DNA of 64,000 nt, taken from Paenibacillus pinihumi DSM 23905 = JCM 16419. GTDB lineage: Bacteria > Bacillota > Bacilli > Paenibacillales > Paenibacillaceae. The stretch's first letter is position 1. Every line of letters starts with the position of its first letter. The stretch is taken from positions 25,744-89,743 of the forward strand of contig NZ_KE383870.1 in the NCBI RefSeq assembly GCF_000422505.1, read 5' to 3'. The translations under genes were made by a program, and so were the position numbers. Below are positions 1 to 64,000 of this stretch, one piece after another. The notes beneath the pieces were generated by a model. The model ran no database searches and was not told where the DNA came from. It was given only the letters and a program-made list of their open reading frames with translations.

Positions 1-474
1 ACGGGAGCCACCGGAGCGACAGGAGTCACCGGAGCCACGGGAGCCACAGGTCCAATTCTTTCTAGTGGAATAGAAATATTAAATAATGGTAATTTTGTTA
101 TACCAGACCTAGGTTTAGTAAACTATACAACTCTTCCCGAACTTGATGGGACAGCATTTACTTTTAATGGTACAAACGTTATAACGATTAATGAAATAGG
201 TCTTTATTTAGTTAACTGGGCAGTAAACTTAGTAGCAGGTAGTCCAGCAAGTTCATTTGGCACACTTGAAAATGGTGTACCACTCTCATCTGTAGGTACT
301 GATTCTACTGATGGTGGAAATCTTGCTGGTTTTGCCCTAATAAATGCAACAGCTGTACCATATACTGTGTCTATTCAAAATCGTTCAGGAGCAGCTAGAA
401 CAATAGTTCAAACTGCTGCATCTGCATCAGCTAATATAGTTATAATTAAATTTGCACAGGGACCATCGGTTTAG
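1..474 (+). CDS. Collagen-like exosporium/surface protein, C-terminal part (partial)
   Basis: The reading frame is open from the first base of the window to a TAG at 472-474, so only the last 157 residues are present. It opens with six collagen-type Gly-X-Thr triplets (TGATGATGVTGATGATGP) and then a globular domain of about 138 residues rich in Thr, Asn, Val and Ala, with alternating hydrophobic residues. Family knowledge: this arrangement is typical of BclA-like exosporium glycoproteins of spore formers, whose C-terminal domain is a TNF-like beta jelly roll that trimerises. The DNA is AT-rich compared with most of the window. A phage or surface fibre with collagen repeats is an alternative. 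Confidence 0.75.
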   Translation, partial: TGATGATGVTGATGATGPILSSGIEILNNGNFVIPDLGLVNYTTLPELDGTAFTFNGTNVITINEIGLYLVNWAVNLVAGSPASSFGTLENGVPLSSVGTDSTDGGNLAGFALINATAVPYTVSIQNRSGAARTIVQTAASASANIVIIKFAQGPSV

Positions 475-503
475 GTTTAGTAATAAAGGGTCTGTCAAGA
501 ATT

Positions 504-1215
504 ATGTGTAAACTCATGAATAAAGGTTCTCCCCATGGGGGAGAACAGCTCTCACGGCAGATGTTGTCCGATGTGCTCGGGAAAGAAGACCGAGAGTTGC
601 AACAGCATCTGTCCCCAGTTTTGGTGACCTTGCGGAGCTACGGTCGAAAGCTTGGTCGCCATCATGCCACCATCGCTCGAGAACTTAAACGCGGCCTGTT
701 AGACCGGACGTACCAAGCTGGAGTGGCCCAGAAGGCTTATTAGCAACTGAGAGCTTCAAGTAGACCCGCAGGCAAGTATGCACCTGAAATTTCCAGAGAA
801 CTACAAGAGGAGCGGGAGCAGACCTGGTCGCCCGAGCAGATCGCAGAAGGAAGGCGAAGTGAAGAAGTAAATCTTCATCTGTTTCAAGACGGTCTACCGC
901 TGGCTCTATAAAGGGAAACTGAAGGTCTGCGAGCCATTAGTGCTGCGTCACAATGAAGCGACGCAAGCCGATGGAAACACGGGGGCGTTTCCTCGTAGAT
1001 ACTCCAATTCGTCAGCGTCCGAAGGAAGTGCGTAAGTGTACAACGTTTGGGCATTTGGAGCCGGATACAGTTGTGTCTAGCAGAGGAAAAAGGAAGGCTT
1101 GTGCAGCTACTTTTGTAGAGTGGAAAACTCGGCTCTACTTCGCTGTTAAGATGCCAAATCGCACAGCACATTCGATGGAGGTCGCCTTCGGTGTAGCGGC
1201 TAGTCAGTACCCGCA
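504..1215 (+). pseudogene. Decayed IS30-family transposase fragment
   Basis: Three frames together spell an IS30-type transposase. The helix-turn-helix part is at 504-743 (GRKLGRHHATIARELKRG), a middle piece around 770-870 reads YAPEISRELQEE then WSPEQIAE, and the catalytic part runs from about 953 (RGRFLVDTPIRQRPKEVRK, then GHLEPDTVVSSRGKRKA, TFVEWKTRLYFAVKMPNRT). At least two frameshifts and a TAG at 741-743 separate the pieces. The sequence stops at SQYPQGTFK (about 1215), before the rest of the DDE domain, and changes abruptly into an AraC-type sequence. It cannot encode an active transposase. I saw no terminal inverted repeats. Confidence 0.8.
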
Positions 1216-1559
1216 AGGGACCTTTAAGAAAGATCACTCCTTAATCAGAAAAACAAAGGAAATGCTCCAAGCCAACTTGGGACATGTGCTTAAGCTTGAT
1301 GAGATTTGTAAAGAGCTTTATCTGTCGAAATCTCAATTTATCAGGCTCTTCAAGGCACATACCGGGATTTCACCCTATCAATATTTTCTAAATTGCAAAG
1401 TCGAAAGTGCGAAGAAGTTAATTGAAATAAATAGAGATATATTCAGCAGTAGCTGCATTCGGTTTTGTTGACTTATCCCATCTAAACAGACATTTTAAAA
1501 GTATATATGGAATTACAGCCTATGAATATCGGACACATCTAAATTTAGCGAAGCATTAA
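1216..1559 (+). pseudogene. AraC-family regulator fragment, frameshifted, fused behind the IS30 remnant
   Basis: From about 1216 the frame encodes the C-terminal DNA-binding domain of an AraC/XylS regulator: the first helix-turn-helix (LDEICKELYLSKSQFIRLFK, then HTGISPYQYF) and the linker. The frame is lost near 1440-1450. The second helix-turn-helix (AAVAAFGFVDLSHLNRHFK, then YGITAYEYRTHL) continues in the +1 frame to TAA at 1557-1559. There is no N-terminal effector domain. The upstream boundary coincides with the transposase truncation, so the hybrid frame 953-1471 is a deletion or insertion scar and not a gene. Confidence 0.8.
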
Positions 1560-1631
1560 TGAACCTTGTGTAGAGCGGCTTTTGAAAAGTCAGGAAATTT
1601 GGATTAGTAAACTAAATAAAAGTAAATCAAT

Positions 1632-1661
1632 CCGGCAGCCTCAAAATATTGAGCCTGCCGG
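1632..1661. terminator. Hairpin downstream of the AraC fragment
   Basis: CCGGCAG-C-CTCAA and TTGAG-C-CTGCCGG form a 13-bp stem with one mismatch and an AATA loop. There is no clear T tract, so it may be a weak or relic terminator for the plus-strand AraC fragment. Confidence 0.45.
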
Positions 1662-1744
1662 AATTCATTGATTAGTATCAATTTACTCTGAAAGAAGCAA
1701 ACTTTTAAATGAATTAACCAGGGAATTTATTTAAATGCACACAT

Positions 1745-1769
1745 AATAAATAAACATTCATTTATTATA
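1745..1769. promoter_or_regulatory. Operator-like palindrome, copy 2 of the TetR-type site
   Basis: AATAAAT and ATTTATT flank a short centre. Read on the minus strand the site contains AATAAATGAATGTTTATTTA, nearly the same as AATAAATGATTGTTCATTTA at 3279-3298 in front of the TetR gene. It lies beyond the 3' end of the SDR gene, so the TetR-SDR pair is flanked by two near-identical sites. Confidence 0.5.
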
Positions 1770-1808
1770 CAATAATAAATTACTTTACTTAATTGTTCTC
1801 TTATGGCT

Positions 1809-2639
1809 TCAATTATTTTTAGCCGTACTTCTAAGAATGAACATCCATAAACGATCGTAGGCTTTATCCGAGAGTATTTTTCTTAAAAATAAAAACGGCT
1901 TCGATCCAAACCCCGCTGCGTATCTCGTTTTTGGTTTTCTCGCCTGAATTGATTTCTCAATTATTTTTGCTATCACATCCGGTTCGGAGCCGCTGGTTGA
2001 ATTCCTGAACATATTTGCCATTTGCCTTGCGAGTTGCCCATATGCTGTGCTCCCAGAAGTTTTTAACAGATTTTCTCCAGCGATACCTGACCATTCCGTT
2101 TTAATTCCCCCTGGTTCAATAACGATAACGTCAATTCCAAAACCCTTTACTTCCAGCCTTAGACAATCGCTTAATCCTTCAACTGCAAACTTTGTAGCAT
2201 GATACCATGCACCTAGCGGTTCGTAAATTTTGCCGCCGATTGAAGAGATATTCACAATTTTTCCGTATTTTTCTTTTCTCATATAGGGTAATACTAATTG
2301 AGTCAGTTTTGCCAAACCAAAAACATTAACTTCGAATTGGTATTTCGCTTCCGAAATCGGTACATCTTCCAAAGCACCATATGACCCGTATCCGGCATTA
2401 TTAATCAGAATATCTATTCTTCCTTGTTCTTTGATAATTTGTTCTATCGCCTGAGTCATGGATGAATCATCAGTTACATCGAGACGAAGTGTGTGAATTC
2501 CCTGTTGCTGTAAATTGTTCATTCTTTCAACTCTTCTGGCTCCTGCGTAAACAGTATAACCCGCTTTTTTCAGCCGCAGAGCCGTTGTCTCTCCCATTCC
2601 AGAAGACGCTCCGGTTATAAATACCACTTTCTCTAACAT
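1809..2639 (-). CDS. SDR-family NAD(P)-dependent oxidoreductase
   Basis: This is a classical short-chain dehydrogenase of 276 residues that reduces or oxidises a carbonyl or alcohol using NAD(P)H; the substrate is unknown. Visible motifs are the cofactor loop TGASSGMG at residues 9-16, NNAG at 80-83, ISS near 131-133, and the catalytic Tyr146-x3-Lys150 in WYHATK. An upstream ATG at 2654 exists, but GGAG sits nine bases before the ATG at 2639, so the later start is preferred. It lies 55 bp downstream of a TetR regulator on the same strand, so the two probably form one operon under that repressor. The length fits the family. Confidence 0.85.
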   Translation of the reverse strand: MLEKVVFITGASSGMGETTALRLKKAGYTVYAGARRVERMNNLQQQGIHTLRLDVTDDSSMTQAIEQIIKEQGRIDILINNAGYGSYGALEDVPISEAKYQFEVNVFGLAKLTQLVLPYMRKEKYGKIVNISSIGGKIYEPLGAWYHATKFAVEGLSDCLRLEVKGFGIDVIVIEPGGIKTEWSGIAGENLLKTSGSTAYGQLARQMANMFRNSTSGSEPDVIAKIIEKSIQARKPKTRYAAGFGSKPFLFLRKILSDKAYDRLWMFILRSTAKNN

Positions 2640-2694
2640 CTTTTTCAGCTCCATTCATGGATATAGGATCATCAAATGACTTCGTCTGATTCCT

Positions 2695-3267
2695 TCATGC
2701 TTTTATAGCATCCCAGCTCATAATCAATGCAGCATTCAATTCCCGATCTTCAAATGAAGTGCCTTTTTTTAAATTTTCTTTTACAAGCTCAGCAATTGGC
2801 AGGATGGAATAGACCACTAACATACGAACATCTGCTTGTTTCAATAATTTTTGTTCTTTTCCCATCTCAAACATTTCAAAAACGGGTTGAAATAAGCTGG
2901 AGGATTCCTCCAAACACCATTTCTGGGGAAGAGGCGAATTCATTACTTGCTCTAAGAATAAAAAATACTCCTTATTTGTCTGAATAAATTGGACATAATT
3001 ACGGATTATAGAGTCAAATCGCTCTTTAACCGAAAGGGCTTCATCTAATCCCTGGAACATCCTTTCACTCATTTTCCCTTTAACCTTCATATAGGTTTTA
3101 AGAAGCAAGTCCTCCTTGTTCTCATGATAAATATAAATCGTCGCGGCCGAAACATTTGCTTTTTTCGAAATTTTATTAATTGTTGTCTCAGCCAAACCAA
3201 TCTCGTTCACCAGCTGAATTGTCGCATCAAAAATCGCTTCTACTTTGTTATCATCTTTATGTCTCAT
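2695..3267 (-). CDS. TetR/AcrR-family transcriptional regulator
   Basis: A protein of 190 residues with an N-terminal TetR helix-turn-helix (TTINKISKKANVSAATIYIY, then HENKEDLL) and a divergent helical ligand-binding domain with many aromatic residues. The frame extends upstream to a possible start at 3324, but MRHKDDNK at 3267 matches usual TetR N-termini, and the candidate operator (3281-3294) would otherwise lie inside the gene. No strong Shine-Dalgarno is visible before 3267. It precedes the SDR gene in the same direction and probably represses itself and that gene. The ligand cannot be told from sequence. Confidence 0.85.
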   Translation of the reverse strand: MRHKDDNKVEAIFDATIQLVNEIGLAETTINKISKKANVSAATIYIYHENKEDLLLKTYMKVKGKMSERMFQGLDEALSVKERFDSIIRNYVQFIQTNKEYFLFLEQVMNSPLPQKWCLEESSSLFQPVFEMFEMGKEQKLLKQADVRMLVVYSILPIAELVKENLKKGTSFEDRELNAALIMSWDAIKA

Positions 3268-3280
3268 GAGAAGAATAATA

Positions 3281-3294
3281 AATGATTGTTCATT
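3281..3294. promoter_or_regulatory. Candidate TetR operator
   Basis: AATGA-TTGT-TCATT has 5-bp arms in the usual TetR style and lies 14 bp upstream of the TetR start. A related palindrome occurs at 1745-1769. Confidence 0.5.
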
Positions 3295-3328
3295 TAATGT
3301 CAATTGGACATTAATGGACGCCAAACAA

Positions 3329-3348
3329 CCTTCACCAATTGGTGAGGG
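3329..3348. terminator. Hairpin between the LysR and TetR genes
   Basis: CCTTCACCAATTGGTGAGGG is a palindrome with two internal non-pairs. It sits downstream of the LysR gene (minus strand) and upstream of the TetR gene. There is no T run, so it could be an operator instead of a terminator. Confidence 0.35.
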
Positions 3349-3380
3349 CTATTTGACGTTCACGGTTTACCTTAATTACA

Positions 3381-4268
3381 TTAAGGTTTTATTTCAGTAA
3401 TACTTCTGTATTGCAGGTAATCTAAAAATCTCTTGACCGCGAGCGATGCGGAGTCCTTATCTTTCATTGCAAGGCCGATCTTACGGCAGGCCGGTACTTC
3501 AAGTTCTCTTGCAACAATACGGTAGGGAATGCGCTTCAAAATAAGCTCCGGTAAAATGCTGATCCCTAAACCGCTTTCCACCATCGACATAATGGCATAA
3601 TCATCCCATGTTGTAAACTTTACATTTGGTATAATCTTGCATCGTTCGAATATTTCCGATATTTCAGTTTTTGCCCCTTTTTCCAACAGCATAAATGGCT
3701 CTTCACCTAATGCCTTGACTGGGAAACGATCACAATCGGCCAATGTGTGGTTTTCAGGCAGGATTACAAGCAACTTGTCCTCCTCTAAAAAAATTGTATC
3801 CAGATTGGCCTGTGCGGGAAGTCTTAGAAAGCCGCAATCCACGCGTCCTTCCAATATCCAGCTTTCGATTTCCGTATAATCACCAAGCAAAAGCTCATAG
3901 TCGATGTTGGGATACTCTTTTTGAAATGCTTTGATTATATTCGGAAGCCAGTGGGTGGCTACACTTGAAAAGGTCCCAATCCGAATGAACCCTGATTGGA
4001 GCCCGTTTAATTCATCGATTTGCGTTTGCAATTTTTGATATTCATTACAAACACTTTTTGCGTAGGGAAGTACTTTAAGACCCTCGGAAGTCAGACGTAC
4101 GCCGGAGCGTCCGCGCTCAAGGAGAGATATCTTCCACTCTGCTTCTAAATCGCTAATCATGCGGCTGATTCCTGATTGTGAATAGTTCAATGCATCGGCT
4201 GCTTTTGTAAAGCTCCCGTACTCCACTGTCTTGATTAAAGCCAAATATTTCTGAATGTTCTTATCCAT
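3381..4268 (-). CDS. LysR-family transcriptional regulator
   Basis: A protein of 295 residues, standard LysR length. The N-terminal winged helix-turn-helix (GSFTKAADALNYSQSGISRM, residues about 18-37) is followed by a linker helix and a periplasmic-binding-protein-like co-inducer domain (FIRIGTFSSVATHWLP and onward). AGGTGA seven bases before the ATG supports the start. It is divergent from the YbaK/PrdX-like gene and the EamA exporter, with a palindrome (4306-4326) between them, so it most likely controls that pair and itself. The inducer is unknown; an amino acid or related metabolite would fit the neighbours. Confidence 0.9.
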   Translation of the reverse strand: MDKNIQKYLALIKTVEYGSFTKAADALNYSQSGISRMISDLEAEWKISLLERGRSGVRLTSEGLKVLPYAKSVCNEYQKLQTQIDELNGLQSGFIRIGTFSSVATHWLPNIIKAFQKEYPNIDYELLLGDYTEIESWILEGRVDCGFLRLPAQANLDTIFLEEDKLLVILPENHTLADCDRFPVKALGEEPFMLLEKGAKTEISEIFERCKIIPNVKFTTWDDYAIMSMVESGLGISILPELILKRIPYRIVARELEVPACRKIGLAMKDKDSASLAVKRFLDYLQYRSITEIKP

Positions 4269-4305
4269 ACCAATATCACCTCAATTGATCTGATTTTATC
4301 ATGAT

Positions 4306-4326
4306 ATCCATGATAAACATTCGTTT
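4306..4326. promoter_or_regulatory. Candidate LysR operator in the divergent intergenic region
   Basis: TTATCATG-ATATC-CATGATAA has perfect 8-bp arms. It contains the T-N11-A spacing typical of LysR boxes and lies midway between the LysR start (4268) and the start at 4391. Confidence 0.6.
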
Positions 4327-4390
4327 TTGTCATGTTTGAATGAATGATACACTACAATGCAAAAGAACTCAAATGAAAGGAAATCTTACG

Positions 4391-4930
4391 ATGTTTTTTA
4401 TAAGCGATATTTTCAAAACAAAGCCAGACAGGTATCTGACGCCACTGCATGAAAAGACCTATGAGACATTAATAAATTTGGGAATTCCTTTTGAACGTGT
4501 AAATACAGACGAAGCAATCACAATGGAGGATTGTATCCAAATCAATCAAAAGCTCGAATTTAATATGGTAAAGACGCTTTTCCTATGCAACAGGCAGCAA
4601 ACCAGGTTCTATTTGTTTATTACTACTGCTGATAAGCAGTTCAAATCAAAGGAGTTTAGTAAGAAACTAGGAATTCCCCGTGTATCCTTTGCTTCGGCTG
4701 AACAGTTGGAAAGTATGTTAGGCGTAAAAATCGGTGCTGCCACTATTTTTGGTATTTTGCTCGATAAAGAACAGACTGTACAGGTTGTGTTTGATGAAGA
4801 AGTGGTTGCTGAAGAATGGTATGGATGTAGTGACGGGACGACTACTGGTTATCTGAAAATTAAATCCTCGCAGGTCATCTGTGATTTTCTGACCTACGCC
4901 AACCACATTCCAACCGTGATTCAAATTTAA
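4391..4930 (+). CDS. YbaK/PrdX-like aminoacyl-tRNA deacylase domain protein
   Basis: A protein of 179 residues resembling the YbaK/ProX/PrdX family, free-standing editing domains that hydrolyse mischarged tRNA (for example Ala- or Cys-tRNA-Pro). Visible features are LHEKTYETLINLGIPFERV, the conserved Lys of NMVKTLFLCN, and the GxxxGAATIFGILLD segment. The frame is open from 4340, but the ATG at 4391 has AAAGGA nine bases ahead and gives the expected N-terminus. It lies 21 bp before the EamA gene and opposite the LysR gene, suggesting a small regulon in which an amino-acid analogue is exported and its misacylated tRNA cleared. That role is inference. Confidence 0.75.
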   Translation: MFFISDIFKTKPDRYLTPLHEKTYETLINLGIPFERVNTDEAITMEDCIQINQKLEFNMVKTLFLCNRQQTRFYLFITTADKQFKSKEFSKKLGIPRVSFASAEQLESMLGVKIGAATIFGILLDKEQTVQVVFDEEVVAEEWYGCSDGTTTGYLKIKSSQVICDFLTYANHIPTVIQI

Positions 4931-4951
4931 GAAAGTGATGTGTAATAAATA

Positions 4952-5854
4952 ATGGATAAACTTTATTTTATCTTGTCGATGATCATCTTCGGCGCAGTTG
5001 GCGTGTTTGCTAAATATATCGATATGTCTTCCAGCAAAATTGCGTTGTTCTTGAGCTTGATTGGCGCTCTGTTTCTGCTTGCCGTCTTTGTATGGACAAA
5101 TCAGAAAATATCTTGGCGCAAGATGAAGAAAAATGCTGCCGCTCTATTCTTTGCGAGCATTGCTTTAAGCGGCAACTGGATTTTTTTGTTTCAGGCGTAC
5201 AAGGAAACCACGATTGCCAATGCGGCATTGAGCTATTATTTTGCTCCGGTTCTGGTGATTATGTTCTCACCTTTCATTTTAAAAGAAAAGCTGTCTCTCA
5301 AAAAGACGGTATGTATCGGTATTGCTCTGCTGGGTTTGTTCTTCCTATTACAAAACGGAAGGATGGAAACAACCGGACACCATCTTCTCGGCATCGGCTA
5401 TGGACTGGTAGCTGCGGTTTTCTATGCCGGATTGACACTGGTCAACAAGTTTATCCGGGACCTTGACGGGCTTGCAATTACACTTCTTCAGTTAGGCTTG
5501 TCAGTTATGATGCTATCCCCAATTGTGCTGTTTACGGAGGGCTTTGATTTCATTTCAATAACCAGCAGCACGGTCATTTTGATGCTTGTACTGGGCATCG
5601 TTCATGGCGGGGTTGGTTTTTATCTTTTCTTTGCCGGAATGAAAAAACTTAATGGCCAAAGCATCGCTGTATTGAGTTTTATCGATCCCCTGACCTCTCT
5701 ATTAATCTCAGTTCTGATTATTGGAGAGAATATGACTTTGCAACAGCTAACCGGCGCTATTTTGCTGTTGGGCTCGATATGGATGGGAGAAGCTGGCGGG
5801 GAGAAGGGGAAGGGGGTAAAAACCATTCAGATTCAAAAGAGTAACTCTAATTAG
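4952..5854 (+). CDS. EamA/DMT-family transporter
   Basis: A very hydrophobic protein of 300 residues with about ten predicted membrane segments arranged as two EamA repeats (the second starts around GIGYGLVAAVFYAGLTLVNK). It ends in a basic tail. Family members export amino acids, nucleosides or drugs across the cytoplasmic membrane. It follows the YbaK/PrdX-like gene with a 21-bp gap and is probably co-transcribed with it. Its substrate is not predictable from the sequence. Confidence 0.85.
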   Translation: MDKLYFILSMIIFGAVGVFAKYIDMSSSKIALFLSLIGALFLLAVFVWTNQKISWRKMKKNAAALFFASIALSGNWIFLFQAYKETTIANAALSYYFAPVLVIMFSPFILKEKLSLKKTVCIGIALLGLFFLLQNGRMETTGHHLLGIGYGLVAAVFYAGLTLVNKFIRDLDGLAITLLQLGLSVMMLSPIVLFTEGFDFISITSSTVILMLVLGIVHGGVGFYLFFAGMKKLNGQSIAVLSFIDPLTSLLISVLIIGENMTLQQLTGAILLLGSIWMGEAGGEKGKGVKTIQIQKSNSN

Positions 5855-5866
5855 AAAAAAAAGGAG

Positions 5867-6049
5867 TTGGCCAGAGTCGGATGGCCTATCATTGAAAACG
5901 ATAGATGTGAGTTTCCCGAATTACAAACAGAACGCCTTATTCTGCGAAAAAGCGAAGAGAAGGATCAGGAGGATATATTGGATCTGTATTCAAACGAGGC
6001 AGTTGTAAAATATATGCCTTTCACACCGTTCAAGTCTTTTCATATGTAG
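5867..6049 (+). pseudogene. Truncated GNAT acetyltransferase fragment
   Basis: Sixty residues resemble the start of a RimJ/RimL-type GNAT (FPELQTERLILRKSEEKDQE, then DILDLYSNEAVVKYMPF) and stop at 6047-6049, before the acetyl-CoA-binding motif. The only start in frame is a TTG directly abutting AAGGAG. It is probably the remnant of a gene whose 3' part was lost; the next 60 bp show no continuation in any frame I could see. Confidence 0.6.
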
Positions 6050-6111
6050 ATCTTGTTGTTTTTTCTTTGCTGTATGCTGAATATCAAGGGTCGTGAGTAT
6101 ATTTTATGCAC

Positions 6112-6642
6112 TTAATTTGTGTTTAAAATAGAATAAACACAGGTGTCATGGGAGCGGCCATTTTGATAAATATAATTTCTGAGAATTCCCTCTTGTTCAA
6201 ACCCTGATTTTTTCAGCACTTTATGGGATGCTTCATTATCCATAAGCACTACGGCGCCAATACGGGCGAGTTGTAATTCTCTGAATCCATATTGAATCAC
6301 TTCTGAAATAATTTCTGTCGCATATCCTTGTCCCCAGAAGTCGGGGTGAATCTCATACCCGATCTCTGCCCGTCTGTACTTTGGAGTCCATAAATTGAAA
6401 CCGATAGTCCCGATCAGCTTGTCTTGACCTATGAGCTGGATTCCCCAGCGCATGCCTTTTTGTTCCTGATGAATGGAAGTGAAGTGATTAATCAGGTTAA
6501 TAGCCTGTGCTTTGTCTGTAAAAGGATCTTGACCATAATATTTCATCGCTTCCGCATTAGAGAAACAATCATAAATAGAGTCGATGTCTTCCGGTCTGAT
6601 TTCTCTTAACAGGAGTCTTTGTGTTTCCAGTGTTGGCACCAT
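6112..6642 (-). CDS. GNAT-family N-acetyltransferase (RimJ/RimL type)
   Basis: A protein of 176 residues with the whole RimJ/RimL-like fold: the N-terminal TLETQRLLLREIRPEDIDSI, the central IGTIGFNLWTPKYRRAEIGY, the acetyl-CoA loop HPDFWGQGYATEIISEVIQY (the Q/R-x-x-G-x-G/A type), and the C-terminal NEASHKVLKKSGFEQEGILR. It transfers acetyl from acetyl-CoA to an amino group of a protein or small molecule; the substrate is unknown. It is transcribed on its own, downstream of a strong hairpin that separates it from the uppS-like gene. Confidence 0.85.
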   Translation of the reverse strand: MVPTLETQRLLLREIRPEDIDSIYDCFSNAEAMKYYGQDPFTDKAQAINLINHFTSIHQEQKGMRWGIQLIGQDKLIGTIGFNLWTPKYRRAEIGYEIHPDFWGQGYATEIISEVIQYGFRELQLARIGAVVLMDNEASHKVLKKSGFEQEGILRNYIYQNGRSHDTCVYSILNTN

Positions 6643-6670
6643 ACTCTAACCTCCTCGTAATGTAAGAAAG

Positions 6671-6730
6671 AAGAGACACATACAGCTTACCGGGTCTTGA
6701 ACGACCAAATGGGTGCCGGCTGTGTCTCTT
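6671..6730. terminator. Bidirectional hairpin between the uppS-like gene and the GNAT gene
   Basis: AAGAGACACA-TACAGC pairs with GCTG-TGTGTCTCTT across a loop of about 30 nt that itself holds GGTC...GACC. T6 follows on the plus strand. It probably terminates the uppS-like gene (minus), although the large loop is unusual. Confidence 0.6.
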
Positions 6731-6744
6731 TTTTGAGCAGGTTA

Positions 6745-7506
6745 CTAGGTCGCAATCCGTTCCTGCTTGCGTCCGATATAATCACCGATTGCCTCCATCA
6801 GAAGCCCTCTATTGAAATCCGGCCATAATTCCTTAGTGAACCACAGCTCCGAACTGCCTGACTGCCAGAGCAGAAAGTTGCTTAGACGCACTTCGCCGCT
6901 GGTGCGAATCATGAGATCTACAGGAGGGAGGCCGTTGGTATACAAATATTGTTCGAATACATCCTCGGAGAAGTCCTCCAGCTTTTCATTCCCGTCGATG
7001 ACAGTCTGGATATAACTTTTGCAAGCTTGCAGCACCTCAGCTTTGCCGCCGTAGTTGAGTGCCATGTTCAAGATCATTCCGCTGCATCCGCTTGTTGCAG
7101 CCTGAACCTTTTGGAGTATTTGAATCGTTTCTTCCGGGAACCTGGATATATCCCCGCTGTAGTGAACGCGGATATTGTGCTGGACAAGCTCTGCAATGGT
7201 GTTATCCTGAAAAAATTCAATCGGAAGCTTGACCAGGTAATTAACCTCTGTTGTGTCTCTCGTCCAGTTCTCAGTCGAGAATGCATATAAGGTTAAGCTC
7301 TGAAGATTGATTTTCGCACAATCTTGAATGATTTTGCGCATCGTCATCATGCCCTGGTAATGGCCGACGTTGCGGGGCATCCCTTTCCTGGTGGCCCAGC
7401 GGCCGTTGCCGTCCATAATGATTGCAATATGTTTAGGGAATAGCTCGTGATTTAAAAGGCTGGCTTGTAATTTTGTACGTTGGTTAGTGAAGAAAGGCCA
7501 TTTCAT
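6745..7506 (-). CDS. uppS: Polyprenyl (undecaprenyl-type) diphosphate synthase, UppS family
   Basis: A cis-prenyltransferase of 253 residues that condenses isopentenyl diphosphate units onto farnesyl diphosphate to make the C55 lipid carrier of cell wall synthesis. Motifs: HIAIIMDGNGRWATRKG with catalytic Asp32, TLYAFSTENWTRDTTEVNYL, and RTSGEVRLSNFLLWQS. The start at 7506 has AAGGAAG six bases upstream; the frame runs further up to 7551. It stands alone, not in the usual frr-uppS-cdsA-dxr cluster, so it may be a second UppS paralogue and not the essential copy. Confidence 0.85.
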   Translation of the reverse strand: MKWPFFTNQRTKLQASLLNHELFPKHIAIIMDGNGRWATRKGMPRNVGHYQGMMTMRKIIQDCAKINLQSLTLYAFSTENWTRDTTEVNYLVKLPIEFFQDNTIAELVQHNIRVHYSGDISRFPEETIQILQKVQAATSGCSGMILNMALNYGGKAEVLQACKSYIQTVIDGNEKLEDFSEDVFEQYLYTNGLPPVDLMIRTSGEVRLSNFLLWQSGSSELWFTKELWPDFNRGLLMEAIGDYIGRKQERIAT

Positions 7507-7782
7507 CGATAACTTCCTTTCAGAGAAGACGGCATACTCGTATAAAAGCAAAATATCCGCAGCTTCTATTTAATTGCTGGAAATCATTCTCTCTATTCTT
7601 CATAAATACCTAACTATTCCTTTAATGTCAAGGGAATAATTATAAACAACAAGGATGGGAGGAGTAAAAAACAGGTATTTCCAACCGTTTGCGGACAGGC
7701 TGATGAAATGTGCTTTTCTTATTTGAAAGTGGTATACTGAGTATCCAGATGTATTTACTCAATAGCCCAGGAGGGAAGAAAT

Positions 7783-8946
7783 ATGAACGCTTTTGAATTG
7801 TACAACCCGACCAAGCTTGTCTTTGGAGAGGATAAGGTCAGCCAGTTAGGTGAGCTGGTAAAGCCGTTCGGAGAGCGGATTTTGCTCGTATACGGCGGAG
7901 GCAGCATCAAAAAATCAGGACTGTATGATCAGGTAAAGGAGCAGTTGTCCGGGATCGGGGCGGTTGTTCATGAGCTGCCAGGCATTGAACCGAATCCGCG
8001 GTTGTCGACGGTCAACAAAGGTATTCAAATTTGCCGGGATGAAAATATACAGTTTATACTCGCAGTGGGCGGAGGCAGCGTAATTGATGCAGCGAAGGCT
8101 GTTGCTGCAGGGGCACTGTATGAAGGCGATGTATGGGATTTCACCATTCGCAAGGCTGTAGTGAAACAGGCACTGCCGCTCGGTACAATTCTGACGCTGG
8201 CCGCTACCGGTTCAGAGATGAACGGCAACTCTGTCATTTCCAACTGGGAGACTAAGCAGAAGCGTGCTTTCGGAAGCAAGCTCGTCTATCCGAAGTTCTC
8301 TATCCTTGATCCAAAGCTTACGTATACAGTACCTGCCAACCAGACGGTTAACGGCATTGTCGATATTATGTCGCATGTGTTTGAGCAATATTTCAGCCTG
8401 ACCACGGATACTCCGCTTCAGGAAAGATTCGGTGAATCCATTCTGCTCACGGTTATTGAAAACGGGGAGAAGGCGATTGCCAATGGTTCAGATTATAATG
8501 CGCGGGCTAATCTGCTGCTTGCCGGAACCTATGCCCTGAACGGCACTTTGCCGATCGGGGTTGTTACAGACTGGGCAACACATGGCATTGAGCACGAAGT
8601 GAGCGCAATCTATGATATCGCACATGGTGCCGGCCTCGCAATTATTTTCCCGAACTGGATGAAGTATGTGTACAAGGAGCGTGTAGAACGGTTCGTGCAA
8701 TTTGCTGTACGGGTATGGGGAGTTGATCCGGCAGGCAAAACAGACGATGAAATTGCATTGGCTGGCATAGAGGCCACCCGTGCATATTTCACACGTATTG
8801 GCGCGCCTGCAACACTCGGTGAGCTCGGTATCAACGGCGAGCAGATCGAGCGTATGGCTGAGGAAGCAACACTATTTGGTCCAATCGGCTCCTTCAAGAA
8901 GCTGGCGAAGGACGATGTTGTGAACATATTGAAAGCAAGCCTGTAG
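7783..8946 (+). CDS. Iron-containing NAD(P)H-dependent alcohol (butanol) dehydrogenase
   Basis: A protein of 387 residues of the group III metal-dependent alcohol dehydrogenases (BDH/YqhD/YugJ type), which reduces aldehydes to alcohols. The nucleotide-binding GGGS lies at residues 96-99. The metal ligands appear as Asp184, His188, His257 and His271, with the same spacing as in YqhD. CAGGAGGG precedes the ATG. The upstream region has GGTATACTG, a plausible -10. It is monocistronic with its own strong terminator. It probably works in fermentative redox balance or aldehyde detoxification. Confidence 0.9.
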   Translation: MNAFELYNPTKLVFGEDKVSQLGELVKPFGERILLVYGGGSIKKSGLYDQVKEQLSGIGAVVHELPGIEPNPRLSTVNKGIQICRDENIQFILAVGGGSVIDAAKAVAAGALYEGDVWDFTIRKAVVKQALPLGTILTLAATGSEMNGNSVISNWETKQKRAFGSKLVYPKFSILDPKLTYTVPANQTVNGIVDIMSHVFEQYFSLTTDTPLQERFGESILLTVIENGEKAIANGSDYNARANLLLAGTYALNGTLPIGVVTDWATHGIEHEVSAIYDIAHGAGLAIIFPNWMKYVYKERVERFVQFAVRVWGVDPAGKTDDEIALAGIEATRAYFTRIGAPATLGELGINGEQIERMAEEATLFGPIGSFKKLAKDDVVNILKASL

Positions 8947-8977
8947 TCCGGATTTCCCGTTTCATACAGATTTTAGA

Positions 8978-9030
8978 AGACCCGTCCCGCAATCAGCCTG
9001 TACAAGGCCGGATGCGGGACGGGTCTTTAT
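8978..9030 (+). terminator. Rho-independent terminator of the alcohol dehydrogenase
   Basis: AGACCCGTCCCGCA (8978-8991) pairs perfectly with TGCGGGACGGGTCT (9013-9026), followed by TTATGTT. It also lies at the 3' end of the convergent SLH remnant. Confidence 0.85.
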
Positions 9031-9053
9031 GTTAACTAAGGAGATTCACTATC

Positions 9054-9815
9054 TTACGATGCCAGCGCCTTGGCAAACATGATTGCTGCTTCCTGGCGCA
9101 GCATCGGTTGTTTGGACTTGTAGTCAATTGCACCATTGGTATCCTCTACCGTCTCGGGTCCATACAGGCCAAGCGCTACAACCAGCTTCACGCTTTCTAC
9201 TGCCCAAGCGTCTGTTGCGCCTGCAAGCTTCGCATCCATTGGCTCAACTCCTTGCAGTAGCATCATACGGCTGAGAATAACGGCTGCCTCTTGTCGGGTA
9301 ATCGCCTTATCCGGCTGGAAGGCTGCTCCCGGACGGCCATTGACGATACCAAACTCATACAAGGTCTGGATCGCAGCCGCAGCAGGATGATTCTTCGCAT
9401 CCTTGAAGACGGCAGGCTCCTTGGAAGGGAGCATGAACAGGGATTTTACTGCCAAATCTGCAAATTCGCCGCGGGTGATCGGTCTTTCAGCTCCCCATGT
9501 CCCATTGCTTTTTCCCTCCAAAAATCCGAGCAGCTGTAAGTATTCAATGGAGGGGGCGTAAGGGCTTTGTTCGCTGACATCAGAGAATGGCTGCGGAATT
9601 TGAAGCTTTTTCGATGTGCTCAGCTCATAACGGTATTGCAGGTAGCCGATGGAACCGTCTTTATTTGCCTGGAAAGCCATTAGCTTGCCATCCTCGTCTT
9701 TGAACAGCAAATCATCCACCTGCGTAAGAACATGCTTTCCGAATACGGAATCTTCTACAGTCAGCTTGCCATCCGCCGTCGCTTTTACTTGGGTAAAGGC
9801 CGTTTTGGTACGCAA
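9054..9815 (-). pseudogene. S-layer-homology (SLH) domain protein, 5'-truncated
   Basis: The readable frame has 253 residues. Residues about 80-250 form three SLH modules (SDVSEQSPYAPSIEYLQLLG with ITRGEFADLAVKSL; FKDAKNHPAAAAIQTLYEFG with ITRQEAAVILSRM; and a third ending in RQEAAIMFAKAL), which anchor proteins to secondary wall polymer. An exported protein needs a signal peptide, but none is present: the only start is TTG at 9813 and a TAA in frame lies just upstream (near 9837-9839). It is probably the surviving 3' end of a larger gene. A promoter-like TATAAT and a repeat array lie upstream, so it may still be transcribed. Confidence 0.7.
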
Positions 9816-9835
9816 TTGGCTGTATAAGCCTTCAA

Positions 9836-9841
9836 ATTATA
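9836..9841 (-). promoter_or_regulatory. -10-like element in front of the SLH remnant
   Basis: The minus strand reads AGTATAAT. There is no good -35 at 17-18 bp, as expected for an activator-dependent promoter. The repeat array 9914-9979 lies about 75-140 bp upstream on that strand. Confidence 0.35.
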
Positions 9842-9913
9842 CTAGCTCAGCCCTGGCCGGCTTTAAAATAGGGTCTTGTGAGGCTTTAGCCGGGTAATAG
9901 TGATCCATGAAAG

Positions 9914-9979
9914 CTATCTAAAGCCCATCTGAAATCTATCTTAAACCTGCCTTAAGATCATCTAAGATTTATATAAAGC
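9914..9979 (-). promoter_or_regulatory. Six tandem 11-bp repeats, response-regulator-like binding array
   Basis: On the plus strand the units are CTATCTAAAGC, CCATCTGAAAT, CTATCTTAAAC, CTGCCTTAAGA, TCATCTAAGAT and TTATATAAAGC. On the minus strand each unit carries a hexamer close to YTTWAG (CTTTAG, TTTCAG, TTTAAG, CTTAAG, TCTTAG, CTTTAT) at exact 11-bp spacing. Direct repeats at one helical turn are the usual binding pattern of OmpR/PhoB-family response regulators; streptococcal CiaR uses TTTAAG-N5-TTTAAG. The array lies between the SLH remnant (minus) and the GHL10 gene (plus), and either may be the target. Confidence 0.6.
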
Positions 9980-10129
9980 CGCTCCATAGGCATCCCTGTC
10001 CCTACCGATATATTTTCTAAGGTGAGCAACAAACGGCTGTAAAAAGCGTCTAAAGTTACAGGAAAGGTTTGCTAATGGATATGAAGCAACAATCCAAAAA
10101 AATGTACAAACAGGAGGATTCGGGCAAAC

Positions 10130-11803
10130 ATGAAGGGAAGGAAATGGGCCGTCTGGCTGGTGCTGGCGGCTATGTTTTTGACGCTCGCAGTGCCTGTGGG
10201 CCATGCAGCAGGGGCGGCTGGCGGAATCAGCATTGTACTGGACGGCAAGACGATTGAAAGCGATGTAGCGCCTTATATTATCCCGGTCGCGAATGTGACG
10301 ATGGTGCCGCTGCGGATTATTAGCGAGGAGTTGGGGGCAACCGTAGGCTGGAGCCAGAAGGAGCAGCAGGTGACGATCCGGGGCGGAGCGGACAAGCTCA
10401 TTGTAATGAAGCGCGGTGAACGTTTTGCTTTGGTTAACGACAACCGGATCGATCTGGAAGCAAGCGTAGATATGAAATCGGGGCGCACGATGGTACCGCT
10501 GCGCTTCGTCAGTGAGACATTGGGTCTGAACGTCAAATGGAGTCAAAAGGAGCAGCTCATTACACTGACAACAGGCGGAAGTGAACATCCGTCTCAGCCA
10601 TCTTCTGGTACAGGCGGCGATCCGGAGCCGGGCGGGCAGCCATCTGATGGCAACCCGGGGAATCGGCCTGAAGGCAATGCGCCATCGGACGGGAATACAT
10701 CAGGGAAAGGGCTGCGCGGTGTATGGGTGTCCACGGTATATAATTTGGATTGGCCTTCCCAAGGCTCCTATGGAAAATCCTTAAAGCAGATGGAGGAGTT
10801 CAGGCAGCTTCTCGATGATGTGCAATCGATTGGAATGAATGCCGTATTTGTGCAGGTGCGTCCCGCAAGCGATGCTTTTTATCCGTCCTTGCTGGTACCC
10901 TGGTCCAGGTTTCTGACCGGTGTACAGGGGCTTGCACCCGACTACGATCCGCTCTCCTTCATGATTGAAGAGACGCACAAGCGGGGGATGGAATTCCATG
11001 CGTGGTTCAACCCGTTCCGGGCGAGTGTGGATGCCAAGACGGAAACTTTGACTAACAATCATGTTGTGAAGCAGCAGCCGGACTGGATTGTCAATGCAGG
11101 AGGCAAGCTGTACATCAATCCGGGAATTCCGCAGGCTCGCCAGCATATCATTAACACGATTATGGAAGTCGTGAACGGCTATAATATTGACGGCGTTCAT
11201 CTGGATGATTACTTCTATCCGACCAATGTCGATTTCGCTGATAATCAGACCTTCCAGGCCTATAACCCGAATAGCATCGCATCCAAGGCAGACTGGCGCC
11301 GCAGCAATATTAATGCGTTTGTGCGCGATCTGGGAACTACCATTCATGCTGCGAAGCCAAAAGTAAGGTACGGCATCAGCCCGTTCGGTGTCTGGCGCAA
11401 CCAGTCGGTGGACAAGACCGGCTCTGACACGAAAGCAGGTGTCACTACCTATGACAGCATGTACGCTGATGTACGGACATGGATCAGGCAGGGATGGATT
11501 GATTATATTAATCCGCAAATTTACTGGAGCATGTCCTTCCCGGCAGCCCGGTATGACAAGCTGGTCGACTGGTGGGTACAGGAGGTCAAGGGGACTGGCG
11601 TAGATCTCTATATCGGCCATGCCCCGTATAAGCTGGGGACGAAGGAAGCAGGCTGGCAAAGCGCACAGGAAATTATTAATCAGCTTAAATATAACGAGAA
11701 GTATCCGGAAGTAAAAGGCGATGTCTTCTTCAGCGCCAAGGATATTCGTAAAAATCCGCTTGGCATCAAGGATGCATTGCGCAATTATTATATCGCATCT
11801 TAA
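10130..11803 (+). CDS. Secreted GHL10-type glycoside-hydrolase-like protein with copper amine oxidase N-like domain
   Basis: A protein of 557 residues. Residues 1-26 are a signal peptide (ends in VPVGHAAGA). About 35-140 hold two copies of the copper-amine-oxidase-N motif (VTMVPLRIISEELGATVGWS; TMVPLRFVSETLGLNVKWS), a wall-associated module common in Paenibacillus. A Gly/Pro/Ser-rich linker covers about 145-195. From about 198 (LRGVWVSTVYNLDWPSQGSY) to 510 is a GHL10 (DUF187) TIM-barrel-like domain with GMEFHAWFNPFRAS, DGVHLDDYFYPT and YINPQIYW. Family knowledge suggests action on cell-wall or extracellular glycans; the exact reaction is unknown. AGGAGG lies 12 bases before the ATG. Confidence 0.85.
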   Translation: MKGRKWAVWLVLAAMFLTLAVPVGHAAGAAGGISIVLDGKTIESDVAPYIIPVANVTMVPLRIISEELGATVGWSQKEQQVTIRGGADKLIVMKRGERFALVNDNRIDLEASVDMKSGRTMVPLRFVSETLGLNVKWSQKEQLITLTTGGSEHPSQPSSGTGGDPEPGGQPSDGNPGNRPEGNAPSDGNTSGKGLRGVWVSTVYNLDWPSQGSYGKSLKQMEEFRQLLDDVQSIGMNAVFVQVRPASDAFYPSLLVPWSRFLTGVQGLAPDYDPLSFMIEETHKRGMEFHAWFNPFRASVDAKTETLTNNHVVKQQPDWIVNAGGKLYINPGIPQARQHIINTIMEVVNGYNIDGVHLDDYFYPTNVDFADNQTFQAYNPNSIASKADWRRSNINAFVRDLGTTIHAAKPKVRYGISPFGVWRNQSVDKTGSDTKAGVTTYDSMYADVRTWIRQGWIDYINPQIYWSMSFPAARYDKLVDWWVQEVKGTGVDLYIGHAPYKLGTKEAGWQSAQEIINQLKYNEKYPEVKGDVFFSAKDIRKNPLGIKDALRNYYIAS

Positions 11804-11810
11804 ACAAAAC

Positions 11811-11861
11811 CAGCGCCCGCTTCGTCAAAAGGTCAGGTGACCAGACGAAAAGCGGGCGCTG
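11811..11861. terminator. Terminator between two convergent glycoside-hydrolase-like genes
   Basis: CAGCGCCCGCTT-CGTC pairs with GACG-AAAAGCGGGCGCTG around a loop of about 17 nt. It serves both converging genes. Confidence 0.8.
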
Positions 11862-11884
11862 TCTGTTGTCTATAAGGTTCCGGG

Positions 11885-13849
11885 CTAGGCTTCAATAACG
11901 ATCATTTGATGGCACTCCAGCCGCGGCAATACATAGCTGACGATATTGCCGTTCTGCTCGAAGGCAAGCTCCTCGCCCTGTGGCGCCAAATAGACGCGCT
12001 TGGCGGCAGCGGGCAGCCTGACAGATGATTTAATGTCGTGGAGCGGGATGATATCTTCGATAATTTCAACACCGTTGCCGCGCTTTACAGGCGAAGCATA
12101 GAGCAGATGATGAACATAACGCCCGTGCTGCTGTTGGTGTTGCAGGGTGGTCACGCCTTGTGCAGGCAGGCTTGTTTGCAGGGTCTGCTTGTCGCCCAGC
12201 AGCAGCCCAAGGGCATGCAGGACAATTTCCTTCAGCGCCAGACTCCCCTTGGTCGCGTACTCATGGAATACGGGCCAGCCCAGATAAATGCCGCTTTCAT
12301 GAAGGGACATTCCAGGTCCTGCATGCTCCCCGGAGCTTGGCGTATGCTGATGGGAGCAGAATGTGAAGAGATCACGGTTGAAATAAGGCTTCTCTCTGAA
12401 GCCGAGAGATTGTGCCCCGGCCAATTCAACCAGTTGGCCTTGCTCGTACATGACGAAGGAAGCTGTTCCAAGGCTCGGGAGGCTGAAGTCAGGACGGAAA
12501 TAATCCGGTTTATAAGCGGATGGAGATACCCAGCTCACACCCAAATCGACTGCAAAGGCATCGCCCGCTTCATTCAGGCCGCTCTCGCCGGTAGCGAGCA
12601 GCTTTCCGCCTTGTGCGGTATAGCTGTTTAATTGATCTGCCAATTGCGCTGTCAGGCGGATGTGATCCGGTAGGACAATAACCTTGTAAGCAGTAAAATC
12701 AGCATCCGTATCAATGATGTCAAACAAAACATTTCCCTCAAGCAGCATACGAACAGCACCGGGATCAGACTGAATGGAATGGTCATCCCTGTGTTTGCCT
12801 GGAACGGCTTCAACAGAGAGCAGCGCGACATCTGCTATATTGGTGACGCCCTCGCACCAGGCTTCCTTTTGTTCAACTTCGGCATAGGCAGCCCCGATCA
12901 GACGGTATGTGGCTTCATCCATCTTGCCGGAAGGAGCCAATTGATCGCCAATCGAGCAGCGTGCGCCATTGGCCAGACTTAGCGCCGTTTCATAGCGCAG
13001 CGCATTAGGGTGCTTGTAACCGCCAAATTCGCCCCAAGAGAGATGGAACTTGCCGGTCATGCCGAGGTAGTCCATCCCAAGCTGCTGCACATAACGGGCT
13101 GACAACGGGAAATGGTCATAGCCCCAACCTCCGGTAGGCAGCGATTCCAGCTCGAGATGCGTATTCATCTCCGCCAAATCTCTGCGTCCTCTGCGGATAT
13201 GGCTGCCATTGTGGAAGATAGGCGTTCCTGGCTTAATAGCATGAATTCGCTCTCTAACCTGGCGGGTATAATTAGCGTATACCTCTTCACCCAAAGCTAC
13301 GACAGCAGCCCGGTCACGCGGGTCCTGCCCTCTGCCGCGAAGTGTGGCCACACAGGACTGGCAATAGCAGGTGCGGGCCCCGACAATATCGAGGAAGATG
13401 CCGTCGACATCATAGTTCCGCGTTACTTCCTCCACCTGGGACAGCAGAAGCTCCAGGTAAGGGGTGTTCAGGCAGAATTCATGGTAACCGGGCGTAAGAA
13501 AGTCCCTTGTCCAGTTAATGCTCTCATCCTGCTGGCGGTACAGCCACTCCGGGTGGCGGCGGGCGAGCCTTTCATCCAGTCCTGCGGACAGGTATACCGG
13601 AGTTTTGACGCCAATTTCATGAGCCGCCTCAATCTGGGCTCCAAGCAGGTCGAAGGCCAGGCCCGGATGCATTTCATTGGCCTGAGTCTTGTGGTAGGCC
13701 CAGCCGTGATGGCACTTGGCAAATATCGTAATCGAGTCGATATGCCCTTCCTTGAGCATGGCCTGAAACTGCGCTTTATTAAATTCTGCCCCAATGCCGG
13801 CAATGGCCTCAGAGGTATGAAAATCGAGATGAACCTGTCTGAACCGCAT
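11885..13849 (-). CDS. GHL6-type hypothetical glycosyl hydrolase with beta-galactosidase-trimerisation-like domain
   Basis: A cytoplasmic protein of 654 residues, no signal peptide. The first ~300 residues look like the GHL6 TIM barrel (MRFRQVHLDFHTSEAI; SITIFAKCHHGWAYH; DVDGIFLDIVGARTCYCQSC). The middle (VLFDIIDTDADFTAYKVIVL, then LTAQLADQLNSYTAQGGKLL) resembles the glutamine-amidotransferase-like trimerisation domain of GH42 beta-galactosidases. GAGGAGG eight bases before the ATG at 13849 sets the start; the open frame continues up to 13948. It is divergent from an AraC regulator with a 181-bp gap, typical of a sugar-responsive glycosidase. The substrate is unknown; Asp and Glu residues near DGIFLD may be catalytic. 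Confidence 0.7.
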   Translation of the reverse strand: MRFRQVHLDFHTSEAIAGIGAEFNKAQFQAMLKEGHIDSITIFAKCHHGWAYHKTQANEMHPGLAFDLLGAQIEAAHEIGVKTPVYLSAGLDERLARRHPEWLYRQQDESINWTRDFLTPGYHEFCLNTPYLELLLSQVEEVTRNYDVDGIFLDIVGARTCYCQSCVATLRGRGQDPRDRAAVVALGEEVYANYTRQVRERIHAIKPGTPIFHNGSHIRRGRRDLAEMNTHLELESLPTGGWGYDHFPLSARYVQQLGMDYLGMTGKFHLSWGEFGGYKHPNALRYETALSLANGARCSIGDQLAPSGKMDEATYRLIGAAYAEVEQKEAWCEGVTNIADVALLSVEAVPGKHRDDHSIQSDPGAVRMLLEGNVLFDIIDTDADFTAYKVIVLPDHIRLTAQLADQLNSYTAQGGKLLATGESGLNEAGDAFAVDLGVSWVSPSAYKPDYFRPDFSLPSLGTASFVMYEQGQLVELAGAQSLGFREKPYFNRDLFTFCSHQHTPSSGEHAGPGMSLHESGIYLGWPVFHEYATKGSLALKEIVLHALGLLLGDKQTLQTSLPAQGVTTLQHQQQHGRYVHHLLYASPVKRGNGVEIIEDIIPLHDIKSSVRLPAAAKRVYLAPQGEELAFEQNGNIVSYVLPRLECHQMIVIEA

Positions 13850-14030
13850 GATGATTGCCTCCTCTAGCAAATATGGCTTAAATGTACAGGAGAGGGGGCG
13901 GGCCTGTATAGTCATGGAATCGATTAAATAGCACAATTCCGACTTCAATCCGGATTATGTTATACTAATGCTGATTTTGAGAGACAAGTTGGCGATCTGA
14001 GGTCAATTAAACAGGGGAGGAAAGGTCATT

Positions 14031-14903
14031 ATGGAATGTTTGCTATTTGTTATTCCGCCGTTGCCGCAGTTTATTACGGTCGGGCATACGCTCTGGAAGC
14101 CGGGGAGCATCCATTTTGAACGGACCTTCCAGGTGTATGATATGCTGTTTGTCCGCAAGGGCACGCTTTATATGAGAGAAGACGGTGTGGAGTATGCAAT
14201 CGGGCCAAACCGGATGCTCATTATGGAAGCCGGAAGGAACCATGTCGGCAGCCGGCCATGTATGGAAGACACGGAGATCTTCTGGATTCATTTTATGCAT
14301 CCGGGCTCCAACACACGGATCGAGGACAAGCATATTGCCTGGAGCACCTCGTCCCATAGGGAAGCGGAACATGTGGAACGCCCTGCCGAGCAAAATATGT
14401 ATCTGCCCAAATTTGCCCGTTTTGAACCGGGGGTTATCATTCCCCTGCTTCAGTCTATGCTGCATGATCAAAACAGGCTGTCTGCTGCCGGGGCGCTGAA
14501 TGTACAGGTGCTGCTAAGCCAATTATTTGCGCATTTACAGGAGACCATTATATCCGGGAGGGAGAGTTCACGTACCTATCAGATTTGCTGCCAGGTGGAG
14601 CGCTGCCTGCAAGAGCGGATATATGAGCCGTTCTCGGCGGAGCGGCTTCAGCAGGAGCTTGGTCTGAATCTGGATTATCTGACGCGCTGCCTGAAGGAGC
14701 ATACGGGATTGAGTCCGGTGCAGTATGTGAATGATTTGAGGATGGAGGAAGCCAAGCGGCTGCTTGTGGAAAGCGAGCTGTCGATACCGGAGATTGCGGA
14801 GCGGGTTGCAATCCCGGATTACAACTATTTTATCCGCCGCTTCCGCAGCCATGTCGGACAGCCACCAGGGCTTTATCGGCGGAGGAAGCGGGGTTTCGTC
14901 TAA
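14031..14903 (+). CDS. AraC-family transcriptional regulator
   Basis: A protein of 290 residues. The N-terminal cupin-like sugar-sensing half contains VRKGTLYMREDGVEYAIGPN and a His-rich HVGSRPCMEDTEIFWIHFMH. The C-terminal double helix-turn-helix contains FSAERLQQELGLNLDYLTRC and LSIPEIAERVAIPDYNYFIR. GGGAGGAAAGG precedes the ATG. It is divergent from the GHL6-type hydrolase and most likely activates it in response to a carbohydrate. The promoters of both genes lie in 13850-14030, where TATACT (about 13960) could be this gene's -10. Confidence 0.9.
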   Translation: MECLLFVIPPLPQFITVGHTLWKPGSIHFERTFQVYDMLFVRKGTLYMREDGVEYAIGPNRMLIMEAGRNHVGSRPCMEDTEIFWIHFMHPGSNTRIEDKHIAWSTSSHREAEHVERPAEQNMYLPKFARFEPGVIIPLLQSMLHDQNRLSAAGALNVQVLLSQLFAHLQETIISGRESSRTYQICCQVERCLQERIYEPFSAERLQQELGLNLDYLTRCLKEHTGLSPVQYVNDLRMEEAKRLLVESELSIPEIAERVAIPDYNYFIRRFRSHVGQPPGLYRRRKRGFV

Positions 14904-14906
14904 AGC

Positions 14907-15113
14907 CTATTTTTGTTTGAAATGAACCACGGCGCTGTACAGCATCTTGCTGCGGTCAGGATCAAATACGACATGATGGGAGACGGAATGCACGTCCAGC
15001 ATGAGGGCTTTGTTCATTTGAATTTGCTCGTCAATGCGCTTCTCCAGCGTTCTCAGGTCATACGCTTCAAAAAATTCAACTTTGGTGCCCATGGTCTCAA
15101 GAATAAAATCCAT
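14907..15113 (-). CDS. Small DUF2536-like protein
   Basis: A protein of 68 residues (MDFILETMGTKVEFFEAYD, then LEKRIDEQIQMNKALMLDVH and MLYSAVVHFKQK). I recognise it as similar to a small conserved Bacillales family (DUF2536) of unknown function; the assignment is from memory. AAGGTGG nine bases before the ATG at 15113 fixes the start, although the frame opens at 15155. It stops 3 bp from the end of the convergent AraC gene, with no obvious hairpin between them. Confidence 0.65.
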   Translation of the reverse strand: MDFILETMGTKVEFFEAYDLRTLEKRIDEQIQMNKALMLDVHSVSHHVVFDPDRSKMLYSAVVHFKQK

Positions 15114-15330
15114 ATATGTATACCACCTTCTTGTTCGGATCGGGGCAGGCTGCATCCCTGCAATCTGCTACTGTTATTATACCTTTCGCCGACATGGATT
15201 GGAATTCGTCTTTAATGCGGCAAATGATATTTGCCACGCTGGAAGGCCGGGTAAATTGCGGGAGCTTTTAGAACGAAGCCGGGAAGGGTAATATATGGTA
15301 TGAGTTGCGGGGAAGCTGGCTTCATGAGAA

Positions 15331-15353
15331 GATCAATTCAGATCAATTCTGAA
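15331..15353. repeat. Direct and inverted repeat upstream of the response regulator
   Basis: GATCAATTCA-GATCAATTCT is a tandem 10-bp repeat and also yields the palindrome TTCAGA-TCAAT-TCTGAA. It lies about 55-75 bp before the response-regulator start and is a candidate autoregulatory site. Confidence 0.4.
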
Positions 15354-15407
15354 TAATATACCGGTCAAGATTCATTGACCGCTGATTATAGCAAGGGGGC
15401 GCAACAG

Positions 15408-16097
15408 GTGGAATGGAGAGTTCTCGTCACAGACGATGAACAGAGTATTGCAGGGGCAATCGCCTATGCGCTGACACGGGAAGGCATGCAGGTAGAGACA
15501 GCTGGAGACGGGGAAGAGGCGCTGCGCAAAATCGACGCCTTCAAGCCGCATCTGCTGGTGCTGGATGTCATGATGCCGAAGATGGACGGCTATGAGGTAT
15601 GCCGCCGGCTGCTTCAGCGCGAGGATGCGCCGGGAATTCTGTTGTTGACCGTCAAAAACGATATTATTGACAAGGTGCTGGGCCTGGAGCTTGGCGCCGA
15701 TGATTATATGACCAAGCCCTTTGATCTGCGGGAGCTTGTTGCCAGGGTCAAGGCGCTTGGGCGGCGGCTTGCCAAAAATGCAGCTCCTACTGCGGTCAAG
15801 TCGGTTGAGCTCGGACCGCTGGAAGTACGGCTTCAGGAGCGCATGGCCCAGCTGTCGGGCCGGGAAATCGAGCTTACGCCGAAGGAGTTTGACCTGCTGG
15901 CGCTGCTGGCGACCCATCCAAACCAGGTCTATACGCGAGAGGATCTGCTGGAGCTGGTATGGGGCATGGATTATGCCGGCGGGACGCGCACGGTGGATAT
16001 CCACATTCAGCGGCTGCGCAAGAAGCTGGAACCGGTTGGTCCTGTCCTGCTGCAAACCGTCTATGGCATCGGCTACAAGCTCATTGAGGTGAAATGA
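15408..16097 (+). CDS. OmpR/PhoB-family response regulator
   Basis: A protein of 229 residues. The receiver domain has acidic Asp9/Asp10, the phosphoacceptor Asp53 in LVLDVMMPKMDG, and Lys103 in MTKPF. The C-terminal winged helix runs from about residue 130 (IELTPKEFDLLALLATHPNQ; GTRTVDIHIQRLRKKL; YGIGYKL). The frame opens earlier, but AAGGGGG eight bases before the GTG at 15408 decides the start. The stop overlaps the start of the histidine kinase (ATGA), showing translational coupling. Targets probably include the two exported proteins downstream. It is one candidate to read the 11-bp repeat array at 9914, though this is speculation. Confidence 0.92.
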   Translation: MEWRVLVTDDEQSIAGAIAYALTREGMQVETAGDGEEALRKIDAFKPHLLVLDVMMPKMDGYEVCRRLLQREDAPGILLLTVKNDIIDKVLGLELGADDYMTKPFDLRELVARVKALGRRLAKNAAPTAVKSVELGPLEVRLQERMAQLSGREIELTPKEFDLLALLATHPNQVYTREDLLELVWGMDYAGGTRTVDIHIQRLRKKLEPVGPVLLQTVYGIGYKLIEVK

Positions 16098-17569
16098 TGC
16101 GGGTCGGATTGAAATGGAAGCTGATGGGGTTTATCGGCGTATTGCTGCTCGTGACCCTTACTGTGCTCAGTCTGCTTGTCCTCCAGGGCATCAAGGATAA
16201 CCAGCTCCGGGGGAGGGAGCAGTCGCTCCAGATTCAGGCAGAGCTTGCCGGAAAGCAGGTACGCCAAATGTACATTACCGGGGAGCGGACCGCACCCGAG
16301 GAGTTCATGCAGCGCAGAGGACAGGAGCTTGCGGTTACGCTGGACAGCTACAATTTGACACATGTGCTGATCTATGACCGGAATGGAAGGCGTGTAGGAA
16401 ACTCCTCGCCGATGGAAATTGCTATCGATGCCAGACCTGCTTTGGAACATGCTTTGAATGGAAAAATTGCCTATATTACAGAAAAAAACAAGGTGGAGTA
16501 TTTTGCTCCGTTACCGGGTCCGGAGGGACTGCTTGGCGTTGTGCAATTGGGCATATCCATACAAGAGGACCAGGAATTTTACCAATATATTGAGCGGCTG
16601 TTTCTGCTGGTAGGCATGATTGTAACCGTATCGGGATTGCTGTTTGGTTATTGGTTTGTGGCTAGACAAGCCAGGGCGATCCGCAAGCTGATGTCCGCGG
16701 CGGACCAGATTGGCGACGGCCGGTATTTACAGTCTCCCGTGCTTATGCGGGGAGATGAGCTGGGCGAATTGGGGCGCCAAATCTATGCGATGAGCGGCAC
16801 GATTGAGCAACAGGTCGCACGGCTGGAGACGGAGAAGCGCAAGCTGCAAGAAGCGGTGGAGCGTCTTGAGCTGCTCGAGCAGAGCCAGAAGCAGTTCATT
16901 AACAACTTTAGCCATGAATTCAAAACACCTGTCACTTCTATTAAAGCATACGCTGATTTGCTCGGCATGTATAACGATGATCCCGGACTGATCCGGGAAG
17001 CGACGAGCAATATGTCCAAAGAGGCAGAGCGGCTGTCCGGTCTGGTCGACCAGGCGCTGCAATTGTCCTTGCTCAATAATTATGAGCCATTTGCCAGCCA
17101 TCCGGAGCCTGTCGATCTGGCGGTGCTGCTGGAGGATGCCTGTGGCCGGATGAACGGCAAGGCGCTCAAGTTTGGCATTATGATGCACCTGGACTTATCG
17201 CCGGTGCGCGTGTTTGCAGACCGGGATAATTTGCTTCATATTTTTATTAATTTGCTGGATAATGCCATTAAATATAATGTCCCTCAGGGACAGATAAGGG
17301 TTAGCAGTGCGCTGGAGCACAGACAGGCTGTCATTCGGATTTCCGATACAGGCATCGGGATCGCCGAGGACGAGCGCGAGCGGGTATTTGAGCCGTTTTA
17401 TACGGTTAATAAGGACCGATCCCGCGCCTCAGGCGGGACAGGGCTTGGACTGGCGCTGGTAAAATCTCTGGTGGAGAAGCAGAACGGCTCCATCCGGATT
17501 GAGGGCGATCAAGGGCAGGGAACGAAAGTGACGGTTGTATTTCCGGCTTTTGAACAGCATGAACCCTAA
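16094..17569 (+). CDS. Membrane sensor histidine kinase
   Basis: A protein of 491 residues. One membrane segment near residues 10-30, an extracytoplasmic sensor region of about 140 residues (Cache-like), a second membrane segment near 170-192 (LFLLVGMIVTVSGLLFGYWF), HAMP (about 193-245), and a coiled region. HisKA has the phospho-His274 in NNFSHEFKTPVTSIKAY. HATPase_c has NLLDNAIKYN, DTGIGI and GGTGLGLALV. It pairs with the overlapping response regulator. Downstream are a lipoprotein and a VanY-like carboxypeptidase, so envelope or antibiotic stress is a plausible signal. Confidence 0.92.
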   Translation: MMRVGLKWKLMGFIGVLLLVTLTVLSLLVLQGIKDNQLRGREQSLQIQAELAGKQVRQMYITGERTAPEEFMQRRGQELAVTLDSYNLTHVLIYDRNGRRVGNSSPMEIAIDARPALEHALNGKIAYITEKNKVEYFAPLPGPEGLLGVVQLGISIQEDQEFYQYIERLFLLVGMIVTVSGLLFGYWFVARQARAIRKLMSAADQIGDGRYLQSPVLMRGDELGELGRQIYAMSGTIEQQVARLETEKRKLQEAVERLELLEQSQKQFINNFSHEFKTPVTSIKAYADLLGMYNDDPGLIREATSNMSKEAERLSGLVDQALQLSLLNNYEPFASHPEPVDLAVLLEDACGRMNGKALKFGIMMHLDLSPVRVFADRDNLLHIFINLLDNAIKYNVPQGQIRVSSALEHRQAVIRISDTGIGIAEDERERVFEPFYTVNKDRSRASGGTGLGLALVKSLVEKQNGSIRIEGDQGQGTKVTVVFPAFEQHEP

Positions 17570-17766
17570 AGTTTACAAGTTTGAAACAAGTTGAAATGCT
17601 GACGATATATTGTTGCTTTACACTTTACATTAACTTGAGTCTATCAGTCTGCCGGGCACTTGGCGAAGGAAGATGCAGGTGTATCCGTAGCGGGATTTTT
17701 GGCTATAAAGGCTGCTGCAGTCAAGGACGCGCGGCTGGCTATGATTTGAGGGGGCCGGTGGTAAGC

Positions 17767-18987
17767 ATGAACAAAGAAATACAACAAGCCATATTAGTTG
17801 CCGGGCTGGTTGCTGTGATCGGGCTGCTGCCGGGCTGCGGACTTCAATCGAACAAGGGTGAGGCCGTTACCCCTCTGACATCGGGAGCGACGCTGACAGT
17901 CAAGGATATGGCAGTGGAGCAGTCTGCGGGCAAGGTAGAGGTTTCCCAGATTGAACGAATCGAAAATACGAGCGGAATGGCCTGGCTGTCGGACAAACAG
18001 GTTTTGCTCCAGCAGGAGGAAATCAGGCAGCAGGGCAAAGGCAAGGAGCCTTTTTATAGTCATACCTCTGTCATTTACAATGTGGATACGAAAGCAAAGA
18101 CTCCCTGGGAATGGGGAGAGGGCACCGTTTGGCTGTCTCCGGATGGCAAGCATGCGTTTATTGCAGAAGCAAAGACAAGTAAGTATAATTTGTCTGGTCA
18201 AATTATTAATTTGATAAACGGCCTCTCACAGGCTGTAAAGCTGGAATTGGGCATCGTTACTGCCGGTTGGGCAGATAACAATACGCTGCTTCTGTCCGTA
18301 GGCCATACTGTCGAGAGGATCGATATTCCAAGCGGCAATTCATCCGTCATCTCGCTTCATGGAGGAGAGGACAGCTCTGTTACAGGCAAGAATGAAAAAG
18401 AAAATATCTACTTGGTAGATGGTGTGCGGAAGATCAAGCGTTCCTTAGTAGAGATCAAAAAGCATGGCAGCGGCTCAAGCGGGTATGGATCAGACTACAG
18501 CTTGATTGCGCTCTATCCGATCAAGGATACCATTTATTATATTGATGACCAGTTCAAGCTGAAGTCGATTCCGATCAAAGGCGGGGAGCCGTCCGTGCTT
18601 GCAGCAAACATTATTGAGGCAGCCCCTTCTCCGGATGGATCAAGGGTTGCCCTTGTCCAGCAGATTGGCGAGACAGAGATGCTTGTACTGGCAGACTCGC
18701 ATGGCAATATTCAGGGTGATGCAGTTGCCAGAGGCAACCTTATTCAGCGCCTGTCCTGGTCCCCGGATATGAAGGTGCTCCTCTTTTCGGTCTACTCTGA
18801 GGCTCAGGGCGGAATGAACGGGCTTTATGCATTTGATTTGGAGGCAGGCAAGGTAACAGCGCTGGCAGATATTCAAAGTTTATCGTATCCGATCCGATGG
18901 GCGCCGGGCTCCCGGCAATTCATGATTACGGATTCGGAGACCCGGGACGGGCAATATCGTACGGTTACGTCTATTTTTAAAATGTAG
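17767..18987 (+). CDS. Putative beta-propeller lipoprotein
   Basis: A protein of 406 residues with a lipoprotein signal peptide ending LLPGC (lipidated Cys24). The rest shows repeating strand-turn units with SPDG/WSPD motifs (VWLSPDGKHAFIAEAK; APSPDGSRVALVQQIG; LSWSPDMKVLLFSVYS; IRWAPGSRQFMITDSE), typical of a TolB/WD40-like propeller. It lies outside the membrane. The frame extends upstream to 17581, but the ATG at 17767 begins the signal peptide. It is placed between the two-component system and the carboxypeptidase and may sense or bind a wall or antibiotic ligand. Function unknown. Confidence 0.75.
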   Translation: MNKEIQQAILVAGLVAVIGLLPGCGLQSNKGEAVTPLTSGATLTVKDMAVEQSAGKVEVSQIERIENTSGMAWLSDKQVLLQQEEIRQQGKGKEPFYSHTSVIYNVDTKAKTPWEWGEGTVWLSPDGKHAFIAEAKTSKYNLSGQIINLINGLSQAVKLELGIVTAGWADNNTLLLSVGHTVERIDIPSGNSSVISLHGGEDSSVTGKNEKENIYLVDGVRKIKRSLVEIKKHGSGSSGYGSDYSLIALYPIKDTIYYIDDQFKLKSIPIKGGEPSVLAANIIEAAPSPDGSRVALVQQIGETEMLVLADSHGNIQGDAVARGNLIQRLSWSPDMKVLLFSVYSEAQGGMNGLYAFDLEAGKVTALADIQSLSYPIRWAPGSRQFMITDSETRDGQYRTVTSIFKM

Positions 18988-19030
18988 CGGCTAAGGTGCC
19001 GGGTAAAGTATGAATGGGAGGATTGTTTGG

Positions 19031-19915
19031 ATGACGAAGATACTTACAACAATTGCGGCTTTGGCTATATGTACAGCACTATTCGCGGGATGCTCAGACA
19101 GCCCGGCTGCGCCGCCGAAAAATAATCAGGGCGGGAATCAGGTTCAGGAGGGAACGGACAAGCCGGTCACCAATAACAGCGGGCTGGAAGAACCGGGCGG
19201 TGCTGATAACGGGACCAAGGGCGGCAACAACTCCGGCGAACAGGGCACAGACGGCAAAGATAACAACGGCGGCAATAAAGGGAACGAGGGCTCGCAAAAT
19301 ACGAACAGCCCTGCAGTCGAAGCCGCATCTAATCCAAAAAGCATAGCGGTGCTTGTAAATAAGCAATTCAGCCTGCCTGAGGATTATAAGCCGACGGATC
19401 TGGTATACCCGGATGTTCCTTTTACCTTTAAAGACAAGATTGAAAAACGGATGATGCGCAAGGAAGCTGCCGGCGCATTGGAAAAGCTGTTTGAGGGCGC
19501 GAAAAAGGATGGTCTCTACCTCGCGGGAGTGTCCGCTTACCGTTCCCATCAGACACAAAAATCTCTGTTCGCGCGTTATGTGAAGAAGGATGGAGAAGAG
19601 AAAGCTAAAACTTACAGCGCAGTACCGGGCCATAGCGAGCATGAAACCGGGCTGGCAATCGATGTATCGGCAAGCGACGGCAAATGCGCAGCGGAGGATT
19701 GCTTCGGCGACACACCGGAAGCCAAGTGGCTCGCTGAGCATGCATATGATTACGGCTTTATTATCCGTTACCCGCAAGGCAAGGATTCCATTACGGGCTA
19801 CAAATATGAGCCATGGCATTTGCGTTATGTAGGTGCGGATATCTCCAAGGATATTAAAGACCGGGATATTACACTGGAAGAATACTATGATGCGGTTCCG
19901 GTAACGAATCCGTAA
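19031..19915 (+). CDS. VanY/DacY-family D-alanyl-D-alanine carboxypeptidase, lipoprotein
   Basis: A protein of 294 residues. The signal ends LFAGC (Cys21 lipidated), then comes a Gly/Asn-rich spacer of about 75 residues, then a peptidase M15B domain with the zinc motif SEHETGLAID, the YRSHQTQ substrate loop, and EPWHLRYVG carrying the catalytic Glu and last His ligand. It trims the terminal D-Ala from peptidoglycan stem peptides outside the membrane. GGGAGG nine bases before the ATG at 19031 fixes the start, seven codons inside the open frame. It follows the TCS and lipoprotein and ends with a terminator. The order recalls vanRS-vanY but lacks vanHAX. Confidence 0.88.
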   Translation: MTKILTTIAALAICTALFAGCSDSPAAPPKNNQGGNQVQEGTDKPVTNNSGLEEPGGADNGTKGGNNSGEQGTDGKDNNGGNKGNEGSQNTNSPAVEAASNPKSIAVLVNKQFSLPEDYKPTDLVYPDVPFTFKDKIEKRMMRKEAAGALEKLFEGAKKDGLYLAGVSAYRSHQTQKSLFARYVKKDGEEKAKTYSAVPGHSEHETGLAIDVSASDGKCAAEDCFGDTPEAKWLAEHAYDYGFIIRYPQGKDSITGYKYEPWHLRYVGADISKDIKDRDITLEEYYDAVPVTNP

Positions 19916-19948
19916 TCGTACCAAAGCAGTTCCTTTAAGAAGGATAAG

Positions 19949-19983
19949 ATCCTCTCTGCTCATTCGTGCAGAGGGGATTTTTG
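19949..19983 (+). terminator. Terminator after the carboxypeptidase
   Basis: ATCCTCTCTGC pairs with GCAGAGGGGAT across TCATTCGT, followed by TTTTGC. Confidence 0.85.
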
Positions 19984-20253
19984 CTTTGATCAGGCATGGC
20001 ATCAGGCCGGGTTATAACAGGAGTCCCCGGACCATAATAGCTGCATTCACAGAGCCTCATAGGCCAGGGGCGAAACCGGGACAAAGTGTGATATACTTAT
20101 CCAACCAATAGTAAAAGTATAATTGTAAGAACAAATACTGAAGTTGGATGATCCGATATCCGTCTTTTACGAAAACCCTGCTTGAACTGGAAGAAAAAAG
20201 AGGAGCAAGAGAAGGGCTTCTTTTTAATTTGACGCTTACGGGGGATGAAGGAA
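19984..20253. other. Intergenic stretch before the VOC gene
   Basis: No gene is seen. Two promoter-like -10 elements occur, GATATACTT (near 20090) and AGTATAATTG (near 20116), either of which could drive the VOC gene. The remainder shows no repeats. Confidence 0.4.
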
Positions 20254-20640
20254 ATGAATATCCAAGGCATTCATCATACTGCGGTCATTGTGACCGATCT
20301 GGAGCGGTCCAAACATTTTTACGGCGAAGTGCTCGGGTTAAAGGAGAGCGGTGACCGGCCGGCGTTTGATTTCCCGGGAGTCTGGTATGAGGCGGGGGAG
20401 ATGCAGATTCATCTGATCGTTCATGAGCCTTCCCGCACACTGCGCGGCACGAATCAGATTGATACGCGGGACGGACATTTTGCGCTGCGGGTGCCTGATA
20501 TGGCCGATGTCATACAGAAGCTGGATCAGCACTCCATTGCCTATACCAATAAGCCGGACAGCATCACAGGCTGGCATCAGGTGTTTGTGACCGATCCGGA
20601 CGGGAATATTATAGAGTTTAATGCGCTGCGTCAAGCCTGA
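20254..20640 (+). CDS. VOC-family protein (glyoxalase/fosfomycin/bleomycin resistance type)
   Basis: A protein of 128 residues with the paired beta-alpha-beta-beta-beta modules of the vicinal oxygen chelate superfamily: IQGIHHTAVIVTDLERSKHF with YGEVLGL at the start, MQIHLIV in the middle and VFVTDPDGNIIEFNALR at the end. Likely metal ligands are the first His (IHH), a His in the centre and the C-terminal Glu. Members are glyoxalases, dioxygenases or thiol transferases; the reaction cannot be named. Two starts are close: 20245 and 20254. GGGGG lies nine bases before 20254. Confidence 0.8.
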   Translation: MNIQGIHHTAVIVTDLERSKHFYGEVLGLKESGDRPAFDFPGVWYEAGEMQIHLIVHEPSRTLRGTNQIDTRDGHFALRVPDMADVIQKLDQHSIAYTNKPDSITGWHQVFVTDPDGNIIEFNALRQA

Positions 20641-20851
20641 CAGCTAAGAAACCGTGATACACTTCTCCGGGTGTATGATAGCGGATACGAGATGGATGCG
20701 GAAGCATCAAGCCTGCGGAAATGAGGAAAATATCCTCTGCTGGCGATTTTTTGTTGCGCATATGAAGGATTTAAGCTATTGTATTTATTCGTTGAGTCAA
20801 AATGAACAGGAAATTGAGTTGCTTTTATTATGAGGAGGAGCAGGGAACATC

Positions 20852-21718
20852 ATGAATGCTTCAACAGCTTTGCCAATGCTAACCTTTTTGTCCCCGCCGA
20901 TGCCTTATTTTATCGAGGCTGACCGCCGCAGCTATGAGCCTGGGCAGAGTCATCCGAGCCGGGCAAATCGTGGGACATTTGATTTGATATATGTACGTCA
21001 GGGCCAGCTTTCGATTATTGAAGGGGAGCATACGTGGGTGCTGGAGCCGGGACAGCTGCTGCTGCTGCGTCCGGACCGTCCTCATCGCGCCGGAGAGAGC
21101 TGTTCAGTGGAGACGGTGTTTGACTGGATTCATTTTCAGACTCCCGGTGTATGGGAGGAAGGTGAGGCCGGGCAGGAGGCACAGCTGCACGGGGATCACT
21201 ATTTATATGCGATTCGCCTGCCCAAGAGTCTGAAGCTTGCCCGCCGCGAAGAAGTCGATGCGCTGCTTGATGAGCTGAGCCAGGCGGCTAACAGTCCGGT
21301 ATCGGCTTCTTTCTGGCAGCGCCAGCAGCTCTTTGTGAAGCTGTTGCAGCTGATTGAGGAGGATTGGCGTTCCCACGCTGCACCGACATCCGTCAATGTT
21401 GCGGAGCGGGCGGCTGCCTATTTGAAGCGGAACTATCAAAGCCAGATCACGAACAAATCTCTGGGCGAAGAACTGGGACTGCACCCGAATTACATTGCCC
21501 GTTGTATGCTCGACATTTATGGAAACACGCCGCAGCAGTTTCTGCTGCACTATCGTGTGGATCAGGCCAAGTTGCTGTTAATTAAGACGGACTGGCCGAT
21601 TGCGCGGATCGCGTCGGAGACGGGTTTCAGACAGACCCCTCACTTCTCCAGAACATTCTCGGAGCAGTCCGGATTTCCACCCCTGCAATACCGTAAAAAG
21701 TATAATGCTCTTATTTAA
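20852..21718 (+). CDS. AraC-family transcriptional regulator
   Basis: A protein of 288 residues. The N-terminal cupin-like domain contains FDLIYVRQGQLSIIEGEHTW and LEPGQLLLLRPDRPHRAGE. The C-terminal double helix-turn-helix contains ITNKSLGEELGLHPNYIARC and WPIARIASETGFRQTPHFSR. GAGGAGGAGC precedes the ATG. No glycosidase or transporter lies next to it, so its target is unknown. It has its own terminator and is followed by the HNH gene in the same direction. Confidence 0.9.
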   Translation: MNASTALPMLTFLSPPMPYFIEADRRSYEPGQSHPSRANRGTFDLIYVRQGQLSIIEGEHTWVLEPGQLLLLRPDRPHRAGESCSVETVFDWIHFQTPGVWEEGEAGQEAQLHGDHYLYAIRLPKSLKLARREEVDALLDELSQAANSPVSASFWQRQQLFVKLLQLIEEDWRSHAAPTSVNVAERAAAYLKRNYQSQITNKSLGEELGLHPNYIARCMLDIYGNTPQQFLLHYRVDQAKLLLIKTDWPIARIASETGFRQTPHFSRTFSEQSGFPPLQYRKKYNALI

Positions 21719-21853
21719 ATCCTATGTATGCTAAAAAGCCGATGATTGGCGTTTATCAAGCGATGGGCCTGTTCCGATATTGGAGAACTCGTCCATTCAT
21801 TGAGGGCCTGGTCATTGGTTTTTCCATTTTATAAAACGCGATGCCGGGGAAGA

Positions 21854-21879
21854 GGACTGAGATCAGTTCCTTCTTTTTT
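21854..21879 (+). terminator. Terminator-like hairpin after the AraC gene
   Basis: GGACTGA and TCAGTTCC pair with a one-base bulge, followed by TTCTTTTTTA. Confidence 0.6.
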
Positions 21880-22038
21880 AATAGGAGCATTGAGCATTTG
21901 AATTTGGAATAGCGGAATATCGGACAGGCAATGCTTGGGATCGGGCAAGAGTATGTTATATTGGAGAGAGGAACAAGCAAATATTACCCAAACGAGGTGA
22001 CAGGGAGAACGGGCCGAACCCTTTCTTTCCCCGAAGCA
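21880..22038. other. Leader of the HNH gene
   Basis: The coding frame is open back to 21931, but no convincing Shine-Dalgarno precedes any start. AGGTGA at 21993-21998 lacks a start codon at proper distance. TATGTTATATTGG (21952-21964) is AT-rich and promoter-like. Confidence 0.35.
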
Positions 22039-23133
22039 ATGACTGACAACAATAATAATAAGCCGATAGCGGACTTGAAAATATGTGTAAAATGCCAGCA
22101 AGCAAGGCCGCTCAAAGATTTTCTGCCAAGAAGCGGACGAAAAGCAGGGCCTTCAAGACGGCGGGGAACCTGTCGTGTTTGCCGTAAGGAGGCGCGGGCG
22201 CTTGGAGAGGCTGAACGCCTGACTGCACCAGAAATAAGTGATAGAACAGAGCAGCTCTTAGGTTTAAATCCGGCACAGCAAGCAGAACGGTTGCAGCCTG
22301 AACGGGTCCGGTCCATGGTGCCGGAGGCTCCAATGACTGCGTCTTCTGTTCTGAGCGGGGATGAGGGAGAGCAACCAAAGAGAAAGCGCAAAAGGCGCAG
22401 GTCCAAAAAGGGGAGAGACCTATCCTCTCCAGCTGTTCCCGGTGCGGAAAGTGATGAGAAAGCGGGCGCTGGGACCGGGTCGACAAACGAAGCGGTTGAA
22501 GCTTCCGCAAACCCGGGAATATCTTTACAAGCTGAAATGCCTGTGACTGATGCGGAAAGCATCCAGCCCAAGAAAAAGCGGAAAAGGCGAAGACGAAGAA
22601 AGTCCAAACAAGGGGATGAAGCGGCTTTAAAGTCTGCCATGAATCCACCAGGCAATGATCATGCTACCCCCAAAAGGCAAGCACAAGCAGAAACTAAAGT
22701 GGTCAAGACGGCTTCTAATGGGCAGGCAAACAGCAGGAACAATTACGGAACGGCTGTTTCAGAAGCCCCAGTGCTAAGGCCGACCCGGCAGGGCTTTATT
22801 CGAATGCGCGGCAAGACGGATAGCGGCCGGGGCTGGTACCAGGAGGTTGAACCTGACCTGGCTTACACGCTGGTGAGGGAAAATGCTGCGATTATCGTCA
22901 ACCGGCATACGATTCGGCGGATTTATGGGAATAAAGAGTTTCGCCGGCTCATTTTGACCCGGGACAACTATACCTGCTATTTCTGTGGCCAATATGGCGA
23001 TACAATTGATCATCTGCTCCCCAGATCCAAAGGCGGCCATACAACCCCGGTTAATTGTGTCTGCGCCTGCAACGAATGCAATCAAACCAAAGCCAATACG
23101 GATTTGGAGGAGTTTTTGCTAACTTTTGAGTAG
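22039..23133 (+). CDS. HNH endonuclease-domain protein with polybasic linkers
   Basis: From the ATG at 22039 the product has 364 residues. Near the N-terminus two Cys pairs (CVKCQQARPLKDF...CRVCRK) look like a small zinc finger. The middle ~200 residues are low-complexity and charged, with two strongly basic blocks (PKRKRKRRRSKKGR and PKKKRKRRRRRKSKQG). The C-terminal 100 residues are an HNH nuclease: YTCYFCGQYG, TIDHLLPRSKGG, then CACNECNQTKAN, with the DH of the metal site and four Cys that would hold structural zinc. It is a likely DNA-acting, McrA-type nuclease of unknown role. The N-terminus is uncertain; starts at 21931 or GTG 21997 are possible. Confidence 0.75.
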   Translation: MTDNNNNKPIADLKICVKCQQARPLKDFLPRSGRKAGPSRRRGTCRVCRKEARALGEAERLTAPEISDRTEQLLGLNPAQQAERLQPERVRSMVPEAPMTASSVLSGDEGEQPKRKRKRRRSKKGRDLSSPAVPGAESDEKAGAGTGSTNEAVEASANPGISLQAEMPVTDAESIQPKKKRKRRRRRKSKQGDEAALKSAMNPPGNDHATPKRQAQAETKVVKTASNGQANSRNNYGTAVSEAPVLRPTRQGFIRMRGKTDSGRGWYQEVEPDLAYTLVRENAAIIVNRHTIRRIYGNKEFRRLILTRDNYTCYFCGQYGDTIDHLLPRSKGGHTTPVNCVCACNECNQTKANTDLEEFLLTFE

Positions 23134-23151
23134 ATGTATCGGCTGCTATAA

Positions 23152-23188
23152 AAAATGAAGGGCTGAATCTGCTTCAGCCCTTCATTTT
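23152..23188. terminator. Bidirectional terminator between the HNH gene and xylR
   Basis: AAAATGAAGGGCTGAA pairs with TTCAGCCCTTCATTTT with a 5-nt loop. It overlaps the last codons of xylR on the minus strand and has A and T runs on both sides. Confidence 0.88.
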
Positions 23189-24331
23189 GGCGAGAAATCC
23201 GCTAATGGCAAAATAAGCGGCTCCGCGCACGGCGGATTGCTCTCCGAGCTCGGCGAACAAAATCCGCATATTGTTGCGGTGGTAGGAGAGAGTGCGGTTG
23301 TTTACAGTCTCCAGCAGCTCACTCTCTATCCAGCGTCTGGCCCTGCTCATCCGGTTGCCGATCAGCACGACCTCCGGGTTGAACACATTAATAATGTTGG
23401 CGATACCTGCGCCAAGGTAATGTCCGATGCTTTGCAGCAGCCGGACTGCTTCCTCGTGGCCGTCATCCGCCGCGTGCAGCAGGGAGGAGAGGCTACCAAA
23501 GCCGAGCTTGGCGGCTTGCTCCAGCAGTGCATTCTCCGATGCGTAGAGCTCCCAGCAGCCGCGGTTGCCGCATCGGCAGGGCCGTCCCTCCAAATCAATG
23601 GAGAGATGTCCAAGCTCCCCCGAGAAGCCGGAGGCTCCCTTATACAGCTCCTTGTTCAAAATAATGCCTGTGCCGATTCCGATTCCAACACTGACATAAA
23701 TCTGATGGGCAATTCCGCGCCCGGCCCCGTAGCGCTGCTCCCCTTTGGCTCCAGCGTTGGCTTCATTATCAATGACAACAGGCAAGTTATAGCGTTCCTT
23801 GAGCAGCTTTCCAAGGCCGACCTGATTCCATTCCAGGTTCGGTGCGAACAGGATATTGCCCGTATCATCGACGATTCCGGGAACCCCCATGCCAATTCCC
23901 ACGACACCATAAGGGCTTTCCGGTGCGCTTGCAATTAAATCCTCAATGGAAGCATACAATACGCCGAGGACCTGCTCCAGCTCTGTTGCATCCAGATTTT
24001 TTTCAGCTTCCGTAATAATTTCGCCATTCAAATCCGTGAGCACGCCACGAATATAATTAACCCCCAGGTCGATGCCAAGTGCATAGCCTGCTTTGCTGTT
24101 GAACAGCAGCATAACGGGTTTTCGCCCTCCGCTGGACTCCCCGGTGCCAATTTCAATGACCAGGTCCCGGTCGATTAAATCCTGCACCAGACTCGATACG
24201 GTAGCTTTATTCAATCCGGTGCGCTCTGAGATGGCCGCCCTGGAGAGGGGAGCCTGCTTGATGACCGCTTCCAGAACGACAGCGGTATTTATTTGTTTGA
24301 TCAGCGCTGTATCGCCGGTTTTTTTTCTCAT
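23174..24331 (-). CDS. xylR: Xylose repressor XylR (ROK family)
   Basis: A protein of 385 residues. The N-terminal winged helix-turn-helix (PLSRAAISERTGLNKATVSS) is followed by an actin-like ROK sugar-binding domain (YALGIDLGVNYIRGVLTDL; GIGMGVPGIVDDTGNI; the zinc motif CRCGNRGCWE). In Bacillales XylR blocks xylAB until xylose binds. It is read away from xylAB, with hicB and its remnant between. A palindrome matching the xyl operator lies about 95 bp upstream (24424-24446), suggesting autoregulation, and a perfect operator lies before xylA. GGGGG lies 12 bases ahead of the ATG. Confidence 0.92.
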   Translation of the reverse strand: MRKKTGDTALIKQINTAVVLEAVIKQAPLSRAAISERTGLNKATVSSLVQDLIDRDLVIEIGTGESSGGRKPVMLLFNSKAGYALGIDLGVNYIRGVLTDLNGEIITEAEKNLDATELEQVLGVLYASIEDLIASAPESPYGVVGIGMGVPGIVDDTGNILFAPNLEWNQVGLGKLLKERYNLPVVIDNEANAGAKGEQRYGAGRGIAHQIYVSVGIGIGTGIILNKELYKGASGFSGELGHLSIDLEGRPCRCGNRGCWELYASENALLEQAAKLGFGSLSSLLHAADDGHEEAVRLLQSIGHYLGAGIANIINVFNPEVVLIGNRMSRARRWIESELLETVNNRTLSYHRNNMRILFAELGEQSAVRGAAYFAISGFLAKMKG

Positions 24332-24423
24332 GTGTGGCTGAAGCCCCCGTCCTTAGCGCATATGCACTATACTGTATCTAACCTTGATTTTATCATGGTA
24401 ATGGTATTTTAATTCTATCACAA

Positions 24424-24446
24424 CTTAGTTTATATGATAAACAAAC
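24424..24446. promoter_or_regulatory. Second XylR operator, upstream of xylR
   Basis: CTTAGTTTAT-ATGAT-AAACAAAC matches the xylA operator at 19 of 23 aligned bases without gaps. It lies 93 bp from the xylR start. A further small palindrome, ATAAACAGTTTAT, is at 24505-24517. Confidence 0.7.
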
Positions 24447-24609
24447 ATTGTATTGCATTTATCTGAGATGGTAGATATCAAGAGGACAGTAGAGTTTCTG
24501 GGTGATAAACAGTTTATTGTATTCGCATACTAAGTCAAAGAACGGGACAGAAAACCTATAATTCGAAGGAAGATACTTAATTGTTTTCTTAAATCAAGAA
24601 AATCATTAC

Positions 24610-24654
24610 AATAAACAAGCCGTTACTCCCCATAAGGATAACGGCTTGTTTATT
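24610..24654. terminator. Hairpin downstream of hicB
   Basis: AATAAACAAGCCGTTA pairs perfectly over 16 bp with TAACGGCTTGTTTATT, loop 13 nt. It is a likely terminator for hicB on the minus strand, although the T tract is poor. Confidence 0.65.
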
Positions 24655-24682
24655 GACAATTGTAAATGACCGACTCGAATAT

Positions 24683-25108
24683 TTACTTGTCGTTCATTGT
24701 AATTCCGAGGTTGCGTTTCAACCCTTCTTGGAGCACGTGAGAAAAGTTAAGATTCTGCTTCTCAGCTTCATCATTAAGCCATTTTGGAACAGTCAGCGTC
24801 TTTTTAACCGCCTTAGACTCCATAGCCTCTCTTACAGTTGGCATATAGACCTGAACGTCACAAGCGGCCTCACCGTCCTCGCGTTGTGCAAGGATTTTAT
24901 CGAGTGGGGAGGGATCAGGTATAATGTCATGATCTTGCTCCATGACATAGATGAAGCCTTCTAGCGCTTCGCGTGCCATAGCGTGGGCTTCCTCCATTGT
25001 ATCAGCTGCTGTAATGCACCCGGGTAAATCAGGGAAACGAACAGAAATACCATCTTCTGCTTGATCAATTAATGTCCAGAAACGATAGACATCTTTATTA
25101 TTATTCAT
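24683..25108 (-). CDS. hicB: HicB-type antitoxin
   Basis: A protein of 141 residues. The N-terminal HicB/DUF1902 fold contains FWTLIDQAEDGISVRFPDLP, GCITAADTMEEA and MAREALEGFIYVME. The C-terminal ribbon-helix-helix-like part is KKTLTVPKWLNDEAEKQNLN with FSHVLQEGLKRNLGI. HicB binds the HicA mRNA interferase and represses the operon. GAAGGAGG ten bases before the ATG is an excellent ribosome site, so the gene should be expressed if transcribed. The hicA directly upstream is truncated, which makes this an orphan antitoxin or a plain repressor. Confidence 0.85.
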   Translation of the reverse strand: MNNNKDVYRFWTLIDQAEDGISVRFPDLPGCITAADTMEEAHAMAREALEGFIYVMEQDHDIIPDPSPLDKILAQREDGEAACDVQVYMPTVREAMESKAVKKTLTVPKWLNDEAEKQNLNFSHVLQEGLKRNLGITMNDK

Positions 25109-25138
25109 TATATATAAACCTCCTTCGGGGAGGGCCTT

Positions 25139-25300
25139 TCAGCCCTTGATCCCCGCTGCAGTCAGTATACTTTTCTGTGTTTTAATCGGGAAGCTGTCTC
25201 TTGGATGAGGGACGGTTATTTTTCCAGGCTTATTCGGGTGTTTAAAGAAATGATGACTTCCTTTAACCGCAATTATAAACCATCCGTCTTCTTCTAGTAC
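25139..25300 (-). pseudogene. hicA: HicA-type toxin, 5'-truncated remnant
   Basis: The last 53 codons read as HicA: LEEDGWFIIAVKGSHHFFKH, then PNKPGKITVPHPRDSFPIKT and SILTAAGIKG, with the catalytic His of GSHH retained. The usual first helix (M-x-S-K-E-L-I-K-L) is absent. Upstream the frame runs through unrelated codons to a TAA near 25319-25321 without ATG, GTG or TTG. The 5' end therefore seems to have been replaced, next to an unusual G/C palindrome (25336-25356). The ORF is too short and lacks a start, so an automated gene caller would probably miss it. Confidence 0.8.
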
Positions 25301-25335
25301 AACTTGCCCACAGCACGCCCTCGAAACATGGGGGA

Positions 25336-25356
25336 TTTAGGGGGAACCCCCCTTAA
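25336..25356. repeat. G/C-run palindrome at the hicA truncation
   Basis: TTTAGGGGG-AA-CCCCCCTTAAA forms a strong hairpin. It abuts the lost 5' end of hicA and could be a scar of a mobile element or a terminator. Its origin is unknown. Confidence 0.5.
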
Positions 25357-25386
25357 AAACCGCATTGGTACGTAATTTCAAATAAT

Positions 25387-25413
25387 CTTAGTTTGTTTAA
25401 TAGACAAACTAAG
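25387..25413. promoter_or_regulatory. xyl operator upstream of xylA
   Basis: CTTAGTTTGT-TTAATAG-ACAAACTAAG has perfect 10-bp arms and matches the known Bacillales XylR box. It overlaps the -35 of the predicted xylA promoter. Confidence 0.9.
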
Positions 25414-25430
25414 TTAACCAATGCTACAAT
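25401..25430 (+). promoter_or_regulatory. Predicted xylAB promoter
   Basis: -35 TAGACA (25401-25406, within the operator), 18-bp spacer, -10 TACAAT (25425-25430), 65 bp before the xylA ATG. Repression by steric block is expected. Confidence 0.7.
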
Positions 25431-25494
25431 GATCTCAAACAAAGCAATTCGCTTTTATCATCGATCATATCCATTTAAGGGAGGCTGTTCACAC

Positions 25495-26808
25495 ATGAGT
25501 TATTTCAATGGAATTGGTAAAATTGAATTCGAGGACAAAGGCTCTGATAATCCGCTTGCCTATAAGCATTACAATCCGCAGGAGGTTGTACTTGGCAAAA
25601 CGATGGAGGAGCATCTGCGCTTCGCAGTTGCTTATTGGCATACGTTCACAGCTGATGGTTCCGATCCGTTCGGCGTGGGCACGGCAGTGCGCAGCTGGGA
25701 CCGTCTGAGTGGCATGGATAAAGCCAAGGCGCGTGTAGAAGCCAACTTCGAGCTGCTGGAGAAGCTGGGCGTTCCGTATTACTGCTTCCATGACCGCGAC
25801 ATTGCGCCTGAGGGAGCCACTCTTCAGGAAACGAACAAGAACCTGGATGTTATCGTTGAGCTGCTTAAGCAGGGTATGAAAGAAAGCGGTACCAAACTGC
25901 TGTGGAACACGGCGAATATGTTTACAAATCCCCGTTTTGTACATGGCGCGGGAACTTCTGTGAATGCAGATGTGTACGCTTACGCAGGAGCACAGGTGAA
26001 AAAGGGGCTTGAGGTCGGCAAGGAGCTGGGGGCGGAAAACTATGTATTCTGGGGCGGACGCGAAGGCTACGAAACGCTGTTGAATACCGATATGGCCCTT
26101 GAGCAGGATAATCTGGCCCGTTTGTATCATATGGCTGTGGCGTATGCGAAGGAGATCGGGTTCGACGCCCAATTCCTCATTGAGCCAAAACCGAAGGAGC
26201 CGACGAAGCACCAATATGACTTCGATGCTGCGACAACCATCGCCTTCCTTCAAAAATATGGCCTGCAAGATCATTTCAAGCTCAATCTGGAAGCGAACCA
26301 TGCGACACTCGCCGGACATACATTCGAACATGAAATCCGCGTGGCAGCGATCAACGGCATGCTGGGCTCGCTGGATGCGAACCAGGGTGATCTGCTTATT
26401 GGCTGGGATACGGATGAATTCCCGACCGACCTGTATTCAACAACGTTGACCATGTATGAAATTATTCGCGCGGGCGGCATTGGACGCGGCGGAATCAACT
26501 TTGATGCGAAGGTACGCCGCGGCTCCTTTGAGGATGACGATTTGTTCCTCGGCCATATTGCCGGTATGGACACTTACGCATGGGGGCTGAAAGCGGCCGC
26601 CAAAATGGTCGAGAGCAAATTCTTCGACAACATCCTGAGCCAGCGCTACCGCAGCTTCTCTGAAGGAATCGGGGCGGATGTCGTAGCAGGCAAAGCAACG
26701 TTGAAATCGTTGGAAGAGTACGCTTTGCAAAACAACCCGATCAAAAATGAATCCGGACGCCAGGAGCGCATTAAGCTGATGATTAACGAAATCATCTATA
26801 ACGTCTAA
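25495..26808 (+). CDS. xylA: Xylose isomerase
   Basis: A protein of 437 residues that converts D-xylose to D-xylulose in the cytoplasm with two divalent metals. Motifs: [13 protein letters not shown] with the catalytic His99, [32 protein letters not shown] with metal-binding Glu, and [18 protein letters not shown] ten bases before the ATG at 25495 sets the start; the open frame extends to 25393. It follows a XylR operator and promoter and is 61 bp upstream of xylB in the same operon. The length is that of class II enzymes. Confidence 0.96.
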
Positions 26809-26869
26809 TTGAACGTCCGGCTTGACCAATTAAGCATGGACAGGATAAGGAGAGGGGCAGGGCGGCTTT

Positions 26870-28366
26870 ATGGGATATGTAATCGGTATTGACCTTGGAA
26901 CCAGCGCAGTCAAAGCACTGCTGGCAGACCGTACAGGCAATGTGAAGGCTGAAGCCTCCCGCTCCTATGAGCTGCTGCATCCCCACTCCGGCTGGAGTGA
27001 GCAGCGGCCGGAGGATTGGGTGGAGCGCACAATCGAAGCGATTGCCGAATTGGCTGGCGGACTGGGCGAGGGAGCCGGTGAGATCGAAGGCATCAGCTTC
27101 TCGGGACAGATGCACGGACTCATCCTCCTGGATGAGTCGGGCCGTCCGGTCCGCAATGCGATTTTGTGGAATGATACCCGAACGACAGAGCAGTGTAGGG
27201 AAATTGAACGGACTGCCGGCAGCAGACTGCTGGAGATTGCCCGCAATCAGGCACTTGAAGGCTTCACACTGCCGAAAATACTATGGGTGAGACAGCATGA
27301 GCCGGAAGTATTCGCACGGGCACATAGCTTCGTGCTGCCCAAAGACTATGTACGCTATCGTTTGACCGGACAGATTCATATGGACTACTCCGATGCGGCT
27401 GGCACGCTGCTGCTGGATGTCGGGGGCAAGCACTGGAGCAGTGAGCTGCTGGGGGCTTTTCAACTTGAAAAGAGCCTGTGTCCGCCGCTGGTGGAATCAC
27501 ATGCCTGTACGGGGACGCTGCTTGCAGAAGTGTCGGAGCGTACCGGGCTGCATCCGGAGACGAAGGTGTTTGCAGGCGGAGCCGACAATGCCTGCGGCGC
27601 AATCGGAGCTGGCATTCTAAGTGAAGGGGTAACGCTTGCCAGCATTGGCACTTCAGGCGTCATCCTTTCCTCTGAGAAGGACAAGGAGATAAATTACGAT
27701 GGCAAGGTCCATTTCTTCAATCACGGAAAAGAGGATGCCTACTATGCGATGGGCGTAACACTCGCAGCAGGCTATTCGCTAAGCTGGTTCAGAAGCACAT
27801 TTGCTCCTGGCGAGTCCTATGACGAGCTGCTGGCTGATGTCGGAGCGGTCCAGCCGGGAGCAGGCGGACTATTGTTCACGCCATATCTTGTTGGAGAGAG
27901 AACACCTCATGCCGATTCAGTTATCCGCGCCAGTTTTATCGGCGTGGACAGCGGCCATAAGCGGGCACATTTTGCCCGGGCGGTTATGGAGGGCATCACA
28001 TTCTCGCTGCATGAATCCGTCGACTTGCTGCGCCGTGCAGGGAAGAAGATTGATCAAGTCATCTCCATTGGAGGCGGTGCGCAAAATCCGGTATGGCTGC
28101 AAATGCAGGCGGATATATTTGGAGCGACTGTCGTCGCGCTGGAGAATGAGCAGGGACCAGGCATGGGAGCAGTAATGCTTGCTGCTTACGGCAGCGGCTG
28201 GTTCGACAGTCTGGAGACCTGTGCAGCACAATTTGTCAAATACGGGGCTGTCTATGAGCCTCAGCCGGAGGCTGCGGAAGTTTATGCGCGTCTGTTCCCG
28301 GTCTATCAGCAGGTTTATTCGCAGACCCGCAGTCTGAATGAGGAGCTTCGTTCATTCCGAAGCTAA
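26870..28366 (+). CDS. xylB: Xylulokinase
   Basis: A FGGY-family kinase of 498 residues that phosphorylates D-xylulose to xylulose 5-phosphate for the pentose phosphate pathway. It starts GYVIGIDLGTSAVKALLADR (ATP-binding phosphate loop). The substrate region is SGQMHGLILLDESGRPVRNA. The catalytic Asp lies in AGGADNACGAIGAG, and the second FGGY signature in VISIGGGAQNPVWLQMQADI. It is co-transcribed with xylA. A terminator follows directly. A xylose transporter is not present in this window. Confidence 0.95.
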   Translation: MGYVIGIDLGTSAVKALLADRTGNVKAEASRSYELLHPHSGWSEQRPEDWVERTIEAIAELAGGLGEGAGEIEGISFSGQMHGLILLDESGRPVRNAILWNDTRTTEQCREIERTAGSRLLEIARNQALEGFTLPKILWVRQHEPEVFARAHSFVLPKDYVRYRLTGQIHMDYSDAAGTLLLDVGGKHWSSELLGAFQLEKSLCPPLVESHACTGTLLAEVSERTGLHPETKVFAGGADNACGAIGAGILSEGVTLASIGTSGVILSSEKDKEINYDGKVHFFNHGKEDAYYAMGVTLAAGYSLSWFRSTFAPGESYDELLADVGAVQPGAGGLLFTPYLVGERTPHADSVIRASFIGVDSGHKRAHFARAVMEGITFSLHESVDLLRRAGKKIDQVISIGGGAQNPVWLQMQADIFGATVVALENEQGPGMGAVMLAAYGSGWFDSLETCAAQFVKYGAVYEPQPEAAEVYARLFPVYQQVYSQTRSLNEELRSFRS

Positions 28367-28387
28367 TATATCATCTGCTTAAAATGA

Positions 28388-28421
28388 ACCGTCCTGTGCG
28401 CCAGCGCCAGGGCGGTTTTTT
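28388..28421 (+). terminator. Terminator of xylAB
   Basis: ACCGTCCTG pairs with CAGGGCGGT, loop about 11 nt, followed by TTTTTT. Confidence 0.85.
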
Positions 28422-28485
28422 GCTGATTAAACCAAGACGAAAGATGAACAGTCCTGGGGATACGACTCTCCCTTGACAAAAATAA

Positions 28486-28518
28486 GAGTGCTTCGCCTTA
28501 TATCTCTGCGAAGTACTC
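28486..28518 (-). terminator. Terminator of the Arc-like/SPFH operon
   Basis: GAGTGCTTCGC pairs with GCGAAGTACTC. On the minus strand it is followed by TTATTTTTGTC. Confidence 0.75.
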
Positions 28519-28535
28519 CCGCCGGTTGATTCGTT

Positions 28536-28718
28536 TTATTCGGACTCGGGCTCTGGTGGAGCCCCTTTCTTCAGTCTTCCTGCCTTGCGGACAGCATCCC
28601 TCAGCAAAAATTCGATATGTGCATTGACGCTGCGAAATTCATCGCCGGCCCACTGTTCAATCGCCCGGTGCAGCTCGGGGTCAAGGCGCAGCGGGAATGA
28701 TTTCTTTTCTTTAGCCAT
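28536..28718 (-). CDS. Arc-like ribbon-helix-helix DNA-binding protein
   Basis: A protein of 60 residues. [20 protein letters not shown] gives the beta strand and first helix, and [18 protein letters not shown] the second helix, of a MetJ/Arc-type dimer. It lies 15 bp downstream of the SPFH gene and GGAAGG eight bases before the ATG supports the start. Small proteins of this type often accompany SPFH genes in Bacillales (recalled, not checked). It probably represses its own operon. It remains intact although the SPFH gene in front is broken. Confidence 0.8.
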
Positions 28719-28733
28719 GCTGTATGCCTTCCA

Positions 28734-29552
28734 TTAACTATACAGCGTGCCCGTATTGACGACCGGCGTTGTACCCCGTTCGGATACAATGGTCACCATC
28801 AGATTATTGACCATTGCTGCACGACGTTCCCCGTCAAGATCAATTCCTCTTTCCTCCAGCTGGCGCAAAGCGGAGTCCACCATCAAGACGGCACCCTCCA
28901 CAATTTTTTGCCGCGCCGAGACGATAGCCAGAGCCTGCTGACGCTGAAGCATGGCACTTGCGATCTCGGGTGCGTAAGCGAGATGGGTCAGCCGGGTTTC
29001 GATAACGGTGACACCCGCTACACCAAGCCGCTCTTGAAGCTATCCCATTAGCTCTGTTGCAACCTCATCCGAGTTTCCGCGCAAAGATAGGCGGGCATCA
29101 TCCGTATATTGGTCATAAGGATAATGGGCTGCAATATGGCGGATTGCGGTTTCACTCTGGATTTCTACAAAGCGCTCGTATTTATCAACGTCAAAGGTCG
29201 CTTTGGCCGTATCAATCACTCTGAATACGACAACGGCTCCAATCTCTATCGGATTACCTTCAGCATCATTGACCTTCAGTGTATGGCTGCTAAAGTTGCG
29301 GACCTTGAGCGATACCTTTTTCTTTAGAGCAAAAGGTACAGTCATCCAGAAGCCGTCCTTCTTTATTGTGCCTACATAATTCCCAAGAAACGTCAGTACC
29401 TGTGCCTGGTTCGGCTGGACGATCGTCAGGGAGGTGGCAATGACTGCGCTCACCAGAAACAATAAGACGGTACCAATTATGAATTCAACGGGTAAAGCAT
29501 CATTAATCGTATAAATTGCCAGTGTTATGCCCCCGGCCAGAAAGAATAAAGT
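28734..29552 (-). pseudogene. SPFH/band 7 (prohibitin-like) protein with in-frame stop and no start
   Basis: One frame reads through a membrane segment (LALPVE region, then [20 protein letters not shown]), the SPFH fold ([60 protein letters not shown]), and after a TAG at 29037-29039 continues without shift as [20 protein letters not shown], then the C-terminal [20 protein letters not shown]. In the family the stop position is normally Glu, so GAG to TAG is the simplest change. At the 5' side the frame meets TAA at 29553-29555 before any start codon, and the first membrane helix is incomplete. Two independent lesions make it a pseudogene, unless the stop is a sequencing error and a different start is used. 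Confidence 0.8.
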
Positions 29553-29564
29553 TTAGCTAAACTT
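29549..29564. repeat. Perfect 16-bp palindrome at the 5' end of the SPFH pseudogene
   Basis: AAGTTTAGCTAAACTT is perfectly self-complementary. It contains the TAA that closes the SPFH frame and lies 85 bp before ecsA. It may be an operator or a recombination scar. Confidence 0.5.
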
Positions 29565-29648
29565 AAGAAAACATTCCTATGCGGCTGCGTAGTAAAGAGC
29601 ATACGCCTGGAAGAGAAAAGTGAATGGAACAATGAAGGGGTGGGAGTC

Positions 29649-30377
29649 ATGGATATAGAAACGGAATTGGAGCAGGCTCCGGTATTGAAGGTCAATATTC
29701 AGGAAGCAGGCTATGAGCAGGGCAAAGCGATGGTCAGAGATGTGCGGCTTTCGGTAAATGCCGGGCAGTTAATCGGATTGATCGGCCCTAACGGAGCGGG
29801 AAAAAGCACCACCATTAAAACGATATTGGGGCTTACCAACTACAGAATCGGCGAAGTAGAGTTTGGCGGACGCCATAAACGCTATGCCTATGTTCCGGAG
29901 CAGCCGGTGCTCTATGAATTTTTCACGCTATGGGAGCATTTGCGTCTGGCTGCCTCGGCGTTCGGCATGCCGGAGGAAATGTTTGCGCATAAGGCAGAGC
30001 CTTTGCTGGAACGGTTCCGCTTATCAGAAGAGAAGCATCATTACCCTGCCAAATTCTCTAAAGGCATGCAGCAAAAGCTGATGCTTATTATCGGCTTCCT
30101 GCTGGAGCCGGATGTATATATTGTAGATGAGCCTTTTGTCGGTCTCGACCCGCGTGCAACCGGGGATTTTCTGGAGTTGCTGGAGTCCGAGCGGGCCAGG
30201 GGAGCAGGCATATTGATGTGCACGCATGTGTTGGATACGGCGGAGCGAATCTGTCAGGGCTTTACGCTGCTCAACCATGGCAGTGTGGTTGCACAAGGGA
30301 CACTGGATCAGGTACGGGAGCAGGCGGGGCGCAGGGTGGATGCTACCCTGTTTGAATGCTTTCATGCTTTGACATAA
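29649..30377 (+). CDS. ecsA: ABC transporter ATP-binding protein, EcsA-like
   Basis: An ATPase of 242 residues. Walker A is GLIGPNGAGKSTTIKTILGL, the Q-loop region YVPEQPVLYEFFTLWEH, the signature KFSKGMQQKLMLI and Walker B DVYIVDEPFVGLDP. It energises the EcsB permease encoded 15 bp downstream. In B. subtilis EcsAB influences secretion, regulated intramembrane proteolysis through RasP, and competence. ATG 29649 with GGGGTGG ahead is preferred to GTG 29640. Confidence 0.85.
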   Translation: MDIETELEQAPVLKVNIQEAGYEQGKAMVRDVRLSVNAGQLIGLIGPNGAGKSTTIKTILGLTNYRIGEVEFGGRHKRYAYVPEQPVLYEFFTLWEHLRLAASAFGMPEEMFAHKAEPLLERFRLSEEKHHYPAKFSKGMQQKLMLIIGFLLEPDVYIVDEPFVGLDPRATGDFLELLESERARGAGILMCTHVLDTAERICQGFTLLNHGSVVAQGTLDQVREQAGRRVDATLFECFHALT

Positions 30378-30392
30378 GAAGGGGGAGAGAGA

Positions 30393-31616
30393 ATGCTGAC
30401 TCCGCATCGGCTGTTTGTAATCCGGTTGAGGCACTATTTGATCGAACAGTATAAAGTATGGAGGCAGGCTCTGGACTGGACTGTATGGCTGTACCTGCTT
30501 GTGCCGGGCCTGGTAATCGGTATCGGCTTGTACAGGGAGTGGTGGATAGAGATGCCGGGCTGGGCCGTGATGGTCCCATGGACATTGTTTCCGTTGCCGT
30601 TCTTTTTGTATATGAGTATGAGCTCCTTGCGCACATTTACCGAAGAGGCTGACAAGCTGTTCATGCTCCAGCGTCCCCGGTGGCTCCGCTGTCTGTGGAT
30701 TTACGGCATGTTGTATACGGGTGTGAAAGACATGCTCGTATATGCCCTGGGATTTGCAACTATACTTCCTTTCCTGGTTCATATCCTGAATTTGAGCATG
30801 GCTTCTCTGGCCTGGAGCCTCCTTTTTACAGGACTTGTCTCCATCCTGGTCAAGCTGGTCAGCCACCGGATCGTGGCGGGGAGACGCGGCGCAAGGAAAT
30901 GGCTGGCAGCAGCAGCCGTAACTATAGTGTCCGGATTTATCTATATAGCAACACTGATAGCATTTGCTCATGAGCCAATGGCAATAGCTGTGGCGGCCCT
31001 GCTTGTTCTGCCTTCCCTGTTCACGCTGATTTGTTTGCGTCTGGCCTCGGGCGGCAGCTTTGAAACGGATGTTATGGTCGAGCAAAATGCGAGAATGACA
31101 AGCACCAGCCTGCTCATGATCCAGGTTGCAACCCCAAAGCCGGTCGTCCAGCTTAAGCGCCCGCTCTTGTTTCGCCATTCCGGACGGCTGTTCCGCTCTT
31201 CAGACAGCGGGACCATGTTGGCGGAGATGAGAATAAAAGCATTTGTCCGCAATTGGAATGTGTTATTTATCTGGATCGGATTTATGTCCTCTTCAAGCAT
31301 TGCGCTTATTCTGCTTCCCGCGCCGGCAGGATTAATAATGATTGCAGTGTTCATGATGTTTGGTACATACTGGATTTCCTTGCACTGGAAGGTTTGGTTT
31401 GAGGAGCCGTTTGTCCGCCAGTTTGCCTGGACGGAAAAGGAACAGTACCGGGGAAAGGCGATCTCCAGGTTTTGGATGATCGCTCCGCTGGCTGCCGTCT
31501 GGTCGCTGACAGTGGGGTTCATATTATATGGCATCATCGGTTCGGTAGGGATTTTTGCTTTAGTCATTATGCTGTGGTACGGAGGTCATAGAACAGGTAT
31601 GAAAAGGGTAGACTAG
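30393..31616 (+). CDS. ecsB: ABC transporter permease, EcsB-like
   Basis: A membrane protein of 407 residues with about eight to nine hydrophobic helices in two groups (for example WAVMVPWTLFPLPFFLYMSM and LAAVWSLTVGFILYGIIGSV) separated by a cytoplasmic loop rich in charged residues. The N-terminus LFVIRLRHYLIEQYKVWRQA is characteristic of EcsB. It forms a complex with EcsA in the cytoplasmic membrane. The substrate of the family is unresolved. GGGGGAGAG precedes the ATG. The operon seems to be ecsAB alone. Confidence 0.85.
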   Translation: MLTPHRLFVIRLRHYLIEQYKVWRQALDWTVWLYLLVPGLVIGIGLYREWWIEMPGWAVMVPWTLFPLPFFLYMSMSSLRTFTEEADKLFMLQRPRWLRCLWIYGMLYTGVKDMLVYALGFATILPFLVHILNLSMASLAWSLLFTGLVSILVKLVSHRIVAGRRGARKWLAAAAVTIVSGFIYIATLIAFAHEPMAIAVAALLVLPSLFTLICLRLASGGSFETDVMVEQNARMTSTSLLMIQVATPKPVVQLKRPLLFRHSGRLFRSSDSGTMLAEMRIKAFVRNWNVLFIWIGFMSSSSIALILLPAPAGLIMIAVFMMFGTYWISLHWKVWFEEPFVRQFAWTEKEQYRGKAISRFWMIAPLAAVWSLTVGFILYGIIGSVGIFALVIMLWYGGHRTGMKRVD

Positions 31617-31653
31617 CATTTCATGGACATTCGATTTTCGAAAGGAGACAAAG

Positions 31654-31986
31654 ATGCATACTACCCATTGTACCCGATTTGAATTTGCGGACAAGCACAG
31701 TGCAAGTCTTGCCTGGGGGCTTCTGACAGAGCTTGGCTATGCACCCGGGAAAGCCGGGAGCCGCCAGGTTCACATCCAACTCCAGCATGGCGATCTTGTA
31801 TCAGCGCTTGAAATTGTGATGGCTCATGGCGGCCGCTTGATGGAGCAGGAATCAGGGGATGAAGCAGAGCTGGCCGATACAGCTTACGAGCTGGATGTCA
31901 TTCCGATTCCGGCACATATCGTCAATGAAGATTGGATGATTACGGAAGCTGAGCTGTCCAGTCACAGCGGGGAGCTGGAGGTCTGA
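31654..31986 (+). CDS. Hypothetical protein of 110 residues
   Basis: I do not recognise this protein. It has a short N-terminal HTTHCTRFEFADKHSASLAW, a helical segment (LVSALEIVMAHGGRLMEQ) and an acidic C-terminus (YELDVIPIPAHIVNEDWMIT). There are no membrane segments. GAAAGGAG with seven bases to the ATG and codon use like its neighbours support a real gene. It sits between ecsB (37 bp upstream) and the convergent YtfP-like gene (4 bp away). Confidence 0.6.
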   Translation: MHTTHCTRFEFADKHSASLAWGLLTELGYAPGKAGSRQVHIQLQHGDLVSALEIVMAHGGRLMEQESGDEAELADTAYELDVIPIPAHIVNEDWMITEAELSSHSGELEV

Positions 31987-31990
31987 GTAA

Positions 31991-33262
31991 TCAGACCCCG
32001 CTCCTGGCATAATGTGCGGCACTCATGCCGGCAGTGTATCCCGTTGAGAATGCGGCTGTAATGTTATAGCCTCCGGTGTAGCCGTGTATATCCAGAATTT
32101 CCCCGCAGAAATAAAGACCGCCTGCAAGTTTGGAGCCCATTGTCTTCGGATCAAGCTCTTTCAGATGGACTCCGCCCCCTGTAACAAAGGCATCCTCTAT
32201 CGACAACGTACCGTATACCCGAACAGGAAAATGCTTGACCAGCCCGGCGAGCTCCATCCATTGCTGCTTGGGCAGATTATCATAAGTCAATTGCTCGTCC
32301 AGTTCTGCCTTGGCCAGCAACAGCGGAATCATTCGCTCCGGCAAGTAGCCCTTCAGCACGTTCTTCACTGCTTTTTTCGGCTCGTTGCTTGCCAATGCCA
32401 TTGTCTCCTGATAGACTTCTTCCTTTGTTTTGTCCGGGAGCAGATCAATGGCAACCACCACATTTTTCTCCCCGGACTGCTTCAGACCCTTCACCACAAA
32501 TTGGCTGCATCGCAGCGCAATCGGGCCGGACAGGCCGAAATGGGTGAACAGCATATCACCCTGATGTGTAATCACCTTTTTCCCCTTGGCATTCCACACA
32601 GACAGACTGACATCCCGCAGGGACAGCCCCTGCAGCTCTTTGGTCTGGATAAATGGCTCGTTCGAGGTTAGAGGCACTTCGGTAGGAAACAGCTCTGTAA
32701 TGGTGTGGCCTCCAAGCTCGGCCCAAGCATAACCGTCTCCGGTGGATCCCGTCTGGGGAACGGATTTGCCGCCTGAGGCAATGATAACGCATTTGCAGGA
32801 GCAGACTTGCCCTGATTTGAGCCGGATCCCGCTGACTGCACCATCTTTATAAAGCACGGTATCAACGGGGGATTTGACCCAAATGTCGACATCCTGTTTC
32901 TTGACCTGACCGATCAGGGCATCGACGACCGTTTTCGCTTTGTCGGATACCGGGAACATGCGTCCATTGTCCTCTTCCTTGAGCCGGATGCCGAGTCCCT
33001 CGAAGAAACGGATAATATCCTGATTGTTGAAATTTGCGAGTGAACTGTGCAGAAACCGACCGTTACCGGGAATATGTTTAATTAATTCGTCAATATCCTT
33101 GGCATTTGTCACATTGCACCGTCCGCCGCCGGAGATGCCCAGCTTGCGTCCGAGCTTGTCCCCCTTGTCGACCAGCAGCGTCCTGGCCCCGTGCTTGCTT
33201 GCGGCGATCGCGCTCATTAACCCTGACGGGCCGCCGCCGATAATAATGACATCGTAGTTCAT
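31991..33262 (-). CDS. YtfP/HI0933-family FAD-dependent oxidoreductase
   Basis: A flavoprotein of 423 residues. The N-terminal dinucleotide fold is [20 protein letters not shown], followed by the family-typical [18 protein letters not shown]. The middle has [20 protein letters not shown], and the C-terminal FAD contact is [20 protein letters not shown]. Family members bind FAD and NAD(P)H; the physiological substrate is unknown, with proposals around tRNA or cofactor modification. AAAGG eight bases ahead of the ATG. It ends nearly against the hypothetical gene on the other strand without a clear terminator. Confidence 0.88.
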
Positions 33263-33435
33263 GGAAGTAACCTTTGCCTTTCCAAAGTTTCATTCATTCT
33301 CTAGTTTACACCGCCTGTCATTCGTGGTAAACGTTAAGTATGGTTTGCGGGAACGTGAATAAAAGCCGGGACCGCAAGTGCCGGGCATGGTGAAAGGCAA
33401 TTCTTGCAGCTTGAGAAGAACAGGGGGATGGAAGC

Positions 33436-34176
33436 TTGAACGATATAAGGCTGCTTTTATTTGATCTGGATGATACGCTGCTATATTTTGAAGACTATTG
33501 GGAAAAGAGCCTGTACGAGTCATTTGAGACTTTTCCATTAACCCGTGATATTGGCATGGACCGGCTGTTTCCGGTATTTCTGGAGCATGATGCGCAACTG
33601 CATGAAAAATGGCTGGATGGAACCATCGACGGAAGGGAATTCAGAAATTTACGTTTCATTTATACACTCGCGGATTTCGGCATGGATGTTGGAGCAGAAG
33701 AAGCGGAATCATTTGAACAGTGGTTTCGGACAGTCCGTGCAGCATATATTCCTCATGACACCGCACTTGTGGAGCAGTTGAATGGTTGGGCGGGGCGCTA
33801 CAAAGTCGGCATTCTGACCAATGGGACGACAAATGATCAATTCGACAAGCTGCGGCGGATGGGGCTGGATAAATTGTTTACAAAAGAGAATGTGTTTATC
33901 TCTGATCAAATCGGATTCGCCAAGCCGAACAAGGAAGCTTACCTGTATGCCGCCTCGGCAATGGGCTGTACAGCAGAGGAGACCTTGTTCATCGGAGATT
34001 CCTGGATTAATGATGTTACCGGACCGATTCAGGCGGGCATGAGGGCGATCTGGCTCAACAAGGCCAGGCGGGAGCTGCCCTTGGCTCCGGTGCCGACAGC
34101 AGTCATCCATCAGCTCGATGAGCTGTCAGCCTGCATTTCATGTAAAATGGACGCAACGACAAACGCTAACGATTGA
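33436..34176 (+). CDS. HAD-family hydrolase (YjjG/YfnB type)
   Basis: A protein of 246 residues. HAD motif I is LLLFDLDDTLLYFED (two catalytic Asp), motif II LTNGTTNDQFDKL, motif III Lys in GFAKPNKEAYLYA, and motif IV FIGDSWINDVTG. The cap of four to five helices is subfamily I. It resembles the YjjG/YfnB group of 5'-nucleotidases and noncanonical nucleotide phosphatases. It starts at TTG 33436 with GGGGGATGG upstream. Its stop overlaps the region of the next gene's ribosome site, so the two are co-translated. Confidence 0.85.
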   Translation: MNDIRLLLFDLDDTLLYFEDYWEKSLYESFETFPLTRDIGMDRLFPVFLEHDAQLHEKWLDGTIDGREFRNLRFIYTLADFGMDVGAEEAESFEQWFRTVRAAYIPHDTALVEQLNGWAGRYKVGILTNGTTNDQFDKLRRMGLDKLFTKENVFISDQIGFAKPNKEAYLYAASAMGCTAEETLFIGDSWINDVTGPIQAGMRAIWLNKARRELPLAPVPTAVIHQLDELSACISCKMDATTNAND

Positions 34177-34193
34177 CGGAGGTGAATGACCCC

Positions 34194-35015
34194 TTGCTTC
34201 ATCATGAGCTGGAGCTGGCCACAAAAGATGGTCAGAGGCTGCCTGTACGGCAATGGCAGCTGGAATTCAAACCCTTAAAAGGGATAATATGCCTTGTCCA
34301 TGGCATGGGAGAGCATAGCGGGCGTTACCATGGGGTGGCACAGGCAATGACAGCAGCGGGGTATATGGTCCTGGCCCATGATCAGCGCGGACATGGCCGC
34401 TCCCAGGGCAAACGCGGCCACGCGGATGTAACGATGCTTGCAGAGGATGCGGCAGCTTTAATTGTTATGGCGCAGCAGATTGCGCCCGAGCTGCCGCGTA
34501 TCTTGTACGGGCACAGCATGGGTGGCAATGTGGCGCTTAGCTGCGCGCTAAGGCTTAAGCCGGCTATTCAAGGGCTGATTCTGACCAGCCCATGGCTGCG
34601 GCTGGCGTTTGCTCCTCCTGCTCCGAAGGTGTGGGCAGGCAGCATGATGGCCCGCTTTTGGCCCTCCTTTTCTTTATCCACAGGACTGCGGGATATTTCT
34701 GCTGCTAATGGGGCGGAGGAAAAGATCTTGCAGGACCCGCTGTCCCATGACCGGATCTCGGCAGGCATGTATTTTTCCCTGCACGAGGAAGGAGAGCGGC
34801 TGCTGGAGCAGATCGATCAGATAGCTGTTCCTCTCTTTCTGGCGCACGGCAACGGCGATTATATCACCTCCTTTCCTGCAAGCCGGGCCCTGGCCGAAAC
34901 TTTGGGAGACCGGTGCTGTTTTGTAGCGGTGAATTGTGCGCATCATGAGCTCCACCAGACGGTACAAAAGGAGGAATTGTTCAGCCGGATATTAAACTGG
35001 ATGGACAAAATCTGA
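34194..35015 (+). CDS. Alpha/beta hydrolase, monoacylglycerol-lipase-like
   Basis: A protein of 273 residues. HGMGEHSGRYHGVAQAM is the oxyanion region, the nucleophile elbow GHSMGG carries the catalytic Ser, an Asp lies in HGNGDYITSF and the His in NCAHHELHQ. The lysophospholipase/monoglyceride lipase subgroup (Hydrolase_4) fits best. The usual call would begin at TTG 34173, but GGAGGTGA lies downstream of that at 34178-34185 and points to TTG 34194, eight bases later. It is coupled to the HAD gene. The cytoplasmic esterase substrate is unknown. Confidence 0.85.
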   Translation: MLHHELELATKDGQRLPVRQWQLEFKPLKGIICLVHGMGEHSGRYHGVAQAMTAAGYMVLAHDQRGHGRSQGKRGHADVTMLAEDAAALIVMAQQIAPELPRILYGHSMGGNVALSCALRLKPAIQGLILTSPWLRLAFAPPAPKVWAGSMMARFWPSFSLSTGLRDISAANGAEEKILQDPLSHDRISAGMYFSLHEEGERLLEQIDQIAVPLFLAHGNGDYITSFPASRALAETLGDRCCFVAVNCAHHELHQTVQKEELFSRILNWMDKI

Positions 35016-35163
35016 CAAACGACAGCTGTAGACATATTTTGTATATCATATATTTTTTGGCGAACATGGCGGTCTTCTCTCTCTAACATTGTCAAAAATC
35101 GCTGCTTGTGCTTTAATCGGTATTAGCAGGATTTTACAATTGAAAGGAGGAGACCGTTATTTC

Positions 35164-36819
35164 GTGTGGAAGGATGCACTGTTGCAGATCATGATCTCGC
35201 TATTGCCGGTGTTTGGTTTCCAAATGTGGTTCAATCGTCCGGACAGATCACGGGGAATTCCTATTTTTATGGGCGGATTATGTCTGTTGGCGATGCTGCT
35301 TGGCGTGCTGATTTCCAGAGACAGCTTTGAAGGCTATCAAATTGATTTTCAGATGGTTCCTTTTGTGCTCGGTTCGCTGTATGGGGGCTTTGCGGTTGCG
35401 CTGCTTCTATCCGTCATTTATCTTGCCGTGCAAGCGTTTTTAATTACTAACTTTTGGGAATATATAGAGTTTCTGAGTTTTCTGTTGTTAGCAATGCCGC
35501 TTATTTTTATTGCTGTACATCGCTTCAAGCTTCTGGGACGATCAGGCAAGCAGAAGCTGGCGGTAGGGCTTGGCGGACTGCTTGTGCTTCTGAATCATGG
35601 CATTTTGGCTCTTCAGCTCTCCGGGGAGGGAAGGGCATGGGACGAACAGTTTATTGCTTTTCTGGTGTTTTCATTTATCGGATTTATGCTGTTAATATGG
35701 ATTGCCGTTATTTTGATTGAAAGTGTCATTGAGAAGCAGCAGCTTCAGGATCAGCTGCAACGGATGTCCACAAACTACCGCAATGAAGTACAGAAGCTCC
35801 AGCAATTTATTGATATGATTCCGATGGGTGTGGTCATTGTGGACGCCGGGGGCGAGGTTACTCATCTGAATGAAGCAGCGCTCCAGGTGATGGGGAGCAG
35901 TCTGAACGGCATTCGAAGACAGGAACTTGTAGGCCGGTCAATTGCCAAAATCAGCGATACCTTCATGAAGGAAACGGCTGGCAAGCTGCTATTTGAGGCG
36001 CTGAACGGGGAAGATACGGCTTCCAGCATTGTCGAGACGGGCAGCCGAACCTATATTAATACCGGCTTTGGCGTACGCGATCTGCAAAGCCAGGATATTA
36101 TCGGAGCGGCATTGATCGTTCACGATATTACGGAAATCTCTCATCTGCGGGATGAGTTCGGCCGGATGGAGCGCCTGAGTCTGGTCGGGCAGATGGCTGC
36201 AAGCATTACTCATGAAATACGGAATCCGATGGCTGTCATAAGGGGATTCATTCAGCTCATGAAGGAGCGGAGTCCCGAGCATCACCGTGACTATTACCGG
36301 ATTGTAATGGATGAGCTGGACAGGGCGAATGCAATTATCAACGATTTTCTGTCGCTTGCCCAGAATCGGATTGTACATAAAGAAAAAAGCTCATTAAATC
36401 ATATCGTAAGAGAGCTGGTACAACTCCTGTGGGCAGATGCCAATTTGCGGGGGCAGACGATTGAGATTGAGCTGGATGAAACTTTGCCGATGCTGGAGAT
36501 AAACGAGAAGGAGATCAAGCAGCTGATTTTGAACCTGGCCCGAAATGGCATGGAGGCGATGGGCAATAATGGGGTTCTTGTGCTCCGGACCAGACTGCAG
36601 CCGAATATGATCCAATTGCAGGTGGCAGACAGCGGCTGCGGAATTCCCAAGGAGAAGATGGAACGTCTCTTCGAGCCGTTCTATACGACCAAGACCAGGG
36701 GCACAGGACTGGGCTTGCCGCTTTGTCTCAGCATTGTGGAACGCCATCAAGGAAAAATTGCCGTCGATTCCGATGAGGGCGAAGGGACGGTTTTTACGGT
36801 TTCATTTCAAATTTCATAG
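35164..36819 (+). CDS. Membrane sensor histidine kinase, KinB-like (sporulation type)
   Basis: About 551 residues. Residues 1-190 hold roughly six membrane helices of the 5TM-5TMR_LYT type (FVLGSLYGGFAVALLLSVIY; FIAFLVFSFIGFMLLIWIAV), then a coiled stretch, a PAS domain (FIDMIPMGVVIVDAGGEVTH), and HisKA with His350 in SITHEIRNPMAVIRGFIQLM. HATPase contains NLARNGMEAMGNNG and GTGLGLPLCLSIVERHQGKI. KinB-type kinases feed phosphate to Spo0F; there is no response regulator beside it, as expected for an orphan phosphorelay kinase. The open frame begins at 35089; AAAGGAGGAGA before GTG 35164 suggests that start. Confidence 0.85.
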   Translation: MWKDALLQIMISLLPVFGFQMWFNRPDRSRGIPIFMGGLCLLAMLLGVLISRDSFEGYQIDFQMVPFVLGSLYGGFAVALLLSVIYLAVQAFLITNFWEYIEFLSFLLLAMPLIFIAVHRFKLLGRSGKQKLAVGLGGLLVLLNHGILALQLSGEGRAWDEQFIAFLVFSFIGFMLLIWIAVILIESVIEKQQLQDQLQRMSTNYRNEVQKLQQFIDMIPMGVVIVDAGGEVTHLNEAALQVMGSSLNGIRRQELVGRSIAKISDTFMKETAGKLLFEALNGEDTASSIVETGSRTYINTGFGVRDLQSQDIIGAALIVHDITEISHLRDEFGRMERLSLVGQMAASITHEIRNPMAVIRGFIQLMKERSPEHHRDYYRIVMDELDRANAIINDFLSLAQNRIVHKEKSSLNHIVRELVQLLWADANLRGQTIEIELDETLPMLEINEKEIKQLILNLARNGMEAMGNNGVLVLRTRLQPNMIQLQVADSGCGIPKEKMERLFEPFYTTKTRGTGLGLPLCLSIVERHQGKIAVDSDEGEGTVFTVSFQIS

Positions 36820-36886
36820 GGACAGGAGGCTGAGCTTTGCCGCATAGCACCAGAAGCGAGCGCGCATAATAAGGCGGAAGGAGGCG

Positions 36887-37021
36887 ATGAATTTGCATAA
36901 AAATAATCAGGAACGTCCGGCAGAGGCTGCTGAATCAAAGAAGAACAGCCCGTCCGGCAAGCAGCCGGAGCAGGAAGGCTTCGATAAAAAGCTGGACGGT
37001 CCCAACCGGCCCTCAATTTAA
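36887..37021 (+). CDS. Small hydrophilic protein of 44 residues
   Basis: Too short for most gene callers. It is Lys, Glu, Asn and Pro rich (HKNNQERPAEAAESKKN; FDKKLDGPNRPSI), with no hydrophobic segment. GGAAGGAGG lies just before the ATG (spacing two) and eight bases before a TTG two codons later, which may be the real start (36893). A terminator follows 12 bp after the stop. It lies 67 bp behind the kinase gene. The composition recalls small spore proteins, but I cannot assign a family. Confidence 0.6.
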   Translation: MNLHKNNQERPAEAAESKKNSPSGKQPEQEGFDKKLDGPNRPSI

Positions 37022-37032
37022 GAATGCGATAG

Positions 37033-37065
37033 CCGCTTGCCGCAGAATGCGGCAGGCGGTTTTTT
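37033..37065 (+). terminator. Terminator after the 44-residue protein
   Basis: CCGCTTGCCGC pairs with GCGGCAGGCGG around AGAAT, followed by TTTTTT. Confidence 0.9.
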
Positions 37066-37243
37066 GAAAATATAAGAACGGTGCTTTATTGCAAATAGTG
37101 CTTTGCTTTCGTATATCTTGAAGAGTATAATAATAATTATAAAATGCGAATTTTAACAATTATATAACGATTGTCTTGTTTCCGTTGTCTGGAGGCACGG
37201 CAGCGTTCATGTCTTTTACATTTTCGTAAGGAGTGGATTGAAT

Positions 37244-37678
37244 ATGTCAATGTCTTTTGAACGATACATGCTGGATATGGTACAACCGATGCGTGATGAG
37301 CTTACGCGTCTTGGCATTACAGAACTGCGCACAGCAGAAGAGGTAGAAGCTCAACTGCCAAATGCGAAGGGCACAGCGCTTGTCGTTGTAAACTCCGTAT
37401 GCGGTTGTGCGGCGGGCCAATGCCGTCCTGGCGTTGCTGATGCACTCGCACATGAGACAACACCTGACCAACTGTTCACTGTATTCGCAGGCCAGGACAA
37501 GGAAGCGACTGCACAGGCGCGTGAATACTTTGCGCCATACCCGCCATCTTCACCTTCGATTGCGCTGATGAAGGACGGGGAACTGGTTCATTTTATCGAG
37601 CGTCACCAAATTGAGAACCGTTCGGCTCAGGAGATTGCGGCAGAACTGACCGCAGCCTTCGACCGTTACTGCAATTAA
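37244..37678 (+). CDS. Bacilliredoxin (BrxA/BrxB, YphP/YqiW family)
   Basis: A protein of 144 residues with the unusual CGC redox site at Cys53 and Cys55 (VVNSVCGCAAGQCRPG) in a thioredoxin-like fold. Bacilliredoxins remove bacillithiol from protein thiols after oxidative stress in low-GC Gram-positives. AAGGAG ten bases before the ATG at 37244; a TTG two codons earlier is possible. It lies 12 bp upstream of nadE and is probably co-transcribed with it. The third Cys (Cys60) is also typical. Confidence 0.92.
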   Translation: MSMSFERYMLDMVQPMRDELTRLGITELRTAEEVEAQLPNAKGTALVVVNSVCGCAAGQCRPGVADALAHETTPDQLFTVFAGQDKEATAQAREYFAPYPPSSPSIALMKDGELVHFIERHQIENRSAQEIAAELTAAFDRYCN

Positions 37679-37690
37679 GGGGCCGCAACT

Positions 37691-38500
37691 ATGACATTGC
37701 AGCAGGAGATCATTAACCGGCTGGGCGTGAAGCCGCAGATCAATGTAGATGACGAAGTCCGCAGACGTGTCGATTTTCTGAAAAAATATGTGCTGGATGC
37801 GGGAGCCACAGGTTTGCTGATTGCCATTAGCGGCGGCATTGACAGTGCGGTAGCTGCCGGACTGTGCAAGCAGGCGACGGATGAACTGGCTGCGGAGAGC
37901 GGCAAGGATTATATGACGCTTGGTGTCTTCCAGCCGTACGGCACACAGGAAGACATTCATGACAGCTATGCGGTTGCCAAAGCTTTTGAGCTTAAGCACG
38001 TTGTAGAGACGAATATCGAAGATGCTGTAAATGAAATTGCGCTGGAGGTCGAGCACGGATTCAAGGCACTGGGCACACCTCGTCATATAAGCCGTAGCGG
38101 CAAAGGCAATGTCAAGGCGCGCACCCGTATGGTTGTCCAGTATGCGCTGGCATTCGATTACAACTTGATTGTGGTTGGTACGGATCATGCATCTGAGGCC
38201 ATTACCGGCTTTTACACCAAGTGGGGCGATGGCGCAGTCGACATTACTCCGCTCAGCTCACTTAACAAACGCCAGGTAAGACTTCTGGCCGCTGCTCTGG
38301 GCGTGCCGGACAGCGTCCTGAACAAGGCGCCTACAGCCGGATTATGGGAAGGCCAAACCGATGAGAATGAGCTGGGAATTTCCTATGAGGATAACAGTGA
38401 CTATCTCGAGGGCAAGGAAATTGATCCGGCGGTAAGAGAGAAGCTGGAAAAGCATTACTTGAAAACCGAACATAAAAGATCCCCGATACCGGGTATCTAA
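37691..38500 (+). CDS. nadE: NAD+ synthetase, ammonia-dependent
   Basis: A protein of 269 residues that amidates nicotinic acid adenine dinucleotide to NAD using ATP and ammonia, the final step of NAD synthesis. The ATP-pyrophosphatase loop is AISGGIDSAVAAG (residues 45-57). Further conserved parts are RTRMVVQYALAFDYNLIVVG, GTDHASEAITGFYTKWGDGA and PLSSLNKRQVRLLAAALGVP. It lacks a glutaminase domain, as in B. subtilis. It follows the bacilliredoxin gene. Confidence 0.95.
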   Translation: MTLQQEIINRLGVKPQINVDDEVRRRVDFLKKYVLDAGATGLLIAISGGIDSAVAAGLCKQATDELAAESGKDYMTLGVFQPYGTQEDIHDSYAVAKAFELKHVVETNIEDAVNEIALEVEHGFKALGTPRHISRSGKGNVKARTRMVVQYALAFDYNLIVVGTDHASEAITGFYTKWGDGAVDITPLSSLNKRQVRLLAAALGVPDSVLNKAPTAGLWEGQTDENELGISYEDNSDYLEGKEIDPAVREKLEKHYLKTEHKRSPIPGI

Positions 38501-38512
38501 TTCAACCTCTGG

Positions 38513-38528
38513 GAACCCCCAGGGGTTC
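38513..38528 (+). terminator. Short hairpin between nadE and acpS
   Basis: GAACCCC and GGGGTTC pair over 7 bp. There is no T run, so it is a weak terminator at best. Confidence 0.35.
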
Positions 38529-38558
38529 TCTTATGTCACGACAAGGAGGAGAGTACCG

Positions 38559-38954
38559 GTGATTCTGGGGATTGGCCATGATTTGGCGGAAATAGGCCGC
38601 ATCGGCCGGCTGCTGTCAGGCCGGACAGGCCAAAGATTCATGAAAAGGGTGTTGACTGCTAAGGAGCTTGAACTGGCGGAGAGCAAGGGAGCGCGCCTGG
38701 CTGAATTTGTTGCGGGCCGCTTCGCTGCCAAGGAAGCGGTGGTCAAAGCCTTTGGCTGCGGAATTGGAAATATCATGGGGTTTACAGATATTGAAATCAG
38801 GCCTGATGATAAAGGAAAGCCATGCGTGCGCTTGTCCCCGGAGGCATGGCAGCGGCTTGGGCTTCAGTCTGCTGTTGTAAATGTGCATGTAACGATTACC
38901 CATGAACGGACAATGGCCTCGGCATTTGTCGTCATCGAGAAGTCAGGTGTGTAG
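38559..38954 (+). CDS. acpS: Holo-[acyl-carrier-protein] synthase
   Basis: A protein of 131 residues that transfers 4'-phosphopantetheine from CoA to apo-ACP. It contains GIGHDLAEIGRI with the Mg ligand Asp8, and GRFAAKEAVVKAFGCG with Glu59, plus the C-terminal THERTMASAFVVIE. It starts at GTG 38559 with AAGGAGG nine bases upstream. The length is normal for the trimeric AcpS group. Confidence 0.95.
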   Translation: MILGIGHDLAEIGRIGRLLSGRTGQRFMKRVLTAKELELAESKGARLAEFVAGRFAAKEAVVKAFGCGIGNIMGFTDIEIRPDDKGKPCVRLSPEAWQRLGLQSAVVNVHVTITHERTMASAFVVIEKSGV

Positions 38955-39007
38955 CTTAAATATGTGGCAAGCGGGCAATTGAGGGATGCGGTGGTCTACT
39001 GGTTGTA

Positions 39008-39334
39008 TCAATGCTTATCAGCCAGCCAGGCAGCCAGCGCTTCGATTTGCTCGGGCGTCAGCTTGCTCTTGTAGGCCGGCATAATGACCCCGCCTTGTTC
39101 AATCTGCTTGCGAATGTCGTCCTTGGACAGGCGGCTGCCAACTTGCTGCAAATTGCTCTGCTCTCCGACCCGGCCCTGCAAATCTGTTCCGTGGCAAGAC
39201 AGACAGCTGGTACGGTAGATGCTCATCACATCCTCAGGTCCGTCAAGCGGACTGGAGCTGCCGCATCCCGCCAGTGCTGCCAAAGCAGTTAACGCTGCGG
39301 CTGCTGTTAGCATGCTGCGCGTAAAGCGTTTCAT
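39008..39334 (-). CDS. Membrane-anchored cytochrome c (c551-like lipoprotein)
   Basis: A protein of 108 residues. The signal peptide has a lipobox ending LAGC (Cys24). The haem site is CLSCH (residues 44-48) and Met85 in GVIMPAYKS is the likely axial ligand. It is a small class I cytochrome c of the Bacillus CccB/c551 type, exposed on the outer face of the membrane and serving as an electron shuttle to terminal oxidases. The open frame reaches 39373; ATG 39334 begins the signal peptide and AGGAGG lies upstream. No partner oxidase genes lie nearby. Confidence 0.88.
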   Translation of the reverse strand: MKRFTRSMLTAAAALTALAALAGCGSSSPLDGPEDVMSIYRTSCLSCHGTDLQGRVGEQSNLQQVGSRLSKDDIRKQIEQGGVIMPAYKSKLTPEQIEALAAWLADKH

Positions 39335-39479
39335 CGTATGATGCCTCCTGATTGAGCTCCGCCATCCCAGCATGGCGGGCTATTCTAATCGTATTGCTAC
39401 TATTATACCGGAAAATTTACCGCAAGATTTTGTCAATGTCATGTCATCGGGAATGTGAATGGAGAATATGGGAGACTAG

Positions 39480-40310
39480 ATGCCAACAACGTATAGACAA
39501 GTGATGAAGGGATTCTTTTATCATATCGAGGCGAACGTTTCGTTTGCCGCTTGTATGGATGCGGAGGCAGGCTGGGAGGAAAGCCTGGACAGCCCGGATT
39601 TTTGCAGGTTCCTGCTGGTCAGCAGCGGACAAGCTGCCATAACGATGAACGGTCAGGAATATATTCTTGAGCCGGGCGAGCTGTTTCTGCTGCCTTCCGG
39701 TACGCAGCAAGCCTGCAAAGTATATGGAAATGGTTGCTTGCGTATGTACTGGTGCAATTTCAAAAGTTTTGTCGGGGAAGCGGATTTCTTCAAGACGATG
39801 GCCCTCCCTGTTAGGGTGAGGATGAAAGAGCCTTTACATGTGCAGGAATTGTTTCAAAAAATGATAACTGCGTTGCAAAACAATTGGTATACGAGCCATC
39901 TCAGATTAAGAAGCGCCTTTCTCGAACTGGTTGCCTGCTATATCGAAAACGCAGAAATGAAGGTGGAAGAGCTCGGCAAGTCGGAGGCGGCATCCAACCT
40001 CGATGAAGTACTGGCTTATATTGAAATGAATTTGGACAGTGTTATCCAGGTCGATGAGCTGGCCCGGCTAGTCTGTCTGCATCCGAATTACTTTATCGAT
40101 TTTTTCAAAAACAATATTGGGGTTTCCCCGATCCAGTATGTAAATAACCGGCGAATGGAACGGGTCAAGGAACTGCTTCAGTCCTCAGATGACCCGGTGG
40201 GAGAAATCGCAAGGCAAGTCGGCATGCAAAATCATTATTTGTCCAGAATGTTCAAGCAATATACCGGCCTTTCTCCGAGCCGTTACCGGAAGCTATATCA
40301 GAATTTGTAA
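39480..40310 (+). CDS. AraC-family transcriptional regulator
   Basis: A protein of 276 residues. The N-terminal cupin-like sensor contains FLLVSSGQAAITMNGQEYIL and EPGELFLLPSGTQQACKVYG. The C-terminal double helix-turn-helix contains QVDELARLVCLHPNYFIDFF and DPVGEIARQVGMQNHYLSRM. GGGAGACTAG precedes the ATG. It is divergent from the cytochrome c gene (gap 145 bp) and 40 bp upstream of mutY. Its target is unknown. Confidence 0.9.
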   Translation: MPTTYRQVMKGFFYHIEANVSFAACMDAEAGWEESLDSPDFCRFLLVSSGQAAITMNGQEYILEPGELFLLPSGTQQACKVYGNGCLRMYWCNFKSFVGEADFFKTMALPVRVRMKEPLHVQELFQKMITALQNNWYTSHLRLRSAFLELVACYIENAEMKVEELGKSEAASNLDEVLAYIEMNLDSVIQVDELARLVCLHPNYFIDFFKNNIGVSPIQYVNNRRMERVKELLQSSDDPVGEIARQVGMQNHYLSRMFKQYTGLSPSRYRKLYQNL

Positions 40311-40350
40311 CAAGCAAAGGGCTTGCAGGCCGGATAGGAGAAGACAATCT

Positions 40351-41727
40351 ATGGTGGATATTCATTTATATTTTAGTCAGGAGCTGCTGGGCTGGTTCCA
40401 TATTCATAAGCGGACGCTGCCCTGGCGGCAAAATCGTGACCCTTACCGGGTCTGGGTGTCGGAAATTATGCTTCAGCAAACTCGTGTGGATACGGTAATT
40501 CCCTATTACGAGCGGTTTATGGAACGTTTTCCTTCTGTAACTGCCCTGGCGGAGGCTCCGGAGCCGGAGGTACTCAAATGCTGGGAAGGACTCGGCTATT
40601 ATTCCCGGGCCCGCAATCTTCAGGCTGGAGCGAGAGAAGTAGTCGATAAATATAATGGCGTGATACCGGATGATGCTGATGCTGTCGCCGGATTGAAGGG
40701 AATTGGACCCTATACGCGAGGAGCTGTCATGAGCATTGCTTTCAACAGGCCGGAGCCTGCAGTGGACGGCAATGTGATGAGGGTGCTGTCCAGATATTTT
40801 TGTCTGGAGGATGACATTGCGAAACCACGCACGCGTGTTCAACTGGAGCATCTGGCCAGGTCGCTCATCCCCGAAGGGGCAGCAGGTGATTTCAATCAAG
40901 CCTTAATGGAACTTGGGGCGCTCGTATGTACGCCCAAATCTCCCGGCTGTCTGACCTGCCCGGTGATGGTGCACTGCCAGGGCCGTCTGGCCGGGAAAGA
41001 GACGGTGCTGCCGATCAAGACGAAGGCCAAGCCTCCACGTGAGGAAAGACGGCTTGTTGCGCTTATTGAAGGCAATGGCGCCCACGCAGGAAAAGTGCTC
41101 GTGCGCCAGCGCCCGGAGACCGGCCTGCTCGCGCAGATGTGGGAGCTGCCGCATTTGCTGGAAGACGGGGGAAACCAGGACGGACAAACACCTAAAACGG
41201 GCAGAGGACGCAAGAAAAAGGATACGGTTATGGAGGAAACAAGCGCCGGTTCAGGTTTGGCATCTGCTCCGGATAGCAACCAGTCTGCGCAAATGGAGCA
41301 ACTGGGGCGGTCGCTGGCTGCTGAGACGAGGCTGCTGGTCCGTCCGCGACACCGCTGGATGGAGGCGGAGCATGTATTCAGCCATATTATTTGGAAGATG
41401 GATGTGTTTCTGTCGGATTTCGGTTTTGTGCTGAAAGAGAATGAAGAGCAGAAGTCCCAATATGAAGCCGTACTCAGAGGGGAACTGACAGCAGCCGAGC
41501 AAAGGGCTTCTTATTGGAGAAGTGAAACAGCTCCGGCCCGGGTACTCTCTGAATCGCCGGTTTCAGCAGTAAATGAAATTGCTGTTTCATCCAATGAGCC
41601 CGAACAGCAGGGCCATGAGATTCCGCTCCCGGAAGGTTACCGCTGGATCAGTCCGGAGGATATGCGGGAGCTGGCCTTTCCCAATGTATTTTTGCGGATA
41701 TTGCGTAATTACTGGGAATTAAATTAA
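40351..41727 (+). CDS. mutY: A/G-specific adenine DNA glycosylase MutY
   Basis: A protein of 458 residues that removes adenine mispaired with 8-oxoguanine. The helix-hairpin-helix is LKGIGPYTRGAVMSIAF and the catalytic Asp lies in AVDGNVMRVLSRYF. The [4Fe-4S] loop is C-x6-C-x2-C-x5-C (CTPKSPGCLTCPVMVHC). The C-terminal NUDIX-like 8-oxoG recognition domain is enlarged by two charged low-complexity inserts (about residues 277-310 and 370-430), making it longer than typical MutY of about 360. The open frame begins at 40189, inside the AraC gene; ATG 40351 has TAGGAGAAG ahead. Confidence 0.93.
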   Translation: MVDIHLYFSQELLGWFHIHKRTLPWRQNRDPYRVWVSEIMLQQTRVDTVIPYYERFMERFPSVTALAEAPEPEVLKCWEGLGYYSRARNLQAGAREVVDKYNGVIPDDADAVAGLKGIGPYTRGAVMSIAFNRPEPAVDGNVMRVLSRYFCLEDDIAKPRTRVQLEHLARSLIPEGAAGDFNQALMELGALVCTPKSPGCLTCPVMVHCQGRLAGKETVLPIKTKAKPPREERRLVALIEGNGAHAGKVLVRQRPETGLLAQMWELPHLLEDGGNQDGQTPKTGRGRKKKDTVMEETSAGSGLASAPDSNQSAQMEQLGRSLAAETRLLVRPRHRWMEAEHVFSHIIWKMDVFLSDFGFVLKENEEQKSQYEAVLRGELTAAEQRASYWRSETAPARVLSESPVSAVNEIAVSSNEPEQQGHEIPLPEGYRWISPEDMRELAFPNVFLRILRNYWELN

Positions 41728-41758
41728 GAGTATGCAAGTGCAGCAGAAAGGACTGCGA

Positions 41759-41874
41759 GATGAAGGGCTTTCTCCGATTGCTGTTAAAGACCGATTCCCC
41801 GGATTTTGATATCCCATAGGACGGGAATCAGTCTTTAAAGGCAACCACTATCGTTTCTGCGAAAGCCCTTCATC
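41759..41874 (-). ncRNA. Structured intergenic element, copy A
   Basis: On the minus strand, 14-bp outer stem GATGAAGGGCTTTC (41874-41861) with GAAAGCCCTTCATC (41772-41759); 5' internal loop GCAGAAACGATAGTGGTTGC plus CT; inner stem of 16 bp, TTAAAGAC-T-GATTCCC with GGGAATC-G-GTCTTTAA, one non-Watson-Crick pair; apical loop about 23 nt; 3' loop CAGCAATCGGA. Further pairs outside (TGCGA with TCGCA, GCAGCAG with CTGCTGC) could extend it to 41740-41891. The two loops match copy B at 54606-54718, while the stems differ. It is therefore likely a structured RNA or structured repeat. It lies between mutY and the sodA terminator. Strand chosen to match copy B. Confidence 0.65.
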
Positions 41875-41938
41875 TCTTCGCATACTGCTGCGATACGTAC
41901 ACCCTTTAATTCAATTGGGAAGATGATGAATAAGGGAA

Positions 41939-41984
41939 AACAAGCCCCCGTCAAGTCTGTAATCAGACTTGACGGGGGCTTGTT
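41939..41984 (-). terminator. Terminator of sodA
   Basis: A perfect 21-bp stem (AACAAGCCCCCGTCAAGTCTG with its complement) and a TAAT loop, 16 bp past the sodA stop. It is longer than most terminators and works in either direction. Confidence 0.88.
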
Positions 41985-41999
41985 CGATTGAGAATCTGC

Positions 42000-42614
42000 T
42001 TATTTTACAGCAGCTTCGTAACGTTTGCCAACTTCAGACCAGTTCACTACATTCCAGAATGCAGCGATGTAGTCAGGGCGTTTGTTTTGGTATTTCAGGT
42101 AGTAAGCATGCTCCCAAACGTCCAGACCAAGCAAAGGCGTTTCGCCTTCCATGATTGGGCTGTCCTGGTTAGGCAGGCTGTATACTTTCAGCTTGCCGTC
42201 TTTAGTTACAGCCAGGAATGCCCAGCCGCTTCCGAAACGGGTTGTAGCTGCTTTAGCGAAATCTTCTTTGAATTTATCAAAGCCGCCCAGCTCGCTGTCA
42301 ATTGCAGCAGCCAGTGTGCCTTGAGGTGCGCCGCCAGCGTCTGGTCCGATTGTTTCCCAGAACAGGGAGTGGTTAGCATGTCCGCCGCCGTTGTTGCGAA
42401 CAGCAGTACGGATGCCTTCAGGTACGCTGTTCAGGTCAGCGATCAGATCTTCAACGGATTTGCCTTGCAGTTCAGGAGCGGACTCCAAAGCTGCATTCAG
42501 GTTCGTAACATAAGTATTATGGTGACGGTCATGGTGGATTTCCATAGTTGTCGCGTCGATATGTGGCTCAAGTGCATTGTTAGCGTAAGGAAGAGCAGGT
42601 AATTGATGTGCCAA
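42000..42614 (-). CDS. sodA: Superoxide dismutase (Mn/Fe), SodA
   Basis: A protein of 204 residues that converts superoxide to oxygen and peroxide in the cytoplasm. Metal ligands are visible in [18 protein letters not shown] (first His), [11 protein letters not shown] (second His) and [20 protein letters not shown] (Asp and third His). The GGHANH and WAFLAV segments suit Mn-type enzymes. It starts at TTG 42614 with AGGAGG eight bases upstream. A TATAAT lies 42 bp upstream. A second, longer SOD is encoded at 47340. Confidence 0.96.
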
Positions 42615-42655
42615 TTAAAAAACCTCCTATTAATGTATGTAGTGATTCATTCACA

Positions 42656-42661
42656 ATTATA
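42656..42661 (-). promoter_or_regulatory. -10 element of the sodA promoter
   Basis: The minus strand reads GGGGTATAATTG. The -35 is poor (CTTTAT at 17 bp). Confidence 0.5.
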
Positions 42662-42932
42662 CCCCTTCTTTTGATAATAAAGCAACAAATATGTTTATAA
42701 AGTTTCTTGCTGCATTAGTACCAAACTGTAAAGGCATATGTATGAATTACCCGTGTTAGCATCACTCAAAACAGAGTGAAATATGTCGGCAATGTAAAAA
42801 AACGATGATTAAACCGATTGCCGGAAGGCTTCAAAGCGGTAACAATATTTACATTCGGACTTTTATTAAATTTTTGTAACGAAAAAAGAAGGAATTCGTA
42901 AAGTTTTGTCGTATTTTTTACAGTACGAGTTT

Positions 42933-42949
42933 TTTAAGGTTTTCTTAAG
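42933..42949 (+). promoter_or_regulatory. Direct repeat TTTAAG-N5-CTTAAG
   Basis: TTTAAG-GTTTT-CTTAAG has the exact spacing of OmpR-family sites (CiaR-like) and the same half-site as the array at 9914-9979. It lies 195 bp before the GNAT gene at 43144. Confidence 0.5.
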
Positions 42950-42970
42950 GTTCCAAACATGACAGGTTTA

Positions 42971-43047
42971 CAGCGGATATATCCAGTTATCTTCGCTTCA
43001 CACCGCTGCCAATATCGGGAGGACGGCGTCAGCCGTTTAGGCCCGAT
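42971..43047 (+). other. Structured untranslated leader before the GNAT gene
   Basis: Two hairpins: CAGCGG (42971) with CCGCTG (43003-43008), and a nested one, ATCGGG-agg-ACGGC-gtca-GCCGT-ttagg-CCCGAT (43014-43047), followed by TTTAAGAATTTTATAAG. It may be a terminator of unknown upstream transcription or an attenuator. No known riboswitch consensus recognised. Confidence 0.45.
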
Positions 43048-43143
43048 TTAAGAATTTTATAAGTTAAAGGTTTTTATCAGGCTTGCATACGTTTGTATCA
43101 CAGGTTACAGTTTCAAAAGACTTTCGTTAGAGGGGATCTCATT

Positions 43144-43566
43144 ATGCGCGTTCGTTCTTTTCAACTATCCGATTACCGGCCAGTCACCCAGTTGCTCGAA
43201 ACGGTTCTAACCGAGGAATGCTATGAACAAACGATGGAGGCCTTCGCCAGACAGTTGTCCTGGGACAGCGAGCTGGTACTCGTGGCCAGTATGAACGACG
43301 AGATCGTCGGCATGATTATTGGTACAATTGACAATAATAAGGGCTACTACTACAGAGTTGCAGTCCACAAGGACTATCAGCGCCAAGGCATTGCCAAAGC
43401 TTTGATCAGCAGCCTGCGTCAGCGCTTTGTACAGCGTAATGTAACCAAAATCATGATTACAGCGGATGAGCACAACGAGCCGATTTTGTCTCTTTATGAA
43501 TCTATGGGTTTTGCAGCGAAGGATTTCTTCCGTTCCATTCAGAAGCTTAGCATTGTTGCAGGATAG
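43144..43566 (+). CDS. GNAT-family N-acetyltransferase
   Basis: A protein of 140 residues. The start is MRVRSFQLSDYRPVTQLLET, the central strands IVGMIIGTIDNNKGYYYRVA, the acetyl-CoA loop HKDYQRQGIAKALISSL (R/Q-x-x-G-x-G/A) and the C-terminal NEPILSLYESMGF. The substrate is unknown. AGGGG eight bases before the ATG at 43144. It has a long structured leader and a direct repeat upstream, so its regulation may be elaborate for such a small gene. Its own terminator follows. Confidence 0.88.
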   Translation: MRVRSFQLSDYRPVTQLLETVLTEECYEQTMEAFARQLSWDSELVLVASMNDEIVGMIIGTIDNNKGYYYRVAVHKDYQRQGIAKALISSLRQRFVQRNVTKIMITADEHNEPILSLYESMGFAAKDFFRSIQKLSIVAG

Positions 43567-43630
43567 GATTCACGGTTTGAAGGGGCAGCCCTTAAGGCTT
43601 GCAAGGTTATACAAGATCAGCTTCTAACAT

Positions 43631-43680
43631 GAAACGGGTGACGCGAACGGGTAATACCAGGCGTCAGCCGTTTCTCCTTC
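43631..43680 (+). terminator. Terminator after the GNAT gene
   Basis: GAAACGG-G-TGACGC pairs with GCGTCA-G-CCGTTTC around a loop of 16 nt, followed by TCCTTCTTTTT. Confidence 0.8.
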
Positions 43681-43769
43681 TTTTTAAGCAGGCATATCTG
43701 CGAAGGGCCATTGCATTTGGCGCGCAGATGTGCTTTTCTTATAATAATAACCAAACCTAGGAGCCTCAC

Positions 43770-44324
43770 ATGGAAACAATCTATCAGCCGTGTATTATAA
43801 AAAGCTTCAAGCATGACGGCCATCTTCACCGGATGTGGCTCCAGAACTGGTTGGTTCCCAAATCCAGGTTAACAGCAGCCCACGCGTCGGAATCGATGAT
43901 TGTGCTCATTAATGAGCAGACCCCCATCCAGGAGTCAGACCGGAAGGTGTGGGTAAGCAAGGTTCCGGCTGTTTCCTTCTTTATTCCAAGGCAATGGTTT
44001 AATGTCGTGGCACTGATCGAGGAAGCAGGTATCCGGTATTATTGCAATGTGGCTTCGCCTCCCTACCTGCATGAAGGCGTGCTGACTTATATTGATTATG
44101 ATCTGGATGTGATCCGTACCTGGGATGGTTCGGTGCATGTAGTGGACCGCGAGGAATATGAGGCGCATAAGGCGCTGTATCATTATCCTGCACTGGTGCA
44201 GGACAAGGTTAACGATGGGCTGTCCGGTCTCATTCAGCGTGTCCGCAGCGGCGGGGCGCCGTTTGCTGACGACCTGGTGTATCATTATTATAATGAATGG
44301 AAAAAAAGAAAAGAAGGGGTGTAG
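43770..44324 (+). CDS. DUF402 nucleoside tri/diphosphatase-like protein (YgaC type)
   Basis: A protein of 184 residues of the DUF402/FomD-like family. It contains CIIKSFKHDGHLHRMWLQNW, the metal-binding beta barrel part RYYCNVASPPYLHEGVLTYI with DYDLDVIRTWDG, and DREEYEAHKALYHYP. Related Bacillus and Staphylococcus proteins hydrolyse nucleoside di- and triphosphates with Mn or Mg (family knowledge). It overlaps the ribosome site of the signal peptidase gene 1 bp downstream, so the pair is co-translated. Confidence 0.82.
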   Translation: METIYQPCIIKSFKHDGHLHRMWLQNWLVPKSRLTAAHASESMIVLINEQTPIQESDRKVWVSKVPAVSFFIPRQWFNVVALIEEAGIRYYCNVASPPYLHEGVLTYIDYDLDVIRTWDGSVHVVDREEYEAHKALYHYPALVQDKVNDGLSGLIQRVRSGGAPFADDLVYHYYNEWKKRKEGV

Positions 44325-44325
44325 C

Positions 44326-44862
44326 ATGAGTCGTCCACCCTTGGTTGCAGAACTTTTGGACTGGTTCAAAACATTGATTATCGCCGTAGTCATTGTCACG
44401 CTGCTTCATTATTTTGTCTTTAATTTATCTACCGTCAAAGGCCAATCCATGCAGCCTACATTGGAAGAGAAGGAATGGCTGTTCGTCAATAAGGCAGTCT
44501 ATCTGGCCGGTTCGCCAAAGCGCGGTGATGTTGTAATTGCTGAAGACCCGGAGCATGAGCTGAAAAGCAACGAATATCTCGTCAAGCGGGTAATTGGCGT
44601 CCCGGGAGATCAGATAGAGATTCGCAGCCAGCGTCTGTATTTGAACGGGGAAATGCTGGTCGAGCCTTACACCGGCCTTACGATTGAGGATGAGGATTTC
44701 GGGCCGTTTACGGTAGAGCCGGGTACTTATTTTATTATGGGTGACAACCGTCATGCCGGAGCGAGCAGAGATAGCCGCAGTTTTGGCACCGTTACCGAAA
44801 AGAGCATTAAGGGCCGGGCAGATTTTATATTGTGGCCGGTTACCAAGATGAAATCGATCTAA
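44326..44862 (+). CDS. lepB: Type I signal peptidase
   Basis: A protein of 178 residues. One membrane anchor near residues 15-35, then the catalytic Ser41 in GQSMQPTL and Lys87 in YLVKRVIGVPGD. The conserved box E is MGDNRHAGASRDSR. It cleaves signal peptides of exported proteins on the outer face of the membrane. It resembles the B. subtilis SipS/T type with a single anchor. AAGGGGTGTAGC precedes the ATG. It follows the DUF402 gene directly. Confidence 0.94.
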   Translation: MSRPPLVAELLDWFKTLIIAVVIVTLLHYFVFNLSTVKGQSMQPTLEEKEWLFVNKAVYLAGSPKRGDVVIAEDPEHELKSNEYLVKRVIGVPGDQIEIRSQRLYLNGEMLVEPYTGLTIEDEDFGPFTVEPGTYFIMGDNRHAGASRDSRSFGTVTEKSIKGRADFILWPVTKMKSI

Positions 44863-44994
44863 TGGAAGATTCATATAAGGGGTTGGTAATGGGAGGAATA
44901 CCTCCCGGGATACACACTTCCCGCGCACCGGTGCAGCGGTCGCGGCGGGCATACAATCCATTTTTACAGGTTTACAAGGAGGCTTAATAGCTCA

Positions 44995-46188
44995 ATGCAA
45001 AGCTTGAGAACCGCGGGATTCTATGAGGAATTGAAGCGGGAGTTGCTTGCTGCACTGCCTGAGCTTGGCATCGACAAGCTGGGTATCGCTTCGACCGAAC
45101 CGTTTACGGAATTAAAGCAAAGATTAATAAGACACCGGGAGCTGGGGTATGAGTCCGGTTTTGAAGAACCGGATCTGGACAAGCGTACGGACCCCTCCCT
45201 ATTATTTGACAAGCCCCAATCCATAATTGCGATTGCCATCGCGTATCCGTCCAAGCTGAAGGATGCGCCCAAGTCTGAGCCTGGAGCAAGGCGGGGCATA
45301 TTGGCCCGTGCTTCTTGGGGGGATGACTATCATAAGGTGCTGCGCAACAGGATGGAGAGGCTGGAGCAGTGGCTGAGAGACAGGGTGCCTGACGTAAGGA
45401 CTGAAAATATGGTGGATACCGGGGCATTGTCCGACCGCGCGGTAGCGGAGCGGGCCGGTCTTGGATGGAGCGCCAAAAACTGCTGCATTATTGCTCCGGA
45501 GTTCGGATCATGGATCTATCTTGCCGAGATGCTGACCAATCTTCCGCTACCGCCGGACAACCCAATTACCGATCAGTGCGGCTCTTGTACCAAATGCATC
45601 GACGCATGTCCGACAGGCGCGCTTGTCGGGCCCGGACAGCTTAACAGCAAGCTGTGCATCTCTTTTATTACGCAGACAAAGGATTTTATAAATGAAGATG
45701 TCATGCGTAAAATTGGCAACAGGCTCTATGGTTGTGATACGTGTCAGATTGTATGTCCGGTCAACAAGGGCAAGAACTGGACACATCAGCCGGAGTTGCA
45801 GCCTGATCCGGAGCAGGTAAAACCGCTGCTTGTGCCTTTGCTCACGATCGGCAACAAGGAGTTTCAGCGGCAATATGGCAACACGTCATCCGCATGGCGG
45901 GGCAGAAAGCCGATCCAGCGCAATGCGGTCATTGCACTTGGCAACTTCAAGGAAGAGAGCGCCGTGCCGGATTTGATCGGAGTGCTGAAGAAGGACCCAA
46001 GGCCTGTTCTGAGAGGGACAGCCGGTTGGGCGCTCGGCCAGATCGGCAGCAGCATGGCGCTTGATGCGCTTGCTGCGGCCCTGGAGCATGAGGAAGATGA
46101 GGGAGCGCTTGCGATGATCAGACGGGCGCTGGACCGGCATCTGGAATCTTCAGTTACGGAGGAAGAAGAACAGCCTACACAAGTGTAG
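44995..46188 (+). CDS. queG: Epoxyqueuosine reductase QueG
   Basis: A protein of 397 residues that reduces epoxyqueuosine to queuosine in tRNA, using cobalamin and two [4Fe-4S] clusters. It has an N-terminal QueG domain (VDTGALSDRAVAERAGLGWS, then KNCCIIAPEFGSWIYLAE), the clusters in CGSCTKCIDACPTGAL and CDTCQIVCPVNKGKNW, and C-terminal HEAT-like repeats (NAVIALGNFKEESAVPDLIG; TAGWALGQIGSSMALDALAA). AAGGAGG 12 bases before the ATG. Confidence 0.93.
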   Translation: MQSLRTAGFYEELKRELLAALPELGIDKLGIASTEPFTELKQRLIRHRELGYESGFEEPDLDKRTDPSLLFDKPQSIIAIAIAYPSKLKDAPKSEPGARRGILARASWGDDYHKVLRNRMERLEQWLRDRVPDVRTENMVDTGALSDRAVAERAGLGWSAKNCCIIAPEFGSWIYLAEMLTNLPLPPDNPITDQCGSCTKCIDACPTGALVGPGQLNSKLCISFITQTKDFINEDVMRKIGNRLYGCDTCQIVCPVNKGKNWTHQPELQPDPEQVKPLLVPLLTIGNKEFQRQYGNTSSAWRGRKPIQRNAVIALGNFKEESAVPDLIGVLKKDPRPVLRGTAGWALGQIGSSMALDALAAALEHEEDEGALAMIRRALDRHLESSVTEEEEQPTQV

Positions 46189-46210
46189 ACGGTTGTCTGC
46201 TGCTTTTTTT
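46185..46210 (+). terminator. Terminator of queG
   Basis: GTAGAC pairs with GTCTGC (one GT pair) around GGTT and is followed by TGCTTTTTTT. It overlaps the queG stop codon. Confidence 0.65.
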
Positions 46211-46218
46211 ACAGCAGG

Positions 46219-46263
46219 GACGGATATCGCTGCGCGAGAACGCGCGGTGCAGCGGTATCCGTC
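46219..46263. terminator. Second hairpin after queG
   Basis: GACGGATA-T-CGCTGC pairs with GCAGCG-G-TATCCGTC around a GC-rich loop, followed by ATATTTTCGC. Confidence 0.55.
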
Positions 46264-46408
46264 ATATTTTCGCGTATTTCCAAGCATATCCGATGCCGCT
46301 AGTGTGTACGGATTTATATTTTAAAAATCAGTCCCGCGGGCTGGAACAACCAGCTTGTACATGGTATGATAAAGTGCATTCAAAATAGACGGAGGTCGAT
46401 CTCATTTT

Positions 46409-46627
46409 ATGTTCTGGGATATTGCTATTCCGATTATTACTTTAATTTTAGGACTTGCCGGAGGATTCTTCATCGGGGTCTTCTATCTCCGCAAGCAGCT
46501 TGAAAAAATGCAAAGCGATCCTGACATGCTTCAGAAGATGGCGAAGCAAATGGGCTACAATATGAACAAGCAGCAAATGCAGCGTGCTCAGCAAATGATG
46601 AAGAATCATCGTCCTGGACGCAGATAA
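46409..46627 (+). CDS. UPF0154 (YneF-like) small membrane protein
   Basis: A protein of 72 residues with one N-terminal membrane helix (PIITLILGLAGGFFIGVFYL) and a basic Gln/Met-rich cytoplasmic tail (MAKQMGYNMNKQQMQRAQQM). It matches the short Bacillales YneF family; function unknown. It lies 24 bp upstream of folE in the same direction. Confidence 0.85.
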   Translation: MFWDIAIPIITLILGLAGGFFIGVFYLRKQLEKMQSDPDMLQKMAKQMGYNMNKQQMQRAQQMMKNHRPGRR

Positions 46628-46651
46628 GCTGCTTAAAGGGAGGTCAAGAGA

Positions 46652-47245
46652 TTGGCTGGAAAAAAAGATTACGTCAATTCCAATGTTACCGCTAATCGGG
46701 AGCAGCTTGAATTTCATGTGAAGGAAATTTTGAAGCTGATTGGTGAAAATGTAGAGCGTGAAGGTCTGCTGGAAACGCCGGCGAGAGTGACGCGGATGTA
46801 TGAGGAGATTTTTTCCGGTTATGAGGTTGATCCCCGCGAGGTGCTCGGCGTTACTTTTGATGAGCAGCATGAGGAGCTTGTCATTGTTAAGGATATTGTG
46901 TATTACAGCCAATGTGAGCATCATATGGCGCCCTTCTTCGGAAAGGCCCATATTGGATATATTCCAAGCGGTAAAATTGCGGGCTTGAGCAAGCTGGCTC
47001 GCCTGGTCGATGCGATAACCAGACGTCTCCAGGTGCAGGAGCGCATTACTTCACAGGTCGCGGACATTATGGAAGAGGTGCTGAAGCCGAACGGCGTTAT
47101 GGTCGTTGTAGAGGGTGAGCATCTGTGCATGTGCGCCCGCGGCGTGAAGAAAACCGGAAGCAAGACGGTTACATCTGCGGTTCGCGGGGAATTCCGTACA
47201 AATGCGGCGCTGCGTTCCGAGTTTCTGTCTCTGCTCAAACAATAA
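46652..47245 (+). CDS. folE: GTP cyclohydrolase I
   Basis: A protein of 197 residues that converts GTP to dihydroneopterin triphosphate, the first step of folate synthesis. It contains [18 protein letters not shown], the zinc ligands in [20 protein letters not shown] and CMCARGV, and [20 protein letters not shown]. It starts at TTG 46652 with GGGAGGTC ahead. It may be co-transcribed with the YneF gene. The terminator follows. Confidence 0.95.
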
Positions 47246-47255
47246 ATTCAATCGT

Positions 47256-47307
47256 AACGGGCTGTTTCTGCCGGACTTGTAGATGTCCAGGAGAAACAGC
47301 CCGTTTT
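47256..47307 (+). terminator. Terminator of folE
   Basis: AACGGGCTGTTTCT pairs with AGAAACAGCCCGTT (with a GG bulge) across a loop of about 20 nt, followed by TTT. Confidence 0.85.
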
Positions 47308-47339
47308 TAAGTTGAAGGCCGCAAGTACGGCAGTCTTGT

Positions 47340-48422
47340 TCAATATGGCACCCATTGCAGTTTGCTGGCCTTGAGGAAGCGCTCATTCACATAAGGCCAA
47401 TTGACAACACGCCACCAGTCCTTGATGTAATCCGCCCGTTTGTTCTGATGCTTGAGGTAATAGCTATGCTCCCAGACATCAATCGGCAGCAGGGGGATCG
47501 CGTCCCATTGGGACAAGTTCTGATGCTTCTCGGCTTGTAAAATTTCTAGACGGTGGCTGCGCGGGCTCCATACAAGAATCGTCCAACCGCCGCCTTCGAC
47601 TTTTTCAGCCGCCTGGCTGAACTGCCTTTTGAATGCATCGTAGCTGCCGAAATCATGTTCAATCTGGTTGCCTATCGGCCCTACAGCAGCACCTCCGCCT
47701 TGCGGTGACATCGTATCCCAGAAGAGGGTATGCAAATAATGTCCGGCTCCGTTGAAGGCGAGCTCCCGTTCCCAATGCTTGACCAACTCAAAATCTCCGG
47801 TTTTGCGTGATTGCTGAAGTTCCGTCTCCGCTTTGTTCAAGCCATTGACGTAATTCTTATGCAAGATGTCATGGTGAACGCGCATCGTATCCTCATCGAT
47901 ATAAGGCTCCAGAGCATCGTATGCATAAGGCAGGGGCGGGAGGGTATGTCCGCCAACAGGCACGGGCTGGGCGGATTTGTCATCGCGCAACTCCCATTCC
48001 GTCAACTTCGTTTTCCCTGCCAGCTCTTTGAGATTTTTCTCGGATTCCTCCTTAATATGCTGCACAATCGTCCGGGATACCGGATTTTTGGCAATGGCCG
48101 CGCTGTTCTTCAGCATCTTATCTAGCTGGGCCACGAACTCCCGCGTCTGCGCAAGAGAGTTTTTAACCAGCTCTTCTACCTGCTGTGCTGCTTTGGGTGG
48201 TATGGATTTTGCTATCGGCAGCAGTTCCCTGATCCATGTTGCGGCACATTGCCCGGTTGCAGTAAAGACCTCTTGCCACTCCTTCAGCAACTTCACATAC
48301 TCCGGCTCAAGGCCTGGAACTGTCTGTTGAATGAGCAGCGCATGTCCGGCTTCCTGTTGTTTCCACCGCTGCACTTCCTCAAGCCATCGCAAGGGCATGT
48401 ACTTGCCGTAAATATAAAGCAC
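47340..48422 (-). CDS. Fe/Mn superoxide dismutase with N-terminal helical extension (SodF-like)
   Basis: A protein of 360 residues. Residues 1-150 are mostly helical (ARLWLEEVQ-type start; MPLRWLEEVQRWKQQEAGHA; IKEESEKNLKELAGKTKLTE) and look like the DUF2935 or SodF-type extension. Residues about 160-360 form an Fe/Mn SOD domain with all four ligands: MRVHHDILHKNYVNGLN, NGAGHYLHTLFWDTM, and PIDVWEHSYYLKHQNKRADY. It starts at GTG 48422 with AAGGAGG eight bases upstream. B. subtilis SodF has a shorter extension. It probably acts at a different location or condition from SodA, 5 kb away. Confidence 0.85.
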   Translation of the reverse strand: MLYIYGKYMPLRWLEEVQRWKQQEAGHALLIQQTVPGLEPEYVKLLKEWQEVFTATGQCAATWIRELLPIAKSIPPKAAQQVEELVKNSLAQTREFVAQLDKMLKNSAAIAKNPVSRTIVQHIKEESEKNLKELAGKTKLTEWELRDDKSAQPVPVGGHTLPPLPYAYDALEPYIDEDTMRVHHDILHKNYVNGLNKAETELQQSRKTGDFELVKHWERELAFNGAGHYLHTLFWDTMSPQGGGAAVGPIGNQIEHDFGSYDAFKRQFSQAAEKVEGGGWTILVWSPRSHRLEILQAEKHQNLSQWDAIPLLPIDVWEHSYYLKHQNKRADYIKDWWRVVNWPYVNERFLKASKLQWVPY

Positions 48423-48509
48423 GACATAGGCCTCCTTCGGTTCGGATTACATCTCTCACAATGTATTCCGCACTGAACTTGGCTTATGTCGTGTAAATGA
48501 AGTTCATAT

Positions 48510-49553
48510 TCAAGATTGGAGGGAACCATTCTCTTTGGCTTCGACCTGGCTCAGGAAGAGGGCGGCTCTCTGAATGTATTCTTTCGGATGGTCACGGAAC
48601 AGCAATTCATGATGTCCGTTTTCGACGATCCATTCCCTGGATAACGGATTTTGCTGTGCGCCGGAAATCATTTCGGCTGTCTCATAAGGCGCCTTGGAAT
48701 CCGCTGTGCCGTGGATCATATAGATGGGCATAGAATACGCCTTATGTTTGATCAGGTCGGCTGGAATCTGGTCCAGGCTCGTTCCCGTCCACAGCGGAAA
48801 CATGGAATTAATGAGTGAAACTGATGGATAGCGCGGCAGATTAATAATTTGTTGAACATTGTAGTACAATGTGTCGGCATCAGCCAAAAACGTACTGTCC
48901 AGGATCATGGCGTCGATCTCATCCGTAAGCAGTGCGGTTTGCAGGGCAGTGCCTGCGCCCATAGAGAACCCCCAGACAATGACTTCCTTCGCTCCCTGGC
49001 TCTTGGCGTAATCCACGGCAGCCAGCAGCTGCTGGGATTCTTCGCGTCCGCCTGTTGCAGGAGTTTTATGAACAGAAGATGCATAGCCGTAATCAAACAT
49101 CAATACATTATAATTTAGCCGATGTACCAATTCGGCCAGCTCATACATCGGAACCCAGGTTTCCTCGCGGTTGGCTCCATAGCCGTGGCTGAATACGACG
49201 GTTTTGGGAGAAGCGTTCTCTGCCGGAATGAACCATCCGTCTACCGTAGTTTTGCCGCTGGCGCTGCTGAATTGTACATCATGGTACGGCAGATTTTTGG
49301 CCTCCATAGGATTGGAAGTAAGCGGGGCCACATATGGATAAGCAAGCATCCAGGCGACATAGCCGTGGAAGGCGACCAGGGTGAACAGCACAAAGGCGAC
49401 AAAAGCCGACAAGGCTGCTATGGCTATATGCCTACTGCGTGCGCGTTCCGTTGCCGGAAGGGGGCGGATGCCCGGATGCGGCTGGAGTACGGGCTGAGAA
49501 GCTGTTGAGAAGCCCCCTTCCAGCGGCACTGGTGTCAATATCGTGCTGTTCAT
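48510..49553 (-). CDS. Membrane-anchored alpha/beta hydrolase
   Basis: A protein of 347 residues. A cytoplasmic N-terminus is followed by one membrane helix near residues 45-70 (IAIAALSAFVAFVLFTLVAF), then a serine hydrolase domain: VVFSHGYGANREETW, the nucleophile GFSMGAGTALQTALL, the Asp in HGTADSKAPYETAEM and the His in ENGHHELL. This is the extracytoplasmic prolyl-oligopeptidase-like/serine esterase group; the substrate is unknown. GGGAGGG six bases before the ATG. WalR-like boxes lie 110-147 bp upstream, which may link it to wall metabolism. Confidence 0.85.
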   Translation of the reverse strand: MNSTILTPVPLEGGFSTASQPVLQPHPGIRPLPATERARSRHIAIAALSAFVAFVLFTLVAFHGYVAWMLAYPYVAPLTSNPMEAKNLPYHDVQFSSASGKTTVDGWFIPAENASPKTVVFSHGYGANREETWVPMYELAELVHRLNYNVLMFDYGYASSVHKTPATGGREESQQLLAAVDYAKSQGAKEVIVWGFSMGAGTALQTALLTDEIDAMILDSTFLADADTLYYNVQQIINLPRYPSVSLINSMFPLWTGTSLDQIPADLIKHKAYSMPIYMIHGTADSKAPYETAEMISGAQQNPLSREWIVENGHHELLFRDHPKEYIQRAALFLSQVEAKENGSLQS

Positions 49554-49661
49554 GCTAATCCCTCCCGGTGATGAAAATAAGGCTTGTGCACTGGTTTTGA
49601 AAGCGGTTTAATATTAACTGTTGTTCTCATCGTATGACTTTTGTCCCAGGGTGTCAATTGG

Positions 49662-49700
49662 TGTAGATGTAATGTTATTCACTTGTAATCTGCCTGTAAA
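49662..49700 (+). promoter_or_regulatory. Four WalR/YycF-type boxes in tandem
   Basis: TGTAGA-N5-TGTTAT-N5-TGTAAT-N5-TGTAAA, each unit 11 bp apart; the last three match the WalR consensus TGTWAH-N5-TGTWAH exactly. The site lies between the anchored hydrolase (minus, 109 bp) and the IclR gene (plus, 207 bp). Confidence 0.6.
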
Positions 49701-49796
49701 CTAAGGGGGATTAAGGTGAGAAAATTAGCAAATTATATAACTTGTTGCAATCTGATTGTAATCTCATAAGGGGAGCATATTTTTTGCAATTTTTTG

Positions 49797-49814
49797 AAAT
49801 GATTCGGATCATTT
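49797..49814. promoter_or_regulatory. Palindrome AAATGAT-TCGG-ATCATTT
   Basis: Perfect 7-bp arms, about 93 bp before the IclR start. It is an operator-like site for an unknown factor; spacing does not fit Fur. Confidence 0.4.
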
Positions 49815-49873
49815 TTGCACCTTGGACCTTCCGCTGCCCAACCCCGGTATGTTATACTACTAGGTGTAATTAA

Positions 49874-49890
49874 GTTTCATTGTGTGAAAC
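49874..49890. promoter_or_regulatory. Candidate IclR-family operator, copy 1
   Basis: GTTTCATTGTGTGAAAC has 6-bp arms GTTTCA/TGAAAC. It lies 17 bp before the IclR start and recalls KdgR/IclR-type sites. The same palindrome occurs at 57648-57664. TATACT of the predicted promoter lies just upstream (49852-49857). Confidence 0.65.
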
Positions 49891-49906
49891 AAGGGAGGCT
49901 CTTAAT

Positions 49907-50650
49907 ATGGAAGAGCACAAGTCCACAGTGCGCGCTGTAGAACGGGCGCTTGATATATTGCTTTGCTTTACAGACGGTACGGATTTGGCGATGACAGAAA
50001 TTGCCGAGCGGGTCGGGCTGCACAAGAGCACCGTACACCGGATGCTGGCAACACTTGAAGAGAAGGGCTTCATTACTCGTGACAGTGCTTCAGACCGCTA
50101 CAGACTTGGCATGAGAATCTGGGAGCTTTCGACGCATCTGTCGAATAATGATGATCCGGCTATCATCTTGCTGCCAGAGATGGAGCGGCTGCGGGATGAA
50201 TTGGGCGAAACGGTCAGCCTGTACGTCAGAGACGGGGAGGACCGCTTGCGTGTCCAGGCCGTACAGAGCGGTCAGGCGATCCGCAGAGTTGCGCCTGTCG
50301 GTGCGCGCCTGCCGCTGTATGTGGGCGCCTCCAGCAAGGTGTTAATCGCCTTCGCAGAGGAAGCGGATCGTGAGGCGCTTATGGGCGGCAAGTCCTGGCC
50401 GACCGGATTTGACCGCAAGCAGCTTGAGGAGCAGCTCGAGGAAATCCGTCGTATTGGATACGCCACAAGTGTGGAGGAGCGCGAAGCGGGTGCAGCTGCA
50501 GTAGCCACCCCGATTTTCCACCGGTCAGGCAAGCTGGCTGCGGCATTGTCGGTGTCCGGACCGGCATCGCGGCTCACGCTGGAGAAGATGCGCGAATACG
50601 CGCCGATGATTATGAATTCGGCCCGATTGATGGGCACAATGGTTAAATAA
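49907..50650 (+). CDS. IclR-family transcriptional regulator
   Basis: A protein of 247 residues. The N-terminal winged helix is AMTEIAERVGLHKSTVHRML followed by EEKGFITRDSASDRYRLG. The C-terminal effector domain contains SLYVRDGEDRLRVQAVQSGQ and AAAVATPIFHRSGKLAAALS. Members respond to small organic acids such as glyoxylate, pyruvate or gluconate. AAGGGAGG before ATG 49907. A palindrome overlaps its leader and recurs in front of acnA, suggesting that it represses itself and aconitase. Confidence 0.9.
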   Translation: MEEHKSTVRAVERALDILLCFTDGTDLAMTEIAERVGLHKSTVHRMLATLEEKGFITRDSASDRYRLGMRIWELSTHLSNNDDPAIILLPEMERLRDELGETVSLYVRDGEDRLRVQAVQSGQAIRRVAPVGARLPLYVGASSKVLIAFAEEADREALMGGKSWPTGFDRKQLEEQLEEIRRIGYATSVEEREAGAAAVATPIFHRSGKLAAALSVSGPASRLTLEKMREYAPMIMNSARLMGTMVK

Positions 50651-50706
50651 AAATAAGGTTCTCTTCTGTTTTGCCTCAGTGGCAGCAGAAGAGAACCTTA
50701 TTTTTT
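50650..50706. terminator. Bidirectional terminator between the IclR and gbsR genes
   Basis: AAATAAGGTTCTCTTCTG pairs with CAGAAGAGAACCTTATTT, loop about 17 nt, with A and T runs on both sides. Confidence 0.9.
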
Positions 50707-50729
50707 ACTTCCGGGGAGTTTGGGACTGG

Positions 50730-51311
50730 CTACTGTTCTTTAATATTTACCCCGGTTTCCTCCATTGGAATCAGCTCATATATTTTACCCGACTCAAACG
50801 AATCAATCAGTCTCAGCAGCCATTTGTAATAGCTCAGAGCATCATGTATTTTGCTCTCGTCCTGGTCCAGCAGTGCAAGCAGCGGCTCATTATCCGCATA
50901 TTCAGTCCGCATGTCGCGAATTTCCTTCAATGATTTATGAAGGGCATTGGAATTAGCTTCGACAGCTTTTCTCCAGCGGATAGAGAAATAGTCGATAAAA
51001 TTCTGATGCCAGTCCGGAACAACCTCATATAAGTCCTTGCGGCTTCCTTTGCCCCAGACCTTGTTAATCATCTTCAAATCCATTAGCGTGCGCATGCCTG
51101 TGCTCATTGAGGTTTTGCTCATGCCCATTGTCGCGCTCATCTCATCCAGCGTGACGGGCGCATTGTTAAAATACATATTGCCGTACAAATGGCCAATTGA
51201 TAATGTGATGCCGTATAAATCCATGTTTTTGCCGATCGATTCGATGACACGCTGTCTTGCTTGTCCTACCTTCCGCTGCTGTTCTTCAGTCAATGCCTCC
51301 AAGTATTTCAT
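50730..51311 (-). CDS. GbsR/MarR-family regulator of betaine uptake
   Basis: A protein of 193 residues. The winged helix (VTLDEMSATMGMSKTSMSTG) is followed by MRTLMDLKMINKVWGKGSRK, the typical GbsR signature, and a long helical C-terminal dimer region. GbsR in Bacillus is a choline-sensing repressor of gbsAB and opuB; related OpuAR-type proteins control betaine importers. It is divergent from the opuA operon with a 278-bp gap, so control of that operon is very likely. Confidence 0.88.
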   Translation of the reverse strand: MKYLEALTEEQQRKVGQARQRVIESIGKNMDLYGITLSIGHLYGNMYFNNAPVTLDEMSATMGMSKTSMSTGMRTLMDLKMINKVWGKGSRKDLYEVVPDWHQNFIDYFSIRWRKAVEANSNALHKSLKEIRDMRTEYADNEPLLALLDQDESKIHDALSYYKWLLRLIDSFESGKIYELIPMEETGVNIKEQ

Positions 51312-51508
51312 GGTACCCTCCAGAGTACAAAATTGCTTATGCTACCCGTTTCAATTGTTGTTGATAGCTGTATATAACAAGTATTGAAGCACAGCCTACC
51401 AGAAATGTAAAGCATCTGATGTTGACGAAATAGGGAGGAAAACAGAGTATACAGGATAATAAGTTTGTAAAGTTAAAACTGTACAAAATATATGGAAGAT
51501 TACGCATT

Positions 51509-51538
51509 TTGACGATACAAGCTGTTTCGAACTAAACT
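51509..51538 (+). promoter_or_regulatory. Predicted opuA promoter
   Basis: -35 TTGACG (51509-51514), 18-bp spacer, -10 TAAACT (51533-51538), 51 bp before opuAA. The intergenic region also holds three GTACAAA heptamers (51325, 51481, 51572), which may be regulator half-sites. Confidence 0.55.
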
Positions 51539-51589
51539 GTTACAAGTAAAGCAACAGTATAGACAGGCACCGTACAAAGGGGGGATAAC

Positions 51590-52789
51590 ATGCCGATTGT
51601 TGAAGTAAAACAACTCATTAAGGTATTTGGATCTGATCCGAAACGCGCGCTTCCTCTATTAAAGGAAGGGTGGACGAAAGAAAAGATTCATAAAGAAACA
51701 AAGCTTACCGTCGGGGTAAATCAGGCGAGCTTCAGTATTGAAGAGGGGCAAATATTCGTGATAATGGGCCTCTCGGGAAGCGGAAAATCAACGCTCGTAC
51801 GGTTGCTGAACCGGTTGATTGAGCCGACTTCGGGACAGGTTTTGTTTAACGGCACTGATGTGCTGAAGATGAATGCAGAGCAATTAAGAAAATTCAGACG
51901 TAAAAATATGGGCATGGTATTCCAGAAATTTGCGCTGTTCCCGCACCGCACCGTACTCCAAAATGCAGAATACGGTCTTGAGGTGCAGGGCATAGAAAAG
52001 ACAAAGCGGCGCGAGATGGCTATGGAATCGCTCGAGCTCGTGGGCTTGAAGGGATGGGAGAACAGCTATCCCGATCAGCTTAGCGGGGGGATGCAGCAGC
52101 GGGTAGGTCTTGCCAGAGGGCTGGCGAATGATCCGGATGTGCTGCTGATGGATGAGGCGTTCAGTGCGCTTGATCCGCTCATTCGCAAGGACATGCAGGA
52201 TGAGCTCCTGGAGCTGCAATCCAAGATGAAGAAAACAATTGTCTTCATTACGCATGATCTGGACGAAGCGCTGCGTATTGGCGACCAGATTGCGCTGATG
52301 AAGGACGGCAGTATTGTGCAGATCGGTTCGCCGGAGGAAATTCTGATGCAGCCTGCCAACAAGTATGTGGAACGTTTTGTGGAGGATGTCGATTTGTCCA
52401 AGGTATTGACTGCATCCCATGTGATGCGCAAACCAGAGACGATCACGGCAGAAAGAGGGCCGAGGGTTGCTCTGCAGCTGATGCGTGAGCGAGGCGTTTC
52501 CAGCCTGTATGTTGTCGATAAGGGCATGAAGCTGATCGGCGTCATTACAGCGGAGGATGCATCCAATGCGATTAAAGAAGGACTTCAGCTGGAGAGCATC
52601 ATTCAGCGCGAGCTGCCCTCCGTGGCTCCTGACACCTTGCTCAACGAATTGTTTGAGCTGATGGGAAGCATCAAGCTGCCCGTGGCCGTCGTTGACAGTG
52701 CAGGCAGACTCAAGGGAATTGTTATTAAAGGGGCTGTATTGGCTGCACTGGCAGGCAATGCTGACCTGGGGGCAGGTGAGCAAGCATGA
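51590..52789 (+). CDS. opuAA: Glycine betaine ABC transporter ATP-binding protein
   Basis: A protein of 399 residues. Walker A is GLSGSGKSTLVRLLNRL, signature LSGGMQQRVGLARGLANDPD, and Walker B VLLMDEAFSALDPL. Two CBS domains follow from about residue 280 (VALQLMRERGVSSLYVVDKG; LNELFELMGSIKLPVAVVDS), which sense ionic strength in OpuA. It energises uptake of betaine as an osmoprotectant. It overlaps the permease start by 4 bp (ATGA). Confidence 0.94.
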   Translation: MPIVEVKQLIKVFGSDPKRALPLLKEGWTKEKIHKETKLTVGVNQASFSIEEGQIFVIMGLSGSGKSTLVRLLNRLIEPTSGQVLFNGTDVLKMNAEQLRKFRRKNMGMVFQKFALFPHRTVLQNAEYGLEVQGIEKTKRREMAMESLELVGLKGWENSYPDQLSGGMQQRVGLARGLANDPDVLLMDEAFSALDPLIRKDMQDELLELQSKMKKTIVFITHDLDEALRIGDQIALMKDGSIVQIGSPEEILMQPANKYVERFVEDVDLSKVLTASHVMRKPETITAERGPRVALQLMRERGVSSLYVVDKGMKLIGVITAEDASNAIKEGLQLESIIQRELPSVAPDTLLNELFELMGSIKLPVAVVDSAGRLKGIVIKGAVLAALAGNADLGAGEQA

Positions 52790-53619
52790 ATTTGCCCAAA
52801 ATTCCGCTTGGAAGCTGGATTGAAACGGCTGAAGACTGGCTGACGGCCAATTTCGCCCCATTATTCAATTTCATCAAGTTTATTATTGGACAGATTGTCG
52901 GCGGTTTTGAAATGGTGCTCAGAGGCACACCTACGCTGCTGCTGATTGCAATTCTTGTGGCCTTGACCTGGTATATAGCCAAATGGCGGATGGGCGTATT
53001 CGCATTAATCGGGCTGCTGCTTATTGATAATTTGGGTTACTGGGATCATGCCATGCAGACGCTGGCGCTCGTTCTGACTGCAGCTGTGCTGTCTGTCGTG
53101 ATCGGTGTTCCTGTCGGCATCCTGTGTGCCCGCAAAAATACGGTGCAAAATATTATTACACCGGTCCTTGATTTTATGCAGACAATGCCGGCCTTCGTAT
53201 ATTTGCTGCCTGCAATTTCATTCTTCTCGCTTGGTGTCGTGCCGGGTGTTATCGCTTCGGTAATATTCGCGATACCACCAACCATTCGTCTGACCAACCT
53301 GGGCATCCGCCAGGTTCCGGATGAGCTTGTAGAAGCGGCTGATGCCTTTGGCTCCACACCTGGGCAGAAGCTGTTCAAGCTGCAATTGCCGATTGCAATG
53401 CCGACGATTATGGCCGGTATAAACCAGACAATTATGCTGTCCCTGTCTATGGTTGTTATTGCTTCCATGATCGGGGCGCAGGGGGTAGGTGCGGATGTAT
53501 TCCGTGCGGTGACCCAGACCAAGACAGGCGTTGGCTTTGAGGCGGGCCTCGCGATCGTGATTATGGCGATTTTGCTTGACCGTATTTCTCAAAATGTGAT
53601 CAAGAGAAAGAAAAAATAA
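52786..53619 (+). CDS. opuAB: Glycine betaine ABC transporter permease
   Basis: A protein of 277 residues with about seven membrane helices. The permease signature for ATPase contact is QVPDELVEAADAFGSTPGQK. The amphipathic N-terminal stretch (PKIPLGSWIETAEDWL) is like the OpuAB/ProW tail. It is translationally coupled to opuAA and 12 bp before opuAC. Confidence 0.94.
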   Translation: MNLPKIPLGSWIETAEDWLTANFAPLFNFIKFIIGQIVGGFEMVLRGTPTLLLIAILVALTWYIAKWRMGVFALIGLLLIDNLGYWDHAMQTLALVLTAAVLSVVIGVPVGILCARKNTVQNIITPVLDFMQTMPAFVYLLPAISFFSLGVVPGVIASVIFAIPPTIRLTNLGIRQVPDELVEAADAFGSTPGQKLFKLQLPIAMPTIMAGINQTIMLSLSMVVIASMIGAQGVGADVFRAVTQTKTGVGFEAGLAIVIMAILLDRISQNVIKRKKK

Positions 53620-53631
53620 GGGGGATTAACA

Positions 53632-54498
53632 TTGAAAAAACTTAGTTTGATTATGGCAGCTGCGCTGCTGATTACGGTGTTAGCAGGCTGTGCGAATTCT
53701 GCAGGTGGCGGCAGTAAAAGTATCAAGCTCGCTTATGTCGCCTGGGATTCGGAAATTGCCAGTACATTTGTTGTGAAGGAAGTATTGGAGCAGAAGCTTG
53801 GCTATAAAGTGGAAATGCTGCAGGTAGATGCCGGGCCGATGTTCGCCGGAATCTCGGACGGCAGCGCTGACGCGATGGTAGCCGGGTGGCTGCCTTCCAC
53901 GCATGAATCCTATATGGAGCGCTACGGGGATAAGCTGGTCGATCTGGGACCAAATCTCGCAGGAACGAAGACAGGTCTTGCTGTTCCGTCCTATATGGAC
54001 ATTACAAGCATTGAGGACCTGAACAAGGAAGAGAGCGGCCAAGCGCTCAATTACCAGATTATCGGGATTGAGCCTGGAGCGGGCATTATGATGTCCACAG
54101 AGAAGGTTCTCGATGAATATGGCCTGCGTGACAAGTGGACGCTGGTTGAAAGCTCGTCTGCAGCTATGGCCCAGGAGCTGGATAAGGCTTATAAGGCTCA
54201 GAAGCCGATTGTCGTGACAGGATGGACGCCGCACTGGATGTTCGGCAAGATGGATCTGAAATATCTGGATGATCCTAAAAATGTCTACGGCGGCGAGGAG
54301 CAAATTCATACGCTCGTGCGTCAAGGGCTGAAGGAAGACAAAGCGGATGCCTATGCTGTGCTGGACGCATTCAATTGGACGCCGGATGACATGGCCGAAG
54401 TAATGGTTGCTGTCAATGAAGGCAAATCTCCTGAGGATGCAGCCAAAGCATGGGTAGAGGCCAACGAAGATAAAGTGAAGGCCTGGATCGGAGAATAA
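53632..54498 (+). CDS. opuAC: Glycine betaine-binding lipoprotein
   Basis: A protein of 288 residues. The lipoprotein signal ends VLAGC (Cys20). The mature part is an OpuAC/ProX-type binding protein (IKLAYVAWDSEIASTFVVKE; DAMVAGWLPSTHESYMERYG; VVTGWTPHWMFGKMDLKYLD) with the Trp residues that form the aromatic box for the trimethylammonium group. It starts at TTG 53632 with GGGGGATT ahead. It is anchored outside the membrane and delivers betaine to OpuAA/AB. Confidence 0.94.
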   Translation: MKKLSLIMAAALLITVLAGCANSAGGGSKSIKLAYVAWDSEIASTFVVKEVLEQKLGYKVEMLQVDAGPMFAGISDGSADAMVAGWLPSTHESYMERYGDKLVDLGPNLAGTKTGLAVPSYMDITSIEDLNKEESGQALNYQIIGIEPGAGIMMSTEKVLDEYGLRDKWTLVESSSAAMAQELDKAYKAQKPIVVTGWTPHWMFGKMDLKYLDDPKNVYGGEEQIHTLVRQGLKEDKADAYAVLDAFNWTPDDMAEVMVAVNEGKSPEDAAKAWVEANEDKVKAWIGE

Positions 54499-54525
54499 GC
54501 ACCAGATCTTTCATATATAAAAATG

Positions 54526-54558
54526 AAGCTGACCTTTTTCAAACAGGTCAGCTTTTTC
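54526..54558 (+). terminator. Terminator of the opuA operon
   Basis: AAGCTGACCT pairs with AGGTCAGCTT, loop 9 nt, followed by TTTCTG. Confidence 0.88.
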
Positions 54559-54605
54559 TGTTGTTAGTATAAATTTAATGAAGAAACGGCAGTCGAATAG
54601 CCAGA

Positions 54606-54718
54606 GTGTGAAATGATTCTGTAGAAACGAAGTGTTCGCCTTTGTTCCCGGATTTCTACCTTTAAATTATTGCCTCAGGAAATCCGGGAACAACAGCGAT
54701 CGGAAGAACATTTCACAC
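54606..54718 (+). ncRNA. Structured intergenic element, copy B
   Basis: Outer stem GTGTGAAATG-a-TTCT with AGAA-CATTTCACAC (14 bp, one bulge); 5' internal loop GTAGAAACGAAGTGTTCGCC plus TT; inner stem TGTTCCCGGATTTC with GAAATCCGGGAACA (14 bp, perfect); apical loop of 22 nt; 3' loop ACAGCGATCGGA. Against copy A (41759-41874, minus) the 5' loop agrees at nearly all positions (G-Y-AGAAACGA, AGTG, GCCT) and the 3' loop at 10 of 11, while both stems are different in sequence but still pair. It lies beyond the opuA terminator and before the 3' end of acnA. Confidence 0.65.
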
Positions 54719-54752
54719 GGCGGCGTTGCACGAACGTAAAAAGATTAAGCAG

Positions 54753-54806
54753 TTGTCAACCTGCCCAAGATAGTGTATTCTATATTTGAAAATGATTCTC
54801 ATTATT
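54753..54806 (+). promoter_or_regulatory. Predicted Fur-controlled promoter
   Basis: -35 TTGTCA (54753-54758), 17-bp spacer, -10 TATTCT (54776-54781). GAAAATGATTCTCATTATT (54788-54806) matches 15 of 19 positions of the classical Fur box and contains the palindrome AATGA-TTC-TCATT. It covers the expected start site. No plus-strand protein gene follows. Confidence 0.6.
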
Positions 54807-54896
54807 AAGTGGCTGATTTGGCTGATAACGAGGCCAGAGAAACTTCTATAATAAATAAAAATCCCGTACACGGCGGGCAGGCCGCATACGGGATTT
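54788..54896 (+). ncRNA. Candidate iron-regulated small RNA next to acnA
   Basis: From the predicted start at about 54788 a transcript of about 110 nt would end at the acnA terminator, which is also a hairpin on this strand. A FsrA/RyhB-like role is possible: in B. subtilis the Fur-repressed FsrA lowers aconitase synthesis. It contains a 19-codon ORF (ATG at 54792, MILIIKWLIWLITRPEKLL) without a ribosome site; leaderless translation cannot be excluded. Confidence 0.4.
54859..54896 (-). terminator. Terminator of acnA
   Basis: AAATCCCGTA pairs with TACGGGATTT, with GCGGC/CGCCG inside. On the minus strand TTTTTATTTATT follows. Confidence 0.85.
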
Positions 54897-54903
54897 AATT
54901 GAA

Positions 54904-57615
54904 TTACATTTTAGCGATCATTTGACGAAGCACGGTTTGCAGGATACCGCCATTACGGTAGTAATCCACGTCAACCATCGAATCGAGGCGGGCAATCGCT
55001 TTGAATTCAAAGTTTGTTCCATCTTCACGGGTAGCAGTAACGGAAACTTCCTGTCCCGGGAGCACATCATTGGAGAGGCCTTTAATATCAAATACCTCAC
55101 GTCCGGTAATCCCTAAGGAAGACCAGCTTTGACCATGCTGGAATTGAAGCGGAAGTACGCCCATACCAACCAGGTTAGAACGGTGGATACGCTCGAAGCT
55201 TTCAGCGATAACAGCTTTTACGCCGAGCAGGAAAGTACCTTTCGCCGCCCAGTCACGGGAGCTTCCTGTACCGTATTCTTTACCTGCGATAACAACGAGG
55301 TTTTTGTCTTCTGCCTGGTACTTCATGGAAGCATCATAGATGGACATTACTTCGTCAGTTGGCAGGTATTTGGTTACGCCGCCCTCAGTGCCAGGTGCAA
55401 CCTGGTTGCGGATACGGATGTTTGCAAATGTACCGCGCATCATGACGTCATGGTTACCGCGGCGGGAACCGTAGGAGTTGAAGTCCTCGCGGGCTACGCC
55501 ATGCTCGATCAGGAATTGTCCGGCAGGGCTGTCAGCCTTAATGTTACCGGCAGGTGAGATATGGTCTGTCGTAACGGAATCGCCCATCAATGCCAGTACG
55601 TTGGATCCTTCGATGTCGGCAATGTCGCCCACTTCGGAGCCCAGGTCTGTAAAGAACGGCGGGTTCGCGATGTAAGTGGAGTTCTCGTCCCACTCGTACA
55701 GCTCGCCTTTTGGTACCGGAATTGCGTTCCAGCGCTCGTTTTGCGTAAATACGTTGGCATACTTGCTGCGGAACAATTCCGGGCTCATTGCAACTGCAAT
55801 AGCATCCGAGATTTCTTTGGAAGTCGGCCAAATGTCTTTCAGGTATACCGGCTGGTTGGACTGGTCATATCCGATAGGATCCTTGGACAGGTCGATATTT
55901 ACCGTACCAGCCAATGCGTAAGCGACAACCAGTGGCGGAGAAGCCAGGTAGTTCGCTTTAACTTGGGCGTGGACACGGCCTTCAAAGTTACGGTTACCGG
56001 AAAGTACGGCAGCCACAGTCATGTCGTTATCCGCAATAGCTTGGCTCACTTCGTCCGGCAGTGGACCGGAGTTACCGATACAAGTTGCGCAGCCGTAGCC
56101 TGCAACATGGAAGCCCAGTGCTTCAAGCGATTCCAGCAGTCCGGCTTTTTTCAGGTACTCGGTTACGACGAGGGAACCTGGTGTCAGCGAGCTTTTTACA
56201 TAAGCAGGCTTCACAAGTCCGCGCTCTACCGCTTTTTTGGCAACGAGGCCTGCGCCGAGCATAACGCTTGGGTTGGAAGTGTTCGTACAGCTCGTAATCG
56301 CAGCAATAACAACCGCACCCGTGCTCATTTTGCTCAGTTGGCCGTCTTTGTGCTTCACATCAACAACTTCATCAATTTTCTCGTCGGACAGCCCGTATCC
56401 GCCTTTGTCAATCGGAGTGCGGAGGATGTCGTTGAACGCTTCCTTCATGGAAGTCAGTTCGACACGGTCTTGAGGACGCTTCGGTCCAGCCAGGGAAGGA
56501 ACGATGGAGGAGAGGTCAAGCTCTACTACATCAGAGAATACAGGGTCTGGCGTTTCGTTCGAACGGAACATGCCTTGTGCTTTATAGTAAGCTTCAACCA
56601 GCGCAATTTGCTCTTCTTCACGTCCGGTGTTGCGCAGGAAGTTCAGTGTTTCATTATCAACCGGGAAGAAACCGACAGTTGCGCCGTATTCAGGAGCCAT
56701 ATTGGCTACAGTTGCACGGTCAGCCAGGCTGATGTTGGACAGGCCTGGTCCGAAGAATTCCACGAACTTGCCTACCACGCCTTTTTTACGCAAAATTTGA
56801 GTAACAGTCAGTGCCAGGTCAGTAGCTGTTGCTCCCTCTGCCAGACTTCCTGTCAGCTTGAATCCGATAACCTCAGGAGTTACAAAGTACAATGGCTGCC
56901 CCAGCATGCCTGCCTCAGCCTCGATACCGCCAACGCCCCAGCCTACTACGCCAAGACCGTTGATCATTGTTGTATGCGAGTCTGTTCCGACCAGAGAGTC
57001 CGGATACACGACAGTTTCGCCGTCTACAGTTTTTGTAGCAGCTACAGATGCCAGATATTCCAGGTTAACCTGGTGAACGATACCGGTTGCCGGAGGTACC
57101 GCACGGAAGTTGTCAAACGCAGTTTGCGCCCAGCGAAGGAAACGGTAACGCTCTTCATTGCGCTTGAATTCAATCGTTTCGTTAAATTCCAATGCATCAG
57201 GTGTTCCGAATGCATCTACCATGACGGAGTGGTCAATAACGAGGTCAACCGGTACGAGCGGGTTGATCTGTTTTGGGTCGCCGCCGGCTTTTTTGACGGT
57301 GTCGCGCATTGCCGCGAGGTCAACAACGACCGGCACACCGGTGAAATCCTGAAGAACGATACGGGCAGGGATAAATGGAATTTCTTTATCCTCACGTCCG
57401 TCAGCCCAGTTCGTCAGCTGCTTGACATGCTCAGCTGTAATCGCGCGTCCGTCGAATTGACGTACAGCCGCTTCAAGCAGAACTTTAATGGAAAAAGGAA
57501 GCTTGGAGATGTTGCCGAGACCTTGCTCTTCCAAACCGTTCAGCCTGTAATAGGCATACGATTTGCCGCCGACATCAAGCGATGTGCGGACGGAGTAATG
57601 ATTTTGTTTAGACAT
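54904..57615 (-). CDS. acnA: Aconitate hydratase A
   Basis: A TCA-cycle enzyme of 903 residues that interconverts citrate and isocitrate with a [4Fe-4S] cluster. Cluster Cys residues are in [14 protein letters not shown] and [14 protein letters not shown]. The swivel domain contains [26 protein letters not shown] nine bases before ATG 57615 sets the start. The leader holds a palindrome shared with the IclR gene. Bacillus aconitase is also an iron-responsive RNA-binding protein (family knowledge). The long open frame opposite it (55561-57633) is a shadow. Confidence 0.96.
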
Positions 57616-57647
57616 CGTAGAGTTCCTCCTTAAGCGCAGTTCAGTCT

Positions 57648-57664
57648 GTTTCATTCTGTGAAAC
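57648..57664. promoter_or_regulatory. Candidate IclR-family operator, copy 2, in the acnA leader
   Basis: GTTTCATTCTGTGAAAC differs from the site at 49874 by one base in the centre. It lies 32 bp before the acnA start and about 20 nt downstream of the predicted transcription start, a position that suits a repressor. Confidence 0.65.
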
Positions 57665-57691
57665 ATAATTTCATAATTAAACCTACTTATA

Positions 57692-57720
57692 GTATATCGT
57701 TAATTTAGGGCTTGCGTAAA
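57692..57720 (-). promoter_or_regulatory. Predicted acnA promoter
   Basis: On the minus strand -35 TTTACG (57720-57715), 17-18 bp spacer, -10 TATACT (57697-57692). Confidence 0.5.
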
Positions 57721-57967
57721 GAGGGTTTTCATCATGAGAACATCATTTATCTCATATAATGAATCAGTCTATCCCATCAAGCGTTAATGCCCGGCTTTTC
57801 TCATCAGGGGAGGCCAGTTTGAAGGAGGGTGCGAGTCTGCCGGACAGATGAATGACGCGGGAGATTGGTGCAATCTGAGGCGGCATTTTGATAGTATGTG
57901 CAGTTCGCGGCATAAAAACTTCTCAAAGGCCGTTACGCCGTTTACTCTTGTGAAGGAGGTTTCGTTT
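57721..57967. other. Intergenic stretch before the amidase-domain gene
   Basis: No gene recognised. A ribosome-site-like GAAGGAGGG at about 57821 is not followed by a convincing ORF; a short frame from ATG 57848 runs into the amidase gene in phase and is probably untranslated leader. Confidence 0.35.
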
Positions 57968-59029
57968 ATGGCGCAGTCCCCTAAGGTAAAACGTGCTCCA
58001 CAGCAGCTCAGCGGCTGGAGAGCTTCAATTAACGATTACGTGCGGCTGGTCAATCAGGCTGAAATTGAACATGCGGTGCTCCCGCTTCAAGAAGCGGCGG
58101 GAGACAAGGACCATCTGCAGCGACTGGACAAAAGGCTCACAAGGACGGCAGCACGCGACAAGAAACGGCAGGCTGCATCGGTCAAGCATGAATCTAAGGC
58201 CAGGCTTGTCCGCGTGCATGAATTAGGCAATGAGACGGCTGTTCTGCTCCGCTGTGATCATACAAGGACACTGAATCAGCAGGGGAGTGTGTATTTGGAG
58301 GAGCGGCGGGATTTTGAACGCATCTGGCTGCAAAATCATAACGGGGATTGGCAGATTACCCGTATTGAGCCTGTTGTTGCCGAGCGGCGCCCGAGATACG
58401 GCGCATCCCAGCTCGTACCGGAACAGGATGAACAGGCGGATAAATACAGTTTGGCGAAGTCAGCCGTGCTTCCATACTTAAATTATAATCTTTTAAGAAA
58501 CTACAGTCATGAGCCTGTCCGGGCATTGTATCATCGTGACTTGGCCGTCGCATATGCCGACCGGTGGTGGGATTCAGCCAACCCGGAGTATGAGGAATTT
58601 GAGGTCAATTGCACCAATTACATTTCCCAGTGTCTCTTTGCAGGCCGTGCCCCTATGGACTATACTGGTAGGAGGGGAGCGGGCTGGTGGTACAAAGGCC
58701 GCGATAATGGAAATGAATGGTGGAGCTATAGCTGGGCTGTATCCAATGCGCTTCACAGCTTTTTGGCGGGAAAGCGCAACAGCGGGTTGCGGGCGAAAAT
58801 TGTCAGTGCCCCGGAGCAGTTGGACTTGGGCGATGTCATTGTATACGACTGGAACGGGGACGGAAGGTTCCAGCATAGCACGATTGTAACCGCTTTTGAT
58901 GTGGACGGCATGCCGCTGGTTAACGCCAATACCGTATCAAGCCGGCACCGCTATTGGGATTACCGTGATTCTTACGCGTGGACCGAACAGACACAGTACC
59001 GATTTTTTCATATTGCCGACGAATTATAG
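57968..59029 (+). CDS. Amidase-domain protein (peptidoglycan or peptide amidase-like)
   Basis: A protein of 353 residues without a signal peptide. The N-terminal 190 residues are charged and helical. From about residue 195 an amidase_6-type domain begins: NYSHEPVRALYHRDLAVAYA, NCTNYISQCLFAGRAPMDYT with the probable catalytic Cys, WAVSNALHSFLAGK, DLGDVIVYDWNGDGRFQHST with the His, and NTVSSRHRYWDYRD. Family members are NlpC/P60-like cysteine amidases. AAGGAGG eight bases before ATG 57968; the frame opens at 57848. It lies upstream of ddl, perhaps related to cell-wall work. Confidence 0.8.
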   Translation: MAQSPKVKRAPQQLSGWRASINDYVRLVNQAEIEHAVLPLQEAAGDKDHLQRLDKRLTRTAARDKKRQAASVKHESKARLVRVHELGNETAVLLRCDHTRTLNQQGSVYLEERRDFERIWLQNHNGDWQITRIEPVVAERRPRYGASQLVPEQDEQADKYSLAKSAVLPYLNYNLLRNYSHEPVRALYHRDLAVAYADRWWDSANPEYEEFEVNCTNYISQCLFAGRAPMDYTGRRGAGWWYKGRDNGNEWWSYSWAVSNALHSFLAGKRNSGLRAKIVSAPEQLDLGDVIVYDWNGDGRFQHSTIVTAFDVDGMPLVNANTVSSRHRYWDYRDSYAWTEQTQYRFFHIADEL

Positions 59030-59089
59030 GCATTCATAGTATGTCATTGGCCCAAGTAAGGGAAATTATATGTAACCGGAGGAAAACCA

Positions 59090-60178
59090 ATGGGGGAGAA
59101 ATTGAAGGTTGGCTTGATTTATGGAGGCAGATCGGGGGAGCATGAAGTGTCGCTCCAAACCGCATTATCTGTCCTGCAGGCATTTGATTATAATAAATAT
59201 GATGTGAAGCCGTTCTACATAACGAAGCGCGGCGGGTGGCTGACAGGAAGTTTTCTGCCCGCTGCTCCTGCGTCGGTAGATGAACTGCAATTCAAGGAAC
59301 AGCAGTCAGCCCAGTCTTCGGCAATCACTTCCCTGTTCGACGGGATCAGTACTGCGGCTGGCGCCAGTCTCGATGTGGTCTTCCCGCTGCTGCATGGCAC
59401 CTTCGGGGAGGACGGGACGATCCAGGGGCTTCTGGAAATGGCTAATCTTCCTTATGTAGGGGCAGGGGTTTTAACTTCTGCGGTGGGGATGGACAAGATC
59501 ATGATGAAAAAGATTTTTGCCCACGAAGGGCTTCCCCAATGTGTGTACCGCTCTTTCAACCGTACCCAGTGGGAGAAGGACCCTGGTTTTTTCATTATGG
59601 AGATCGAAGTATCGATCGGCTATCCATGCTTTATCAAGCCGGCCAATCTCGGCTCCAGCGTAGGCATCTCCAAAGCAAGGAACCGCGACGAGCTGCAGGC
59701 TGCGGTTGCTTATGCACTGCGTTATGACCGTAAGGTTGTTGTAGAGGAGTTTGTCGATGCCAGAGAAATTGAGGTAAGCGTGCTTGGCAATGATGAGCCG
59801 CGTGTATCTGTACCGGGTGAAATCATTAGCTCTGGTGATTTTTATGACTATCAGGCCAAGTACATTGACGGCAAATCCGTCATGCAGATTCCGGCCGAGC
59901 TGCCGTCTGAAACCGCAGAAGCTGTTCGCAGCATGGCGCAGCGCGCCTATCTGGCGATTGATGGCTCCGGGCTGTCCCGCATGGATTTTTTCCTGCGCAA
60001 GGAAGACGGGAAGCTGTTCATCAATGAAGTGAATACGATGCCAGGCTTCACCCCGTTCAGCATGTATCCGCTTATGTGGAAGGAGTCCGGAATTGCTTAC
60101 CGGGAGCTCCTGGATTCATTGATTACGCTGGCGCTTGAACGGTATGCGGCCAAGCAGCAGCTTCAATACAGCAGTTAA
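59090..60178 (+). CDS. ddl: D-alanine--D-alanine ligase
   Basis: An ATP-grasp enzyme of 362 residues that joins two D-Ala for peptidoglycan precursors. N-terminal GLIYGGRSGEHEVSLQTA, HGTFGEDGTIQGLLEMANLP with YVGAGVLTSAVGMDK, the ATP loop CFIKPANLGSSVGISKARN, and FINEVNTMPGFTPFSMYPLM. A Tyr in IDGKSVMQIPAEL-type omega loops decides D-Ala versus D-lactate use; here YQAKYIDGKSVMQIPAELP retains the Tyr/Lys pattern of D-Ala ligases. CCGGAGG ahead of the ATG. Monocistronic or with the next gene (22 bp). Confidence 0.95.
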   Translation: MGEKLKVGLIYGGRSGEHEVSLQTALSVLQAFDYNKYDVKPFYITKRGGWLTGSFLPAAPASVDELQFKEQQSAQSSAITSLFDGISTAAGASLDVVFPLLHGTFGEDGTIQGLLEMANLPYVGAGVLTSAVGMDKIMMKKIFAHEGLPQCVYRSFNRTQWEKDPGFFIMEIEVSIGYPCFIKPANLGSSVGISKARNRDELQAAVAYALRYDRKVVVEEFVDAREIEVSVLGNDEPRVSVPGEIISSGDFYDYQAKYIDGKSVMQIPAELPSETAEAVRSMAQRAYLAIDGSGLSRMDFFLRKEDGKLFINEVNTMPGFTPFSMYPLMWKESGIAYRELLDSLITLALERYAAKQQLQYSS

Positions 60179-60200
60179 TTGAAGGAGAGTTGAACGCATA

Positions 60201-60518
60201 ATGGGATTTGAAACGGAATTCAATTCGGTATGCAAATTTAAATCGACGCAGGAGTTGTACGAGCTGCTGGAATATGGCCGCGGCAAGATGGTCAAAAACG
60301 GCTTCCGCGTATATCCGACAGGCCAGAAGGTAATCGCCTATACGCCGGAAAATGAGGCTATTGCGATTGTAAAAATCGTTGCATCCATCGCTGAAATTAA
60401 TTTCCAGGGAGAGGAAATTACCGAGGTTGAAATGGAACTTGTGCGCAAGCTGACAGAGGACGAGTCGAGAATTCAGACGGCTCTTGCGCATGAGATGTTT
60501 TTTGGCGAACGGGAGTGA
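60201..60518 (+). CDS. Conserved-looking hypothetical protein of 105 residues
   Basis: A soluble protein, possibly a DUF2584-like fold (FETEFNSVCKFKSTQELYEL; KNGFRVYPTGQKVIAYTPEN; AIVKIVASIAEINFQGEEIT), but I am not sure of the family. GAAGGAGAG before the ATG. Its stop overlaps the GTG of uvsE (GTGA), so the two are translationally coupled, hinting at a partner role in DNA repair or simple co-expression. Confidence 0.65.
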   Translation: MGFETEFNSVCKFKSTQELYELLEYGRGKMVKNGFRVYPTGQKVIAYTPENEAIAIVKIVASIAEINFQGEEITEVEMELVRKLTEDESRIQTALAHEMFFGERE

Positions 60519-61531
60519 TTGTTCGCTTTGGCTTCGTAGCGATGAGTATGATGCTGCAAAATGCATCCGTCTCCCGCACGATGACCTATCAACAATTCTC
60601 CAGGCTGGCTGACCGGGGAGCAGCCTTGCGCAAGCTGGAGAGGATTGCATTAGAGAACCTGGAGCATTCGCTCCGTCTGCTCAAACATTGTGTAGCACAC
60701 GATGTTCAGGTATACCGCTTTTCCTCCAAGCTGATTCCGCTGGCAACACATGGGGAGCTGAATGACTGGGACCCGTACCCGGCACTGGAAGAGGCGTTCG
60801 CCAAGGTAGGCGCTTATGTCCGGGAGAAGAAGCTCCGGGTGTCCTTTCACCCGGATCACTTCTGTGTTCTCAATACACCCCGTCCTGAGGTGCTGGAAAG
60901 CTCGGTCCGTGATCTGGAATACCACGTGCGTATGCTGGAGGCGATGGGACTTGGTGAGAGAACTGCCAAATGCAATATTCATGTGGGCGGGGCATACGGG
61001 GACAAGGAAGCGGCTGGCGAACGGTTCGTCCGGCAGTTTGCGGAGCTTAACGAACGCTATAAAGGCCGTATTACGCTGGAAAATGACGACAAAACCTTTA
61101 CCGCTGAGGAAACCTTGGCGATAGCTGAACTTAGCGGTGTGCCGATGGTGCTGGACATTCACCACCATGCGGTCAATGATGGGGGGCTCAGCCAGAACGC
61201 TGTTGTACGGGAGCTGTGGCCGCGTATTGCCCGTACCTGGGAGACCGGAGGGGGTAGCCTCTCGGGCGGCCCGGCTGCAGAATCTTTGCCGCCAAAGATT
61301 CATGCATCCAGTCCCAGGAGCGAAAAGGATATGCGGAGTCATGCCGATTTGCTCGAACCGGGGCACTTGCTGCGCTTTTTACAGGAGATTGCCGGTTCAG
61401 TACCGCGGATTGATGTCATGCTGGAGGCCAAGCAGAAGGATGCAGCACTGTTCCAGTTGATGGACGAGCTGCGCAAGCGCGAGAGGGACGGCGGTTTCCG
61501 GGTCGTTGACGGAGCCTCCATCGAAATTTGA
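60515..61531 (+). CDS. uvsE: UV damage endonuclease UvsE
   Basis: A TIM-barrel endonuclease of 338 residues that nicks DNA 5' of UV photoproducts and other lesions without needing UvrABC. Motifs: RFGFVAMSMMLQNASVSRTM, YRFSSKLIPLATHGELNDWD, VSFHPDHFCVLNTPRPEVLE, CNIHVGGAYGDKEAAGERFV, ITLENDDKTFTAEETLAIAE and VLDIHHHAVN, giving the His/Glu/Asp metal site. It starts at GTG 60515, overlapping the previous stop. A terminator follows. Fits protection of spores or cells from UV. Confidence 0.94.
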   Translation: MIVRFGFVAMSMMLQNASVSRTMTYQQFSRLADRGAALRKLERIALENLEHSLRLLKHCVAHDVQVYRFSSKLIPLATHGELNDWDPYPALEEAFAKVGAYVREKKLRVSFHPDHFCVLNTPRPEVLESSVRDLEYHVRMLEAMGLGERTAKCNIHVGGAYGDKEAAGERFVRQFAELNERYKGRITLENDDKTFTAEETLAIAELSGVPMVLDIHHHAVNDGGLSQNAVVRELWPRIARTWETGGGSLSGGPAAESLPPKIHASSPRSEKDMRSHADLLEPGHLLRFLQEIAGSVPRIDVMLEAKQKDAALFQLMDELRKRERDGGFRVVDGASIEI

Positions 61532-61555
61532 CTGCCTTGCATCTATAGAGTCCAA

Positions 61556-61587
61556 TGCCGTCAAATTGTTGGCGGCAGGGCTTTTTT
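61556..61587 (+). terminator. Terminator of uvsE
   Basis: TGCCG-T-CAA pairs with TTG-G-CGGCA around ATTG, followed by GGGCTTTTTT. Confidence 0.8.
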
Positions 61588-61865
61588 ATGATAAATAAGT
61601 ATACGCTTTCTTTTATTGCAAAAGCTATAGTTAGGCATTTGGTCAACATATTAGGGCAGCTAACCATTTAGCAGCCCGATCATGGCGGCTATATGAAACT
61701 TTAAACCTCGCAACACGTATAATATCGCATATTCATATTTTTGTTCTAACATCGTGAACGCGCTTTACGATATACTTGATATGTAGAAGATTTCGCGAAG
61801 CGGCAGTCTCCTGATTTAGTCAGCAGCAGCTGTTTACGCTTGATAGGAAAGTAGAGTGATGTACA
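61588..61865. other. Intergenic stretch before the inositol-phosphatase-family gene
   Basis: AT-rich; no gene or repeat recognised. GATATACTTG at about 61768 could be the -10 of the following gene. Confidence 0.35.
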
Positions 61866-62720
61866 GTGAGTGAGCAGCGGAATGAACCGGTGGTCGGCAG
61901 TAAGAGTTTCACCGCCGTAGCGATCAACTGTGCGGCCAAGGCTGGGCAATGGATTAATACCAAGCTTGGCGCGTATTCCAGTCTCAATTTGAAATATTCA
62001 TCCCACGATCTGGTGACTGAAGTTGACAAGGGCTCGGAGAAAATGATTCGAAGCCTGATCCGTACCCATTTTCCAACCCATTCCTTCCTCGGGGAAGAAG
62101 GTGTTGAAGCAGGGCCGGAGGCATCAGCCAAAGCGCTGGAGTCCATGCGGGATGAGGAATATCTATGGATAGTTGATCCGATTGACGGCACAACGAATTT
62201 TGTGCATGAATTTCCATATTATTGCGTATCCATTGCGCTTGCCCATAAAGGCGAGGTTATCGTCGGGGTTGTCTATGATCCGACCCGGGACGAGCTGTTC
62301 GTCGCCGAGAAGGGCAAGGGTGCCTATGTCCATGGCAAACGCATGGAGGTAAGCAAGGAGCAAACTTTGCGGGATAGCTTGATTGCTACCGGTTTTCCCG
62401 CCGATCATCAATATGCGCTCCCTATTAATCTGAAGGGCGTACAAGCTGTCGCGCCGCAGGTCCGCAATTTGCGTGTGGCCGGTTCGGCTGCGCTGCATAT
62501 GGCTTACGTGGCGGCAGGCAGACTGAGCGGCTTTTGGGAAATCGGGCTGAACAGCTGGGACTTGGCTGCAGGCGCATTGCTGATTCAGGAGTCCGGAGGC
62601 AAGGTGACCGATACAGGGGGACAGCCTTACCATCTGGGCGTGCGGAATGTAGCTGCCTCCAACGGACATGTTCATGATGAGCTGACAGCGGCGCTAGGCA
62701 AGGCCGGGGCTGCAGGCTAA
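61866..62720 (+). CDS. Inositol monophosphatase family protein (SuhB-like)
   Basis: A Mg-dependent phosphatase of 284 residues. Metal motifs: THSFLGEEG (Glu), WIVDPIDGTTNFVHEFPYYC (Asp-x-Ile-Asp-Gly-Thr) and NSWDLAAGALLIQESGGKVT (Trp-Asp). It hydrolyses inositol phosphate or other sugar phosphates/PAP; substrate uncertain. It starts at GTG 61866 with only a weak GAGTGATG ahead. An earlier or later start is possible since the first 20 residues are poorly conserved. Its terminator lies 12 bp after the stop. Confidence 0.88.
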   Translation: MSEQRNEPVVGSKSFTAVAINCAAKAGQWINTKLGAYSSLNLKYSSHDLVTEVDKGSEKMIRSLIRTHFPTHSFLGEEGVEAGPEASAKALESMRDEEYLWIVDPIDGTTNFVHEFPYYCVSIALAHKGEVIVGVVYDPTRDELFVAEKGKGAYVHGKRMEVSKEQTLRDSLIATGFPADHQYALPINLKGVQAVAPQVRNLRVAGSAALHMAYVAAGRLSGFWEIGLNSWDLAAGALLIQESGGKVTDTGGQPYHLGVRNVAASNGHVHDELTAALGKAGAAG

Positions 62721-62731
62721 CCGGAATGATA

Positions 62732-62775
62732 AATCCTTTTTCGTGGAATTCTACGGAAGAGGATTTTTTATTTTC
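62732..62775 (+). terminator. Terminator after the inositol-phosphatase-family gene
   Basis: AAATCCT pairs with AGGATTT, loop about 22 nt, followed by TTTATTTTC. It lies inside the open frame before 62795, supporting the later start of the next gene. Confidence 0.7.
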
Positions 62776-62794
62776 TGGGAAAGGTAAAATTACG

Positions 62795-63859
62795 ATGAGC
62801 AAAATAATCTCCCGCTTGCGGTCCCGTCGTATGTTGGCCTTGTTGCTAGCCGGTGTTGGTCTGATTACGCTGTATGCCATGATGCATGGAGGGGATACAT
62901 CCGCTAATCCGCCATCGGCCTCCGCCGCTTCCGATATGCAGAAGGATGCACAGTCCGGCAAGCTGCAAAATATCAAGTCTGAGCTGCCCCCGTATGATTA
63001 TGGGATGGTGTGGATGTCCGACACCCAGTATTATTCGGAGCGATACCCGGATATTTACAGCCGGATGGTGAACTGGATAGCGGATAATCAGAATGAGCTG
63101 AAGCTTCGCTATGTGATACATACCGGGGATGTTGTTAACCGGGACAAGGAAAGAAGGCAGTGGAAAATCGCAAGCAGCAGTATGAGCGTATTGGAGCGTG
63201 CTGCGGTCCCGTATGGAATTTTGGCAGGAAATCATGACGTCAACACCAAGAAGCCTTCCTATAAAAGGTTTGGCCGTTACTTTGGGGAACAGCGGTTCGG
63301 CAAGCTGCCCTTCTACGGGGAGAGCTACAAAAATAATCGGGGACATTATGATTTGGTTGAAGCAGGAGAGCAGAAGCTGATATTCGTTTACATGGGCTGG
63401 GGGATTGGCGGAAACGAGCTGGGCTGGATGGATAAGGTGCTTAAGGAGCATCGGGACTATAAGGCGATCTTGTGCCTGCATGATTATCTCGGTGTGACAG
63501 GGGAGCGCTCTCCAGTTGGAGAAGCCGTATTCAGCCGAATCGTCATCCCCAATCCCAATGTAATGGCGGTGTTGTGCGGCCATGAGCATAATGCTGCGCT
63601 GGTTGTGGATGAAGTGGATGATAATCATGACGGAATCAGAGACAGAAGCGTCTATCAAATGCTTGCCGATTATCAGAAAGGGCCCAAAGGGGGCAGCGGA
63701 TATATGCGTCTTTTGTTGTTCGATGAGACCCGGGGGCTTTTGCACGTCCGAACATTTTCGCCCTATACCGGTGAATTTAACTTTTATAAAAACGAACCGT
63801 ACAAAGATGAATTTACGCTGCCATGGCCAATCGCACAGTCTGGTACCGCCAATGGTTAG
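62795..63859 (+). CDS. Membrane-anchored metallophosphoesterase
   Basis: A protein of 354 residues. A membrane anchor near residues 13-30 (MLALLLAGVGLITLYAMM) and a Ser/Ala-rich spacer precede a calcineurin-type domain with dimetal ligands in WMSDTQYYSERYPD, VIHTGDVVNRD, ILAGNHDVN and VLCGHEHN. It acts outside the membrane on an unknown phosphoester. ATG 62795 has AAAGG about ten bases ahead; the frame opens at 62726 but a terminator lies there. Its stop overlaps the stop of the convergent TauE gene by two bases. Confidence 0.85.
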   Translation: MSKIISRLRSRRMLALLLAGVGLITLYAMMHGGDTSANPPSASAASDMQKDAQSGKLQNIKSELPPYDYGMVWMSDTQYYSERYPDIYSRMVNWIADNQNELKLRYVIHTGDVVNRDKERRQWKIASSSMSVLERAAVPYGILAGNHDVNTKKPSYKRFGRYFGEQRFGKLPFYGESYKNNRGHYDLVEAGEQKLIFVYMGWGIGGNELGWMDKVLKEHRDYKAILCLHDYLGVTGERSPVGEAVFSRIVIPNPNVMAVLCGHEHNAALVVDEVDDNHDGIRDRSVYQMLADYQKGPKGGSGYMRLLLFDETRGLLHVRTFSPYTGEFNFYKNEPYKDEFTLPWPIAQSGTANG

Positions 63860-64000
63860 AGCAGTTTGATCCCGCTCACTAATATGACGCCGGCCATAAC
63901 TGTTTGCAGCGGCTTGGCGGGAAGCCGGGTCGTCATGATGCTGCCCAGCAATACGCCTGGAATCGAGCCGATCAGCAGATTAATGGTGAGTACAAAATCA
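63856..64000 (-). CDS. TauE/SafE-family membrane transporter, C-terminal end (partial)
   Basis: Only the last 47 codons lie in the window: VLTINLLIGSIPGVLLGSIM, then TTRLPAKPLQTVMAGVILVS and GIKLL before TAA. The PG-x-LLGS signature and two hydrophobic helices fit the sulfite-exporter TauE/SafE (DUF81) family. The 5' part is beyond the window end. Too short for gene callers that require a start. Confidence 0.75.
   Translation of the reverse strand, partial: DFVLTINLLIGSIPGVLLGSIMTTRLPAKPLQTVMAGVILVSGIKLL

Follow-up and report, generated by a model that had tools for sequence, protein, structure and literature searches.

The locus at 41759..41874 of the window (the whole 64,000-nucleotide stretch of Paenibacillus pinihumi DNA analysed here) raises the question of whether an element predicted from the letters alone, with conserved loops on changing stems and a second copy at 54606-54718, represents a selected RNA fold and, if so, whether it is a small RNA, a structured repeat or a non-autonomous mobile element. 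The original prediction of a selected fold was strongly supported by many further copies and by covarying helices, and the element belongs to a large repeat family that is absent from Rfam and whose hosts are the Paenibacillaceae and some neighbouring families.

The two copies in the window

Both copies were confirmed in the window, copy A on the minus strand and copy B on the plus strand, each read 5' to 3'. The 5' and 3' loop motifs put forward earlier each matched the window twice, against 0.00 and 0.11 matches respectively expected by shuffling, and in folding none of 200 shuffles was as good as copy A (z -7.66) or copy B (z -6.37). A structure written by hand from six aligned copies was used as the basis of a covariance model (R1), which located the whole core of copy A at 41755..41882 on the minus strand (128.4 bits, E 2.5e-31; the same place was found by pattern) and that of copy B at 54599..54721 on the plus strand (113.1 bits, E 3.2e-27); copies A and B are two of the six training rows of R1. 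The core, of about 125 nt, has an outer stem of about 16 bp followed by an asymmetric loop that contains a 2-bp mini-hairpin, then a 4-bp helix (TYGC:GCRA) and, inward of this helix, a 2x2 loop (CT/CA), an inner stem of about 16 bp starting TT/AA and a variable apical loop.

The outer stem of copy A, for which 14 bp had been claimed, is present with a length of 16 bp, its 5' arm at 41861..41876 pairing with its 3' arm at 41757..41772 (minus strand, as for all features of this copy). The asymmetric 5' loop (41845..41860) carries the conserved GNAGAARCG..AGYGN and includes the mini-hairpin AC-GATA-GT (41847..41854), the columns of which covary over 67 copies. The middle helix is formed by TTGC (41841..41844), with TA/CG covariation, and GCAA (41778..41781), assigned from folding and covariation, and the inner stem by a 5' arm at 41823..41838 and a 3' arm at 41784..41799, which enclose an apical loop (41800..41822) that varies in sequence and length. 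In copy B, with all features on the plus strand, the outer stem comprises a 5' arm with one bulged A (54607..54620) and a 3' arm at 54705..54717, the mini-hairpin AC-GAA-GT lies at 54627..54633 (folding and covarying columns), the middle helix pairs TCGC (54636..54639) with GCGA (54696-54699) (folding and covariation), and the inner stem pairs 54642..54656 with 54679..54693.

The loops of the original prediction are conserved as described, but they are partly paired, because the RC..GY of the 5' loop forms the covarying 2-bp mini-hairpin and because TYGC in the 5' loop and GCRA in the 3' loop together make the 4-bp middle helix. The stems, said to be unrelated between the two copies, do differ between A and B, but other copies in the same genome have A-like or B-like stems, so that A and B are representatives of subfamilies. 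Both copies lie between convergent genes, copy A between ORFs ending at 41727 (plus strand) and 42000 (minus strand) and copy B between ORFs ending at 54498 (plus strand) and 54904 (minus strand).

Covariation of the core

Covariation was assessed in an alignment (A3) of sense copies from this genome and its relatives, for which 67 of 75 copies were kept (E 5e-13 or better) and two composites were excluded. In this alignment 95.4% of cells were paired (68.1% when shuffled), double changes were present in 635 cells (176.5 when shuffled), 33 of the 36 pairs varied on both sides and the covariation score was 0.694 (0.189 when shuffled). Sliding the partners by one column, as a control, brought pairing down to 53.8% or 42.6%. 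A further alignment (A5) of 102 copies (101 distinct) among the named-genome loci listed, mostly from named species and none of them used in model building, had 93.1% of cells paired (69.6% when shuffled), 808 double changes (226.8 when shuffled) and a score of 0.586 (0.164 when shuffled). Because the model was used to fit both alignments, their pair counts, G-U included, are tilted towards the structure, and their copies are related rather than independent; the slide control meets the biases of model fitting and kinship in part. G-T pairs outnumbered A-C mismatches both in A3 (81 to 22) and among the named-genome loci listed (129 to 47), an excess consistent with selection of the fold on the sense strand, with the caveat that the model itself tolerates G-U. 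The check suggested with the original prediction, a covariance-model search of relatives, thus returned many copies, and their pairing covaries. The structural finding is firm, and the fold, its conservation and its spread count as shown, as do the shells and, in several sets, a preferred orientation.

Within the mini-hairpin, the first pair was GC in 45, AU in 19 and other in two of the 67 copies aligned and the second pair was CG in 63 and UA in three, with 22 double-change cells against 6.3 when shuffled. The loop could be read in 64 of 75 copies (11 unread) and was GNA in 42, GNNA in 16 (GNRA in three of these 16) and other in six. RNA favours GNRA loops. Among the named-genome loci listed (A5) there were 91 GNNA loops, of which 14 were GNRA, with a binomial p of 1e-11 on the assumption of independence, whereas the 91 loops share descent; the seed pattern fixed their four-base length and left the middle two bases free. 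Over 68 copies, standard DNA folding parameters predicted the mini-hairpin little better than RNA ones, its mean probability being 0.128 with DNA and 0.094 with RNA parameters and a probability above 0.5 being reached by one copy with DNA and by six with RNA parameters. According to the published rule (PMC4686876), DNA mini-hairpins are extraordinarily stable when a GNA or GNNA loop is closed by two or more G-C pairs.

Copy number and distribution

The pattern AGAAACGAN{0,4}AGTGNNNGCCT was found at eight places in the whole genome and at none on the reversed control. Model R1 gave 71 matches in this genome, at least eight of which fell on the reverse strand at a site already counted, leaving about 63 places. 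In the set of relatives, R1 matched in 31 of 58 genomes (own, genus 6/6, family 19/28 and order 5/23), nine same-family genomes being without any match, and model R2 matched in seven of 398 genomes sampled from the phylum, none of them outside this genome and its family, in a scan that scored eight candidates per genome and could therefore miss weak families. A motif scan of named genomes returned at least 120 stretches; the pattern used fixes a four-base loop, so that the copies lean to the canonical form, and among the matches listed only Paenibacillus, Gorillibacterium (2), Fontibacillus (1) and 'Bacillus sp. FJAT-27264' (1) were represented. The largest load among the closely searched genomes was 95 model matches, in the complete genome G030. 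Subfamilies are genome-private, and copies from G003 and G004 match the element of this genome over about 95-100 inner bases at 79-86%.

No known Rfam family had been recognised in the element, in agreement with which the window and nine copy-bearing loci gave zero matches at the gathering score. A lax Rfam search with copy A and L086 gave sub-threshold matches only (best E 0.092 for copy A), and the family was not found in print by text searches of open-licence papers.

Several variants and settings of the element were also observed. The core motif is present in 16 viral or prophage contigs (L427-L442), in seven of which it lies 629-688 bases from the contig start, perhaps at one prophage edge. 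Two of the eight pattern-matched places in this genome, L068 (G000:C1:934882-935016) and L073 (G000:C11:143167-143289), are composite copies whose 3' half bears additional hairpins (AAATATAAGAG..CTCTTATATTT, then CGAAACGCTACTGCCTAA); the second composite motif has only two occurrences in the genome at up to three mismatches, and L074:3525 resembles a decayed third. A long variant in G030 (G030:C1:816410-816571, corresponding to L221:2911-3072) is accompanied by nine other listed matches of 161-164 nt in that genome, and these long variants carry in their loops an extra module of about 38 nt (GCTTTC-TGAA-GAAAGC..TCGGAAGCATA-GCT), of which P. daejeonensis (L393) seemingly has two, somewhat like the boxB modules in BOX. 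Tandem arrays of the element were seen in L384 (Paenibacillus sp. NEAU-GSW1), L351 (P. oryzae), G030:562696-563716 and G010:4442515-4443734, with periods of about 150, 224 and 270 bp.

Shells, ends and mobility

The suggestion that the element is a structured repeat or non-autonomous mobile element is supported by its copy number, private subfamilies, inverted repeats and some 8-bp duplications. Like a MITE, it is short (core about 125 nt, whole element about 195 bp in G030 and this genome), noncoding and present in high copy, and it has terminal inverted repeats, in the form of several unrelated shells around one core. The shell CTATATAAGTTSAAC..TATATAG is shared by subfamily I of this genome, G030 and P. 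baekrokdamisoli, and shell II, GGCTCAA..AATCAGTGSTTGA, by subfamily II of this genome, G006 and G039; AAGTCYGGTGAA is the shell in P. periandrae and P. tyrfis and AGAGCGTGTTCAAAAAGG that in G050, and a ragged shell is found in G003. The subfamily of copy A has no clear shell and no conserved sequence outside the core. In 29 of 98 copies the two flanks pair with one another to an extent exceeding a 5% null; a few of these copies are GC-rich or tandem.

The target duplication of ISL3 is 8 bp. In G006, where the shell is of ISL3 type, exact 8-bp duplications were present in three of the seven copies read (L156, L157 and L158, with GTTTTTTC, CGAAAATC and GAAGATAA), the other four showing one seven-bp duplication, one 7/8 match, one poor match and one damaged end, and L048 of G039 has the exact 8-bp duplication GGAATAAA on both sides. 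The ends of shell II also flank ISL3 transposase domains in G000 (C2 and C18 contig ends) and G006, and shell II was the only shell for which ends like those of an ISL3 element in the same genome, the mark of an ISL3-mobilised MITE, were found. A match to a known transposon end, named beforehand as grounds for refuting the prediction, holds only for the outer shell of some copies and does not extend to the core, which was not found with a loose pattern inside the ISL3 insertion sequences read; these were incomplete, being broken, mere fragments or truncated where a contig stops, and G000:C8:243480 is a PF01610 locus with a stop. At six loci (L088, L089, L091, L095, L096 and L103) the interior was lost and the ends were kept.

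For the CTATATA shell, the commonest, about 50 end matches were found in this genome, many of them single. No transposase-bearing end pair was found by reading up to 2.5 kb beside 13 sites, and no clean empty site was found for this shell, the purF-purM region of G428 not being clean. Alignment yielded 24 candidate empty gaps, three of which were read, one holding a different element beside the shared core and two being too diverged. Clustering of 1780 flanking ORFs produced no candidate partner enzyme that stood out, the widest clusters being ABC permeases, ABC ATPases and response regulators, followed by pur genes. At L233 (G030:C1:2426013-2434000) a core copy is adjoined by an insertion of another kind, about 190 bp long and bounded by TTGTTCAAAAAG..CTTTTTGAAC, and in the L379 and L348 species the core copy is kept and this insertion is absent.

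Placement and orientation

Copies of the element are intergenic. In G030, 58 of 69 copies follow the replichore, the two halves being confirmed by a GC skew of +0.105 and -0.098; this set was merged to 69 from 79 of the 95 matches, after exclusion of the long variants of 162 nt, of matches with an E value above about 1e-9 and of matches not listed. In co-directional gaps of the same genome 50 copies run with the genes and four against them, and the gap to the next gene is short, in many cases 45-95 nt. Among the named Paenibacillus loci listed, copies in co-directional gaps run with the genes in 59 cases and against them in 20 (p 1.3e-5), convergent gaps account for 21 of 108 copies and 10 of 119 copy-free gaps (p 0.020), and divergent gaps are depleted, with 8 of 108 copies and 26 of 119 copy-free gaps (p 0.0026). 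For these counts 143 copies were merged to 131, of which 23 were dropped (16 at an edge, five with no neighbour and two inside a called gene), the copy-free gaps were at least 200 nt long and genes were called by a simple codon-score script rather than by a trained annotator.

This genome has no orientation bias, with 13 copies in the same and 12 in the opposite orientation. In G428 the replichore is followed by 26 of 36 copies, and the 16 copies in co-directional gaps are divided into nine with and seven against the genes, in a reading of 20 of the 36 copies that were picked to include all 10 against the replichore. Beside head-on genes 9 of 13 copies follow the gene and four do not, so that gene direction and replication direction are confounded as the cause of the strand bias.

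The idea of a common regulon was discarded, an all-against-all comparison of 153 downstream proteins having given five cross-genome pairs (argJ, polC, polA, prfB and purM); a copy stands before argJ in both G000 and G009. The exception to this lack of shared downstream genes is provided by the pur operons, which carry copies repeatedly. Ten purB-purC gaps were chosen because a copy was near, and a copy lies in nine of these, all nine in sense, the gap of P. albiflavus being without one. Both flanks of the purB-purC copy are common to G018, P. albidus, P. phytohabitans and P. jilunlii, and at this shared site four of 15 inner-stem pairs are altered on both sides, with 59 of 60 cells paired. Such double changes with pairing kept point to selection in place, unless gene conversion supplied the stems, and the shared copy itself points to a long residence at this site.

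Interpretation

The explanation that we favour, with confidence that is about evenly balanced, is a non-autonomous MITE-like mobile repeat whose core is under selection for the way one of its strands folds, probably within an mRNA. The element is a hairpin-forming intergenic mobile repeat in which the loop core is conserved, the stems compensate freely and the surrounding shell is one of several. Transposases of other elements would move the shells, that of ISL3 moving some of them, with the core as a passenger. The core would be co-transcribed with the surrounding genes, and its RNA form may use the conserved loops to bind a host factor and in this way influence how the surrounding mRNA is processed or degraded, or at any rate be harmless to it, as has been proposed for BOX and bcr repeats. 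Set against this explanation are the unbiased orientation in this genome, the confounded directions, the model-fitted alignments and the few shared downstream genes, and ISL3 ends fit some shells only.

The strand that folds might instead be DNA. A structure-specific DNA enzyme would then recognise a hairpin on an exposed single strand, either the lagging-strand template or a transcribed bubble, and copy or move the element, much as Y1-type transposases recognise REP hairpins. We judge this somewhat unlikely; it is kept alive by the mini-hairpin loops, which are GNA (42/64) or GNNA (16/64) on two closing pairs that are mostly G-C and C-G, as in the rule for ultra-stable DNA mini-hairpins (PMC4686876), and are GNRA in only 14 of 91 GNNA loops among the named loci listed, and by the replichore bias of G030 (58/69) and G428 (26/36). 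However, DNA parameters barely favour the mini-hairpin over RNA parameters (means of 0.128 and 0.094), the 91 loops share ancestry and had their length fixed by the seed pattern, and replichore is confounded with gene direction. A rather unlikely proposal is that the core is a structure-recognised module of single-stranded RNA or DNA, the GNA/GNNA loop of which is read by an enzyme or host factor, and that it hops as an independent passenger between shells in the Paenibacillaceae; if true, this would amount to a new class of mobile elements defined by fold and not by ends.

Were the ends alone to matter, the element would be a passive hairpin MITE and its inner fold a by-product of recent palindromic copying. 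The several inverted-repeat shells, the 8-bp duplications and the six interior-less derivatives with ends are in keeping with this, but the loops are conserved across genera while the stems compensate, the excess of G-T over A-C mismatches is one-sided, compensation is seen at an old shared site and the same core occupies unrelated shells, and we regard a passive element as improbable. It is very improbable that the core is a cis-regulatory RNA, that is, a riboswitch or protein-binding leader with a regulon: the sense orientation and short downstream gap in G030 and the recurrence in pur operons and before argJ in G000 and G009 would suit such a role, whereas the downstream genes gave five cross-genome pairs only among 153, 21 of 108 copies among the named loci listed and both copies in the window lie between convergent genes, and no terminator or anti-RBS switch was seen.

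If the favoured explanation of a mobile repeat with a selected fold is true, an element present in many copies throughout a bacterial family is under selection for its fold, and the mRNA of many operons, the purine operon included, may be affected. The compensated stems would constitute a natural library for finding the reader of the loops, and the element would be a test case for whether such hairpin repeats act in RNA or in single-stranded DNA form, a question of long standing for REP, BOX and bcr.

Comparison with known systems

The mini-hairpin resembles d(GCGAAGC)-type DNA mini-hairpins in having, in most copies, a GNA/GNNA loop on two G-C pairs (PMC4686876), those being short synthetic DNAs whereas here the hairpin is part of a genomic repeat family. 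With ISL3 insertion sequences and MITEs the family has the end sequence of shell II in common, and 8-bp duplications are seen here, but the ISL3 copies read hold no core and the other shells have unrelated ends. REP elements, of 20-40 bp and found with RAYT transposases (PMC3733652, PMC2817692), are likewise dispersed extragenic hairpins with one strand structured, whereas the present element is about 125 nt long and has covarying stems and a different conserved motif.

By behaviour, the nearest kinds appear to be the pneumococcal BOX and RUP repeats and bcr1-3. BOX, RUP and SPRITE of Streptococcus pneumoniae are interspersed intergenic repeats, many below 200 bp, with MITE features; they are predicted to form stem-loops when transcribed, are over-represented in convergent gaps, have no link to gene class, and show a leading-strand majority of 61-63%, with 125 BOX and 110 RUP copies in one genome (PMC3049150). 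The likeness, drawn from descriptions only, lies in intergenic spread, MITE features and stem-loops, and the difference in the lineage, in one loop core on freely covarying stems and in several unrelated shells. The repeats bcr1-3 of the Bacillus cereus group are MITE-like, number tens of copies and often lie in UTRs or intra-operon gaps, and bcr3 correlates with longer mRNA half-life; bcr1-bcr18 are described as confined to the B. cereus group and as having a link with TTTAT repeats (PMC3446304, PMC6542083). In contrast, and again by description only, the present family belongs to the Paenibacillaceae and some of its copies have ISL3-type ends with 8-bp duplications.
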